Below are positions 1 through 50,767 of a DNA stretch of 50,767 nucleotides, piece after piece. Below the pieces are notes generated by a model that was given only the letters and a program-made list of their open reading frames with translations, was not told where the DNA came from and did no database searches. The translations under genes and the position numbers were made by a program. Location of the stretch: NCBI GenBank assembly GCA_025360225.1, contig JANYCN010000046.1:1-50767 (forward strand), written 5' to 3'. Every line of letters starts with the position of its first letter. Within the stretch, counting starts at the first letter, position 1. Origin of the DNA: Actinomycetes bacterium (GTDB lineage Bacteria > Actinomycetota > Thermoleophilia > Gaiellales > F1-60-MAGs149).

Positions 1-421
1 CTACGGCGCGTACGCGCGCGACCATGAGCTCTCGGCGGTCGGGAAGCCGACGATCGTCGGCTCGTCCGACACGGCCTTTCGCGGTGACGCCACGCGGTGG
101 AACCCGGAGGAGTTGCTCGTCGCCGCTCTCGCCCAGTGCCACATGCTGTGGTACCTGCACCTCGCATCCTCCTCCGGTATCGTCGTCTGCGGCTACGAGG
201 ACGCCCCGGTCGGGACGATGGTCGAGGACGCCGACGGGTCAGGGGGCGGCTCGTTCTCCGTCGTCACGCTGCGGCCTGTCGTGACGGTCGCGTCGGCGGC
301 GATGGTCGAGCGCTCGCTCGCCATCCACGCAGAGATCCACGCCGTCTGCTTCATCGCCAGATCCGTCAGCTTCCCCGTGCTTCACGAGCCGCGGACGGTC
401 GTCGCCGACGACGTGGGATGA
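1..421 (+). CDS. OsmC-family protein (5' end outside window)
   Basis: The frame is open from the first bases of the window, so the start lies upstream; about 139 codons are visible. The segment WNPEELLVAALAQCHM is the hallmark helix of the OsmC/Ohr fold with one redox cysteine, and a second cysteine follows about 20 residues later in VVCGYED. Both are expected of OsmC-like peroxidases, which reduce organic hydroperoxides in the cytoplasm. The C-terminal half (VTLRPVVTV, then the AMVERSLAIHAEIHAVCFI helix) also fits the family. The next gene follows after a short gap on the same strand. The substrate cannot be inferred, and a non-peroxidatic OsmC-like role remains possible. Confidence 0.8.
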   Translation, partial: YGAYARDHELSAVGKPTIVGSSDTAFRGDATRWNPEELLVAALAQCHMLWYLHLASSSGIVVCGYEDAPVGTMVEDADGSGGGSFSVVTLRPVVTVASAAMVERSLAIHAEIHAVCFIARSVSFPVLHEPRTVVADDVG

Positions 422-496
422 CCTGGCTTGCCGCCTTCCCCGACGTCGCGTACGCTCCCGCGGCACGGACATGGCAACAGCGAGGCAGGAGCAGCG

Positions 497-1822
497 TTGG
501 CGGAAAGCAGGGCGGCACGGCGGATCTCGGCTGATGACGCCGCGGCGCTCGTCCGGTCAGGCGACTGGATCGAGTACGGCAGCGGCCTCGGGCAGACGGA
601 CGCGTTCGACGCGGCCCTCGCGCGGCGTGTCGACGATCTGTCGGACGTGAAGATCCGCGCCTGCCTGACGCTGCGCCCGCGGGCGGTGCTCGACGCTGAC
701 CCCGAGCGCGCGCACTTCCACTGGTTCAACTGGCACTTCACCGGCTACGACCGCGCGAAGGGTGACGCTGGGCTTGCGAGCTACATCCCATGCAACCTGG
801 GCGAGCTCCCCGACTACTACCGACGCTTCATCGAGCCGTCGGCGATCGCGGTGGTGAAGGTCTGTCCGAGAGACGAGCGCGGGAACTACAACTTCAGCCT
901 CGCGGCGCTGTGGCACCGCGCGATCGTCGAGCGGGCGAAGGTCGTGATCGTCGAGGAGTGCGCTGCGCTGCCCTACATCAACGGGGTCGAGAACAGCGTC
1001 CACGAGAGCGAGGTTGACTTCGTCATCGACGGTGGTGACACGCCGGCGGTGGAGATCCCCAACCCACCGCCAACGGACGCCGATCGCGCGGTCGCCCGGC
1101 TGATCGCCGGGGAGATCGAGGACGGCAGCTGCCTGCAGATCGGTATCGGCGCGATGCCGAACGCCGTGTGCTCGCTGCTCGCGGACAGCGGTGTCAGCGA
1201 CCTCGGGATCCACACCGAGATGCTCACCGACGGCATCGTCGACCTGTACCGGCGAGGAGCCGTGACGGGTGCGCGTAAGGCGCTGTATCGGGGCAAGATC
1301 GTCTGCTCGTTCGGCGTCGGAACCGCACAACAGTACGAGACGGCGAACCGCAACCCCGACTTCCTCTGTCTCGCCGTCGACCTGATCAACCAGCCGCACA
1401 TCGTCATGCAGAACGATCGCGCGGTGGCGATCAACAACACCACCCAGATGGACCTTCAGGGCCAGGCGGCGAGCGAGTCGGCCGGGCACCGCCACATCTC
1501 CGGCACTGGCGGCCAGGCGCAGTTCGTGCGTGGTGCGTACGCAGCGAGCGGCGGCAAGTCGTTCATCTGCCTGTCGTCAACCTACGAGCGAAAGGGCGTG
1601 CGAGCGAGCCGGATCGTCCTCAACCTGACGCCCGGCAACATCGTCACAGCTACCCGCGCCGACATGATGTACGTCGTTACCGAGCACGGCATCGTCAACC
1701 TCAAGGGGAGGTCGGTGCCCGAACGTGCACGGGCGATGATCTCGATCGCGCACCCCGACTTCCGCGACGAGCTCGAGCGGCAGGCCCGCGAGAGTGGCCT
1801 GATTCCGCGGGGACTGTTCTGA
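497..1822 (+). CDS. Acetyl-CoA hydrolase / 4-hydroxybutyrate CoA-transferase family protein
   Basis: A 441-residue protein of the family that moves CoA between acyl-CoA and a carboxylate, or hydrolyses acyl-CoA, through a glutamyl-CoA intermediate. The motif GIGAMPNAV is followed by LGIHTEM; the glutamate at about residue 241 aligns with the catalytic Glu of 4-hydroxybutyrate CoA-transferases. A late GTGGQAQFVRGA loop and the terminal VTEHGIVNLKG with IAHPDFRDEL are also typical. The TTG start at 497 is preferred because AGGAG at 487-491 sits five bases upstream; an in-frame ATG at 428 would add 23 low-complexity residues. The substrate is unknown. The gene abuts the LigD-like gene directly. 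Confidence 0.88.
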   Translation: MAESRAARRISADDAAALVRSGDWIEYGSGLGQTDAFDAALARRVDDLSDVKIRACLTLRPRAVLDADPERAHFHWFNWHFTGYDRAKGDAGLASYIPCNLGELPDYYRRFIEPSAIAVVKVCPRDERGNYNFSLAALWHRAIVERAKVVIVEECAALPYINGVENSVHESEVDFVIDGGDTPAVEIPNPPPTDADRAVARLIAGEIEDGSCLQIGIGAMPNAVCSLLADSGVSDLGIHTEMLTDGIVDLYRRGAVTGARKALYRGKIVCSFGVGTAQQYETANRNPDFLCLAVDLINQPHIVMQNDRAVAINNTTQMDLQGQAASESAGHRHISGTGGQAQFVRGAYAASGGKSFICLSSTYERKGVRASRIVLNLTPGNIVTATRADMMYVVTEHGIVNLKGRSVPERARAMISIAHPDFRDELERQARESGLIPRGLF

Positions 1823-2833
1823 TTGCCCGACGTCGCGCTCGAGATCGCGGGCCAGACGGTACGCATCAGCAGCTCGGACAAGGTGTTCTTCAAAGCGCGA
1901 AACGAGACGAAGCTCGACCTGGTGCGCTACTACCTCGCGATCGGTGAGCCGCTCCTGCGCGCGATCGGCGGCCGCCCGGTGTTGATGGAGCGCTACCCGG
2001 ACGGTGCGGGTGGGAAGTCGTTCTTCCAGAAGCGGGTTCCGAAAGGTGCGCCGGACTGGCTTGAGACGACGACGGTCTCGACGGTGAACGGCACCGAGTC
2101 GGACGCCCTCGTCGTGCGCGACCTCGCCCACGTCGCCTGGGCCGTGAACATGGGCTGTCTCGGCTTCCATGGCTGGCCGACGCTCGCCGACGATCAGGCA
2201 CACGCAGACGAGCTGCGCATCGACCTCGATCCGATGCCGGGCGTCGGTCCGATCATGCTGCGTGACGCCGCGCGTGAGGCGCGAGCGCTTGCGATCGAGC
2301 TCGGCCTGACGCCGTTTGCGAAGACGACCGGCCAGCGCGGCATCCACCTGTACGTACGCCTCGAGCGTCGCTGGGACCCCTATGAGGTCCGCGCCGCCGC
2401 CGTCGCGTTCGCACGCGAGCTGGAGCGCCGCCGCCCCGACCTCCTCACCGCAGCCTGGTGGAAGGAGGAGCGCGGCACGCGGGTGTTCGTCGACTACAAC
2501 CAGAACGCACCTCACAAGACGGTCTTCGCCGCGTGGGGCGCCCGCGCCGTCGCGAGCGCGCAGGTCTCGACGCCGTTCGCCTGGGACGAGCTCGACGACC
2601 TCGACCCTGGCTCGTTCACCATCGCCACGGTGCCCGCCCGGGTTGCCGCGAACGGCGATCCATGGGCGGCGATCGGTGATCGCGCGTGCTCCCTCGAGCC
2701 GTTGCTGGCGCTCTCGGCTCGCGACATGGAGGCAGGGATGATGGACGCGCCCTGGCCGCCGGTCTATCCGAAGATGCCGAACGAGCCGCCGCGCGTCGCG
2801 CCGAGCCGCGCGCGGAAGGCGGACGAGGGGTAG
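1823..2833 (+). CDS. Stand-alone LigD-type DNA polymerase/primase domain (PrimPol)
   Basis: A 336-residue homologue of the polymerase module of ATP-dependent ligase D, which adds nucleotides at double-strand break ends during bacterial non-homologous end joining. Visible motifs are the ERYPDG and SFFQKRVPKGAPDW substrate loops, the metal-binding RIDLDP (Asp134 and Asp136), KTTGQRGIH, and a third acidic motif, RVFVDYNQN (Asp about 224). No ligase or 3'-phosphoesterase domain is attached, and no Ku gene is in the window, so this is the free-standing form. The TTG start immediately follows the TGA of the CoA-transferase gene, suggesting translational coupling although the functions are unrelated. 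Confidence 0.9.
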   Translation: MPDVALEIAGQTVRISSSDKVFFKARNETKLDLVRYYLAIGEPLLRAIGGRPVLMERYPDGAGGKSFFQKRVPKGAPDWLETTTVSTVNGTESDALVVRDLAHVAWAVNMGCLGFHGWPTLADDQAHADELRIDLDPMPGVGPIMLRDAAREARALAIELGLTPFAKTTGQRGIHLYVRLERRWDPYEVRAAAVAFARELERRRPDLLTAAWWKEERGTRVFVDYNQNAPHKTVFAAWGARAVASAQVSTPFAWDELDDLDPGSFTIATVPARVAANGDPWAAIGDRACSLEPLLALSARDMEAGMMDAPWPPVYPKMPNEPPRVAPSRARKADEG

Positions 2834-2859
2834 CTGAGAGCAGCCCGCCCGATCGGCGG

Positions 2860-3471
2860 TCAGGTCACGAGCGTCGGGATGAAGCGGGTGTCGAGCGCGT
2901 CCGTCTCGTCGATGATCGTGCTCCCCGCCGCGAGCAGTCCGCTCGGAACGTCCGTCCAGCGGCTCTCACCGCCGAACGCGAAGTACGCGTCCCAGACGAC
3001 GTTGCCGGGCTCTCCGATCGAGCCGACGCGCTTGTCGGCCAACCACCGGCCGATCACCCGATCGCCGTCCCAGAGGTTCGTGACGCGCGGGTCGTCGAGG
3101 ACGTGGGTGTCGATGTCGCCTTTCCCATCGCCGTTGAGCATTGGGATCCAGAGCGCGAAGACGCGGAGTCGAGCCGTCGGATGCGCGGCGAGCACGTGTT
3201 GGCGGACCCAACTGGCCCCCAGAAGGCAGGTGCTTCAGGTGGGCGACATCAGGATGATCAGGCGGGGCGTCCCGTCGGCAGCGCTGAACAGGGTCTTCAT
3301 CTGGGCGACGTTGTGGATCGTCTCGATCGTGCCGGAACCGGACGCCGTTGTCGGGCCGGTCGCCGTGACCGTCGGAGGGGCGGAGGGCACCGATGTCCCT
3401 GGCGCCGCCGCCTGCGAGCCGCAGGCGGTCAGTACCGACGCGACGAGAGCTGCTCCGATGATCGATCGCAT
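2860..3471 (-). CDS. Predicted selenocysteine-containing thioredoxin-like lipoprotein (UxxC), in-frame TGA at 3235-3237
   Basis: One continuous minus-strand frame of 203 codons is broken only by TGA at codon 79. Downstream of the TGA the frame goes on at once as STCLLGASWVRQHVLAAH, so the local motif is SPT-U-S-T-C, a UxxC equivalent of the thioredoxin CxxC. The preceding strand LIILMSPT and the following long helix are the usual thioredoxin-fold flanks. The N-terminus is a lipoprotein signal with lipobox LTAC (Cys17) and then an Ala/Thr/Pro-rich linker, so the domain would be anchored outside the membrane. ATG 3471 is preferred over GTG 3480 because AGGGG lies eight bases upstream. It sits directly behind ccdA, whose product could reduce it. 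A SECIS-like hairpin follows the TGA. The alternative is a nonsense mutation at the redox Cys. No sel genes are in the window. Confidence 0.72.
3206..3231 (-). other. SECIS-like hairpin just after the in-frame TGA
   Basis: Starting four bases after the TGA, the mRNA can fold with a lower stem of about five pairs (ACCTG with the TTGGGT side, two of them G-U). An asymmetric pyrimidine-rich internal loop follows, then a perfect upper stem CTGG/CCAG closed by a GGG loop. The loop lies 17-19 bases after the TGA, inside the window reported for bacterial SECIS elements, and begins with G as they usually do. This was folded by eye without energy calculation. In such GC-rich coding DNA, short hairpins also occur by chance. 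Confidence 0.4.
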
Positions 3472-3476
3472 CGCGG

Positions 3477-4328
3477 TCACCCCTGCTCGATGGTTGCCGT
3501 ACCTCGCCGGGAACGTAGCGCGACGGCCCCCGCGACGAGGACGATCGTGGCTGCGACCGTCAGCGTCGGATAGGAGTGCGCTCGCGCGAAGATCCGGACC
3601 TGGCTTGATGAGGTGACCGCGAAACCGACGATCGGATCGTCCGCAACGGTGGCGGTGTCACCGAAACGAAGGCGCGCCCAGTAGTAGGTGAGGTACGCCC
3701 CGGAGGCGATGAGCAACAGGTTGCCGATGCGTGCGGTAAACGCGAGCGAGCGTCGGAAGCCGCGGACGATGCTGGCACGGAGGAGCGCGACGCAGACGGA
3801 GAGCGCGCAGAGCACCAGTGCCATGCCGAACCCGTACGCGACGAACGCCTCGACCTTCGACCCGCCCAGCGCTGTTGCGACGAACGTCAGGAGCAGGGGC
3901 AAAGTGCAACCGAGCGACGCAGCGCCATAGGCAACACCGAAGGCGAGCATCGCCGGCCAGCCGGTCCGCCCGGAGGCTCGGGCCGGGCGCGGCAGACGCG
4001 GAGACAGTGAACGTCCCGCGAGACCCGCTCCACCAACGACGACGAGCGTTCCGCCCGTCGCAAGCCCGAGCCACGGAAGCGCGTGCGACAACGAGCCGAC
4101 GCCGGCCACGACCGGTATCGCCACCAGGGAGAAGAACGCGAGCATCCCGACCGTCACGAGCGCGCCAACCGCGAGACCCTGGAACGCCCTGCTGCGTGCC
4201 TGGGGGAGGTCTCCCTCGTCCGCCGCGAGGTAGAACGACAGGAAAGCAGGCAGCAGCGGGAAGCCGCAGGGGTTCAACACGGTGAGGCCACCCGCAGCGA
4301 TGGCGATCGTGATTGGTACGGCACTCAC
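3477..4328 (-). CDS. ccdA: CcdA/DsbD-type transmembrane electron carrier
   Basis: A 283-residue polytopic membrane protein of the CcdA family, which carries reducing equivalents from cytoplasmic thioredoxin to extracytoplasmic thioredoxin-like proteins. The diagnostic first segment is LTVLNPCGFPLLPAFLSFYL (Cys21); the partner cysteine is in SLGCTLPLLL (Cys141). About six to seven hydrophobic helices are visible, the last one C-terminal. The GTG start at 4328 has GAGGG a few bases upstream. The stop overlaps or abuts the start of the UxxC lipoprotein gene, so the two are very likely co-transcribed and the lipoprotein is the probable electron acceptor. Confidence 0.9.
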   Translation of the reverse strand: MSAVPITIAIAAGGLTVLNPCGFPLLPAFLSFYLAADEGDLPQARSRAFQGLAVGALVTVGMLAFFSLVAIPVVAGVGSLSHALPWLGLATGGTLVVVGGAGLAGRSLSPRLPRPARASGRTGWPAMLAFGVAYGAASLGCTLPLLLTFVATALGGSKVEAFVAYGFGMALVLCALSVCVALLRASIVRGFRRSLAFTARIGNLLLIASGAYLTYYWARLRFGDTATVADDPIVGFAVTSSSQVRIFARAHSYPTLTVAATIVLVAGAVALRSRRGTATIEQG

Positions 4329-4396
4329 GCACCCTCATCGTACCGTCCCTGCTCGGCTCGGCGGGCTCGAGTCGGCAGCCGACGCGAGACTGCCGT

Positions 4397-5128
4397 CTAC
4401 GGCACCCAGCGCTCTGCCAGCGGCGTGAGCTGGAGCTCGTGCGTCGCCGCCCGGGCGCCCTGCGCGGCTAGGAACGCCACGGCGTCAGCCACCTGCTGCG
4501 GGTCGGCCAGTGCCGCCAGGCCAGCGCCCGACTTCGCCCCGCCTCGTGGCTCGATGCCGGCGTCGACGATCAGCAGCGCGACGTGCACGCCGCGCTCCCG
4601 TAGCTCGAGCGCTGCAGCCTGTGTGACCGCTCGGACGGCGAACGCTCCGGCGGCCCACAAGCCGCGACCGGGCATGGCGCGGCGTGAGGATCCGCCTGTC
4701 ACCTGGATCAACGTCGCCGGGGCGCCGCGATCGAGCACGACCCGCGCCGACCCGGAGAGGAAGGCGAACGCCGCCTGCGCCGGTGCGACCGACCAGTCGG
4801 CGAACGCACCGGGAGCCGCATCGGCGATCGGGCCGCCGCCGAACGGTCCGCTGCGTGTGCCGCCGTAGGCCGCTGCGGCGTTGACGACGAGGTCGAGACC
4901 ACCAAGCTCGTTCGCGGCGTTCCTAGCAGCCGCCGCCACGGAGGCCTGATCGGTGACGTCGGCCTCGATCGCGTACGCACCGGCCGCCCGTACCTCGGCC
5001 TGGCTCGCGGCCGAGCGAGCGGCGCCGGCGACGCGATAGCCGCGGCGCACGAGGTCGACGATCACCGCGTGGCCGAGGTTGCGGGTGCCGAACACCAGCG
5101 CGACAGGGGAGCGATCGGTCGGGTTCAT
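4397..5128 (-). CDS. Short-chain dehydrogenase/reductase family protein
   Basis: A 243-residue Rossmann-fold protein. The N-terminal strand and glycine-rich turn read VALVFGTRNLGHAVIVDLV, followed by an acidic EADVTDQ and LDLVVNAAAAYGG, the NNAG-like segment. The Ser-containing TLIQVTGGSS is present, but the expected YxxxK is replaced around GRGLWAAGAFAVRAVTQ, so catalysis may be altered or absent. ATG 5128 was chosen; an extended frame would run into the repeated element at 5195-5288. It lies downstream of ccdA on the same strand with no obvious functional link. The substrate is unknown. Confidence 0.75.
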   Translation of the reverse strand: MNPTDRSPVALVFGTRNLGHAVIVDLVRRGYRVAGAARSAASQAEVRAAGAYAIEADVTDQASVAAAARNAANELGGLDLVVNAAAAYGGTRSGPFGGGPIADAAPGAFADWSVAPAQAAFAFLSGSARVVLDRGAPATLIQVTGGSSRRAMPGRGLWAAGAFAVRAVTQAAALELRERGVHVALLIVDAGIEPRGGAKSGAGLAALADPQQVADAVAFLAAQGARAATHELQLTPLAERWVP

Positions 5129-5194
5129 GGGGACACTGTAGTGGTGCGATTGCGCGATGGCGCGTCGATTGGCGGGCTCCTGGTCTAGTCGTGT

Positions 5195-5288
5195 GCTGGC
5201 TGGCAGAGCCACCCGGCGGGTGGCAGAGCCGGCAAGCGTAGGACGATCCAGGTAGTCGGATGACCACGCCATTTCACAATCAGACCAC
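5195..5288 (-). repeat. Partial copy of the 15450-15594 element, inverted orientation
   Basis: Read on the minus strand, this 94-bp block starts with the same terminal sequence GTGGTCTGATTGTG and matches the first 94 bases of the element at 15450 with only four differences, all transitions. It lacks the distal 50 bp and the second terminal repeat; past the break the sequence reads ACACGACTAGACC, unlike the full copy. The inner palindrome CCACCCG-C-CGGGTGG is conserved. It occupies the 192-bp gap between the SDR gene and the EamA gene; nothing else was recognised there. Confidence 0.85.
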
Positions 5289-5320
5289 GAGCGCAGCATT
5301 CTCCGGACGCTGCACGAGGT

Positions 5321-6151
5321 CTACGTGCCGGCGATCGCGAGCACGCCGACGCCGACGAGCGTCGTGACGACGCCGAGACGCTGCGTCCGCGACAGGCGCT
5401 CGCCGTAGAGCACGCGTCCGGCGATGGCAGCAATCAGCGCGTACTGCGAGGTGAGCACGCTCATCGTCGCGACGCCGTGGCGGCTGCCAACGATGTAGAT
5501 GGTGTAGCCGGCGACGTCCGCGACGGCGGCAAACAGGAGGAGCGGCACGAGCGGGCGAGCGGGAAGGCGCACGTGGCGTACCATCGGGAGGACGAGAACC
5601 ATCGCGACGCCGCGTCCGATCGTCGTCACCCACAACGCGGAGGCCTCCCCGGCGTGGGCGCTGACGACGAACACCGCGCCGAACGCGACGGCTCCACCAA
5701 GACCGTACGCGATCGCGCTTGGCGAGATCGACTCGTGCTCGACCGACGTCGATCGGGTGGAGAGGAGGATCCCGACGACGACGATCGCCAGGGCGACGCC
5801 GGCGCCGCGGCTGATCGACTCACCCAGGGCCACGGCGAGAACCGCAGCGACCGCTCCGTCGGTCGAGACCAGCGTCGTCACGAGTCCCACGCTCGCGCGC
5901 GTCACACCGCGCGTCCAGCAGACGACGCCGATGATGTAGAACGCGCCGGCGGCCGCGGCGACGAGCCAGTCGTGCAGGCGGTGCGGCACCGAGTCGGAGA
6001 GGAGGGCAGCGGGGAGGATGACGATCATGCACACGCTCGTGGTGAGCACGATCGAGGCCCTCGAGCCAATCGCCCGGGCGACCCGCCCGCCGACCGCTGC
6101 GCTCAACCCCCACAGCAGCGCGGCTGCGAGCCCGAACGCGAGCCCGGTCAC
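5321..6151 (-). CDS. EamA/DMT-family transporter
   Basis: A 276-residue membrane protein with about ten hydrophobic helices in two halves, the drug/metabolite transporter EamA layout. It begins MTGLAFGLAAALLWGLSA, a typical EamA first helix, and the second half includes VAGYTIYIVGSRHGVA and VLYGERLSRTQRLGV, the conserved GE..s..q..G segment near the last helix. It probably exports or imports a small metabolite; the substrate cannot be told. GTG 6151 overlaps the stop of the preceding EamA gene by four bases, so the two may form a heteromeric or serially duplicated pair. Confidence 0.85.
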   Translation of the reverse strand: MTGLAFGLAAALLWGLSAAVGGRVARAIGSRASIVLTTSVCMIVILPAALLSDSVPHRLHDWLVAAAAGAFYIIGVVCWTRGVTRASVGLVTTLVSTDGAVAAVLAVALGESISRGAGVALAIVVVGILLSTRSTSVEHESISPSAIAYGLGGAVAFGAVFVVSAHAGEASALWVTTIGRGVAMVLVLPMVRHVRLPARPLVPLLLFAAVADVAGYTIYIVGSRHGVATMSVLTSQYALIAAIAGRVLYGERLSRTQRLGVVTTLVGVGVLAIAGT

Positions 6152-7026
6152 GCGGCGGCCACGGGGACGGGCCTGCGGCGTTCGGCGACGAACACGGCGA
6201 GGAGGATCAGCGTCCCCCCGACGAGGTGGCGCAGGTACGGCGCGTCACCGAGGATGGCCCACGCGATCAGCACCCCGACGACCGGCATCAGGTACATGAA
6301 GACCGCGAAGCGGCTCGCCGGGATCGCCGCGAGCACGCTCGAGAGCAACATGTACGCCGTGCCGGACCCGAGACCGAGGAACGCGATCCCCGCCAACGCT
6401 CCGAGCGTGATCGGGCCGCGCACCATGCCGTTGTCGAGGCCGTCGAGCAGCGACGCCGGGAGCACCAGCAGCACGGCTCCCAGCTGCGTCGTCGCGGCGA
6501 CTGCGAGCGGGTCGACGTCCTGGGAGTAGCGGCGCACGGTTGCGGCGTAGATCGAGAAGGCGGCGACGGCCGTCAGCATCGCGATCAGCGCCGCGGTCGG
6601 CACGTTGCCGAGCGGCACCGTGAAGGCGCCGGACGCGACTGCGCCACCGCTGAAGCCGAGCGCGAGGCCGATCAGCACCCTACGGGTTGGTCGGTCGCGT
6701 GCGACGACCGCCGCGGCGATCGTGATCCCGATCGGCTCGAGGCCCATCACCAGCGCCGCGAGCGTCGCCGAGGATCGGTCAACGCCGAACCCCATCAGCA
6801 CCGCCATCATCCCGACGCCGAACATGCCGGCGACGATCAGGTGGCGACGCACCTCCCGCGCAGCCGCGAGCCGACGGCGGGCAAGCAGGCACAGCAACGT
6901 GGCAGCGATGAGGAACCGCAACGCGTTCGTCGTCACGACGCCGAACGACGGCCGCGCGGCGTCGTACCCGGTGAACGATCCTGCGAAGTAGAGGATCATC
7001 ACCGCTAGGCCGAGGCGGATCTTCAC
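6148..7026 (-). CDS. EamA/DMT-family transporter
   Basis: A 292-residue, ten-helix EamA protein. Features are the early helix LGLAVMILYFAGSFTGYDAA, the central ALVMGLEPIGITIAAAVVARDRPT (an inverted-repeat element that normally reads EP), and the late FMYLMPVVGVLIAWAILGD, the conserved PV..v..a...LGE-like motif with Asp replacing Glu. ATG 7026 overlaps the upstream SDR gene by four bases, and its own stop overlaps the next EamA gene by four. The four-gene minus-strand run 8335-5321 therefore looks like one operon of two oxidoreductases and two transporters. The substrate is unknown. Confidence 0.85.
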   Translation of the reverse strand: MKIRLGLAVMILYFAGSFTGYDAARPSFGVVTTNALRFLIAATLLCLLARRRLAAAREVRRHLIVAGMFGVGMMAVLMGFGVDRSSATLAALVMGLEPIGITIAAAVVARDRPTRRVLIGLALGFSGGAVASGAFTVPLGNVPTAALIAMLTAVAAFSIYAATVRRYSQDVDPLAVAATTQLGAVLLVLPASLLDGLDNGMVRGPITLGALAGIAFLGLGSGTAYMLLSSVLAAIPASRFAVFMYLMPVVGVLIAWAILGDAPYLRHLVGGTLILLAVFVAERRRPVPVAAA

Positions 7027-7562
7027 GCGCGGGTGTCTGCACGGAGCGCCGCGCCCGCGGCACCGTCGACACGGATCGCCGCGCCGCTGATCGCCGCCAC
7101 ACCGGGGCGCGCGAGCCAGGCGATCGTCTCGGCGACCGCTCCGAGCGCCGTCGGTTCGTCGGCGACGCAGATCGCGTTCGCGCGCACGCCGACGTCGGCG
7201 CCCTCCGCGGCGAGCAGCTCCATCACCGCGATCGCAGCAGCCGAGGCCACGGACCGCGCCGCGACGGCGTGGTCACCGCGCAGGCCCGATACCGACGTGA
7301 CGATGACGATCGAGCCACCCGTGGCGCGCAGCGACGGCCAGAGGTCGCGCGCGACACGAAACGATCGCGACGCGACCCGCTCGAACGTCTCGACGAACGT
7401 CACGTCATCGGTCTCCGTCACCCGTCCTCGGGCCGGCGGCGTGGTTGCAACGATCAACAGCAGGTCGACCGGCCCGTCGCCCGCCGACCGGACGCTCCAG
7501 CCGTCGCCCGTCAAGGCGTCAACCATCGTGCCCGCGTCGCCGTCGACAACCAGGCGCCTCAC
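7023..7562 (-). CDS. Degenerate short-chain dehydrogenase-like protein
   Basis: A 179-residue protein related to the C-terminal two thirds of SDRs: GGSIVIVTSVSGLRG resembles the Ser-containing strand, followed by a helix AARSVASAAAIAVMELLAAEG where YxxxK is expected but absent. The end GVAAISGAAIRVDGAAGA matches the SDR C-terminal SG..i.vDGG. The N-terminus lacks the TGxxxGxG cofactor loop. GTG 7562 overlaps the stop of the intact SDR by four bases, supporting this start and coupling. It is best read as a non-catalytic partner or decayed paralogue of the neighbour rather than an active enzyme. Confidence 0.65.
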   Translation of the reverse strand: MRRLVVDGDAGTMVDALTGDGWSVRSAGDGPVDLLLIVATTPPARGRVTETDDVTFVETFERVASRSFRVARDLWPSLRATGGSIVIVTSVSGLRGDHAVAARSVASAAAIAVMELLAAEGADVGVRANAICVADEPTALGAVAETIAWLARPGVAAISGAAIRVDGAAGAALRADTRA

Positions 7563-8335
7563 GCGTCGCGCTCCACCCAGGCAGCGTTCGCGCGCAGCGC
7601 CGCACGCATGCCGGCGTCGATCAGGACGTCCGCCCCGTTCACGGATCGGGCTGCGGGGGACACGAGGAAGGCGATCGTGGCGGCGACGTCGTCGGCGTGC
7701 ACGAGACGGCCGAGCGGCGGGCGGATCCACGTTGACGTGTCGGGTAGCACGTCGCGACCGCCGACCTGGGTGACCATTCCCGGTTCCGTGTCGCCCGGGC
7801 AGACGCAGTTCACGCGGACGCCGCGGAGGCCCGCCTCGACCGCCAGCATGCGGGTGAGCATGATCGCCGCTCGTTTCGACACGGAGTAGGCGGCAATCGA
7901 GGTCTCGCCCCACACCCCGGCATCGGACGCCGTGATCACGATCGCCGGGTCAGCGCCGGCTTCGAGAAGCCCGATCAGCGCGCAGGCGTAGCGGAACGGC
8001 GCCAGCACGTTCGTCTCGATCACCGTGTCCCACGCGTCGTCTGAGGTCTCTGACAACGGGGCGGCGTGCAGCACCCCGGCGTTCAGCACGGCAACGTCGA
8101 GCCCGCCGAGCAGGTCTGCTGCAGCGTCAACGGACCGCCGGATCGCAGACAGGTCGCGCACGTCGGCCGGAATGAACGAGCCACCCGTAGCGTCCGCGAC
8201 GCGCGCGCCACGCCCCGCGTCTCGCCCGGTGAACGCCACGCGGTAGCCGTCCGCGACGAGGTGACGCACCGTCGCTTCCCCGATGCCGGACGTGCCTCCC
8301 GTGACGAGAGCGCGACGCTGGCTGGTCGGCGACAC
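7559..8335 (-). CDS. SDR-family oxidoreductase
   Basis: A 258-residue classical SDR with an intact fingerprint: TGGTSGIG cofactor loop, PADVRD acidic motif, LNAGV, the Ser strand VITASDAGVWG, and the catalytic YSVSK, followed by VNCVCPGDTEPGM. It should reduce or oxidise a small alcohol/ketone with NAD(P)H in the cytoplasm. GTG 8335 is used here; an upstream GTG at 8389 is also possible, with a TAATAC box nine bases above it that would give a leaderless message. It is first in the run leading to the degenerate SDR and the two EamA transporters and diverges from the APC permease gene. Confidence 0.85.
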   Translation of the reverse strand: MSPTSQRRALVTGGTSGIGEATVRHLVADGYRVAFTGRDAGRGARVADATGGSFIPADVRDLSAIRRSVDAAADLLGGLDVAVLNAGVLHAAPLSETSDDAWDTVIETNVLAPFRYACALIGLLEAGADPAIVITASDAGVWGETSIAAYSVSKRAAIMLTRMLAVEAGLRGVRVNCVCPGDTEPGMVTQVGGRDVLPDTSTWIRPPLGRLVHADDVAATIAFLVSPAARSVNGADVLIDAGMRAALRANAAWVERDA

Positions 8336-8456
8336 GATCGCGATTGAAGCAGAACGTTCCCTGAGAGGCGCCGGACCCTTGCAATTCACCCCCCTGGTGT
8401 ATTACCCTCGGGGCAGACCGGCCGGCATGGCCCGTCGATCAGAACCGGGAGGTTCG

Positions 8457-10016
8457 ATGGAAGCAACCAGTGCGGCCGCGTCTGACGTCGTCGACGCGAT
8501 CCACGGCGAGCACCACCTCGCCGCGAACGCCTTGGGGCTCCCGCAGGTGCTGTTCTGCATCGTCACCGGCTCGGCGCCGATCGCCGCGATGCTCTTCAAC
8601 GATCCCTGGGCGATCTACGGCGCCGGCAGCGCCGCCCCCGCGCTGTTCATCTGGGCGACCGTCATCTTCACGATCTTCTCCGTTGGCTACGTCGAGATGG
8701 CAAAGCGCGTCACCGCCGCCGGCGGCTTCTACAGCTTCGTCTCGCACGGCTTCGGTCAGGTCCTCGGCATGGGCACCGCGACGACGATCGCCGGTTGCTA
8801 CATCGCCTTCGCCGCCGGCGTCACCGGCGTGACGGCGTACTTCGCCAACAGCACGATCGCCGACTGGACGGGCATTGACGTGCCCGTCTGGGCAATCGAG
8901 TTCGGCTCTCTCGCGTTGATGGTCACCCTCGCGTACTTCCACGTTGAGTTCACCGCCCGCCTCCTCGGCATCTTCCTCGTCGTGGAGCTCGCGGCGCTGC
9001 TCGTCTTCGGCGTCGCGGCGCTGTTCCAGAGCAAGGCAGGGCTGCACCCGTCCTCACTCAACCCGGTCGCGATCTTTGACGACACCAACGGCGCGAAGGC
9101 GACGTTCGGTGCCGGCACCCTCGGCGTCGGCTTCTTCGGCGCGTTCTGGTCGTGGATCGGCTTCGAGATGGCGCCGAACTACGCCGAGGAGTCGCGCGAT
9201 CCGAAGAAGATCATGGGTCCCGCGACCTTCATCAGCGTCATCGGACTCGGCGTCCTGTACACGTTCATCACCTGGATGCTCGTCGTCGCGTGGGGCCCGG
9301 ACGCCGTCTCGAAGGCCGGTAGCGATGCGATCAACGGCGTGATCGCGAACGTGTACGCGCCGCAGACCGATCGCGTGTTCGGGCTGAACGTGGGCAGCGC
9401 GTCTCTCCTCACGCGCGCGTTCCAGCTGACGATCGTAACCGGCTCGTTCGCGTGCCAGTTCGCGTTCTTCAACACTTCGACGCGCTACCTGTTCTCGATG
9501 GGCCGCGAGGGCGTCCTGCCACGTGGCCTCGGTCGCACGCATGCCAGGCATCACAGCGCGTTCGTCGCCGGCTCGGTCGTCGGCGTGCTCTGTGCGGCGA
9601 TCATCGGCATGTTCCTCGCCTACGACTCCTCGACGCTCGGAGCCTTGACGAAGCTCGGCACCTGGGCGCCGATGATGGGCAACATCGGGATCCTCGCGCT
9701 GATGGCGTTGGTGTCGCTTGCCGTCGTCGTCTACTTCGTCCGTGACGGCGCCGTCACGAGCGTCGGTGCGGTGCTGCGCGTCGTTCTCTGCCCGCTCGCC
9801 GCCAGCGGCGGCCTCGTCTTAGCGACCTACCTGCTGATCGATGGACGGCGTACGCTCGGCTTCGCCAAGGGCGTCTTCTTCATCGAGTACATGCAGTACT
9901 TCCCGCTGGCGATGTTCGTTGCCGGTGCATCGCTCGCCTTCTACTACCGCTTGACGGATCGCTCGCGGTACGCCGGCATCGGCCGGTACCTGCACGAGGG
10001 CACGGCGGGCGCGTAG
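8457..10016 (+). CDS. APC-superfamily amino acid/amine permease
   Basis: A 519-residue transporter with about 12 hydrophobic helices. The first helix LGLPQVLFCIVTGSAPIAAM and the region GFFGAFWSWIGFEMAPNYAEESRDPKKIMG match APC permeases (the FWSWIGFE helix and the EESRDPKK loop are very conserved). A late segment has FACQFAFFNTSTRYLFSMGREGVLPRGLG, the Y.m.RdG.lP motif. Uptake of amino acids or polyamines at the cytoplasmic membrane is expected. ATG 8457 has GGGAGG five bases upstream; an in-frame ATG at 8427 has none. A strong hairpin follows the stop. The amine-breakdown genes elsewhere in the window make an amine substrate plausible but unproven. Confidence 0.88.
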   Translation: MEATSAAASDVVDAIHGEHHLAANALGLPQVLFCIVTGSAPIAAMLFNDPWAIYGAGSAAPALFIWATVIFTIFSVGYVEMAKRVTAAGGFYSFVSHGFGQVLGMGTATTIAGCYIAFAAGVTGVTAYFANSTIADWTGIDVPVWAIEFGSLALMVTLAYFHVEFTARLLGIFLVVELAALLVFGVAALFQSKAGLHPSSLNPVAIFDDTNGAKATFGAGTLGVGFFGAFWSWIGFEMAPNYAEESRDPKKIMGPATFISVIGLGVLYTFITWMLVVAWGPDAVSKAGSDAINGVIANVYAPQTDRVFGLNVGSASLLTRAFQLTIVTGSFACQFAFFNTSTRYLFSMGREGVLPRGLGRTHARHHSAFVAGSVVGVLCAAIIGMFLAYDSSTLGALTKLGTWAPMMGNIGILALMALVSLAVVVYFVRDGAVTSVGAVLRVVLCPLAASGGLVLATYLLIDGRRTLGFAKGVFFIEYMQYFPLAMFVAGASLAFYYRLTDRSRYAGIGRYLHEGTAGA

Positions 10017-10027
10017 GTCTGGGACCC

Positions 10028-10057
10028 GGTTGGCCCCGCCGACGTGCGGGGCCAACC
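10028..10057 (+). terminator. 12-bp perfect hairpin after the APC permease gene
   Basis: The arms GGTTGGCCCCGC and GCGGGGCCAACC pair perfectly around a six-base loop, starting 12 bases after the permease stop. There is no T-run, as is common for GC-rich actinobacterial terminators. It ends six bases before the ATG at 10064, so if read through it would also mask that gene's translation start. Confidence 0.7.
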
Positions 10058-10063
10058 GTTGCC

Positions 10064-10792
10064 ATGCCGGTTCTCCTCGACATCCCGCCCGACCTCGCCG
10101 GCCGCGGGATCGGTCCGCCGGCGAGCCCGCGTGGCCTGCGCCTGTCCCTTGACACGGCTGAGCCGTGGGGTGGCGGGTCGTTCGTCGGCCGCGTCGAGGG
10201 CGCCGGTCTGCACGACGCACGCCAGATCACCGTCACGGTGCGCTGCGTCGCAGCGTGGCTTGACATCGCGCCGCAACTCGTCGGCCAGCGCACGACGCTG
10301 ACCCCGGCCGCGTTCTACGAGCTCCGCTCCCGTCGCCGCGGGATCTGGCTCGATGAACCGATCTGGGCCGCGACGGTCGAGGTCGGCGCGCTCGCCGAGG
10401 CGAACTGGCGGGCGTTCCGCGTCGCGATCCCCGACGGCCTCCCGCGCGCCATCGAGGCCACCTTCTGCGCCGTGCGCTACACCGTCGAGGCGCGCCGGCG
10501 CCGCGCCATCGGCCACGTCACCGCGCTGGTGCCGGTGCTCGTGGTCGAGCCGCGGACGCTGCCCGTCGTTCGGGTCGAGCACACGCCGACCGGCGACTGG
10601 CGGTTGATCGAGTGGCGTGCGGAGCACGAGCTCGCGACACGTGTCGGCTCGATCGCGATCGCGTTCGACGATCGCCGGCCTGAGGACGCTCCTCGCCCTG
10701 GTGAGACGCCTGAGGACGAGCTGCTACGACGCCTCTACGGGCGGACGGGGAAGGTCGACGAGCGGTCTGCGGGCGATGATGCGCGCCGCTGA
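10064..10792 (+). CDS. Uncharacterised beta-rich protein, possibly arrestin/Spo0M-like
   Basis: A 242-residue soluble protein not confidently recognised. It is predicted mostly beta from alternating patterns such as QITVTVRCVAAWLDI and IEATFCAVRYTVEARRRRAIGH; the latter resembles the strand pair of arrestin-like or Spo0M-like sandwiches, a weak analogy only. The C-terminus is charged (EDAPRPGETPEDELLRR) and overlaps the end of the convergent ddrB gene by 69 bases, so one stop may be extended or the overlap may be real. No signal peptide or membrane segment is seen. There is no Shine-Dalgarno at ATG 10064; a strong hairpin sits immediately upstream. Confidence 0.6.
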   Translation: MPVLLDIPPDLAGRGIGPPASPRGLRLSLDTAEPWGGGSFVGRVEGAGLHDARQITVTVRCVAAWLDIAPQLVGQRTTLTPAAFYELRSRRRGIWLDEPIWAATVEVGALAEANWRAFRVAIPDGLPRAIEATFCAVRYTVEARRRRAIGHVTALVPVLVVEPRTLPVVRVEHTPTGDWRLIEWRAEHELATRVGSIAIAFDDRRPEDAPRPGETPEDELLRRLYGRTGKVDERSAGDDARR

Positions 10793-11047
10793 CCGGGCCA
10801 CCGCCCGCGCGTCAGCGATGTCCGCCTCGAGGTAGGCGCGGCCGGGAGCGGCGGCGAGGACGACGATGATCGTTGTACCGTCAGCGCCGATCCCGACGAG
10901 CCCGGGGGCGCTTGCTGCAGCGCGTCGGGCGAGGGTGAGGGCTTCTCCCTCCGCCTCGTGCGCGATCGTCACGGGAACGCCCTCCTCCTCGAACGCGGCG
11001 GCGATCGACCGGGAGACGTCCGGGTCGGCGAGCAGCGCGTGCACCAT
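10724..11047 (-). CDS. ddrB: Diol/glycerol dehydratase reactivase, small subunit
   Basis: A 107-residue homologue of DdrB/PduH, the small subunit of the chaperone that removes inactivated cobalamin from B12-dependent diol or glycerol dehydratase. It resembles the dehydratase medium subunit, as the family does: ADPDVSRSIAAAFEEEGVP, then APGLVGIGADGTTIIVV, and an ARAVARSAARIIARRP helix near the end. ATG 11047 shares one base with the ddrA stop (TGATG), so translation is coupled. It is the last gene of the dehydratase operon and runs convergently into the unknown gene at 10064-10792. Confidence 0.85.
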   Translation of the reverse strand: MVHALLADPDVSRSIAAAFEEEGVPVTIAHEAEGEALTLARRAAASAPGLVGIGADGTTIIVVLAAAPGRAYLEADIADARAVARSAARIIARRPLVDLPRPPVEAS

Positions 11048-12615
11048 CAGCGCCGCCCGGCGAACGCTCGGACGAGCCCAACAGCAACGGCCGCGCGGGG
11101 CCCATGGACGCCGAGGACGTCGGCGCGCGCGACGGCAAGGTCGAGGTCGGCGAGCGCTGCAGACACCGCTGCGACGACCTCGGGATCGCTCGCACAGCCT
11201 CCCGCGAGCACCACGAGCTCGCCGGCCGGCGCGCCACCGATGCGCTCGATCGCTCGGCGCGCGTTCGCGCCGAGCACGAGACGTTTCGCGTCGCGCCGCA
11301 GTGCGCCCCAGACCTCGGGGGCGATCGCGGCCCGCAACGGGACGAGGCCGCCCGGCTCGACGAGGCACAGGCGGCCGACGGTCTCCGGTGGTGATGGCGC
11401 GGTGAGGAACGTGCGCGTCGCATCCTCGTGATGGAGCACGAACGGCGTCTCGACCCGCGCGGTGCGCAGCCGCTTCGCGCGCTCGGCAACGAGCGGCGGC
11501 GCGTTCAGCAGCCCGCCGCAGATGCGCGTCACGAGCGTGCCCGCGCCGGCGAGCGCAACGGCGCTGCCGTCGCGGTGCGCGTCGACCGTGCCGCCGCCGA
11601 GGTCGAGCACGAACGGTGTGCTTCCGGCTCCTGGTGTCGTCGCCGCGCCGAGCGTCGCTGCGAGCCACTCCGGTCCGACGACCTCGGCTCCGAGCAGGCC
11701 GGCGAGGTCGTCAGCGGCGATCGCGCGGAGCGTCGCAACCCCCGTCACGGTGCGTTGGCGCATGCGCAGGTGCAGCGTCGCGTCGTCCCGGGGAGCCGGG
11801 AGCGGGACGCGAAACACGTCGAGCGCATCATCCGGCGCGCTCGTCGCTGCGCTCTCGGTCCGGGTCGCGGCTGGTGGCGTGGCTCGCAGGACGACGATCG
11901 CCGAGCGCTCGCCGGCAAGCGCCCGGGCCGCGTCGCGCGCTGACCGCGCCTCGGCCGGGTCGAGCCCGAGCAGGACGGCGATCCGCAGCGGGTCGCTGAG
12001 CTCGACCACCGTGTCGCCCGCGGGCGCCACCTCGATCGCGGCCCGCGCCCCGAGCGGCAGGCCGGAGGCGTCGGCGACCTCGTCGACGACGGGGATCGTG
12101 CGGTCGAAACGGTTCGCGATGAGCACGCCGTCATCGCTGGCGACGATCACGCCGGTGATCGCCCAGCCACGCTCGCGGGCGGCGCGCAGCTGCTCGCCAA
12201 CGTGGTCGAAGTCGGCGTCCCACGTGACAGCGATCGTCGTGTCGCGTGGCTCGCCGGCGAGCTCGGCTAGCGCTCGCAGCGTGCCGACGGCGCACCCCGC
12301 ACCGCCGGGCGTGGTGCTGCCGGGACGGGCGATCGCCGTGCGTCCGAGCGCGAGGTCGTGCTCGTGACGCTCCTCGACGAGATCGGTCTCGACGGGGTGC
12401 AGCTCGGCGAGCAGGATCCGTCGCGGCATCTCGCCGATCCGCCGTGCGCCGCGCTCGAGCAGCGCGCGCGCACCGACTGCGGAGGCCGCCGAGCCCTTCG
12501 CGCCCGTCGTCTCGGCTCGTACCACGAGCAGGAACGTCGGCTCGCGCCCTGGCTCGAGACGCGCGAACGCGACCTCGGTCGTCGAGTTGCCGACGTCGAC
12601 GCCCGCGACGAGCAT
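11047..12615 (-). CDS. ddrA: Diol/glycerol dehydratase reactivase, large ATPase subunit
   Basis: A 522-residue actin/Hsp70-fold ATPase of the DdrA/PduG family. The first phosphate loop is AGVDVGNSTTEVAFA, the second FVLDLGGGTVDAHRDG, and a late adenosine motif is VVLAGGCASDPEVV. With the small subunit it would exchange damaged for fresh adenosylcobalamin in the dehydratase using ATP. Length is slightly below the 600 residues usual in enterobacteria. ATG 12615 shares one base with the stop of the small dehydratase subunit gene, which decides the start over an upstream ATG at 12675. It is third in the operon. Confidence 0.88.
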   Translation of the reverse strand: MLVAGVDVGNSTTEVAFARLEPGREPTFLLVVRAETTGAKGSAASAVGARALLERGARRIGEMPRRILLAELHPVETDLVEERHEHDLALGRTAIARPGSTTPGGAGCAVGTLRALAELAGEPRDTTIAVTWDADFDHVGEQLRAARERGWAITGVIVASDDGVLIANRFDRTIPVVDEVADASGLPLGARAAIEVAPAGDTVVELSDPLRIAVLLGLDPAEARSARDAARALAGERSAIVVLRATPPAATRTESAATSAPDDALDVFRVPLPAPRDDATLHLRMRQRTVTGVATLRAIAADDLAGLLGAEVVGPEWLAATLGAATTPGAGSTPFVLDLGGGTVDAHRDGSAVALAGAGTLVTRICGGLLNAPPLVAERAKRLRTARVETPFVLHHEDATRTFLTAPSPPETVGRLCLVEPGGLVPLRAAIAPEVWGALRRDAKRLVLGANARRAIERIGGAPAGELVVLAGGCASDPEVVAAVSAALADLDLAVARADVLGVHGPRAAVAVGLVRAFAGRR

Positions 12616-12989
12616 CAGCTGATCAGGCCGCGGCGCAGGTACGCCGCGCGCGCCTCCCGGACGAGCGCCGCGCACGATGTCGCACCTCCGCCTGCGAGGC
12701 GGTCAGCGAGCGCGTCCAGCTGCGCTGCCGTCGAGCGACCTGGACGCAACATGTCGTAGAAGCCGAGCACGTCGTCATCGCCGAACGTCACCAGCTCGGC
12801 GCCGCGCCGCAGGTTCTCGGCGAGCTGCCGGTTTCCGCCCTGCTCCGCGAAGCCCGCCTGCAGCCGGAGGGTCGCGGGTGTCACGCGCAGCTCGGTGACG
12901 GTGCCGGCGAGGACGGCCTCGACGGTGATGTGCCCGACGAGCGCGTCGCGCGCCGACTCGCCGAGCGGGTAGGTCGCGCTCACGTCCAC
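12615..12989 (-). CDS. pduE: Diol/glycerol dehydratase small (gamma) subunit
   Basis: A 124-residue homologue of PduE/DhaE, the small subunit of adenosylcobalamin-dependent diol dehydratase. Recognisable are TYPLGESARDALVG near the start, the central TPATLRLQAGFAEQGGNRQLAENLRRGAEL and DDDVLGFYDMLRPGRST, all conserved. It is shorter than PduE (about 170 residues) because the N-terminal extension that targets microcompartments in enterobacteria is missing. The start is GTG 12989 (GGAGG four bases upstream) or GTG 12983, which overlaps the previous stop as GTGA. It is translated together with the fused large/medium subunit. Confidence 0.9.
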   Translation of the reverse strand: MDVSATYPLGESARDALVGHITVEAVLAGTVTELRVTPATLRLQAGFAEQGGNRQLAENLRRGAELVTFGDDDVLGFYDMLRPGRSTAAQLDALADRLAGGGATSCAALVREARAAYLRRGLIS

Positions 12990-15211
12990 GACGCCTCCAG
13001 CTCGACCGGGTCATCGGCGCTGACGAGCCGACGCTCCGCCGCGACGAGCGCGACGACGCGCGCGTGGAAGCGGGGGCCGAGCGGCTCGTTCGAGTCGGGC
13101 AGCAGCACGGCGTCCGGGCTCTCGCCGCGCGCGTAGCGGCCAGCGTTCCGTCCGACCGTGCGGTAGAGGGCGGGGGAGATCAGCGCGGCGTTCGGCAGCA
13201 GCTCGAGGTTCGCGAGCACCGGCAGGTCGGCGCGGTGGATCACCGTCGTGCCCTTGCCCTGGATCCCGATCCCGATCCCGGAGCCGCTCAGCCGCGCCGC
13301 CGTCCAGGCGATGTTGCCGACGTCGAGCGACCGTCGCACGCGCACGATGCGCGACACGACGCCCTCCTCCTCGAGTCCGGCGAGCAGCTGGCGCAGCGCC
13401 TCGCCAACCGTCGCGCCGCCGAGGGTGAGCCAGACGCTCTCGGCGAACGCCGGGGACACGCCGACGACGACCTCGTCGGGCCGCACACGCGAGCGTGCTG
13501 CGCCGATCGTGCGCAACGTCACGCTCCCACGCCCGGTCGCCTGATCGGCTGTCAGCGCCTCGTGCGTGCGCGCCTGACGGACGTCGGCGATCTCCGCGAG
13601 CCGCTCGGGGGTCATCCGGTACCCGGTGCCCGGGCCGGCGTAGTCGTTCGGGTCGGTCAGACCGGAGAGGACCTTCATCGACTCGTCGAAGATCGCGGAG
13701 GTCTGCAGGTAGTCGCCGAGCAGCCGCTGGCGCAGCATCTCGAGCACCCGCTCGGCCTCGACCGCGAACCCCGTGCGGGCGAGGGCGCGGACGACGTCGA
13801 GGATGCCGATCCCGCCCGACATGATCGACTCGCTCGCGCGCGGCACGAGCTGCGGGTCGAGGTCGGGGACGTCGAGGGAGCCATGCGCCATCACGACTGC
13901 CTCGCAGTCGCCGTCCGAGAACTCCGCCAGCCCGAGCTCGCGGTAGACGGCCCGGCACGCGTCGACGGCGCGTCGGCGCAGCGCCACGAGGTCGCTGTCC
14001 TTCCGGCTGCGCAGAACCCCCTCGAATCCCCAGTCACGTTGGATCACGAGGTAGTCGTCGATGTCCTCAGCGTTGAAGTTCGACGGCCCGAACGCGTTGT
14101 CGTAGCGCGGGATCGAGCCGAACCCGGAGAACAGGAAGTCCGACCCGGCGAGCAGCAACGGCAAGGTGTGCGCCGTGCGGCGAATGTCGGAGTAGGACAT
14201 CAGCGTGTCGTTGCCGGTGCAGGACTCGAGGTCGTGCAGCATCACGAGCAGGTTCTCCGCGACGACCTCACGCATCCCGCCGGGAACCGACGCGGTGACG
14301 TTGACGCCGTCGATGCCGCCGTTCTGCACGCCCTGTGAGCCGGCGCCGCGCGTGAGCGCGAGGCAGCGCGCCTCGAGGTAGAGCATCGACATCCCCTCGC
14401 TCGCCCCCATCAGCGCCTCGGCGCCCGAGCCGGACGTGAAGCGCATCTTCAACCCGCGCGACGCGTAGCAGGAGGCGAGGAACGCCTTCGACCACGGGGT
14501 GTCGTCGCCGTCGATGAAGACCTGCTCGGTGCCGTAGACGGACACCGTCTCGGCGTAGGTGGTGAGGCCGCGCATCCCGAGCTCGAGCTCGAGCCGCTCC
14601 TCGACGCTGCACTGGGTGAGCGCTCCCGCGGCGGCGACCTGGCTGCCGACGAGCAGCGCGAGCGCGTTGGATGGTGCGTCGCGCAGGAGCGGCACCGTCG
14701 TCTCGAGCTCGCGGAAGCCGAGCGCGACGGCGCTGGCGGCGTCCGCGGCGAGCAGCAGCGGGTGATCGACGCGGTTGGTGACGTGCGCCTGGATCGACGG
14801 CGTCCTGCGCACGCGGAGCTTCGTGATCGCCGAGAGCAGCTCGACGGGCGACATCGACGCCAGGATGCGAGCGTGCTTGGCGGGCGTCATCCCGGCTGCG
14901 AGGCGGGTGCACGCCGCGCGGGGCACCGTCGGGTCGACTAGCATCCGCGCGAACGTGACGTCGTCGGTCGCCATTGCCTCCTCCGCGACGGCGACGTCAA
15001 TCGCGTGTCGGGCGATGAACTCGTCGATCAGGTCGAACGCCACCTCGGCCTTGCCGTCGAGCTCGACGACGCGGCCATTGGCGATCCGCAGGGACGGCGC
15101 CGGGTCGTTCGGGCCAGCCATCGCCACGAGCCCGAGCTCGGGCATCTCCGGCACCATCGCGTCGTTCGCGATCGGCCGGCCAGCGTAGAACTGCGCGCGC
15201 AGCGACTCCAT
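12980..15211 (-). CDS. B12-dependent diol/glycerol dehydratase, fused large and medium subunits
   Basis: A 743-residue fusion. Residues about 1-555 are the large subunit (PduC type), with RRTPSIQAHVTN, ELETTVPLLRDAPSNALALLVGSQ, LELGMRGLTTYAETVSVYGTE, DDTPWSKAFLASCYASRG and YSDIRRTAH. These carry the substrate- and potassium-binding Gln/His/Glu/Asp seen in the Klebsiella enzyme. Residues about 570-740 are the medium subunit (PduD type: VVVGVSPAFAES, IGIGIQGKGTTVIHRADLP, PLY-like ISPALYRTVGRNAGRYARGE). The enzyme converts 1,2-propanediol or glycerol to an aldehyde with adenosylcobalamin. The medium part lacks the N-terminal encapsulation peptide. ATG 15211 has no Shine-Dalgarno; a TACCCT box seven bases upstream suggests a leaderless message. 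Which diol is used is unknown. Confidence 0.92.
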   Translation of the reverse strand: MESLRAQFYAGRPIANDAMVPEMPELGLVAMAGPNDPAPSLRIANGRVVELDGKAEVAFDLIDEFIARHAIDVAVAEEAMATDDVTFARMLVDPTVPRAACTRLAAGMTPAKHARILASMSPVELLSAITKLRVRRTPSIQAHVTNRVDHPLLLAADAASAVALGFRELETTVPLLRDAPSNALALLVGSQVAAAGALTQCSVEERLELELGMRGLTTYAETVSVYGTEQVFIDGDDTPWSKAFLASCYASRGLKMRFTSGSGAEALMGASEGMSMLYLEARCLALTRGAGSQGVQNGGIDGVNVTASVPGGMREVVAENLLVMLHDLESCTGNDTLMSYSDIRRTAHTLPLLLAGSDFLFSGFGSIPRYDNAFGPSNFNAEDIDDYLVIQRDWGFEGVLRSRKDSDLVALRRRAVDACRAVYRELGLAEFSDGDCEAVVMAHGSLDVPDLDPQLVPRASESIMSGGIGILDVVRALARTGFAVEAERVLEMLRQRLLGDYLQTSAIFDESMKVLSGLTDPNDYAGPGTGYRMTPERLAEIADVRQARTHEALTADQATGRGSVTLRTIGAARSRVRPDEVVVGVSPAFAESVWLTLGGATVGEALRQLLAGLEEEGVVSRIVRVRRSLDVGNIAWTAARLSGSGIGIGIQGKGTTVIHRADLPVLANLELLPNAALISPALYRTVGRNAGRYARGESPDAVLLPDSNEPLGPRFHARVVALVAAERRLVSADDPVELEASWT

Positions 15212-15218
15212 CGCAGGG

Positions 15219-15247
15219 AGGGTACTTGCGAACCGGGTCGGTGTCGA
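15219..15247 (-). promoter_or_regulatory. Predicted leaderless promoter of the dehydratase operon
   Basis: On the minus strand TCGACA (15242-15247) and TACCCT (15219-15224) are separated by 17 bases, and ATG 15211 follows seven bases after the TACCCT box. Both boxes match actinobacterial -35/-10 consensus well, and no ribosome binding site exists, so transcription may begin at the start codon. No cobalamin riboswitch was recognised upstream. Confidence 0.5.
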
Positions 15248-15449
15248 GCCCCTGCCGTCTCCGGCTCGGATGACCCTCTCGATGCTTGATGTGCCGACGA
15301 TCGATGGGCTTCGGACTCTGCGCTCGGTGCCGTGATCGACGAGGCGCTCGCCGACACGAGCGTCTGGGGGACGCGGCATCGACTCCCTGATGGTGCGCGA
15401 GCGTGGTTCGAGACCGCGATCAACACTGGTGTTATCGTCACGCGGCCTC

Positions 15450-15594
15450 GTGGTCTGATTGTGAAATGGCGTGGTCATCCGACTGCCTGGATCGTCCTGC
15501 GCTTGCCGGCTCCGCCACCCGTCGGGTGGCTCTGCCAGCCAGCTCCCGCTCGCTCCAGACACCCGATGACGCCGCGCTTTGACAATCAGACCAC
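15450..15594 (+). mobile_element. 145-bp MITE-like element with 30-bp imperfect terminal inverted repeats
   Basis: The ends read GTGGTCTGATTGTG and, inverted, GTGGTCTGATTGTC. About 25 of the first 30 bases match between ends. It has no coding capacity of its own and contains an inner palindrome CCACCCG-T-CGGGTGG. A 94-bp partial copy lies inverted at 5195-5288, 96 percent identical. Both copies are preceded by CTC, but a clean target-site duplication was not identified. It sits 240 bases upstream of the dehydratase operon in a gene-free stretch (15212-15826). The remaining 230 bp (15595-15826) hold no recognised gene. Confidence 0.7.
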
Positions 15595-15826
15595 TAGTCT
15601 AGAGCGTTGACGAGCACCGGACGATCCGCGTCCGGTTCGACGCGTTTCTGCGCTGCCCGCTCGGCGCCGTTTCACTGGTTCAACGTTCGCGGTTACACCG
15701 CCGCGGGTGCCAACATCCAGTACGAGGACTCGGTGCATGGCCCGACGTCCATACCATTGTCCGTCAACGTGCCGGCGTACTCGACGATGGCGACGTCGAC
15801 GATCGCTTGTCGGTAGCCGTCCCGGC

Positions 15827-16342
15827 CTACGGCTCGTCGTCGGGTGTCGTGTCGAGGCGCGCGAGCGCGGCGTTCGTGTACCGCCGGTCGTCGGTGACGT
15901 CGCGGACGATGACCAGGCACGCCGGTGGGGTCAGCTTCTGGTGGAGCTCCTCGACCGTTGCGTGCTCGACCTCGGCGAGCACCAGCCCCGCAAGCGCAGC
16001 GGCGAACACGTCGATCTCCCAGACGAGGCCGTCGAGGGGCACGGCGTAGCGCGTCTTCGTGATCGCGTGGCGCTCCGGGTCGCGTTCAGCTGCGAGCGCC
16101 GCGTAGCGCGGTGCATCGATCTCCTCCTCGTCCTCCTCCCGGACCCCGGATGCGAGCTCCCGCTTGGCGTTCAGGTGAAAGCGGGCGACGCCGTGCTCGA
16201 TCGTTCGCCTGATCCGCCGGGTGCCCGACCCGGTATCGCGCAGGTACGCCTGCTCGAGCTCGAGGGTGCGTGCGCCAGCCTCGGCCGCCGGGTCGCCCAC
16301 GAGGCGCACGAGCAGCTTCCGCTCGATCTCGAGCCCGCTCAC
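15827..16342 (-). CDS. CYTH-domain phosphohydrolase-like protein
   Basis: A 171-residue member of the CYTH family (inorganic triphosphatase, thiamine triphosphatase and class IV adenylate cyclase relatives). The signature EIERKLLV at residues 5-12 is intact (ExExK). Alternating basic/acidic strands follow: GTRRIRRTI, ARFHLNAKRE, RHAITKTRYAV, and VWEIDVF with LVLAEVE, giving the eight-stranded tunnel with metal-binding glutamates. Cytoplasmic hydrolysis of a triphosphate is likely; the substrate is unknown. ATG 16342 overlaps the upstream alcohol dehydrogenase stop by four bases. Confidence 0.85.
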   Translation of the reverse strand: MSGLEIERKLLVRLVGDPAAEAGARTLELEQAYLRDTGSGTRRIRRTIEHGVARFHLNAKRELASGVREEDEEEIDAPRYAALAAERDPERHAITKTRYAVPLDGLVWEIDVFAAALAGLVLAEVEHATVEELHQKLTPPACLVIVRDVTDDRRYTNAALARLDTTPDDEP

Positions 16343-17295
16343 GGCACGAGGACCAGCCGACCCGTCACCTCGCCGGCACGCAACCGGCGGTGCGCGTCGT
16401 TGACGTCGTCGAGCGCGACGGCCTCGGTCTGCCAGTCGAGCTCACCGCGTCGGGCGATCTCGATCACCTCGCCGAGCTCGTCACGTGAGCCCCACAGCGA
16501 CAACGACCAGATCGACTCGTGCGGCACCATGCTCAGACCGACCCGGGTGCCGCCGCCGTAGGCACCGACCTGCATCACGACACCGCCCGGCCGGACGAGG
16601 CGGGCCGACAGTGAGCCCGTGTCGTCGCTGCCAACGAAGTCCATCACCGCGTCAAACCGGCCCTCGACCTCATCTGGTGCCGCGGCGGCCTCAACGCCGA
16701 GTGCCCGCGCCCGGTCGCGCTTCGCCCCAGCCGGGTCGATCGCGGTGACGCGCGCGTCCGACAGCAGGTGCAGGTACTGGATGCCGAACTGGCCGAGGCC
16801 GCCGGCGCCGATCAACGCCACGGTCGGCGTCTGCGCGCCGGCGAGCGTCAGCGTGCGCTTGACGGCGCGGTAGGGCGTCACGCCGCCACAGGCGAGCGGC
16901 GCCGCGTGCACCGGGTCGAGGTCGCCGAGCGGGTAGAGGAACCGTCGGTGCGGCACGAGGACCCGCTCGGCGTAGCCGCCGTCCACGACCATGCCAGCCT
17001 CGGTCACGTCAGGACACATCACCTCTTCGGTACGCTCGCAGTGATCGCAACCGCCACACCCAAATGGTGCGTAGACGAGCACGTTGCCGAGCTCCTCGTG
17101 GAAGCCGGCGATCTCGTGTCCGAGCACCCGGGGGAGCGGGAACGCGGGCCAGCGTCCGTCGACGATGTGCAGGTCGGAGTGACATAGGCCGCACGCGAGG
17201 ACGCGCACCGTCGTCTCGTCGCCTTGGGGTGTCGGATCGGGGCGCTCCTCCGGCTCGAACCGACCGCGGAGCGCGCGAAGAACCTGTGTACGCAT
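16339..17295 (-). CDS. Zinc-dependent alcohol dehydrogenase (medium-chain family)
   Basis: A 318-residue MDR enzyme. Catalytic zinc ligands are in CGLCHSD and GHEIAG, structural zinc cysteines in FGCGGCDHCERTEEVMC, and the nucleotide loop is VALIGAGGLGQFGIQYL. It oxidises an alcohol or reduces an aldehyde with NAD(P). ATG 17295 follows a TACGCT box at 17305-17310 by nine bases with no Shine-Dalgarno, again suggestive of leaderless transcription. Coupled to the CYTH gene. The location just upstream of the diol dehydratase operon on the same strand makes aldehyde reduction to an alcohol a plausible but unproven role. Confidence 0.9.
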   Translation of the reverse strand: MRTQVLRALRGRFEPEERPDPTPQGDETTVRVLACGLCHSDLHIVDGRWPAFPLPRVLGHEIAGFHEELGNVLVYAPFGCGGCDHCERTEEVMCPDVTEAGMVVDGGYAERVLVPHRRFLYPLGDLDPVHAAPLACGGVTPYRAVKRTLTLAGAQTPTVALIGAGGLGQFGIQYLHLLSDARVTAIDPAGAKRDRARALGVEAAAAPDEVEGRFDAVMDFVGSDDTGSLSARLVRPGGVVMQVGAYGGGTRVGLSMVPHESIWSLSLWGSRDELGEVIEIARRGELDWQTEAVALDDVNDAHRRLRAGEVTGRLVLVP

Positions 17296-17371
17296 CAGAC
17301 GTGTAGCGTACCGAAGTGACCTGGTCGACCGTTCGCCCCCGAAATCCCCTTGGATCCGGCAAGCTTCGACT

Positions 17372-19996
17372 GTGTCGATCCCCTCCGACATAGGCCGTGA
17401 CGTCGTGGTCGCCCGTCGCCTCGCTGAGGCGGCGAGCGCGACGGAGGTGCTCGACGTTGCGGCCGAGGCGATCGCGGAGCGTCTCGCGATGACGGTCGTC
17501 GTGAACGTGCGGGAGATGGCCGACGACGAGTTCGTCGCAACGCGCGTGATCGGCGGCGGCGTGGCTGCAGCGTCGCTCCTCGGGGAGCGCTACTCGGTCG
17601 AGAGCTTCCTCGACCTCTATATCGCCGACTACCTGCGCCCCGACGGGCTCTACGTGATCCCGGCCGACGCGCCGGGGTGGGACGCGTTCGACGGCGCGGT
17701 CGTCGTCGAGCAGGCGGCGGTGGCGGAGGGCCCGGACGCCTGGCGGCCCGGCGACCACCTCGAGGTCGTGCTGCGCGACCGGCTTGGTGAGGTGCTCGCG
17801 GTGATCGTGGCCGACAACCCGACCGACGGGCGCACGCCCGCGGGCGAGGTCATGGCCTCCTGCGCGGTGATCGGGCTCCACGCCGCCTCCGCGCTTGACG
17901 CGCGCCTCGCGTCGGCGGACGCTGCCGCGGGCCAGCGCGAGGCGGAGGAGCTGCAGCACCTCTCGGCAGCCCTCGCGGCAGGCCTTGGCGAGCAGGAGAT
18001 CCTCGCGCGGGCAGCCGACGGGCTGTGCATGTCGTGCGGGTTCTCGTTCGCGCTGATCGCGCTCTACGACGACGAACGGACGACCCTTCGTTGCGTCGCC
18101 GGATCCGGACCCGGTCGCCGCGCGGTCGGCTCGCCGATCCCCGCTGCGACGCTCGAGGAGGTGATGGTGCTCGAGCACCGCGTCAGCGACTCCTACCTCG
18201 TGCCGCTGCGTCACGCCGACGGCATCGTCGCCCTCGGCCTGCATCGCTCGTCCGCCAACGGCGCCGGCATCCGGGCCTGGAAGCGCGACACCCTCGTCCT
18301 GCCGCTCAGCCCTGGCGTCGGGGAGACGATCGGCGTGATCTGGGTCGACGACCCGGTCGACCGGATGGTGCCGTCGGCCGAGAAGGTGCGCCGGATGGAG
18401 CTCTTCGCGCGCAGCGCCGCGCTGATGGTGACGAACGCCCGGCTCCTCGCAGCGGCGCGTGACCAGGCGACGCGCGACCCGCTCACCGGCCTCGGGAACG
18501 CGCGCGCGTTCGCCGTGGCGCTCGCCGACGCGCCGCCCGACGCCGTCCTGGCGCTGGTCGACGTCGATCGTTTCAAGGAGGTGAACGACCGCGACGGGCA
18601 CCTGCGCGGTGACGCAGCGCTGCGGCGGGTGGCCGCGGCGCTGTCGGACGTCGTTGATCGTGGCGTCGGTGCCTACCGGCTCGGTGGCGACGAGTTCGCG
18701 ATCCTCGTCGCCGACGTCGCCGCGGACGATCTCGTCGCCGCGCTCGACGATGCCCGCGGCCGGCTTCTCGGCCTGTCGTTCAGCGCTGGCGTCGCGGTCG
18801 CACCGGACGATGCCGCCGTTGGTCAGGCCTTGATCCACGCTGCCGACACGGCGCTCTACGCCGCCAAGCGTGGCGGCCGCGGCCGCACCGCGCGGTTCCA
18901 CGCCCGCCGTGGTGCGGCGGTGCCGACGGCGGCGCTCTCGACGGCGCTGCAGCGCGCAGCGGCTGGTGAGCGCGACGTCGTCGGTCCGCTGCTCCGCGGT
19001 CTCGCGGCCTCGCTGGAGGCGAGCGGCGCCGCGTACTGGGAGCACGACCTTGCAGCGGGAACGGCAACGTGTCGTGAGATCGCGGGCGCCGTGGTCGTTA
19101 GCGTCGACGCCGTCGTCACCCTCCGCCCGGTCGATCGTCGGCGGCAGGTCGTCGACACGGCCCGCCCGACCGTCGTCCACGGGGACGACCTCGAGCCCGA
19201 GGGTGCCGACGTGCAGCACGTGCGGGCGTCTGGCGTCAGCTCGATGGCGCTGATCCCGATCGTCGTCGCCGGGGCAGCCGTCGGCCACCTCGAGCTCGGG
19301 TTCTCCGAGATCGGTGGACTCCCGCTCGCCGACCTCGAGCTTGCGACCTCGATCGCCGCGATCGCCGGCATCGCGCTCGAGCGTCAGCGTCACGCGGCGC
19401 GCATCGAGGACGCCTACCGCGACACGCTCGAGGCTCTCGGCACGGCGCTCGACTCGAAGGATGCCGCGACCGGCGACCACGCGCGCGAGCTTGCAACCCT
19501 CGCCGGTGGTGTCGCCCGACGCGTCGGGCTCGCCGAGACGGACGTGCGTGAGGTCGAGTACGTCGCGCTGTTCCATGACATCGGCAAGATCGCGACGCCG
19601 ACGGAGATCCTCCGAAAGCCCGGGCCGCTGACTCCGGCCGAGCGAGAGGTGATCGAGCGTCACGTGATCGACGGGGCGAGGATCGTCGAGCAGATCGGGT
19701 TCATGCGCCATGTAGCCCCGTCGGTGCGCCACTCTCACGAACGCTACGACGGCGGTGGTTACCCGAGTGGCCTCGCCCGGGACGAGATCCCGCTGGCGTC
19801 GCGCATCGTCTTCGCCTGTGACACCTGGCACGCGATGACGAGCAACCGCCCGTACCGCGCGGCGCTCCCGCGTGCGGAGGCCGAGGCTGAGCTGCGGCGC
19901 GTCGCAGGGACGCAGCTCGACCCGGTCGTCGTCGACGCGTTGCTCGACGAGCTGGCGGCGGTCCAGGCGGCGGACGCGCTCAACCGCGTCGCGTAG
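17372..19996 (+). CDS. GAF-GAF-GGDEF-GAF-HD-GYP signalling protein
   Basis: An 874-residue cytoplasmic protein without membrane segments. There are GAF-like sensor regions at about 20-180 and 195-355. A diguanylate cyclase domain follows (DPLTGLGN at 369-376, DVDRFKEVND, intact GGDEF at 438-442; no RxxD inhibitory site before it). A third GAF lies at about 530-670, and an HD-GYP phosphodiesterase at about 680-860 (HDIGK at 735-739, HSHERYDGGGYPSG with GYP at 796-798). It can in principle both make and degrade cyclic di-GMP. The GTG start lacks a clear ribosome site. It diverges from the alcohol dehydrogenase; the signal sensed is unknown. Confidence 0.9.
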   Translation: MSIPSDIGRDVVVARRLAEAASATEVLDVAAEAIAERLAMTVVVNVREMADDEFVATRVIGGGVAAASLLGERYSVESFLDLYIADYLRPDGLYVIPADAPGWDAFDGAVVVEQAAVAEGPDAWRPGDHLEVVLRDRLGEVLAVIVADNPTDGRTPAGEVMASCAVIGLHAASALDARLASADAAAGQREAEELQHLSAALAAGLGEQEILARAADGLCMSCGFSFALIALYDDERTTLRCVAGSGPGRRAVGSPIPAATLEEVMVLEHRVSDSYLVPLRHADGIVALGLHRSSANGAGIRAWKRDTLVLPLSPGVGETIGVIWVDDPVDRMVPSAEKVRRMELFARSAALMVTNARLLAAARDQATRDPLTGLGNARAFAVALADAPPDAVLALVDVDRFKEVNDRDGHLRGDAALRRVAAALSDVVDRGVGAYRLGGDEFAILVADVAADDLVAALDDARGRLLGLSFSAGVAVAPDDAAVGQALIHAADTALYAAKRGGRGRTARFHARRGAAVPTAALSTALQRAAAGERDVVGPLLRGLAASLEASGAAYWEHDLAAGTATCREIAGAVVVSVDAVVTLRPVDRRRQVVDTARPTVVHGDDLEPEGADVQHVRASGVSSMALIPIVVAGAAVGHLELGFSEIGGLPLADLELATSIAAIAGIALERQRHAARIEDAYRDTLEALGTALDSKDAATGDHARELATLAGGVARRVGLAETDVREVEYVALFHDIGKIATPTEILRKPGPLTPAEREVIERHVIDGARIVEQIGFMRHVAPSVRHSHERYDGGGYPSGLARDEIPLASRIVFACDTWHAMTSNRPYRAALPRAEAEAELRRVAGTQLDPVVVDALLDELAAVQAADALNRVA

Positions 19997-20029
19997 GCTC
20001 CGCAGCACCGCCCGCCTACACTGTGCTGC

Positions 20030-21007
20030 GTGGCGGCAGAGACGATCACCTACCTGGAGGCGATCCGGCTCGCGATGCGCGACGCGATGGCCGACGACGA
20101 CCGCGTGTTCCTGATCGGCGAGGACGTCGGCCACTTCGGCGGCCCGTTCGGCGTCTCGACCGGGTTGTTTGACCGGTTCGGCGCCAGCCGGGTGATCGAC
20201 ACGCCGATCTCTGAGGAGGGCTTCGTCGGCGCGGCCTTTGGTGCCGCGTGGATGGGTGAGCGCCCGATCGTCGAGCTTCAGTTCGCCGACTTCGTCACCT
20301 GCCCGTTCGACGCGATCGTCACCGTCGGCGCAAAGACGCACTGGCGAAACGGCATCGCTCTCCCTGTCGTGATCCGGCTGCCATCGGGCGGCGGCGTCCG
20401 GGGCGGCCCGTTTCACGCATCGTCGCCAGAAGGCTGGTTCGTCGGCGTCGCGGGGCTCAAGGTCGTCTGCCCGGGAACGGTCGACGACGCCTACGGGCTG
20501 CTGCGCGCCGCGGTGGAGGACGACGATCCGGTGCTCTTCTTCGAGCACAAGGGGCTGTACCGCCGGCTGCGCGGGATCGCACCACCACCGAGCCATCGCG
20601 TGCCGATCGGCCGTGCCGCGATCGCCAGGTCGGGCACCGACGCGACCGTCGTCACCTACGGGTCGGGCGTCGATCTCGCGCTGCGCGTCGCTGATGCGCT
20701 TGCTGATGTCGCGTCGATCGAGGTGATCGACCTGCGGACGATCTGGCCCGTCGACGCCGACACCGTCCTCGCATCCGTCGCCCGCACGTCGCGGGCACTG
20801 GTGCTGCAGGAGGCTTCTCGCTCGACCGGCGCAGGCGACCACGTCGTCTCGCTGATCGCCCGCGAGGCCTTCGCCTCGCTCGATGCGCCGATCGCGGTCG
20901 TCGCTCCGCCCGACACCCCGGTGCCGTACGCGCCCGAGCTCGAGGACGCCTACCTGCCGTCCGCCGCCTCGCTGCGTTCCGCGCTGGAGGCCCTCCTTGC
21001 CTGGTGA
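20030..21007 (+). CDS. 2-oxoacid dehydrogenase E1 component, beta subunit
   Basis: A 325-residue transketolase-like E1 beta. Conserved segments are VFLIGEDVGHFGGPFGVS, the VIDTPISEEGFVGAAFGAA motif, EWQFADF-like VELQFADF, LPVVIRLPSGGGVRGGPFHA, FFEHKGLYR, and near the end VIDLRTIWPVD with LVLQEASRSTGAGDH. With E1 alpha it decarboxylates a 2-oxoacid (pyruvate, branched-chain or acetoin-type) using thiamine diphosphate. GTG 20030 follows the GGDEF gene by 33 bases. It precedes its alpha partner, the reverse of the common order; E2 and E3 genes are not in the window. Confidence 0.9.
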   Translation: MAAETITYLEAIRLAMRDAMADDDRVFLIGEDVGHFGGPFGVSTGLFDRFGASRVIDTPISEEGFVGAAFGAAWMGERPIVELQFADFVTCPFDAIVTVGAKTHWRNGIALPVVIRLPSGGGVRGGPFHASSPEGWFVGVAGLKVVCPGTVDDAYGLLRAAVEDDDPVLFFEHKGLYRRLRGIAPPPSHRVPIGRAAIARSGTDATVVTYGSGVDLALRVADALADVASIEVIDLRTIWPVDADTVLASVARTSRALVLQEASRSTGAGDHVVSLIAREAFASLDAPIAVVAPPDTPVPYAPELEDAYLPSAASLRSALEALLAW

Positions 21008-22019
21008 CCCGGCAACTGCGGTCGTCCTGCCCACCACCGACGATCCGTCCGTCAGCGCCGAGCGCCGCATCGAGCTCTTTCGTGTCGTCCTCACCCACCG
21101 GGTGATGGAGGAGCGGATCATGACTCTCTACAAGCAGGGGCGGATCGCCGGCTCGGTGTACACGGGGCGCGGGCAGGAGGCCGTCGGCGCTGGGGCGGGG
21201 CTTGCGCTTGGCGCGGACGACGTCTGCGCGCCGCTCAACCGCGAGATGTCCTGCCACATCGCCCGCGGGGTGGAGCCTGCACACATCTTCCGCAACTACC
21301 TTGGGCGCGCGACCGGTCCGACACGCGGGCGCGATGGCAACATGCACTTCGGTGTGCCGGAACGCGGGGTGTTCCCGCTCGTCTCGATGCTCGGCGACCT
21401 CGTTCCCGTCGTCGTCGGTGCGGCGCTGGCGTTCAAACGGCGCGGCGAGGCGCGTGTTGCGTTGACCTTCTTCGGTGACGGCGCGTTCAACTGTGGCGAC
21501 GTGCACGAGGGGCTGAACCTCGCCGGCGTGTTGAACGTGCCGGTCGTGTTCGTCGCGCAGTCAAACCGCGTCGCGTACTCGACGAGGACCGAGATGGCGA
21601 TGCGCAACCCGAACCTGTCCGAGCGCATCGAAGGCGGCTACGCGATCCCCTGTGCGCGGGTGGACGGCACCGACGCGATCGCCGTTCACGTTGCGGTGCG
21701 CAATGCCGTCGAGCGTGCGCGCGCCGGTGGCGGCCCGCAGGCCATCGAGGCGTTGACGGTCCGGCTCGACGGGCACGCTGCCCACGACGATGGTCGCTAC
21801 ATGGACCGTGACCTCATCGCCGAGTACGGCACGCGTCGCGACCCGGTCGAGCGCCTTGCGATGCGGCTCGTGCTCGACGGTGTCCCTCGAGCCGAGGTTG
21901 ACGCCGTACGCGCTGGCGTCATCGCCGCGGTCGCTGGAGCGCTGGCTGAAGCCGAGTCGGCACCCGCTCCAGATCCGGCGGATCTCGCCAACGGAGTGTA
22001 CGCCTCGCCGCTCTCGTGA
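20997..22019 (+). CDS. 2-oxoacid dehydrogenase E1 component, alpha subunit
   Basis: A 340-residue E1 alpha. The start is TTG 20997, supported by GGAGG six bases upstream and an 11-base overlap with E1 beta. Seen are RVMEERIMTLYKQGRIAGSVYTGRGQEA, the DGNMHFG loop, and the thiamine-diphosphate motif FFGDGAFNCGDVHEGLNLAG ending in QSNRVAYST. The C-terminus GHAAHDDGRYMDRD replaces the usual GHS.sD, including the phosphorylatable loop. The substrate is probably a 2-oxoacid or acetoin; the specificity is not visible. Confidence 0.9.
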   Translation: MPGDPATAVVLPTTDDPSVSAERRIELFRVVLTHRVMEERIMTLYKQGRIAGSVYTGRGQEAVGAGAGLALGADDVCAPLNREMSCHIARGVEPAHIFRNYLGRATGPTRGRDGNMHFGVPERGVFPLVSMLGDLVPVVVGAALAFKRRGEARVALTFFGDGAFNCGDVHEGLNLAGVLNVPVVFVAQSNRVAYSTRTEMAMRNPNLSERIEGGYAIPCARVDGTDAIAVHVAVRNAVERARAGGGPQAIEALTVRLDGHAAHDDGRYMDRDLIAEYGTRRDPVERLAMRLVLDGVPRAEVDAVRAGVIAAVAGALAEAESAPAPDPADLANGVYASPLS

Positions 22020-22864
22020 GCGCTCGCTGGGCGACGGTCCTCGCCGGCGTCCTCGCGTTCTCCTGGTCTGCGGCGCTCTTCCGCCTGTCCGGTGCGTCGC
22101 CCGGTGTCGGCTCGACGATGCGCTTCGCCTACGCGACGCCGTTCCTCGCGATCGTCGCGTTACGCGCTGGGAGCTGGCGCCCCGGCCGTGCGCTCGTGCC
22201 CTCGGTTCTTGCGGGCATCATCGTTGGCGTCGAGCTCGTGATCTGGAACGTCGCGACTGAGCGGATCGGCGTCGGCCCGTCAACCGTCGTCGTCAACACC
22301 GCCTCGCTGTGGGTGATCTTCATCGGCGCGATCGTGCTGCGTCGCCGACCGGCCCTCCGCACCGTCTGCGGGGCGGTCGTGATCATCGGCGGGCTCGCGC
22401 TCCTGCGCGGGGTTGGCAGCGGACGTCTGGAGGTTGCGGGGATCCTGTTGGGCATCGTCGCAGCAGCGCTCTACGGCAGCTACATCCTGCTGTTCGACGT
22501 TGCCGTAACACGCGCCAACGACCGGATCACACCGGTGCTGATCAGCTCGGCGGTCGCTGTTCCGGTGTCGCTTGTGATCGCGCTCGCGCGTGGTGAGAGC
22601 TTCACCTTGACGGCCTCCCAGCACGGGTGGCTCGCCCTCCTCGGCGTAGGCGTCCAGGCGAGTGGGTGGCTCCTGATGGCGCGAAGCCTCCGGTGGTTCT
22701 CCGCCGTAGCGGTGTCGCTTCTCCTGCTGATCCAGCCGATGCTGGCCGCGGTGTGGGGCACAACGCTCCTCGGCGAGTCGCTCGGTGGCGTGCAGGCCGT
22801 CGGTATCGGCGTCGTCCTGGCGGGCCTCGTCGTCGCACGGCCGGCGCCGACACGGTTCGGATGA
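22016..22864 (+). CDS. EamA/DMT-family transporter
   Basis: A 282-residue protein with ten hydrophobic helices in the EamA arrangement (early VLAFSWSAALFRLSGASP, central LGIVAAALYGSYILLFDVA, late LIQPMLAAVWGTTLLGESLGG with the conserved P...v....LGE motif). GTG 22016 overlaps the E1 alpha stop by four bases, so it is probably translated with the dehydrogenase and may move a related metabolite. It is the third EamA gene of the window and is not especially close to the other two. Confidence 0.87.
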   Translation: MSARWATVLAGVLAFSWSAALFRLSGASPGVGSTMRFAYATPFLAIVALRAGSWRPGRALVPSVLAGIIVGVELVIWNVATERIGVGPSTVVVNTASLWVIFIGAIVLRRRPALRTVCGAVVIIGGLALLRGVGSGRLEVAGILLGIVAAALYGSYILLFDVAVTRANDRITPVLISSAVAVPVSLVIALARGESFTLTASQHGWLALLGVGVQASGWLLMARSLRWFSAVAVSLLLLIQPMLAAVWGTTLLGESLGGVQAVGIGVVLAGLVVARPAPTRFG

Positions 22865-22865
22865 G

Positions 22866-22882
22866 TACCGACCTGGTCGGTA
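22866..22882. promoter_or_regulatory. TetR-type operator palindrome
   Basis: TACCGACC-T-GGTCGGTA is a perfect inverted repeat with 8-base arms. The form ACCGACC/GGTCGGT is typical of operators of TetR-family repressors in Actinobacteria. It lies 11 bases upstream of the predicted -35 box of the secreted-protein/ABC operon. No TetR gene is in the window. The palindrome is seen directly; the regulator class is inferred. Confidence 0.55.
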
Positions 22883-22893
22883 TATCCCAGGAG

Positions 22894-22922
22894 TTGAGCC
22901 AACGTCGGTAGCCTGATACAGT
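22894..22922 (+). promoter_or_regulatory. Predicted promoter of the 22981-26633 operon
   Basis: TTGAGC (22894-22899) and TACAGT (22917-22922) are spaced by 17 bases, putting the start of transcription near 22929 and leaving a leader of about 50 bases before the ATG at 22981. The TetR-type palindrome sits just upstream. A second ATACCGGTAA-like half site near 22950 may also matter. Confidence 0.45.
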
Positions 22923-22980
22923 GAAGTTCAGCTCCGGTGGTCGATGGGATACCGGTAACAGGTGTACGGTAGGAGGCGGC

Positions 22981-23355
22981 ATGAAACGCAACCTCGGAGG
23001 AACCATCCTCGCAGCGTTGGTGGTGACGCTCGCGTTTGCATCCGAGGCGCTCGCCGCTCAATGGAATAGTCTACAGGACTCGTCGGTCGTCAGCGTGTTT
23101 CTGCAGGTGCAGGGATCGCGTCACATCACGACACCGAATGACAAGATCCAGGTTCAACTGAACAGCTTTCCGTCGGGTGGAGTACGATGGCGTGCGGTGA
23201 ACCTCACCACGTTGCAGCTAATCGGCGCCGAGGTTAACATCACGAACGCGTCGGCGTTTACGCTTGTCACCAACCTTTCAGGCAACCCGACGTTCGGCAA
23301 CTTCGTGAGGTCGAACACCACGAACGGCTCGCACTCGGGGATGGAGTGGTACTAA
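22981..23355 (+). CDS. Small secreted protein of unknown function
   Basis: A 124-residue protein with a clear Sec signal (MKRNLGGTILAALVVTLAFA, cleavage likely after SEALA-A). The mature part is rich in Asn, Ser, Thr and Gln, predicted beta, with no cysteine, and ends in HSGMEWY. ATG 22981 has AGGAGG five bases upstream, among the best ribosome sites in the window. The gene is visibly less GC-rich than its neighbours, hinting at recent transfer. It is first in an operon with a lipoprotein, an HlyD-like adaptor and a FtsX-type ABC transporter, a layout reminiscent of lactococcin 972-like bacteriocin clusters; no sequence match is claimed. Confidence 0.7.
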   Translation: MKRNLGGTILAALVVTLAFASEALAAQWNSLQDSSVVSVFLQVQGSRHITTPNDKIQVQLNSFPSGGVRWRAVNLTTLQLIGAEVNITNASAFTLVTNLSGNPTFGNFVRSNTTNGSHSGMEWY

Positions 23356-23870
23356 CCCGCGTGCACCGGTCGGTGTTCGCGTTGTGCGCGAGCGTTACGG
23401 TCCTGACCGCGGGATGCGCCGGCTCCACCTCCGTAACCTCCGTCCCCCAGCCGAGCCCGGGCAACATCACCTACGACGAGTACAACCGTGAGTACGGGGA
23501 CGAGCAGACGAAACTGCCTCCCCTTCCAAACGGCTATACCTGGCCGAAGAAGGGGCCTTTGCCGAAGACGTTCGACGGGATCCTCGTGTACCCGTTGCAG
23601 GGCACCGGGCGGTTCAGCGCTGACGGCTTCTGGGAGTGTGCGTGGCAGATCGAGTGGCTACGCGACCTGTCGGATAGCCCGGAGCGGGCGCGTCGTGATC
23701 TGACGGCGCTGAGGGCTGCGCTCACGTTCTACGCGCAGACCGACTACACCGATCCCGCTGACCGCCACATCCTCATCGAACGCCTGGATCGGGCCGCACT
23801 AGGCGACCCGTCGCTCGTACGCATGGAGGTCTCGAGCTCGTGCGGAATCCCGGGCATGCCAGCACATTGA
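23346..23870 (+). CDS. Predicted lipoprotein of unknown function
   Basis: A 174-residue protein (169 if GTG 23361 is used). The signal HRSVFALCASVTVLTAGC ends in a lipobox-like TAGC. The mature part begins with a Ser/Thr/Pro-rich linker, then YDEYNREYGDEQTKLPP, LPNGYTWPKKGPLPKTFDG, a Trp-rich FWECAWQIEWLRDLSD, and one more cysteine near the end (SSSCGIPG), possibly disulfide-linked to the WEC cysteine. It overlaps the secreted-protein gene by ten bases and the adaptor gene by 31. Family not recognised; by context an accessory or immunity-type lipoprotein of the ABC system. Confidence 0.65.
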   Translation: MVLTRVHRSVFALCASVTVLTAGCAGSTSVTSVPQPSPGNITYDEYNREYGDEQTKLPPLPNGYTWPKKGPLPKTFDGILVYPLQGTGRFSADGFWECAWQIEWLRDLSDSPERARRDLTALRAALTFYAQTDYTDPADRHILIERLDRAALGDPSLVRMEVSSSCGIPGMPAH

Positions 23871-24769
23871 TCCGCCGCAAGACGAGGAGGTCGACGTGGC
23901 GCAGCGTCTGGATCGTCAGGGTCGCGATCGTTGTTGTCGTCTCCGCGAGCGCGACCGCCTGCTCCGGCGGGACTGGCTCGCCGAAGGTCGGTGTGCCCCC
24001 GACAAGCCGAAGCCTGGAGACGGTGGCACGCGGCGACGTGATCGGCATCGTCACCCTCGACGGCGAGGTCGTTGCGAACCCGCAGATCACGCTCACGGCG
24101 CCCGCCGCGGGTCGTCTGACGCTCCTGCGCAGGAGCGGCGGGTTCGTCGACCGCGGGACACCGATCCTCAGGGTTGGGGCGGACACGGTGCGCAGCCCTG
24201 CCGCGGGCACCCTCGTGACGCTCCAACCCGGTCGGCACCTTAACGGTCGAAGGGTGCCAGCCGGGCTTCCGCTCGTCACGATCGAGGTCGACGGGTTCGC
24301 AATCGAGGCGGCGACGCCGCCCGACCTCGCCTACCGGATCTTCTCGCGTGACATCGCGAGCACCGGAGCGATCCGTGGCGGCCCGGCCGGCTTTGACTGC
24401 TCGCCGACGAGCGCGGCGGCGCTCCCAGCCCTCCCGGATCCCGCCGCAAACCTGGGCAACAGCGGTAGCGCCGGCGTCGGGCCCACCTTCACCTGCCTGT
24501 TGCCGACCTCCGTCTACGCCGTGGCGGGACTGCGGGCGTTCGTTGCGATTCGCAGCAGCGTGGCGCACGGCGTCCCGACGCTCCCGGTCAGCGCCGTGAC
24601 AGGCCAGGCTCAGGATGGTGTGGTGTGGCTGTACGCTGGCGGGCACCTGCGGCTGCGTCGTGTGGTGCTCGGCATCACCGATGGCTCGGTCGTACAGATC
24701 CGTGAGGGACTGGTTGTCGGCGACCGCGTGTCAACGTACCCGCCGGACGTGTCGCTTCCCTCTCGGTGA
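23840..24769 (+). CDS. HlyD/MacA-like periplasmic adaptor lipoprotein
   Basis: A 309-residue protein with an N-terminal membrane signal (VWIVRVAIVVVVSASATAC, possible lipidation at Cys), then DVIGIVTLDGEVVANPQITL, APAAGRLTLLRRSGGFVDRGTPIL and SPAAGTLVTLQPGRHLN. These are paired biotinyl-lipoyl half-motifs typical of membrane fusion proteins. A C-terminal beta domain follows (HLRLRRVVLGITDGSVVQIREGLVVGDRV), as in MacA. No long coiled coil is evident. GTG 23840 has GGAGG ten bases upstream. It probably links the ABC transporter to the envelope. Confidence 0.8.
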   Translation: MRNPGHASTLIRRKTRRSTWRSVWIVRVAIVVVVSASATACSGGTGSPKVGVPPTSRSLETVARGDVIGIVTLDGEVVANPQITLTAPAAGRLTLLRRSGGFVDRGTPILRVGADTVRSPAAGTLVTLQPGRHLNGRRVPAGLPLVTIEVDGFAIEAATPPDLAYRIFSRDIASTGAIRGGPAGFDCSPTSAAALPALPDPAANLGNSGSAGVGPTFTCLLPTSVYAVAGLRAFVAIRSSVAHGVPTLPVSAVTGQAQDGVVWLYAGGHLRLRRVVLGITDGSVVQIREGLVVGDRVSTYPPDVSLPSR

Positions 24770-25446
24770 GCGTCATCTCTCTCACGGACTGCAGCCACGC
24801 CGTCAGCCTTCCCGACGGATCATCCCTTGGGCTGCTCGCAAACGTCAGCGTCGCGTTGGAGAAGGGACAGTCCGTCAGCGTCCGCGGCCGGTCCGGGTCT
24901 GGGAAGACGACGTTGCTGTCGATCCTGGGGTTGCTCCTCACGCCTGACGCTGGCCAGGTTCACGTCGCCGGCGCATCGCTCGACGGGGCAACCGATGCAC
25001 AGAGGACCCGAGCACGGCGCGCCACGATCGGGTTCGTCTTCCAGTCCGCGTCGCTCGTGCCGAACCTTACGGCGTACGAGAACGTGGAGCTGCCGCTCCT
25101 TCAGGGCGGCGACCACTCCCGGGCGCGGCGTCGACAGGCGGTCGCGGCCGCGATGGACCGCGCCCAGATCACCCATCGTCGCACCAGCTTCCCGAGACAG
25201 TTGTCCGGCGGAGAACAGCAGCGTGTGGCTCTTGCCCGAGCGCTCGTTCGCTCGCCCGCTGTGATCATCGCCGACGAGCCCACGGCGTCGCTCGACGTGG
25301 CGACGGCGGATCGCGTTCTCGCCCTCCTCCTTGAGCGATGCCGCGAGGATGGAACGTCTATCGTCATTGCGACCCACGACCCCCAGGTCGCGCAGCATGC
25401 CCACCGCCGTCTGACGCTTGACGACGGCCAGCTCCACGACGAGTGA
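24766..25446 (+). CDS. ABC transporter ATP-binding protein (MacB/LolD type)
   Basis: A 226-residue nucleotide-binding subunit. Walker A is GRSGSGKTT, the Q-loop FVFQSASLVPNLTAYENVELPL is typical of the MacB/LolD/FtsE group, the signature is LSGGEQQRVALARAL, Walker B VIIADEPTASLD and the H-loop ATHD. It drives the FtsX-like permease encoded next, which overlaps it by four bases. GTG 24766 overlaps the adaptor stop by four bases. The transporter type usually extrudes lipoproteins, macrolides or peptides from the membrane. Confidence 0.92.
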   Translation: MSVISLTDCSHAVSLPDGSSLGLLANVSVALEKGQSVSVRGRSGSGKTTLLSILGLLLTPDAGQVHVAGASLDGATDAQRTRARRATIGFVFQSASLVPNLTAYENVELPLLQGGDHSRARRRQAVAAAMDRAQITHRRTSFPRQLSGGEQQRVALARALVRSPAVIIADEPTASLDVATADRVLALLLERCREDGTSIVIATHDPQVAQHAHRRLTLDDGQLHDE

Positions 25447-26633
25447 CGATGACGGCGTTCCTCACAGAGCTGCTGCGCGACCTCACGCGTCACCGGGCGC
25501 GGACGAGCCTGTCGGCGGTGTGCCTGCTTCTGGTAATCGGCTCCGTCGTGGCGATCGAGTCGGCCTCGGCGGTGGCGCGGGAGGTGTTCGTGGCTGACGA
25601 GGAGCAGAGGAACGGTCGCGCGGTGACGGCGGTCCTCGCGCTCCCGGGCGCCGGAGCGAACGCTGACACGCTACGGCGACTGGACGCTGCCCTCGAGCGA
25701 CGCGTGCGGGCGGACGGAGGGAGCGCCACCATCGAGGTTGAGATGAGCGCCAGGGCTGGCAGGGCCGATGTCCCCGTCGGCTTCGGCGTGTTGGGCAACG
25801 TGCGGCTGATCGCGATCGCGGGTGATCCAACGACCATCCGTCGGCTACCGGTGCTGTTCGGCCGCATGCCGCGAACCGCCCTCCCGCCCGCCGTGCTCCT
25901 CAACGCCGCTGCGCGCGAGCGGTGGCACACCGACCGGCTCACGCTGCAGGCAACGCCCGGGAGCCCGACCTTCACGGCACGGGTGGAGGGGGTCGTGTCC
26001 GACGGCTCACCTGATCCGGTTCTCTGGGTCCCGTGGTCAACCGTCGCCGCATTCGATCCTGCCGCGTTTCGCGCATCCAGCACCATGACCGTGCTCGCTC
26101 ACGTTCCCGGCGCCAGCTACGCCTCGATCGTCGATGAGATGCGGGCGGCCGTGCAGGAGGTTGGCCTTGTCGCTCCGGTCGCCTCGTTCTCGCGAAGCGA
26201 CGACGTCCCGACCATCGAGCGCCGGTTGCGGACGACGCGGTCGGGCTTCCTGCTCGCATCGGTGGTGGCGCTCGTGATCGCGGTCGTTGCCCTGTTCAAC
26301 ATCAACGTCGCCAGCGTGCGCGAACGCCAGCGGGAGCTTGTCGTACGGCGCGCGTTCGGCGCGTCGCGCGCGCGCATCGCGCTTCTCGTCCTGTGCTCGT
26401 CGCTTCTCGTCGCGGTGTTGGCGAGCGGTGCTGCCAACGGCGTCGCCGCGCTGTGCGTGCACCTCCTCGGCCCTGCGATCCTCCCTCGAGCGTCGCCGGT
26501 GCTCGCTCCGCACTTCCCACTCGGCGCCGCCGTAACGTCCACGGCCGTCGGCCTCGTGGCGTCGCTCCTCAGCGCCGCGTACCCCGCCGTGCTGGCGTCA
26601 CGCGTGCAGATCGCAGGTGCGCTCAGGGACTGA
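25443..26633 (+). CDS. FtsX/MacB-like ABC transporter permease
   Basis: A 396-residue protein with an N-terminal helix (RTSLSAVCLLLVIGSVVAIE), a large extracytoplasmic domain of about 200 residues, and three helices in the C-terminal third (FLLASVVALVIAVVALFNINV, LLVLCSSLLVAVLASGAANG, AVTSTAVGLVASLLSAAYPA). The FtsX motif RERQRELVVRRAFGASRARI lies after the second helix. It ends QIAGALRD as MacB-like permeases often do. It is the last gene of the operon and overlaps the convergent NAD(P)H oxidoreductase gene by 11 bases. Confidence 0.88.
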   Translation: MTMTAFLTELLRDLTRHRARTSLSAVCLLLVIGSVVAIESASAVAREVFVADEEQRNGRAVTAVLALPGAGANADTLRRLDAALERRVRADGGSATIEVEMSARAGRADVPVGFGVLGNVRLIAIAGDPTTIRRLPVLFGRMPRTALPPAVLLNAAARERWHTDRLTLQATPGSPTFTARVEGVVSDGSPDPVLWVPWSTVAAFDPAAFRASSTMTVLAHVPGASYASIVDEMRAAVQEVGLVAPVASFSRSDDVPTIERRLRTTRSGFLLASVVALVIAVVALFNINVASVRERQRELVVRRAFGASRARIALLVLCSSLLVAVLASGAANGVAALCVHLLGPAILPRASPVLAPHFPLGAAVTSTAVGLVASLLSAAYPAVLASRVQIAGALRD

Positions 26634-27285
26634 TCGTTTTCTCCTCGGCGACGAGCTCGCGAAGGCGCGCGCTGTACGCGGCAAGGTAGGTTGCGCGTGT
26701 CGCCTCGTCAACGACGTCGGCACCGAACGCGACGAACGGTTCCAGCACCTGCATGCCAACGTAGCGAAACGTGCCGTGCACGATCGGTCGCAGGACGGTC
26801 TCGAGCGTCCCTGCTCGTTCGGCGGTGAAGTCGGCGGCCTCGTTCGACGCCGTGAGCGTGAGCAACGCGCGCTTCGCGTTGAGCGGCCCGGTGAACGGCT
26901 TCACGTCGCCGACCCCGTAGGCGACGCCGCTCACGAGCACCCGATCGAACCAGCCCTTCATGATCGCCGGCACCGAGTACCACCACATCGGCGCGTTCAC
27001 GATCACCAGGTCGGCACGCTGGAGCCGCGCGACCTGCTCTGCGACGTCGGCGGCAAGCGTCCCCGACGACACCGCTGCTGCCTGCTCCTCCATCGGACGC
27101 AGCACCGCAGGCTCGACAGGCGCGGTGAAGTCGTGCCACGACAGCACCGGGACGAAACCGTCCTCGTACAGGTCGGACACCTCGACCGTCGCGCCGGAGG
27201 CCTCCAGCTCGTGAACGGCGACGTCGCGGAGCGCGGAGCAGAACGACCGTGGCTCTGGATGGGCGTGGACGATCAGCGCGTTCAC
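26623..27285 (-). CDS. NAD(P)H-dependent quinone oxidoreductase, flavodoxin-like fold
   Basis: A 220-residue member of the NQO1/MdaB/KefF group. Seen are ALIVHAHPEPRSFCSAL (flavin phosphate loop), VSDLYEDGFVPVLSWHDF, NAPMWWYSVPAIMKGWFDRVL, which is diagnostic, and LTLTASNEAADF. It reduces quinones or related electrophiles with FAD/FMN. GTG 27285 is preferred to the upstream ATG at 27321, which adds non-homologous residues; no good ribosome site is seen at either. It diverges from the M20 peptidase gene and converges on the ABC permease. Confidence 0.88.
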   Translation of the reverse strand: MNALIVHAHPEPRSFCSALRDVAVHELEASGATVEVSDLYEDGFVPVLSWHDFTAPVEPAVLRPMEEQAAAVSSGTLAADVAEQVARLQRADLVIVNAPMWWYSVPAIMKGWFDRVLVSGVAYGVGDVKPFTGPLNAKRALLTLTASNEAADFTAERAGTLETVLRPIVHGTFRYVGMQVLEPFVAFGADVVDEATRATYLAAYSARLRELVAEEKTISP

Positions 27286-27332
27286 GCCGGGAACGGTACC
27301 TGTCGCCGTCTCGGTGTGCAACGATCCGTCGC

Positions 27333-28385
27333 GTGGACGACGCGATGCTGGCGGCGATCATCCGGGACACCGTCGCGATCGCGGAGACCCCGGCTCCGAC
27401 CGGTGCCGAGGCGGCGCGCACCGCGTGGCTGTTGCGTGCGCTGGACGGCGCGCCCGGCACGACCGAGGTCGACGAGGTTGGCAACCTGGTCTGGCGCCTC
27501 GGCGCGCGCAGCGACCTGCTGCTGCTCGTGCACGTCGACACCGTGTTCGCGGCGGACGTCTCGCTCGCCGTCAGCGAGCGCGACGGATGGCTCGTGGGGC
27601 CCGGCATCGGCGACAACGCGGCCGCGGTCGCGACGGCGCTCCACGTCGCCCGCCGACACGTCGGGTCGCCGCTGACGGTGGCGTTCACCGTCGGCGAGGA
27701 GGGTCTCGGCAACCTGCGTGGAGCCCTGCACGCCTGCGCCGCGATCCGCCCCGACGCCGCGATCGCGCTCGAAGGCCACGGCCTCGACGCGGTGTTCGTC
27801 GACGCGGTCGGCTCGGTGCGAGCGCGCCTGACGGTGACCGGCGAGGGCGGGCACTCGTGGTGGAACCGGGGTCGGCCCAGCGCAGTGCACGCGATCGCCT
27901 CGCTCGTTACCGTCCTCGTCTCCGAAGGGTCGTCCGAGGCGCCGGTGAACGTCGGCACGATCGGCGGTGGGGAGGCGGTGAACGCGATCGCCGCCCACGC
28001 GAGCGCGCTCGTCGAGGCGCGGTCGCTCGATCCCGGGCTGCTCGACGCGTTCGCAGCGATGCTCGCTGACCTGCGGCTCTCCGGCGGCCTCGAGCTCTCC
28101 ATCGAGACGGTCGGCGTTCGGCCGGCCGGCCGGCTTGATCGAAGGCACGCGCTCCTTCGCGCCGTCCGTGCTGCGCGCACCGAGCTCGGCCTCCCGGACA
28201 CGCTCACCGATGGCTCAACGGATGCCAACGCGGCGCTGCACCTGGGCGTGCCCGCCCTCGCGATCGGCTGTGCACGCGGACACGACATGCACACGACGAT
28301 CGAGCGGATCGAGGCTGGCTCGCTCGGGGCGGGGGCCGCTCAGCTCGACGGTGTCCTGCGTCGCTTGCTGCACGCGGCGACGTGA
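27333..28385 (+). CDS. M20-family metallopeptidase/amidohydrolase
   Basis: A 350-residue M20 enzyme. Metal-site motifs include LLLVHVDTVFA, GPGIGDNAAAVATAL (bridging Asp), VGEEGLGNLRGA (catalytic Glu pair), and a C-terminal ARGHDMHTTIERIE with the last His ligand; the small dimerisation domain holds GEGGHSWWNRGRPSAVHA. It should hydrolyse a small amide or peptide bond in the cytoplasm. The start is uncertain (GTG 27333 or ATG 27345). It leads a set of overlapping genes reaching Kup, which suggests a nitrogenous substrate delivered to RidA and the amine oxidase. Confidence 0.87.
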   Translation: MDDAMLAAIIRDTVAIAETPAPTGAEAARTAWLLRALDGAPGTTEVDEVGNLVWRLGARSDLLLLVHVDTVFAADVSLAVSERDGWLVGPGIGDNAAAVATALHVARRHVGSPLTVAFTVGEEGLGNLRGALHACAAIRPDAAIALEGHGLDAVFVDAVGSVRARLTVTGEGGHSWWNRGRPSAVHAIASLVTVLVSEGSSEAPVNVGTIGGGEAVNAIAAHASALVEARSLDPGLLDAFAAMLADLRLSGGLELSIETVGVRPAGRLDRRHALLRAVRAARTELGLPDTLTDGSTDANAALHLGVPALAIGCARGHDMHTTIERIEAGSLGAGAAQLDGVLRRLLHAAT

Positions 28386-28861
28386 TCGCGCGTGACGTGT
28401 TCCACTCCTATCACGACACCGGCCCGGGGAGCATCGTCATGACCGTCCACTACCGCCACCGCCCGTTCAACACCGCCGACACGTACCCCGAGCAGCAGCT
28501 CGGCAACGACCTGTGCCAGGCCGTCGTCGCCGGCGACACGATCTACCTGCGCGGCCAGGTCGCCCAGGATCTCGACACGCGCGAGAACGTCGCGGTGGGA
28601 GACCCCGCCGGACAGGCGGCGAGGACGATGGACAACATCGAGCTGCTCCTGAAGGAGTGCGGGTTCACGCTGGCCGAGATCACGAGCTGCCACGTGTACC
28701 TGACCGACATCCGTCACCGCGAGCCGGTCTACCGGATCCTCGGCGAGCGTCTGCGCGGCGTGTTCCCGGTGTTCACCGGGCTCGTCGTCCAGGCCCTCGC
28801 GCGGCCCGAGTGGCTCGTCGAGGTGACGGCGATCGCCGTGCGCGGGCAGGCCTCGGCATGA
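28382..28861 (+). CDS. RidA-family protein
   Basis: A 159-residue YjgF/YER057c/UK114 protein. The core reads FNTADTYPEQQLGNDLCQAVVAGDTIYLRGQVAQD, QAARTMDNIELLLKECGFTLAEITSCHVYLTDI, and the terminal ALARPEWLVEVTAIAV. The family's R..Y motif for iminium deamination is represented by HREPVYR. An N-terminal extension of about 40 residues precedes the core. RidA proteins hydrolyse reactive enamine/imine products, fitting neighbours that generate imines (copper amine oxidase). GTG 28382 and the stop both overlap neighbouring genes by four bases. Confidence 0.88.
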   Translation: MIARDVFHSYHDTGPGSIVMTVHYRHRPFNTADTYPEQQLGNDLCQAVVAGDTIYLRGQVAQDLDTRENVAVGDPAGQAARTMDNIELLLKECGFTLAEITSCHVYLTDIRHREPVYRILGERLRGVFPVFTGLVVQALARPEWLVEVTAIAVRGQASA

Positions 28862-29529
28862 CCTTCTCGCTCGCCGCGCGCGACGCCGCATCGGGCATGT
28901 TCGGCACGGCCGTCACGTCGTCGAGCCCGTGCGTTGCGGCCCGCTGCGCGCACGTTCGCCCAGGCGTCGGCGCCGCATCGTCGCAGAACATCACCGACCC
29001 CTCTCTTGGCCCGCGACTGCTTGACCTCGTCGCGTCTGGCACCAGTGCCGTCGACGCCGTCGCCGAGGTCGTCGCCGACGTGCCATTCAGCGACTACCGC
29101 CAGCTCACCGTGGTCGACTGGAAGGGCCGGGCGGCCGCCTGGTCGGGGCCGCACACGCTCGGGCGGCACGGTTCAGCGATCGGATCCGCCTGCGTCGCTG
29201 CCGGCAACCTGCTCGCAACCGCCGACGTTCCCGGCGCGATGGTCGCTGCCTACGAGGCGGCCGATGGTGCGCACCTCGTCGAGCGTCTCGTGCGCGCGCT
29301 CGAGGCCGGCCTCGCGGCCGGCGGTGAGGAGGGCCCGGTTCGCTCGGCTGGCCTGCTCGTCGTCGACCGCGCGAGCTGGCCGATCGCCGACCTGCGCGTC
29401 GACTGGCACGACGACCCTGTCGGCGAGCTGCGACGCCTCTGGGAGCTCTGGGCGCCGCAGATGGACGCGTACTTGACCCGTGCAATCAACCCGGCCGCCG
29501 CGCCGAGCTATGGAGTACCCGGTGAGTGA
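28858..29529 (+). CDS. DUF1028 family protein (Ntn-hydrolase fold)
   Basis: A 223-residue protein that begins MTFSLAARDAASGMFGTAVTSSSPCVAARC, the DUF1028 start (TfSIvardp.tG..GvAv.S), followed by GVGAASSQNITDPSLGPRLLDL and a later ALEAGLAAGGEEGPVRSAGLLVVD with the conserved D.R.G/SAgl motif. The biochemical role of the family is not established; a peptidase-like Ntn fold is assumed. The ATG at 28858 overlaps the RidA stop as ATGA and the gene's end overlaps the amine oxidase start by eight bases. Confidence 0.85.
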   Translation: MTFSLAARDAASGMFGTAVTSSSPCVAARCAHVRPGVGAASSQNITDPSLGPRLLDLVASGTSAVDAVAEVVADVPFSDYRQLTVVDWKGRAAAWSGPHTLGRHGSAIGSACVAAGNLLATADVPGAMVAAYEAADGAHLVERLVRALEAGLAAGGEEGPVRSAGLLVVDRASWPIADLRVDWHDDPVGELRRLWELWAPQMDAYLTRAINPAAAPSYGVPGE

Positions 29530-31420
29530 CCACCCGCTATCCCCGCTGACCGTCGACGAGATGCGCCAGGCAGCGCGTCTCCTCCGCACCGCTACCGGGC
29601 TCTCGGAGCGGATCCGGATCGTCTCGATCGAGCTGCGCGAACCGGCGAAGGCCGAGTACATCGCCTGGCGCGACGCCGGCGCAGCCCGACCCGAACGCGA
29701 GGCGTTCTGCGTGCTCGTCGACTGTGGCAACGAGGGAGCCGTCGAGGCCATCGTCTCGCTCACGCACGACCGCCTCGTGCGCCAGGCCGCGTTACCCGCC
29801 AGCACCCATCCAGCGATCCACGCCGAGGAGTTCGGGCTCGCCCGAGACGTGTGCCTCGCCGATCCGCGATACGTCGCCGCGCTCGCGCTACGCGGCATCA
29901 CCGACCTCGCCCGCGTGCGCGTCGAGGCGTGGTCGGCAGGAGACTTCGAGGATCGGTCGCGGCGGCTCGTTCGCGCCATCGCCTGGCTCGGGACGGACGA
30001 CGACGCGGACAACTACTACGCCCGGCCCCTGTACGGGCTCGTCGCGGTCGTCGACCTGAACACGATGAAGATGGTGCGCGTCGACGACCACGCACCGGGC
30101 ACGCCCGTCCCCGACGCTGGTGGCGCCTACACCGACGGCGCGGGCGAGCCCTACCGCGACGACCTGCGCCCGATCGCGATCACGCAGCCAGAGGGTGCGA
30201 GCTTCACCCTCTCCGGCTCCGAGCTCTCGTGGCAGAAGTGGAGCATGGTCGTCGCGATGCATCCGCGCGAGGGCCTGACGCTGCACGACATCGCCTACAC
30301 CGAAGCGGGCGAACGCCGCCAGATCTGCCACCGCGCCTCGATCGCCGAGCTCGTCATCCCCTACGGCGACCCGAACCCGACGGTGCACTTCAAGAACGTG
30401 TTCGACACCGGCGAGTACGGCATGGGGCCGCTGACGAACTCGTTGCAGCTCGGCTGTGACTGTCTCGGCGAGATCGCCTACCTCGATGGCGTGACGAACG
30501 GCATCGACGGCGAGCCGCTGGTGATCGGGAACGCGATCTGCATCCACGAGGAGGACGTCAACCTCCTGTGGAAGCACACCAACTCGAGCGGCCGTGTCGA
30601 TCGCGCTCGGGCGCGCCGGCTCGTCATCTCCTCGATCGCGACGGTCGGCAACTACGAGTACGGGTTCTTCTGGTACTTCCACCAGGACGGCTCGTGGCAG
30701 TTTGAGGCGAAGCTGACCGGCATCGTCCACACCGCCGGCTGGATCGCCAGCGAGCGGTCTCCCCACTCGTTGCCGCTCGCCGAGGGCGTCGTGACGAGCG
30801 CGCACCAGCACTTCTTCTGCGCCAGGCTCGACCTTGACGTTGACGGTCCCTCAAACACCGCATTTCAGACCGACGCTTCGTGTGATCCGTGGGGGCCGGC
30901 GAACCCGGATGGCACGGCGTTTCGCACCGTGCGGCGCACGTTCGAACGCGAGGGTGCCGCACAGGCCAGCGTCGCGCCCGAGACCGCACGCCGCTTCCGC
31001 GTGGAGAACGGTGCGCGGCGAAACCGCATCGGCGACCCTGTGTCGTACGAGCTGATCCCGGGCGAGAACGTGCTGCCGATGCAGCAGCCCGACTCGGGCA
31101 TCCGTCGACGCGCGCGCGTGATCGACCATCACCTGTGGGTCACGCGGTACGACCGTGACGAGCGCTACCCCGCGGGTGATTACCCCAACCAGTCGGCGCC
31201 GGATCAGGGGATCTCGCAGTGGGTCGGTGCGGACGAGAACCTCGTTGACGAGGACGTCGTGCTCTGGTACGTGTTCGGCGCGCACCACTTCCCGCGCCTT
31301 GAGGACTGGCCCGTGATGCCCGTCGTCGCGTGTGGGTTCCAGCTCCGCCCGGTCGGCTTTTTCGACCGCAACCCGTCCCTCGACGTTCCGCCGCCGAGCC
31401 CGGCGCACTGCCACCGATGA
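29522..31420 (+). CDS. Copper amine oxidase (primary-amine oxidase)
   Basis: A 632-residue quinoprotein that oxidises primary amines to aldehydes, ammonia and hydrogen peroxide. The cofactor sequence TVGNYEYG places the tyrosine that becomes topaquinone at about residue 378. The catalytic base is in FDTGEYGMG (Asp about 295), and copper ligands are the HQHFF pair and a later GAHHFPRLEDWPVMP histidine. No signal peptide is present, so it is cytoplasmic like Arthrobacter enzymes. GTG 29522 has GGAG six bases upstream. It is coupled to DUF1028 and to the deacetylase gene. Confidence 0.93.
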   Translation: MSDHPLSPLTVDEMRQAARLLRTATGLSERIRIVSIELREPAKAEYIAWRDAGAARPEREAFCVLVDCGNEGAVEAIVSLTHDRLVRQAALPASTHPAIHAEEFGLARDVCLADPRYVAALALRGITDLARVRVEAWSAGDFEDRSRRLVRAIAWLGTDDDADNYYARPLYGLVAVVDLNTMKMVRVDDHAPGTPVPDAGGAYTDGAGEPYRDDLRPIAITQPEGASFTLSGSELSWQKWSMVVAMHPREGLTLHDIAYTEAGERRQICHRASIAELVIPYGDPNPTVHFKNVFDTGEYGMGPLTNSLQLGCDCLGEIAYLDGVTNGIDGEPLVIGNAICIHEEDVNLLWKHTNSSGRVDRARARRLVISSIATVGNYEYGFFWYFHQDGSWQFEAKLTGIVHTAGWIASERSPHSLPLAEGVVTSAHQHFFCARLDLDVDGPSNTAFQTDASCDPWGPANPDGTAFRTVRRTFEREGAAQASVAPETARRFRVENGARRNRIGDPVSYELIPGENVLPMQQPDSGIRRRARVIDHHLWVTRYDRDERYPAGDYPNQSAPDQGISQWVGADENLVDEDVVLWYVFGAHHFPRLEDWPVMPVVACGFQLRPVGFFDRNPSLDVPPPSPAHCHR

Positions 31421-32496
31421 CCACCGGCCTGGTCGCACACGAGCGGTACTTCTGGCACGACACCGGAAACCACGCCGGGCTGATGCCGCCGCGCGGCATG
31501 CTGCAACCCTACCGCCACTACGAGCACGGTGAGACGAAGCGGCGGTTGCTGAACCTCCTGCGGGTGAGCGGTCTCGCCGAGCAACTGGTGGCGATCGAGC
31601 CGCGCCCCGCGACCGTTGCCGAGGTCGAGCGGCTCCACACGCCGCGCTACATCGAGCACGTTCGCACGTTGTCGGACGGGTTTGGCGGCGACGCCGGCGA
31701 GCCGACGACGCGCGTGCCACCGGGCGGCTTCGAGACCGCGCTGCTCGCCGTCGGCGGTGCGATCGCGGCGGTCGACGCCGTCCTCGACGGGCGTGTCACG
31801 AACGCCTACGCCCTCGTGCGTCCCCCTGGGCATCACGCGCTCGCCGACCAGGGAATGGGGTTCTGCATCTTTGGCAACACCGCGCTCGCCGCGCTGCACG
31901 CCCGGCATGCGCGCGGCCTGGCTCGCGTCGCGATCCTCGACTGGGACGTGCACCACGGAAACGGCACGCAGGCGGCGTTCTGGGACGACCCGACGGTTCT
32001 CGCGATCTCGCTGCACCAGGACGACTGCTTCCCTGGAGGCTCCGGTGGCGTCGCCGAGCGTGGCGGTGCCGGCGCCCTCGGCTCGACGATCAACGTGCCG
32101 CTGCCGCCCGGATCGGGCGGCGACGCGTACCGGCTGGCGTTCGACACCATCGTCGAGCCAGCGATCCGGGCGTTCCAGCCTGACCTGATCCTCGTTGCGT
32201 CGGGGCTCGACGCCTCGATGTACGACCCCCTCGCGCGCATGTGCCTGTTCGCGGGCGACTACCGCGACCTTGCCCGTCGTGTCCGCCTCCTCGCGGAGGA
32301 CGTGTGCGGCGGTCGGCTCGTCGCGATCCACGAGGGCGGCTACAGCGCCGAGTACGTGCCGTTCTGCGGCCACGCGATCATCGAGGAGCTCGCCGGGCTC
32401 GAGCCGATGATCGACGACCCGTTCGCGCTCGGTCGGGTATCCTCGCCGATCGTGTTGCAGCCCCACCAGGTCGCCGCGGTCGAGGCTGCTCGGTGA
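31417..32496 (+). CDS. Class II histone deacetylase / acetylpolyamine amidohydrolase-like protein
   Basis: A 359-residue arginase-fold deacetylase. Motifs are RPPGHHA (catalytic His pair), ILDWDVHHGNGTQAAFWDDP (zinc Asp/His), SLHQDDCFPGGSG, ASGLDASMYDPLARM (second zinc Asp), and HEGGYS. Bacterial members remove acetyl groups from acetylpolyamines or similar amides. The neighbouring amine oxidase could use the free amine formed, though this link is inferred. ATG 31417 overlaps the amine oxidase stop as ATGA, and the end overlaps kup by four bases. Confidence 0.9.
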   Translation: MTTGLVAHERYFWHDTGNHAGLMPPRGMLQPYRHYEHGETKRRLLNLLRVSGLAEQLVAIEPRPATVAEVERLHTPRYIEHVRTLSDGFGGDAGEPTTRVPPGGFETALLAVGGAIAAVDAVLDGRVTNAYALVRPPGHHALADQGMGFCIFGNTALAALHARHARGLARVAILDWDVHHGNGTQAAFWDDPTVLAISLHQDDCFPGGSGGVAERGGAGALGSTINVPLPPGSGGDAYRLAFDTIVEPAIRAFQPDLILVASGLDASMYDPLARMCLFAGDYRDLARRVRLLAEDVCGGRLVAIHEGGYSAEYVPFCGHAIIEELAGLEPMIDDPFALGRVSSPIVLQPHQVAAVEAAR

Positions 32497-34430
32497 GCGA
32501 TCACGACGGTGGTGATCAGGCCAAGTCGAGCGTCGCGGCGCTGACGCTCGGCGCGCTCGGCGTCGTGTTCGGCGACATCGGCACGAGCCCGCTCTACTCC
32601 GTGCAGACGGTGTTCCTCTCCGAGAAGGGCCTGCATCCGACGCCCGCCAACGTGTACGGGATGCTGTCGCTCGTCTTCTGGAGCCTCACGATCATCGTGT
32701 CGCTGAAGTACGTGACGTTCATCATGCAGGCCGGCAACAAGGGCGAGGGCGGCATCATGGCCCTGATCGCGCTCGTCTCCGGCGCGCGGCTCCGCACCGC
32801 TCGGGGAAAGCTCGGGCTGCTCGCGCTCGGCATCTTCGGCGCGTCACTGTTCTACGGCGACGGGATGATCACCCCCGCGATCTCCGTGCTCTCCGCCGTC
32901 GAGGGACTAGAGACACCGGCGCCGAGCCTGAAGCGCTTCGTGTTACCGATCGCGATCGTCGTGTTGATCATCCTGTTCGTGATCCAGCGGTTCGGCACGG
33001 GCACCGTCGGCGCGCTCTTTGGGCCGGTGATGGGCGTCTGGTTCGTCGTGCTCAGCATCCTCGGCATCAACCAGATTCGCCATCATCCCGGCGTCATCCG
33101 CGGCCTATCGCCGACGTACGCCGTGCAGTTCTTCATCGACAACCGGCTGACCGGGTTCCTCGCCCTCGGTGCGGTGGTCCTCGCTGTCACCGGAGCTGAG
33201 GCGCTCTACGCGGACATGGGCCACTTCGGTCGTCCCGCGATCAAGCGGTCGTGGTTCGGGCTCGTCCTGCCCGCCCTGTTTCTCAACTACATGGGCCAGG
33301 GCGCGTACATCCTGACGAACAACCAGCTCTCGATCAACCAGATCGCCCACAACGACGACAAGGTCAACCCGTTCGGCTCGTTCAACCCGTTCTTCGAGAC
33401 CGTGCCGTCCTGGGGCCAGATCCCGATGGTGATGCTCGCGACGCTCGCGACGGTGATCGCGAGCCAGGCGGTGATCTCCGGCGCGTTCTCGGTCACCCGA
33501 CAAGCCGTGCAGCTCGGCTACCTGCCGCGCTTGACGTTGCGCCACACCTCGGCGAAGGAGATGGGGCAGGTCTACGTGCCGGCCGTGAACTGGTTCCTGT
33601 TCGTTGCCGTCCTCGCGCTCGTTGTCGGGTTCCGCTCGTCGGCGGCGCTCGCGTCCGCGTACGGGATCGCCGTTACGGGGACGCTCGCGATCGACACGAT
33701 CCTGTTCTTCGTCGTCGTCCGGGCGCTGTGGCGACGGCCGCGCTGGCTGGCGGTGGTGGGTGCCGTCGGCTTCCTCGTGGTCGATCTTGGCTTCTTCTCC
33801 GCCAACACGACGAAGGTGGCGAGCGGTGGCTGGTTCCCGCTCGTCGTGGCCGCCGTCGTGTTCACGACGCTGATGACCTGGCGACGCGGCCGCGACATCG
33901 TCTCAGCGGAGATGCGGCGCTCAGAGGTGCCGATCGGCGACTATCTCGCGTCACTTGAGTCGTCGCCGCCGCTGCGCGTGCCCGGCACGGCGGTGTTCCT
34001 CACCGCGAGCGGTGGCGGAACGCCGCGAGCGCTGCTGCACAACGTCCAGCACAACAAGGTGCTGCACGAGCACGTCGTGCTGTTCACCGCCACGACCCTC
34101 GGCGTGCCGCACGTCCCCGCCGAGGAGCGCATCACCACCGAGGCGCTCTGGCCCGGCGTCACCCGCGTGAACGCGTCCTACGGCTTCCAGGATGTTCCTG
34201 ACGTTCCCGTCGCGCTCGCGCAGGCAAGGAGCCTCGGGCTCGCGCTCGAGATCGAGGAGGCCTCCTACTTCCTCAACCACGTGCGGATCGTGCCGGTTGG
34301 GGACTCCGGGCTCGCGGCGTGGCGCAAGCGCCTGTTCACCGTGATCAGCCGCAACGCCACGAACGCCGCCTCGTTCTTCGGCCTGCCCGCCGACCAGGTC
34401 GTCGAGCTCGGCACGCAGATCGAGATCTGA
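32493..34430 (+). CDS. kup: Kup-family potassium uptake transporter
   Basis: A 645-residue Kup/HAK/KUP protein, with about 12 helices and a C-terminal cytoplasmic domain of about 180 residues. Conserved are LGVVFGDIGTSPLYSVQTVF, LKYVTFIMQAGNKGEGGIMAL, FYGDGMITPAISVLSAVEGL, GAEALYADMGHFGRPAIK, and NYMGQGAYIL. It imports potassium, probably with protons. GTG 32493 overlaps the deacetylase stop by four bases, an unexpected partner; the coupling may be only positional. It is the last gene of this run. Confidence 0.94.
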   Translation: MSDHDGGDQAKSSVAALTLGALGVVFGDIGTSPLYSVQTVFLSEKGLHPTPANVYGMLSLVFWSLTIIVSLKYVTFIMQAGNKGEGGIMALIALVSGARLRTARGKLGLLALGIFGASLFYGDGMITPAISVLSAVEGLETPAPSLKRFVLPIAIVVLIILFVIQRFGTGTVGALFGPVMGVWFVVLSILGINQIRHHPGVIRGLSPTYAVQFFIDNRLTGFLALGAVVLAVTGAEALYADMGHFGRPAIKRSWFGLVLPALFLNYMGQGAYILTNNQLSINQIAHNDDKVNPFGSFNPFFETVPSWGQIPMVMLATLATVIASQAVISGAFSVTRQAVQLGYLPRLTLRHTSAKEMGQVYVPAVNWFLFVAVLALVVGFRSSAALASAYGIAVTGTLAIDTILFFVVVRALWRRPRWLAVVGAVGFLVVDLGFFSANTTKVASGGWFPLVVAAVVFTTLMTWRRGRDIVSAEMRRSEVPIGDYLASLESSPPLRVPGTAVFLTASGGGTPRALLHNVQHNKVLHEHVVLFTATTLGVPHVPAEERITTEALWPGVTRVNASYGFQDVPDVPVALAQARSLGLALEIEEASYFLNHVRIVPVGDSGLAAWRKRLFTVISRNATNAASFFGLPADQVVELGTQIEI

Positions 34431-34587
34431 GCGCTCCGCGTTCCGTTCTGAGACGGTACCGTAGAAGCATGGATGGCCGACACACGGGCGTCGGCGGCTC
34501 GGCGGGGCGACCACGAGTCGGACACTCGACGGTGATGGTCGGTTGTCCAGCCTGCACGGACGCTGCTGCCGTCACGTCTGCCACGAC
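34431..34587. other. Intergenic stretch after kup; doubtful small ORF
   Basis: No gene is supported here. A palindrome ACGGTACCGT lies at 34453-34462. A plus-strand frame from ATG 34471 to 34666 encodes 65 residues with VGCPACTDAAAVTSATTYD and two later cysteines, vaguely like a zinc ribbon, but it overlaps the decayed minus-strand gene and has a poor codon pattern. No terminator hairpin was seen. Confidence 0.3.
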
Positions 34588-34818
34588 CTACGACACCGTT
34601 GGTCGCGTCGTGGGTTGCGTCGGCGAGCGCTGCGGGGTACGACGTCGGCGGCGGCCTTGTGCTTGAGGACGTCGGTAACGGCATCCGTGCCTGCCGGACG
34701 GACGACGAGTCTGGCCTCGTTCTCTCACTCCGATGACGCATTCGTCTGCTGACAGGCCGGCGTTGTCCAGACGCCGGCCGAGCTCGACGAGCGCCTCGCG
34801 GATCTCCACGGCGTCCAT
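34588..34818 (-). pseudogene. Frameshifted remnant of a small unknown gene
   Basis: From ATG 34818 the frame reads MDAVEIREALVELGRRLDNA and GLSADECVIGVRE, which looks coding. It then turns into Arg-rich out-of-frame peptide until the stop at 34588. In the adjacent frame, from about 34720, the peptide NEARLVVRPAGTDAVTDVLK continues a plausible protein (HKAAADVVP follows), so one base appears lost or gained near there. The ATG shares a base with the upstream gene stop (TGATG), indicating they were once coupled. The family is unrecognised. A sequencing error is the alternative. Confidence 0.45.
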
Positions 34819-35255
34819 CAGACGCGCCTGAGCGACTCTTCCGCCCACATGATGCCGCGGCGCTTGTAGGCGATCGGGGCACGTGCGATCGCGATCGCAC
34901 GGAAACCGGGAACGTCCGAGATGAACCAGAACGCATCGAGAAACCGCCCCGGCTCGGAGACCCAACCGGGCGCGTCGAGACCGCGACGCGCATGCTGGTC
35001 CTCGGTGATCGCCGCCAGCAACGCGTCGCATCGCTGTTCGACCATGTCCGGTCGCTCCGCGGTCGCCCTCTCGAGCTCCTCCGCGTTCACGCGTGGCAGC
35101 TGGTCGAGCAGGTCGCGAGCGGCGATCAGGGTGTCGGTGCCGGCACGCACACGTCGGGCCGCGTCGGCGACGGTGCCGATGATGCCCCCGACGACGAGCG
35201 GCGGCGTCCCGTCGTCGACCTAGCCGGTCGCGCGGATCCGATCGATCAACCCCAC
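34818..35255 (-). pseudogene. Unknown gene interrupted by TAG near its start
   Basis: The open part (GTG 35150 to 34818, 110 residues: RAGTDTLIAARDLLDQLPRV, later WVSEPGRFLDAFWFISDVPG and KRRGIMWAEESLRRV) looks coding. The same frame extends upstream without any start codon as VDDGTPPLVVGGIIGTVADA to a TAG at 35220-35222. Beyond it the frame continues with GLIDRIRATG from a GTG at 35255. The natural start thus seems separated by one amber codon. Either the gene is dead, it starts at 35150, or the TAG is an error. There is no homology I recognise. It is coupled to the frameshifted gene downstream. Confidence 0.45.
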
Positions 35256-35353
35256 ACGGGAAATCGTAGCCCGATCACGACGATGCCCGGCGGCGTCGCA
35301 CCGATCGTTGGTGCTCGCCCGCCTCGAGCTGGCCGACGACGTACGATTCGCTC

Positions 35354-37333
35354 ATGCACTCCTCCTACGCGCTCGCGTCGTCTGACTTCTCCGTTGAGCG
35401 GGCCGGCGAGTCGGCACCGCTTGACACCCTCTGGGCTGGTGGTCTGCAGACGACCGACCGGCTCGGCATCGTGCTCGCCGCGCCGATGGACGCAGCCGGC
35501 TGCTCGAACCTGATCGCCGGCACGAACACGCTGTTCTATGACCACCTACGCGCGACGCGCGGCACCGGCAACTTCTTCCGCTATGCCGAGACCTTTCTGT
35601 TCGGCATCGGCTGTGAGCCGGGCGACTTCAACCAGCTCGACGTCTGGCCGCTGCACAAGTTCGTCACCATCCTCCAGCCAACAGCGGAGGCGCTGCTCGA
35701 GCACATCAACGATCGGCGCATCACCCTCCTGGCGCTCCCGGAGACCGGCACACGCACGCGCGGGGAGGTCGTCCTGAGCACCTGGAACGCGTACTGCGAC
35801 ACGGTGCGCACCGTCATCACCTACTCGCCGCGCACCGGCAAGGCGCGAAACGCCGACGTGACGCTCGTCGGCAACCGCGTCGTCGAGAGCTACGTCGAGC
35901 AGGCGATCTTCTCGACACCCGGGATCGGCGCGGGCGAGCAGGCGCGCCTTCGCCGGCTGCGACGCAACCTCGATCGCGAGACGATGCGCCCGGCGGAGGA
36001 GTACCGCACGCTGCGCAACGCGCCGGCGGCGCGCACCCTGCTCGGCGTGACCGAGGTTCTGCCACCCGGGCACCAGGAGCTGATGCGGCGCTCGACGCCG
36101 ACCATCGTCGTGCCCGTCGAGACGCCGCTGCCGCCGATCGACGCCGCCAGCGCCCCTTTTGACGTCGCGGCGTCGGCTCCGCAGCCGCCGGCCCCGCTGA
36201 CCGACGCGCTGCTGCACACGGCCTTCGACGCGATCCAACGCCGCGCAGGTGGCGCGTTCGCGGAGTGGGAGGACTGGGAGTGGATCTCGGACTTCGGCGA
36301 CCCGATCGCCGAGCACCACGCCGTGCGTGAGGCAGTCGGCATCTGGGACGAGTCGCCGCTGAAAAAGTGGATCTTCAACGGCCCGGACGCGCTCGCCGCC
36401 GCCGACCACTGCTTCGCGAACGACATGTCGGCGCTCGAGGTCGGCCAGTGCCGGTACGGGCCGTTCGTCGACGCGTTCGGCAAGATGCTCGGTGACGGCG
36501 TCGTCTTCTATGGCGGCCCGCACGACGGTGGCGTCGTCGTTGTAACGGCGCTCTCGTCCGACATCGATCACTTCCGCCGCATCACCCGCGATCGCTTCGA
36601 CGTGCAGATCGAGGATGCGACCGCACGGTGGCCCCACCTCCAGGTGCAGGGGCCGCGCGCGCGCGATCTCCTGACCGGGATGACCGACGCTGACGTCGCG
36701 GGGCTGCGGTACTTCCGCTTCATCCCCCACGAGATCGCGATCGGTGGTGTCGAAGGCTGCTACCTCGCCCGCACCGGCTACTCCGGCGAGCTCGGCTACG
36801 AGATCTACGTGCGACCCGAGAACGCCGAGCGGCTGTGGCAGGCGCTGCTCGACCAGGGTGCTCGCGCCGGGATCCGGCCGTACGGGCTCGCGGCGGTCGA
36901 GTCGCTGCGGATCGAGGCTGGGTTGATCTTCATTGGCTACGACTACTTCGCGGGCGCCACGTCGCCGTTCCACATGAACCTCGAACGCACGGTCAACCTG
37001 ACGAAGGGCGACTTCAACGGCAAGGCGGCGCTCGTCGCCGAGCTCGACGCTGGCATCACCCACCGGATGGTCACGCTCGTCGTCGCCGGTGAGGAGGCGC
37101 CCGACTACGGCGCCGCCGTCTCCCGTCACGGGCGCGGCGTCGGCAAGCTGCTGTCACCCTCGGCCGGACGCTCGCCAACGGTCGATCGCCTGATCGGGCT
37201 CGCCTGCATCGAGATCGACCTTGCCGAGGTCGGCACGATGGTCGACGTCGCGCTTCCCGACGGTCGGCTCGTCGCAGCCGCGGTCGAGACCTACCCGATC
37301 TACGACCCGGAGAAGAAGCGGCCCCGGGGGTGA
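35354..37333 (+). CDS. GcvT-family aminomethyltransferase-like protein with unknown N-terminal domain
   Basis: A 659-residue fusion. Residues about 275-650 are a GcvT/DMGDH-C fold: FAEWEDWEWISDFGDPIAEHHAVREAVGIWDESP, LQVQGPRARDLL, CYLARTGYSGELGYEIYV, GIRPYGLAAVESLRIEAGL, and the C-terminal barrel LVAAAVETYPIYDPEKKRPRG. Such domains transfer one-carbon units to tetrahydrofolate. Residues 1-250 (DRLGIVLAAPMDAAG, FFRYAETFLFGIGCEPGDFN, WNAYCDTVRTVI) are not recognised. ATG 35354 is the first codon of a plausible frame. It is coupled by four bases to the MurI-like gene. An amine demethylase or folate-dependent role is inferred only. Confidence 0.8.
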   Translation: MHSSYALASSDFSVERAGESAPLDTLWAGGLQTTDRLGIVLAAPMDAAGCSNLIAGTNTLFYDHLRATRGTGNFFRYAETFLFGIGCEPGDFNQLDVWPLHKFVTILQPTAEALLEHINDRRITLLALPETGTRTRGEVVLSTWNAYCDTVRTVITYSPRTGKARNADVTLVGNRVVESYVEQAIFSTPGIGAGEQARLRRLRRNLDRETMRPAEEYRTLRNAPAARTLLGVTEVLPPGHQELMRRSTPTIVVPVETPLPPIDAASAPFDVAASAPQPPAPLTDALLHTAFDAIQRRAGGAFAEWEDWEWISDFGDPIAEHHAVREAVGIWDESPLKKWIFNGPDALAAADHCFANDMSALEVGQCRYGPFVDAFGKMLGDGVVFYGGPHDGGVVVVTALSSDIDHFRRITRDRFDVQIEDATARWPHLQVQGPRARDLLTGMTDADVAGLRYFRFIPHEIAIGGVEGCYLARTGYSGELGYEIYVRPENAERLWQALLDQGARAGIRPYGLAAVESLRIEAGLIFIGYDYFAGATSPFHMNLERTVNLTKGDFNGKAALVAELDAGITHRMVTLVVAGEEAPDYGAAVSRHGRGVGKLLSPSAGRSPTVDRLIGLACIEIDLAEVGTMVDVALPDGRLVAAAVETYPIYDPEKKRPRG

Positions 37334-38055
37334 GCGACCGGCCGATCGGCGTGCTCGCGGAGGGCGCCGGCGGCGCGGCAATCGCGCGCGCGATCCAGGC
37401 CCGCATGCCAGCTGAGGACGTCGTGCTGCTGATCGACGGCGCGTTTGCGCCCTACTCCCGTCGCCCGTCACAGGTGGTGGTCGATCGGGCGCCGCGGATG
37501 GTGGTCGAGCTCGTTGGGGCACGGATGAAGGCGCTCGTCGTCGCGACCCTGCAGGGCGCGGAGGATGCGCTCGCCCCGATCGCCGCAGCAGCCGGCGTGC
37601 CGGTCCTCGCGCTCGACGGAACGCTCCCGACCGCTGCCGTACGAAGCCGGGCCGGTCGAGTTGGCGCGATCTGGGCGGCTGGGACGCTGCGGGAGGACCC
37701 GTGGCTGCGGACGCACCGTTTCCTACGCGGCGGTGGCGAGGTGGTGCCAGGCGCGTGGCACGGGTTGGCCGAGGCGATTGACGCCGGCCGGCTCCCGGCT
37801 GACGCCGCTAACCAGCTCGCGATGCTGACGCAGGGCGGCGCGGACGTGATCGCCCTGCTATGCCCCTACGCGGTCGCGGCGCGCCCGGCGGTCGAGGCGG
37901 CGGCCAACGGCGCGACGATCATCGACGCCGGCGAGGTCGTCGCTGACCGGCTGCGCACGCACCTCGTGCGGACGTCCGCCCTCGTCCGTGGTCGCCGCCG
38001 CGCCGGGCGGATCCAGACGATCGCGACCGACCCCGCGCGGTCGTTCCCGACGTAG
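37330..38055 (+). CDS. MurI-like Asp/Glu racemase homologue lacking a catalytic cysteine
   Basis: A 241-residue protein with the overall pattern of glutamate racemase: IGVLAEGAGGAAIARAIQARMPAEDVVLL, LIDGAFAPYSRRPSQ, MKALVVATLQGAEDAL, and DVIALLCPYAVAARPAVE. In MurI the first motif is DSGVGG, the third is ACNTA with the first catalytic Cys, and the fourth is LGCTHYP with the second. Here the first Cys is replaced (VATLQ), GCTH has become LCPY, and the start has AEGAGG, so classical racemisation is unlikely. GTG 37330 overlaps the GcvT-like gene by four bases. Its role may be a folate- or amine-linked one. Confidence 0.65.
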   Translation: MSDRPIGVLAEGAGGAAIARAIQARMPAEDVVLLIDGAFAPYSRRPSQVVVDRAPRMVVELVGARMKALVVATLQGAEDALAPIAAAAGVPVLALDGTLPTAAVRSRAGRVGAIWAAGTLREDPWLRTHRFLRGGGEVVPGAWHGLAEAIDAGRLPADAANQLAMLTQGGADVIALLCPYAVAARPAVEAAANGATIIDAGEVVADRLRTHLVRTSALVRGRRRAGRIQTIATDPARSFPT

Positions 38056-38056
38056 C

Positions 38057-38506
38057 GTGGCGCTCGCGATCCGCACGGCCGTGATCGCCGACCTTCCCGC
38101 GCTCCGGGCGATCTTCCGCGCGGCCTCGCTCGGAAACGCCGGCGACCGGGAGGCGCTGCTCGCCCACCCGGACGCGCTCGTCCTCGATGGTGCGAACATC
38201 GCGGCCGGACGGACGCGGGTGGCCTGCCATGGCGGCGACGCGGTCGGCTTCGTGACCGTCCTCGTGGATGGAGCGTCCGCCGAGGTGGAGGACCTCTTCG
38301 TGGCGCCGGCGTCGATGCGGCAGGGCATTGCGACGGCGCTCGTCCGCGACGCCTGCGAGCGAGCCGACGCAGAGGGCGCTCGGCGGCTCGAGGTGACGGC
38401 GAACGACCACGCCCTCGCGTTCTACCTCGCGTGCGGGTTCGTCGAGGTCGGACTCGTCCGGACGGCGTTCGGCGAGGGCCGGCGGATGTGGCGGCCGGCC
38501 CCGTGA
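38057..38506 (+). CDS. GNAT-family N-acetyltransferase
   Basis: A 149-residue acetyltransferase. The start AIRTAVIADLPALRAIFRAAS is the typical GNAT N-terminus; the acetyl-CoA loop is VEDLFVAPASMRQGIATALVRDACERA (motif A, with MRQGIA standing for Q/RxxGxG/A), and the end NDHALAFYLACGFVEVGLVRTAFG is motif B. The substrate is unknown. GTG 38057 begins two bases after the MurI-like gene's stop. The gene converges on the kinase/aminotransferase fusion. Confidence 0.88.
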   Translation: MALAIRTAVIADLPALRAIFRAASLGNAGDREALLAHPDALVLDGANIAAGRTRVACHGGDAVGFVTVLVDGASAEVEDLFVAPASMRQGIATALVRDACERADAEGARRLEVTANDHALAFYLACGFVEVGLVRTAFGEGRRMWRPAP

Positions 38507-38521
38507 TCCGCCGGGCTCAGC

Positions 38522-41223
<2,702 letters not shown>

Positions 41224-41227
<4 letters not shown>

Positions 41228-42603
41228 GCGAGCTCGGTGATGGCGTCGAGGACCGCGTCGATGTCAGCGGCGTTCGTCCGCGGGTTGATCGTGCAGAGCC
41301 TGAGCACCGGACGGCCGACGAGCTCCGTGGAGGTCAGCGCGGCGATCCCAAGATCCTCGATCGCCCGCCCGATCGCCGAGTGCTGCGCGCGATCGGCACC
41401 GCGCACGGCGAACGTGACAACGCCGAGCCGGGCGGGCGTCACCAGCTCGAGCGCGTGACGCGCAACGATCGACCGCTCAGCGTGCTCCGCCAGCGTGATC
41501 CCCGCGTCGATCGCCGCCCGCAGTCCGGCGATGCCGTGCGTGCGGATCGTCAGCCACAGCTTGATCGCCCGGGCCCGCCGGGTCAGCTCGAGCGTGCGAT
41601 CGCGCAGGTCGGGGTCGCCAGCGCTCGTCACGTCGGTGAGGTACTCGGCGTCGAGGGTGAACGCCCGCTCGAGAGCGCCGGCGCGGCGAACGTACAGGAT
41701 TCCGGCGTCGTACGGCTGGAACAGCCACTTGTGGGGATCGACGGCGAGCGAGTCTGCGAGCTCGAGGCCCTTGAGGGCGATGCGTCCGGTGACGGTCAGC
41801 GCGCCCGGCGCCCCGTATGCGCCATCGACGTGGAGCCACAGACCCTCGCGTTCGGTCACCGCGGCGATCGCTGGAAGCGGGTCGACGGTACCGGTGTTCG
41901 TCGACCCGGCGGTGGCAACGACGATCGTCGGCTCCAGGCCCGCGATCCGGTCAGTCGCGATCGCGGTGGCGAGCGCCGCGACGTCGAGCCGCAGCTCGCC
42001 GTCGATCGGCACGTGACGGATCTGGCCGTCGGCGTAGCCAAGGTTGCGCAACGCACGTGGGATGCAGGAGTGCGCCTGGCTCGTCAGGTACACCATGCCG
42101 TCACCGACCGCGTGGCGCGCAGCGGCGATCGCGAGCAGGCTCGCCATCGAGCCGCCTGAGGCGATCACTCCCTCGAACGTGTCGGGCAGCCCAAGCGCTT
42201 CGCGCACCCAGGCGAGCGCGATCAGCTCGACGGACGACGGCCCGGCGCTGCCGCCCCACGACGAGGCGATCGCGTTGTGTCCGGTCGCGAGCCAGTCGCC
42301 GAGGATGCCGGCGAACGCCGCCGGGCCGGGCACGCGCGCCAGGTAGCGCGGGTGCGAGCCGTGCTGTTGCGCGACAAGTGCGACCTCTGCCAGCTGTGCG
42401 ATCGCCGTGTCGGGAGAGGAGGGATGCTCGGGTGCGGGGCCGCCGAGAAGGGCCTCCAGATCCGACCTCGTCGCACGGCCAACGGGTGGGAGGTCGCGCA
42501 GCGCGATCAGATGGTCGACCACACGGTCAACGACGACGTGCCCGAGACGACGCATCTCCACCGGATCCATGCCGAGCGGGTCGACCTGCAGGAGCGCGTC
42601 CAT
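41224..42603 (-). CDS. PLP-dependent group II amino-acid decarboxylase
   Basis: A 459-residue aromatic-L-amino-acid/tyrosine/glutamate-type decarboxylase. Seen are HPRYLARVPGPAAFAGILGDWL, the NAIASSWGGSAGPSSVEL loop, ASGGSMASLLAIAAAR, HVDGAYGAP (Asp260), and the Schiff-base lysine in AVDPHKWLFQPYD (Lys292). It converts an amino acid to an amine plus carbon dioxide. ATG 42603 is the first sensible start. It is translated just before the kinase/lyase fusion, so the amine or an amino alcohol derived from it may be the fusion's substrate, an inference. Confidence 0.9.
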
Positions 42604-42623
42604 CTGCCGGCACACTATCGGCC

Positions 42624-43724
42624 GTGCGTCCGACAACGCTCGCCTCGCTCGCCCTGACGACCGTCGCCATCCTCGGCGGCACCTGGTTGGGGTGGCACCA
42701 CGACGCGTGGCACCGTTCGTTCCGCGACACGCAGTGGTACGTCCGCCAGGCCTACGTTGACGCGGGGCGGGCGCCGGCAGAAGCAGCAGCGCTGGCGATC
42801 CGTTACCGCTGCCACGCCGATCCGACGTGCCGCAAGGACGCGGCGACCGTGTTCACGCGGCCGCCGCGCTACGCGGCAATCTTCGCCTCGCGCCCCGCCT
42901 ATCCCGCGCTGCTCACCGTCGGCCTGCGGCTCGCCGGTGACCGCGGCATCGACCTCGTCACCTTCGCGATCGCGCTGCTCGCGACGGCCGCCGCGGCCCT
43001 CGTCGCCGGGCTCGTCGGCGGTCGGTGGGCAGCACCGTTCGGGGCGATCGCCTTCGCCGCCTCGCCCGCCGGCTACTGGGCGTCGCGCGCGCTGTCGGAC
43101 GGGCTCGCGCGCGTCCTCGTCCTGACCGCGCTCGCCGGTGCGCTGCTCCTGATCGGCGGGCGCCGACCACAGCTCGGGCTCGCGGTCACCGTCGTCAGCA
43201 TCGCGCTGCTCGTCCCCGTGCGCGACTCCGACGCCGTCGCGCTCGGTGGCGCCCTCGCCGTCGCCGGCCTGCTCGGGAGTCGCGACCGGCGACTGCTCGT
43301 CGCGGGCGCCACGAGCGCCGCCCTCGCGTTCGCCGCCGTGCGGACGTTTGGCTGGCCGGGTCTGGTGGAGTCGCTCCAGGACAGCTACACCGTGCATTTC
43401 ACCCAGCCTGACGTTGTTGATCCTTGGGCACGGCTCGTGCACGGCGAGTGGCAACTGTTCCGGACGCTCATCGTGCGTCCAACGCTGATGGCGGAGCTGG
43501 CGGTGATCACGGCGGCGAGCGTCTGGGCGATCCGCCGTCGCCCCCGCATCGCGTGGCCCGCGCTGCTGGTCGGGCTCACTGGTCCCGCGAGCCTCGTCGC
43601 CCACCCAGTGGCCCCTGAGGTGTCACGGATGCTCACCTCGCTCGTCGCGCCCGGCATCGTCGCGCTCGCGCTGCTCGTGGAGTTGCTAGTCTCGTCGGTG
43701 TGGACCGCGCAGCACTCCTCCTGA
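42624..43724 (+). CDS. Multi-pass membrane protein, possibly glycosyltransferase-like
   Basis: A 366-residue protein with about eight hydrophobic helices, the first as an N-terminal signal anchor (LASLALTTVAILGGTWLGWH). The first loop has DTQWYVRQAYVDAGRAPAEAAALAIRYRC, followed by SRPAYPALLTVGLRLAG and SPAGYWASRALSDGLARVLVL, a pattern seen in GT-C type mannosyltransferase-like membrane proteins. The catalytic DD/DE motif in the first loop is not obvious. GTG 42624 diverges from the decarboxylase start by 20 bases, so both promoters share a very small space. The end overlaps the isochorismatase-like gene by 25 bases. Confidence 0.7.
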   Translation: MRPTTLASLALTTVAILGGTWLGWHHDAWHRSFRDTQWYVRQAYVDAGRAPAEAAALAIRYRCHADPTCRKDAATVFTRPPRYAAIFASRPAYPALLTVGLRLAGDRGIDLVTFAIALLATAAAALVAGLVGGRWAAPFGAIAFAASPAGYWASRALSDGLARVLVLTALAGALLLIGGRRPQLGLAVTVVSIALLVPVRDSDAVALGGALAVAGLLGSRDRRLLVAGATSAALAFAAVRTFGWPGLVESLQDSYTVHFTQPDVVDPWARLVHGEWQLFRTLIVRPTLMAELAVITAASVWAIRRRPRIAWPALLVGLTGPASLVAHPVAPEVSRMLTSLVAPGIVALALLVELLVSSVWTAQHSS

Positions 43725-44263
43725 TCGACGTCCAACGCGAGTACTTCGACCTCGCAAGCCCGCTGCACATCCCCGACGGGCCCCGGGTGCTCGACCGGCT
43801 CGTCGAGATCCTCGCGGCCGCGCGGACGGCAGGCCTGCCGGTGATCCACGTTCGCCACGAGGAGGAGTCGGGTGTTGGCGTGTTCGAGCCGGGAAGCCCG
43901 AACATCGAGATCATGGCTGACGTCGCACCGCTCGCGGGTGAGCCGATCGTGCTCAAGCACCTGCCGGGATCGTTCGATGGGACGGACCTCGAGGACATCC
44001 TCAGCGAGGTGGGCGCGCAGGCGCTGATCATCGGCGGCTTCATGACGCACATGTGCATCGACACGACGACGCGGGAGGCGCTGATTCGAGCGATCAGCGT
44101 GACGGTCCTCGCCGACGGCTCAGCGACGCGCGACCTCGAGTCGCCGCTCAGCGGCGACCTGGTGCCGCATGAGCAGGTGCACGAGTCGACGCTCGCAGCG
44201 CTCGCCGACGGGTTCGCAACCGTGCGCGAGGTGGGCGACGTGATCGCCTCGTTCCCCGTCTGA
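43700..44263 (+). CDS. Isochorismatase-like cysteine hydrolase
   Basis: A 187-residue member of the isochorismatase superfamily (nicotinamidase, N-carbamoylsarcosine amidase and relatives). ALLLIDVQREYFD carries the catalytic Asp, IVLKHLPGSFDGTDLEDIL the Lys, and GGFMTHMCIDTTTREAL the nucleophilic Cys. It hydrolyses an amide or related bond in the cytoplasm. GTG 43700 overlaps the membrane-protein gene. Given the amine and purine genes around it, an N-carbamoyl or nicotinamide-type substrate is plausible; not determined. Confidence 0.88.
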   Translation: MDRAALLLIDVQREYFDLASPLHIPDGPRVLDRLVEILAAARTAGLPVIHVRHEEESGVGVFEPGSPNIEIMADVAPLAGEPIVLKHLPGSFDGTDLEDILSEVGAQALIIGGFMTHMCIDTTTREALIRAISVTVLADGSATRDLESPLSGDLVPHEQVHESTLAALADGFATVREVGDVIASFPV

Positions 44264-44283
44264 CGCTCGACGGTCGTTCGCGC

Positions 44284-44547
44284 TCACCGGGTGTCGTGGG
44301 TGCGACGCGCGGAGGCGTAGTCTGTGGTGCAGGTCACGTTCGCCGCCCGGCGTCGGCGGATCACGGCAAAGGCGCCGGTCCCGATCGAGCCCACGACGAC
44401 GGTGAGCAGCAACGGGCCGCCGAGCAGGCCATTGCCGATGCCGAAGACGACGCCGCCGAGAGCGGCCAAGGGCGCCGCGCAGCAAGCCGCGCAACCGGCG
44501 CCAACGAGGATCGTCGTGGTGCTGCGGACGATCGTTTGACGCTTCAT
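44284..44547 (-). CDS. Small membrane protein with CxxCC motif (MerT-like)
   Basis: An 87-residue protein with two hydrophobic helices and the motif GCAACCAAPLAALGG in the first, like the cysteine-containing first helix of MerT/MerF-type and other heavy-metal membrane proteins. A further cysteine is near the C-terminus (NVTCTTDY). Metal binding or a redox role is likely; no sequence-level match to a named family is claimed. ATG 44547 is leaderless, seven bases after TAGTAT. The gene diverges from the BlaI/M56 operon across a shared operator. Confidence 0.65.
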   Translation of the reverse strand: MKRQTIVRSTTTILVGAGCAACCAAPLAALGGVVFGIGNGLLGGPLLLTVVVGSIGTGAFAVIRRRRAANVTCTTDYASARRTHDTR

Positions 44548-44564
44548 CGATCATATACTACAGT
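44536..44564 (+). promoter_or_regulatory. Predicted promoter of the BlaI/M56 operon
   Basis: TTGACG (44536-44541) and TACAGT (44559-44564) are 17 bases apart, giving a start near 44571, inside the BlaI-type operator. A strong AAGGAGG at 44582-44588 then serves ATG 44597. The arrangement predicts autorepression. Confidence 0.55.
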
Positions 44565-44583
44565 ATGTCGTATTCAACTGTAA
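44555..44583 (-). promoter_or_regulatory. Predicted divergent promoter of the CxxCC membrane protein gene
   Basis: On the minus strand TTACAG (44578-44583) and TAGTAT (44555-44560) are 17 bases apart, and ATG 44547 lies seven bases after the -10 box with no ribosome site, a leaderless arrangement. Both boxes overlap the operator used by the opposite promoter. Confidence 0.5.
44556..44572. promoter_or_regulatory. BlaI/MecI-type operator
   Basis: TACTACA-GTA-TGTCGTA is an inverted repeat (half sites TACTACA and TACGACA, one mismatch) matching the TACA/TGTA core of BlaI and CopY family operators. It covers both divergent -10 boxes, so one repressor could silence both genes. The adjacent operon encodes a BlaI-family repressor. 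Confidence 0.65.
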
Positions 44584-44596
44584 GGAGGTCTTGTCG

Positions 44597-45067
44597 ATGC
44601 GCCGACTCGTCAGCGTTCTCCTCGTCATCTCAGCGGCCGCATTCGCCGTTGGCGTCGCCATCGAACGCGCCCATCACGTCGAGCCGGCAGCGGCGCACCC
44701 CGCCTCGACGACCGGAGAGGCCACCGGCGAGACAGCTTCCGAGGCGACCGCAACGCCGGAGACATCAAGCGAGACCCTCGCAGGCATCAACACCGAGTCG
44801 ACGGCGCTCGTGGGCGTGGCAGCGGTCACGTCGCTGGTCATCGCCGCCGCGCTCTGGGTCGAGCCGAGGCGCCGTCCGGTCCTGGTCGCCGCCTTCGTCG
44901 TCGGAGCGACGTTCGCCGCCTTCGATCTTCGCGAGACGTTCCACCAGTCCAACCTCGGGAACGCCGGGCTCGTCGCTCTGGCGCTGATCGTCGCGCTCCT
45001 GCACCTCGCCGTCGTCGCCACGGCGGGCTTGGCGCTGCGGCCGGCTCGGGATACGCTGAGCGCGTGA
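44597..45067 (+). CDS. Membrane protein of unknown function preceding BlaI
   Basis: A 156-residue protein with an N-terminal signal-like helix (RRLVSVLLVISAAAFAVGVA), a Thr/Glu/Ala-rich linker of about 50 residues (HPASTTGEATGETASEATAT), then three helices (ALVGVAAVTSLVIAAALWVE, RPVLVAAFVVGATFAAFD, AGLVALALIVALLHLAVV). The loop FDLRETFHQSNLGNAG is conserved-looking. ATG 44597 has AAGGAGG eight bases upstream; a TTG at 44591 is too close. It is first in the BlaI operon, with a GTGA overlap to blaI. It may bind the metal or drug sensed by the system; the function is unknown. Confidence 0.65.
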   Translation: MRRLVSVLLVISAAAFAVGVAIERAHHVEPAAAHPASTTGEATGETASEATATPETSSETLAGINTESTALVGVAAVTSLVIAAALWVEPRRRPVLVAAFVVGATFAAFDLRETFHQSNLGNAGLVALALIVALLHLAVVATAGLALRPARDTLSA

Positions 45068-45444
45068 GCGCTCCACCACCACCGCTGCAGGGGCTCGAGC
45101 TCGCCGTCGTTGAGGAGGTCTGGCGCCAGGGCGAGGCGACGGTCGCCACCGTGGCCTCCGCGCTCGACGCGGCGGCGAGCGAACGGCGTGCCTACACGAC
45201 GTACCTCACGGTACTGCGCCGCCTCGACGCGAAGAGCATCGTCGTCCGCCAGCGCCGGGGGAAGACGGATCACTACACCGCCGCCCTCCCGCGTGAGAGA
45301 TACCTCGAGGCCCGCGCCGAGGCGGAGATTGCGGCACTCGTCGAGAGCTTCGGTGACCGCGCGCTCGTCCACTTTGCGCGAACGATCGAGACGCTCGACC
45401 CGGCGCGTCGCGCGGCGCTCGAGGAGCTCGCCCGTGAGAGCTGA
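45064..45444 (+). CDS. BlaI/MecI/CopY-family transcriptional repressor
   Basis: A 126-residue winged-helix repressor: LELAVVEEVWRQGEATVATVASAL and RRAYTTYLTVLRRLDAKSIVVRQRRGKTDHYTA form the DNA-binding domain, with the AYTTYLTVLRRL recognition helix and KG-like wing. A C-terminal dimerisation helix pair follows. BlaI proteins are normally inactivated by proteolysis from the partner M56 peptidase, encoded just downstream with a short overlap. GTG 45064 overlaps the previous stop as GTGA. The likely target is the 44556-44572 palindrome. Confidence 0.9.
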   Translation: MSAPPPPLQGLELAVVEEVWRQGEATVATVASALDAAASERRAYTTYLTVLRRLDAKSIVVRQRRGKTDHYTAALPRERYLEARAEAEIAALVESFGDRALVHFARTIETLDPARRAALEELARES

Positions 45445-46372
45445 CCGCTCGCCGCGCCGGGCAGCTACCCGGCTCAGCGCGGGCCTCCTGCTCGCTGGCG
45501 CCGTGCTCGGCCTCGCCCTGATCGTTGCCGCTGTCCGTGCCGGAGGCGCACTCGCCCTCGAGCGGCCGAGCCTCGGCGAGCTCGTTGGCTCCTGTCGCAC
45601 CCTCGTTGTTGCGCCGACGTCGACCTCGCTGGCAGCGCTGCTCGTGCTGTTGATCGCGAGCACAAGCCTGTTTCTCGCCGGCCGTAACGTCCTTGCCATC
45701 GCGCGGTCGGCGCGGCGAACGAGGCGGCTCTGCCGGGATGGCGTCGAGCGTTTCATCGGCGGACAACGCGTGCGCGTCGTCCCCGGCCGGTCGATCCACG
45801 CGTTTTGCGGCGGGCTGCGCTCGCCCAAGGTCGTCGTCTCGCGGAGCGCGGTCGAACAGCTCGAGACGGCGGCGCTTCACGCCGTCGTCGCGCACGAGGC
45901 GGCACACGTACGGAGGCGTGATCCGTTGCGGCTCGCGGTCCTCGCCACCGTTGCGGACGCGGCGTTCTTCCTGCCCCTCGTGCGGCACCTCGTCGACCGG
46001 CACGCAGCCCTCACCGAGATCGTCGCCGACCAGGCCGCTGCGGCGGCAGCTGGGCGTCCGGCGGTTGCTCGGGCGCTGCTCGCGTTCGATCATGATGCGC
46101 CGGCGAGCCGTGCAGGTCGCGTCGACCCGCGTCGTGTCGACGCGCTCCTTGGCCGGTGTGTCGCTCGCCCGATCCCCCGCGTCGTCGTCATCGTCACGCT
46201 CTCGTCGCTCCTCATCCTCGCCGCCCTGACGGGCGTCGAGGAGCAGGCACGGGAGGCTCGGACGTCCTGCACGCTCGTCGTCGTCGGCCTGCTCGCTGCC
46301 GCGACGTTGGCGGCCGCCGCGTTCCTGCAGCGCCGTCCCCCGACGACTACACCTCGAGCGGCACGAGGCTGA
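45434..46372 (+). CDS. M56-family (BlaR1-like) membrane metallopeptidase
   Basis: A 312-residue protein with two N-terminal helices (SAGLLLAGAVLGLALIVAAV, SLAALLVLLIASTSLFLAG), a cytoplasmic domain carrying the zinc motif HAVVAHEAAHVRRRDPLR, and two C-terminal helices (VVVIVTLSSLLILAAL, TLVVVGLLAAATLAAAAFL). The catalytic HEAAH is intact. There is no penicillin-binding sensor domain, so the stimulus is unlikely to be a beta-lactam by the known BlaR1 mechanism. It should cleave the BlaI-like repressor. GTG 45434 overlaps blaI by 11 bases; the 3' end overlaps the convergent adenine deaminase gene by 26 bases. Confidence 0.85.
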   Translation: MRADRSPRRAATRLSAGLLLAGAVLGLALIVAAVRAGGALALERPSLGELVGSCRTLVVAPTSTSLAALLVLLIASTSLFLAGRNVLAIARSARRTRRLCRDGVERFIGGQRVRVVPGRSIHAFCGGLRSPKVVVSRSAVEQLETAALHAVVAHEAAHVRRRDPLRLAVLATVADAAFFLPLVRHLVDRHAALTEIVADQAAAAAAGRPAVARALLAFDHDAPASRAGRVDPRRVDALLGRCVARPIPRVVVIVTLSSLLILAALTGVEEQAREARTSCTLVVVGLLAAATLAAAAFLQRRPPTTTPRAARG

Positions 46373-48062
46373 ACGCGTCGACGTCGACCAGCCCGTGATC
46401 GGTGATCTTCAGCGACGGGATCACGGAGAGGGCGAGGAACGAGAGGGTCATGAAGGGCGCCGGAAGCGTGATGCCGAGCGTCGCAAGGGCTTCAACCAAC
46501 GCGTCGAGCCCTGCGACGACCTCCTCCGCCGGCCGGTCGCTCATCAGGCCGGCGACGGGAAGGGCGAGCTCGGCGCGCACCTGCCGCTCCTCCACAGCGA
46601 CGATTCCCCCGCCGATCTCGCCGAGCCGGCGGATCGCGAGCGCCATGTCCTCGTCGCTTGCTCCGACGACGACGATGTTGTGCGCGTCGTGGGCGACCGT
46701 CGTGGCGAACGCTCCGCGCGTCAGCCCGAACCCCTGCACGAACCCGATGCCGACGCGGCCGGTGCCATGATGACGCTCGACGACGGCGATCTTCGCCAGG
46801 TCGCGTGCAGGGTCGGCGACGGCAACGCCGTCGACCACGGTCGGGTCAACGACGAGGGCGTTCGTGATCAACTGCTCAGGGATGATCCCGATCACGCGGA
46901 TCGGCGCGCCAGCGGATGCGACCCGCAACTGGGCGAGCCCAACGGGCGCCGCACGCACGCTCTGGCGCACCCAGGCCGGCACGTCGGGATTCGCGAACGG
47001 AACGACCTCACCGGCCGCGAACACCGTGCGGCCGCCCTTGAAGACCGTCGTCGGTTGGAACGACACGAGGTCGGGTAACAGGAGGATGTCTGCCCGGTAC
47101 CCGGGCGCGATCGCACCGCGCCACTCGAGGCCGTGGCAGAGCGCGGGATGGGTCGAGGCGAGCAGGATGGCGACCTCGGGAGCGATCCCGTGCTTGACGG
47201 CAACCCGTGCCATCTGGTTCATGTGCCCCTCGCGGAGAAGCAGGTCGGGCTCGCGATCATCGGTGCAGAAGGCGGTGCGGTCGGGCCCGTGCTCGCGAAC
47301 CAGCGGCAGCAGGTCGACGAGGTTGCGCGCGTTCGACGCCTCGCGGATCAGCACCCAGCAGGCCTTGCGGCGCTTCTCCAACGCCTCCGCGAGGGTGAAC
47401 GCCTCGTGGTCGGAGGAGATGCCTGCCGCGAGGTACGCGTTCAGGTCGTGCCCACGCACGCCGGGCGCGTGGCCGTCCGCTCGGGCGCCGAGGTCGAGCT
47501 TCGCGACCTCAGCCGGATCGCCCGCGATCACGCCGGGAAAGTTCATCATCTCGGCGACACCGAGCGTCCGTCGGCGACGAAGGATCGACTCCATGTCGCC
47601 GATCGTGAACGGCCGGCGCGGCGACTCGAACCGGCTCGCCGGGACACAGCTCGAGGCCATCACGTACACGTCGAGCGGCACGCCCTCGCACGAGTCGAGC
47701 AGCCAGTGCACGCCGTCCGTGCCGAGCACGTTGGCGATCTCGTGCGGGTCGCAGACGATCGCCGTCGTGCCATGACGGATCACGAGGCGCGCGAACTCGG
47801 CGACCGTGAGCTTCGAGGACTCGACGTGCATGTGAGCGTCGATGAACCCGGGGACGGCGAACAGGCCGGTCGCGTCGACACGTTCGGTGCCGCCAGGGTA
47901 GTCGCCGACACCGGCGATGCGCCCCCCGGCGATCGCGATGTCGCCGTCGATCCACTCGCGCGTGAAGGCCGAGAACACGCGGGCGCCGCTGATCACGACG
48001 TCCGGCTCCGCGTCGCCGCGGGCGACAGCGATCAGGTGGCGGCGATCGTAGGAGTCGGGCAT
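46347..48062 (-). CDS. ade: Adenine deaminase
   Basis: A 571-residue amidohydrolase that converts adenine to hypoxanthine plus ammonia. Family motifs: PGFIDAHMHVESSKLT (metal His pair), VCDPHEIANVLG, AEMMNFPGVI, AAGISSDHEAFTLAEALEKRRKACWVLIREAS, FCTDDREPDLLLREGHM, and the C-terminal AHDAHNIVVVGASDEDMALA. It starts at ATG 48062 with no strong ribosome site and diverges from the HIU hydrolase gene by 44 bases. With the plus-strand genes it forms a purine-breakdown cluster. Well recognised. Confidence 0.94.
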   Translation of the reverse strand: MPDSYDRRHLIAVARGDAEPDVVISGARVFSAFTREWIDGDIAIAGGRIAGVGDYPGGTERVDATGLFAVPGFIDAHMHVESSKLTVAEFARLVIRHGTTAIVCDPHEIANVLGTDGVHWLLDSCEGVPLDVYVMASSCVPASRFESPRRPFTIGDMESILRRRRTLGVAEMMNFPGVIAGDPAEVAKLDLGARADGHAPGVRGHDLNAYLAAGISSDHEAFTLAEALEKRRKACWVLIREASNARNLVDLLPLVREHGPDRTAFCTDDREPDLLLREGHMNQMARVAVKHGIAPEVAILLASTHPALCHGLEWRGAIAPGYRADILLLPDLVSFQPTTVFKGGRTVFAAGEVVPFANPDVPAWVRQSVRAAPVGLAQLRVASAGAPIRVIGIIPEQLITNALVVDPTVVDGVAVADPARDLAKIAVVERHHGTGRVGIGFVQGFGLTRGAFATTVAHDAHNIVVVGASDEDMALAIRRLGEIGGGIVAVEERQVRAELALPVAGLMSDRPAEEVVAGLDALVEALATLGITLPAPFMTLSFLALSVIPSLKITDHGLVDVDAFSLVPLEV

Positions 48063-48106
48063 GGTCGTAGTATCGTCGCGGTGACGGCGCGGTAGAGTCC
48101 ACGGCG

Positions 48107-48427
48107 ATGGGGCGCCTGACCACGCACGTCCTCGACACCGCCGCTGGCCGGCCCGCTGCCGGCGTCGCGATCGCCCTGCGCCGAGACGGTGAGATCGTCG
48201 CGGCGACCTCGACGAACGCTGATGGTCGAACCGACGCACCGCTCGCCGAGGGGAGCGCGTTCACGCCTGGGACGTACGAGATCGAGTTCGCGGTTGGCCC
48301 GTACTTCGCGGGTGAGGGATTCCTCGACGCGGTGCCGGTGCGCTTCGTGATCACGGACGCCTCTGACAACTACCACGTCCCGCTGCTCTGCTCGCCCTGG
48401 TCGTACTCGACGTACCGCGGGTCGTGA
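48107..48427 (+). CDS. uraH: 5-Hydroxyisourate hydrolase (transthyretin-like)
   Basis: A 106-residue enzyme opening 5-hydroxyisourate, the product of urate oxidation. Seen are LTTHVLDTAAGRPAAGVAI (catalytic His), NADGRTDAPL (catalytic Arg), and the C-terminal signature HVPLLCSPWSYSTYRGS (His and YRGS). The usual partners uricase and OHCU decarboxylase are not in the window. ATG 48107; the stop overlaps the next gene by four bases. Very likely correct. Confidence 0.95.
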   Translation: MGRLTTHVLDTAAGRPAAGVAIALRRDGEIVAATSTNADGRTDAPLAEGSAFTPGTYEIEFAVGPYFAGEGFLDAVPVRFVITDASDNYHVPLLCSPWSYSTYRGS

Positions 48428-49653
48428 ACGCCGCTACCGTGATGGCGCGCTGCGCCGCGCTCGACGTGCACACCGAGGTGCCGGGAACGATCACCCGCCG
48501 GTACGCGACCCCCGCGCTCGCCGGCGCGCTGCGCGAGGTCGAGGGATGGATGCGTGAGGCTGGGCTCGAGACGCGGCGCGACGCTGTCGGCAACCTCGTC
48601 GGACGCTACGCGGGCACGGTTGCCGGGGCGCCGGCGCTCCTGACCGGCTCGCACCTCGACTCGGTGCCGGACGGTGGTCGCTACGACGGTCCGCTTGGCG
48701 TCCTTTCCGCGCTCTCCGTCGTTGAGCGGCTCGCGGCGCGAGGCGAGCGGCTCGCCTTCCCGATCGACGTCTGCGCGTTCGCCGACGAGGAGTCCGTCCG
48801 CTACGGCACGACCTACCTCGGCTCGAGCGCGCTCGCCGGTCGGTTCGACGCCGAGTGGCTCGAGCGTCGCGACCAGGATGGGGTCGCGCTGCGCGATGCG
48901 ATGACCGCGTTCGGCGCCGACGCCGACGGCGTCGCGGAGGCGGCGTTGGCGCCCCGCTCTGTCCTCGCCTGGATCGAGCTGCACATCGAGCAAGGCCCCC
49001 GGCTCGAGCGAGCGGACGTGCCCCTCGGCGTGGTCACGGGCATCCAGGCACAGGAGCGTCGTCGGATCATCGTCACCGGCACGGCGGGGCATGCCGGCAC
49101 GACGCCGATGGACGGCCGCCGTGACGCGCTCGCCGCGGCCGCGGAGCTGGTCCTCGCCGTGGAACGCGCTGGTCGGGACACCAACGGCATCGTCGCAACG
49201 GTTGGCACGCTCTCCGTCGAGCCGGGCGGAATCAACGTCATCCCCGGCCGCGCGACGTTCACGATCGACGTTCGCCACCCCGACGACGACACGCTCGCGG
49301 CCGCGCTCACCGAGTTCGACGCCGCCGTCACCCGGGTCGCGGGGGAACGCCGCGTCGAGGTGCTCCAGACGGTCCTGTCCGCCGACCGCGCCGTACCGTG
49401 TGATGAGGGGCTGCGCGCCGTTCTCGCCGCCGCGGTTCGCGCGCGCTCGCTTCCCGTGATCGACCTCGCGAGCGGCGCCGGACACGACGCCGCAGCGTTG
49501 CACCGGCTGTGCCCGGTCGCGATGCTGTTTCTCCGCTGTGCTGGCGGCGTCAGCCACAACCCGGCTGAGTCGATCGAGGAATGCGACGTGGCGGTCGCCC
49601 TCGACGTGCTCGAACACGCCTTCCGCAACCTTCCACCAGGAGCACGACGATGA
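48424..49653 (+). CDS. Zn-dependent amidohydrolase, allantoate amidohydrolase / N-carbamoyl-amino-acid hydrolase type (M20)
   Basis: A 409-residue M20 enzyme of the AllC/HyuC/beta-ureidopropionase group. Motifs are LLTGSHLDSVPDGGRYDGPLGVL (metal Asp/His), CAFADEESVRYGTTYLGSSAL, LAWIELHIEQGPRLE, GTAGHAGTTPMDGRRDA (dimer domain), and LASGAGHDAAALHRLCP. It hydrolyses an N-carbamoyl or ureido bond. The uric-acid cluster context favours allantoate. GTG 48424 overlaps uraH by four bases, and the end overlaps the DUF3830 gene ATG as ATGA. Exact substrate unverified. Confidence 0.9.
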   Translation: MNAATVMARCAALDVHTEVPGTITRRYATPALAGALREVEGWMREAGLETRRDAVGNLVGRYAGTVAGAPALLTGSHLDSVPDGGRYDGPLGVLSALSVVERLAARGERLAFPIDVCAFADEESVRYGTTYLGSSALAGRFDAEWLERRDQDGVALRDAMTAFGADADGVAEAALAPRSVLAWIELHIEQGPRLERADVPLGVVTGIQAQERRRIIVTGTAGHAGTTPMDGRRDALAAAAELVLAVERAGRDTNGIVATVGTLSVEPGGINVIPGRATFTIDVRHPDDDTLAAALTEFDAAVTRVAGERRVEVLQTVLSADRAVPCDEGLRAVLAAAVRARSLPVIDLASGAGHDAAALHRLCPVAMLFLRCAGGVSHNPAESIEECDVAVALDVLEHAFRNLPPGARR

Positions 49654-50072
49654 CCGACCCGATGATCCGCATCACGAGCGGCGACGCGACCTTCCTCGCT
49701 CGCCTCGAGCGCGACAAGGCGCCGCGCACCGTCGAGGCCTTCCTGACGCTGTTGCCGTACGAGCAGCGCCTCATCCACGTGCGCTGGAGCGGCGAGTCGT
49801 GCTGGATCCCGCTCGGCGACTTCGACCTCGGCGTGCCGTTTGAGGACGCAACGAGCCACCCAGCGCCCGGCGAGGTCCTCTGGTACCCGGGCGGCATCTC
49901 CGAGTGCGAGCTGCTCTTCCCGTACGGCGCCTGCTGCTTCGCCTCGAAGGCCGGCCAGCTCGCCGGCAACCACTTCCTGACGATCGTCGACGGCAACGCC
50001 GACCTTCGGCCGCTCGGCGTGCGCACCCTCCAACACGGCGCCCAACCAATCCTCTTCGCGATCGCCGGGTAG
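49650..50072 (+). CDS. DUF3830 family protein (cyclophilin-like fold)
   Basis: A 140-residue protein: FLARLERDKAPRTVEAFLTLLPYEQRLIHVRWSGESCWIP, PAPGEVLWYPGGISECELLFPYG, and GNHFLTI are the conserved DUF3830 segments. Members often sit in purine or ureide degradation operons; their reaction is not established. ATG 49650 has AGGAG upstream (CCAGGAGCACG) and overlaps the previous stop as ATGA. It closes the purine cluster. Confidence 0.85.
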   Translation: MTDPMIRITSGDATFLARLERDKAPRTVEAFLTLLPYEQRLIHVRWSGESCWIPLGDFDLGVPFEDATSHPAPGEVLWYPGGISECELLFPYGACCFASKAGQLAGNHFLTIVDGNADLRPLGVRTLQHGAQPILFAIAG

Positions 50073-50548
50073 GCCCCCCGCGACCGGTTGTGGGCGGGTA
50101 GGCGGCTCTGGCCGTCCTCGTTCGTCGGCGCCGGCGCCGTTCGCCCGCTCTGTCCGCGTGGAACCAACCGTCGCCACCCGCCCCGCCAGGGTGTTGCTGT
50201 GGGGGGGTCGTGCAAGCGCGCGGTGTGCCTGGTGCAGTTGGGCGCGGCTGGGTGGTGGGGGTCGTTCGATCGCCCGTCGTGTCTGGTGCAGTTGGACGTG
50301 GTCGCGGAACCGGCAAGCCACGCTTCCAACTTGAGAATCCCGCCTTGGACGTGTCGGTGGCGGGCTCGGGGGACTGGTGGTCGCCGCGTTTGTGCGTTTC
50401 GTGGTCTCTGGTATGCGACGGTCTGGTCGGTCGGTTCGTTCTCGTATCTCTGCGTCCCAATTCGTGCGTGCTTCGCACGGCGACTGGTGGTGGCGGCGTA
50501 TGAGTATGGAAATGGTGACGGACGACCCTTTGCCGGTCGCTGGTGGGG
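50073..50548. repeat. Gene-free stretch with 54-bp tandem repeat and altered composition
   Basis: No gene is supported. GGTGCAGTTGG recurs at 50231 and 50285, and the surrounding bases (GTGT-CTGGTGCAGTTGG-CG-GG) repeat, giving two degenerate units of 54 bp from about 50208 to 50315. In the reverse translation this appears as NCTRHDGRSNDPH and NCTRHTARLHDPP, but no coding pattern supports expression. The strand is unusually G/T-rich compared with the rest of the window. Possibly the edge of a transferred segment. Confidence 0.5.
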
Positions 50549-50767
50549 TTACCGGCGTCGGCGGATCTTGAACCAGTGTTCGGCGGGGTCGGGTGCGGTG
50601 GAGGGGTCGCTGGCGGGGATGAGGATCCGCGTGACGCGGCCGTCGCGGAGGGCGACGCTTGTCCGAGGGGTCGCGTTGGGTTCTTCGCCTGGGCGGCGGG
50701 AGATCCAGCGGCGTTCGCGCCACCAGCGTCGGATGGTGTGCGGGCTTGGTGGGTTGGTGAGGCCTGG
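50549..50767 (-). CDS. C-terminal part of a small basic protein (5' end outside window)
   Basis: The last 72 codons on the minus strand read out of the window edge. They include SPHTIRRWWRERRWISRR, PGEEPNATPRTSVALRDGRVTRI and LIPASDPSTAPDPAEHWFKI, ending RRRR at a TAA. The basic, Trp-rich helix resembles a DNA-binding recognition helix, but no family is recognised. A TAA stop is unusual in this window, matching the compositional shift. Too little is visible for function. Confidence 0.5.
   Translation of the reverse strand, partial: PGLTNPPSPHTIRRWWRERRWISRRPGEEPNATPRTSVALRDGRVTRILIPASDPSTAPDPAEHWFKIRRRR

Follow-up and report, generated by a model that had tools for sequence, protein, structure and literature searches.

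The window (the whole stretch of DNA analysed, 50,767 nucleotides) contains a minus-strand frame running from 3471 to 2860, where the sole internal stop read from the translation is a TGA at 3237-3235. This frame reads MRSIIGAALVASVLTAC (lipobox) ... LIILMSPT-TGA-STCLLGASWVR ... FIPTLVT and closes in its own TGA (2860-2862). The codons directly 3' of the internal TGA are AGC ACC TGC, giving a UxxC motif (U-S-T-C) when the TGA is taken as selenocysteine (Sec). The features of the locus are as follows:

2860-3471, minus strand: putative UxxC selenolipoprotein gene, 203 aa when read via the UGA, alternative GTG start at 3480 (translation and 16 intact homologues)
3235-3237, minus strand: TGA as predicted selenocysteine, residue 79 (TGA at the equivalent column in 17/17 loci)
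3226-3237, minus strand: UxxC redox motif U-S-T-C (U and C columns invariant in the family alignment)
3421-3471, minus strand: signal peptide with terminal lipobox L-T-A-C, Cys17 codon at 3421-3423 (read from the translation)
3200-3221, minus strand: SECIS-like hairpin, core 3204-3218 (RNAalifold, pair counts with n=16, single-sequence fold and codon conservation)
3477-4328, minus strand: gene for a CcdA-like membrane protein (motifs NPCG and SLGC), lying upstream of the UxxC gene and in the same direction

Mechanical ORF calling splits the gene into two pieces, 3235-3480 (81 aa) and 2860-3195 (111 aa), as the first-pass annotation had anticipated for automatic pipelines. Other claims made there also stood: the translation shows a lone TGA interrupting an otherwise continuous minus-strand frame; the TGA takes the first position of a CxxC in a thioredoxin-like sequence, as seen in U-S-T-C and in the thioredoxin-like model; the N-terminal lipoprotein signal holds for the window gene; and the proposed pairing with CcdA holds there too, through the adjoining gene. 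The in-frame GTG at 3480 overlaps the stop codon of the ccdA-like gene, whose end lies 5 nt upstream of the ATG, and because of this overlap both genes may be translationally coupled.

Homologues were searched by profile in 396 genomes of the phylum, 129 of the order and 27 and 39 of the classes of two distant members, overlapping sets that together cover around 520 different Actinomycetota genomes. A single-protein search, of lower sensitivity than the profile, covered 299 genomes of the class, and GTDB contigs were searched too. The family comprises 16 intact loci and a frameshifted one; the 13 genomes that carry them belong to 7 family-level groups of Actinomycetota. The codon equivalent to U79 is TGA, and TGA only, in the 16 intact loci, which come from independent assemblies; unrelated residues, the outcome that would have spoken against the first-pass proposal, were found in none. 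The 17th locus (L066:9104-9550, G451:C2) keeps the TGA and has a frameshift just past its SPTUSEC motif, which may mean that the copy is decaying or the assembly wrong, or may have some other cause. The protein 3' of the UGA shares about 56% identity with the three nearest homologues and 31-45% with the others. Four different copies were identified in a single genome, G338 (L058, L063, L064 and L065). The weak matches L029-L031 were rejected, the motif being absent and the alignments looking like chance or antisense matches. No homologue with TGC or TGT (Cys) was identified by profile in the approximately 520 Actinomycetota genomes; in plasmids and phages there were no relatives, nor a Cys version. 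Within the searched Actinomycetota, plasmids and phages the family thus appears to be Sec-only on sequence grounds. Replacement of Sec by Cys in some homologues supports, but does not define, a bacterial selenoprotein, and it would have pointed to an ancestral Cys. That Cys forms appear to be missing is unusual and points to a chemistry poorly served by sulfur.

An in-frame TGA shared at the equivalent codon by independently assembled homologous frames is very unlikely to be a chance event, and a misreading of TGC or TGT, the error considered in the first-pass annotation, is in effect excluded by the identical TGA in 13 separately assembled genomes. A pseudogene carrying a nonsense mutation, or a sequencing error, with no full-length protein in either case, would look alike as a lone internal stop in a MAG contig, and the relative in G451 is frameshifted, but this reading is in effect refuted by conservation, given the TGA shared by intact homologues, the conserved protein 3' of it, the conserved hairpin and the complete Sec machinery, and its probability is negligible.

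The Sec machinery was identified complete in the source genome (3.24 Mb, 97% complete). It comprises selA (4e-117) and selB (above the curated cut-off, with the SelB winged-helix domain also found) in tandem, a tRNA-Sec with a TCA (UCA) anticodon above the Rfam threshold, and selD (4e-109) with a Cys-type active site, so that all four genes whose presence had been proposed as a check (selA, selB, selC and selD) were found. In the phylum sample selA was present in 8/8 family-positive genomes vs 235/396 overall; this co-occurrence, (235/396)^8 or about 0.015 with kinship ignored, gives modest support to the Sec reading. Insertion of Trp, Gly or Cys at the UGA, as in ordinary decoding, by a changed code or a suppressor would equally leave the frame open, as would any sense reading of TGA, but the window gene and its relatives use TGA as terminal stop, the UCA anticodon belongs to a tRNA-Sec above threshold in a genome with selA, selB and selD, and the UGA site opens a CxxC-type motif; code reassignment was rejected on conservation and is hardly credible.

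A SECIS-like hairpin was identified downstream of the UGA. RNAalifold on the ungapped 45-nt alignment starting at the UGA (n=16) yields one hairpin, GCGCC-AGUUG-GGUGC, with a 5-bp stem and an AGUUG loop beginning 21 nt past the UGA; position 2 of the loop is G, followed mostly by U or G, in keeping with the published bacterial model. The bacterial SECIS model consists of a stem of 4-16 bp and a loop of 3-9 nt with G in the first two positions, located 16-37 nt past the UGA (PMC13188914), and the family hairpin agrees with it, most weakly in L045 and L048, where the outer two stem pairs are broken. The stem columns are paired in 95% of cells vs 24-53% when the partners are slid by 1-3 columns. 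In the window sequence and the three relatives closest to it the second stem pair is G-C instead of C-G, through changes at third codon positions from GGC to GGG (Gly) and from GTG to GTC (Val). This compensatory change is synonymous at both sites, so pairing is preserved and the protein is unaltered; it may be a single event. In the window sequence the stem is lengthened by UGG/CCA (single-sequence fold of 45 nt from the UGA). Single-sequence folds of 64-67 nt gave no signal above shuffles, the hairpin having come from the alignment.

Codon choice around the hairpin is also constrained. All 10 members with Ser in the loop encode it by AGT, a codon that makes up 3.3% of the Ser codons in neighbouring genes taken together; the Ala codon preceding it is GCC in 16/16, and silent-site conservation peaks at the hairpin (codon counts, uncorrected for kinship). 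From the conserved UGA, the Sec genes and the hairpin, we infer incorporation of selenium; the window gene almost certainly encodes a genuine selenoprotein with UGA 3235-3237 as Sec. As a separate observation, the Thr codon before the Sec-UGA (3238-3240 in the window and its equivalents) is ACC in 16/16, above the codon-usage prediction, and a TGA-containing flavoprotein of the MerA superfamily, described below, likewise reads ACC-TGA. An upstream context effect on UGA decoding is possible.

The protein was modelled with AlphaFold2 from the 16-row alignment (pLDDT 96.7, pTM 0.92) and presents a thioredoxin-like fold. In thioredoxin-fold proteins the redox pair usually follows a core strand and opens the next helix, and in the predicted model the Sec (model residue 32) lies between strand 23-28 and helix 33-48. 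Structural matches by Foldseek were thioredoxin-like oxidoreductases that are secreted or tethered (M. tuberculosis 1lu4 and DsbF, ResA, DsbE/CcmG and the C-terminal domain of DsbD) and also glutathione peroxidases, all with TM around 0.5 and identity of 20% or less. A lipobox-like Cys was identified in the Thermoleophilia and some other members, the rest having an apparent signal anchor, so all members are probably membrane-bound and extracytoplasmic, as judged from their N-termini.

No match to Pfam or NCBIfam was obtained by hmmscan for the 16 members at E up to 1, with the exception of Spx at 0.15 (chance), the family belonging to none of the AhpC-TSA, Redoxin or Thioredoxin models, and sequence searches of the PDB gave no relatives. 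The NCBIfam release used includes recent selenoprotein models, of which DF family NF049942 and SaoL NF040728 were matched by other proteins, and the lack of a match for this family is therefore informative. Among the 119 families and subfamilies of prokaryotic selenoproteins compiled in a 2026 review (PMC13188914), the family has no evident counterpart, as compared with those entries that have Pfam or NCBIfam models, in distinction to those given only a cd or PTHR identifier (for example thiol-disulfide isomerase-like and UGC TlpA; cd02966). Within the part covered, the literature on selenoproteins in connection with Thermoleophilia, CcdA or mer operons contained nothing on this protein. The first-pass suggestion of a little-described selenoprotein is supported, and it is extended by the apparently Sec-only character of the family, its spread over several actinobacterial families, the conserved SECIS-like hairpin and, in other lineages, the location in mercury-resistance loci. 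The group is best described as a putative new family inside the known UxxC thioredoxin-like selenoproteins, Sec-only as searched, and a well-supported addition to those catalogued, from a phylum whose genes of this kind are probably still being cut in two or overlooked.

Known UxxC selenoproteins include Trx PF00085, PF13098, DsbG-like NF041057, redoxin PF08534, SaoT NF040730 and others (PMC13188914 Table 1). The family shares with them the Sec in place of the first Cys of CxxC and the thioredoxin-like fold, and differs in being without Pfam or NCBIfam match, Sec-only so far, actinobacterial, anchored and characterized by an SPTUxxCxxGA motif; it matches none of the named UxxC families with models (SaoT, DsbG-like, Trx, redoxin, HUIPC, GOS_C and others). 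Compared with TlpA, ResA and DsbE (CcmG), the predicted protein would have in common the thioredoxin-like fold, the tether outside the membrane, the link to CcdA and the redox pair at a helix start, whereas the selenocysteine, the low TM and identity values given above and the lack of a sequence-profile match set it apart.

The CcdA-like protein encoded in the window had no Pfam match on its own and is 36% identical to the CcdA-like protein of L059, which matches Pfam DsbD_2. A ccdA-like gene adjoins 9 of the 17 loci: the window, L057, L059, L060, L061, L062, L068, L069 and L089. In the other 8 it was absent within the available stretch, L070 starting at a contig edge; these include the four G338 copies, where no CcdA-like neighbour was identified by motif scan. 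Neighbour genes for which no profile match is stated were named by reading their sequences.

The mer context of the family is full in G333 and partial in G628, G338 and G451. In G333 the genes arsR, merB (PF03243, 1.6e-30) and merA (L090 / L061:9109-12174, G333:C57) are followed by the U gene and ccdA, merA being split by a frameshift in the assembly. In G628 the U gene is accompanied by MerB-like, ArsR and CcdA-like genes and by a protein reading like the DF family; near the G338 loci there is either a MerB-like gene or a DF-family protein; and in G451 a DF-like protein (just under the cut-off) lies beside a gene reading as a MerR-type regulator. DF-family proteins are thus neighbours of some family members. 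L067 adjoins a gene reading like HemQ. No mer genes were identified near the window locus. MerA was considered as a partner in the genome of the window and rejected, no match there being above the cut-off.

In Rhodococcus, Streptomyces and Staphylococcus, mer operons on plasmids carry a Cys redoxin paired with CcdA. The family resembles these Gram-positive systems in having an extracytoplasmic thioredoxin-like protein beside CcdA, with some relatives in mer loci, and differs in having Sec where the mer redoxins have Cys; in a profile comparison with the Rhodococcus and Streptomyces Cys redoxins the similarity was not significant, although the motif region aligns. It also resembles the mercury-linked selenoproteins (MerT-like, SaoL, HgcA/HgcB and the DF family) as a Sec protein in a mercury context, but is a separate UxxC family with different motifs.

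CcdA feeds proteins of the ResA/TlpA type. For the present family the flow of electrons and the substrate are inferred, and a function as extracytoplasmic thiol/selenol reductase, taking electrons from the adjoining CcdA-like protein, is favoured with moderate confidence. SelB and tRNA-Sec(UCA) would decode UGA 3235-3237, directed by the hairpin with its loop 21 nt downstream, and the product, with its UxxC active site in a thioredoxin-like domain, would be exported and lipid-anchored. Electrons would pass from cytosolic thioredoxin to the CcdA-like protein, from there to the U-C pair and finally to an extracytoplasmic substrate. Mercury-resistance loci of several lineages would have taken up the CcdA and UxxC pair, or the UxxC protein alone. 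Two uses are conceivable there for the reduced selenol-thiol pair: trapping of Hg(II) or organomercurials on the outer side of the membrane, or regeneration of thiols that Hg has blocked. Taken whole, an explanation comprising a Sec lipoprotein, a UxxC site, a reductase fed by CcdA and mer recruitment in some lineages is likely to be correct. Counting against it are the 8 loci where no CcdA-like gene was seen, the broken outer stem pairs of L045 and L048, the longer single-sequence folds, the possible single origin of the compensatory change, the lack of a Cys homologue, and the lack of mercury genes around the window locus and of a MerA above the cut-off in its genome.

A role mainly in cytochrome c maturation, as an apocytochrome reductase of the ResA/CcsX type working with CcdA and not in metal detoxification, shares the CcdA partner with the favoured reading and would account for the structural matches to ResA and CcmG/DsbE, for a window locus free of mer genes and for the HemQ-like neighbour of L067. 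No ResB/ResC-type genes were seen beside the loci read, however, and several relatives with MerB-, MerA- or ArsR-like genes would be left unexplained, making it a rather unlikely alternative. Selenols bind Hg very tightly, and this, with the mer context in G333, G628 and G338 and the glutathione peroxidases among the structural matches, is consistent with a selenol whose main role is that of a mercury-binding trap like MerP or of a peroxidase. This second alternative is unlikely, as the UxxC pair and the frequent CcdA partner better fit a recycled reductase and the genome of the window has no mer link.

For the CcdA-recycled reductase a wider meaning may tentatively be considered. The Sec-only anchored UxxC protein and CcdA could form a selenium-based extracytoplasmic module whose selenol, in some Actinomycetota, traps or reduces mercury; it would stand where ordinary mer operons have the pair of Cys redoxin and CcdA, or MerP. 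The links to CcdA and to mercury genes make it testable whether bacteria use selenol chemistry against mercury outside the membrane.

A second candidate selenoprotein was identified in the genome of the window (L086:482-1861, minus strand, G000:C76). It belongs to the flavin disulfide reductases (MerA/lipoamide-dehydrogenase superfamily) and has a homologue in another genus of the same family (L087:515-1903, minus strand, G179:C22). In both genera a TGA is conserved at the first active-site Cys (GGT-U-INVGCIPTK), and a strong hairpin, GGCCCU-GGUC-AGGGCC, lies about 33 nt past the UGA. One more sequence matching the MerA model, G259:C124:45-746, contains a single in-frame TGA and possibly belongs to the same flavoprotein family.
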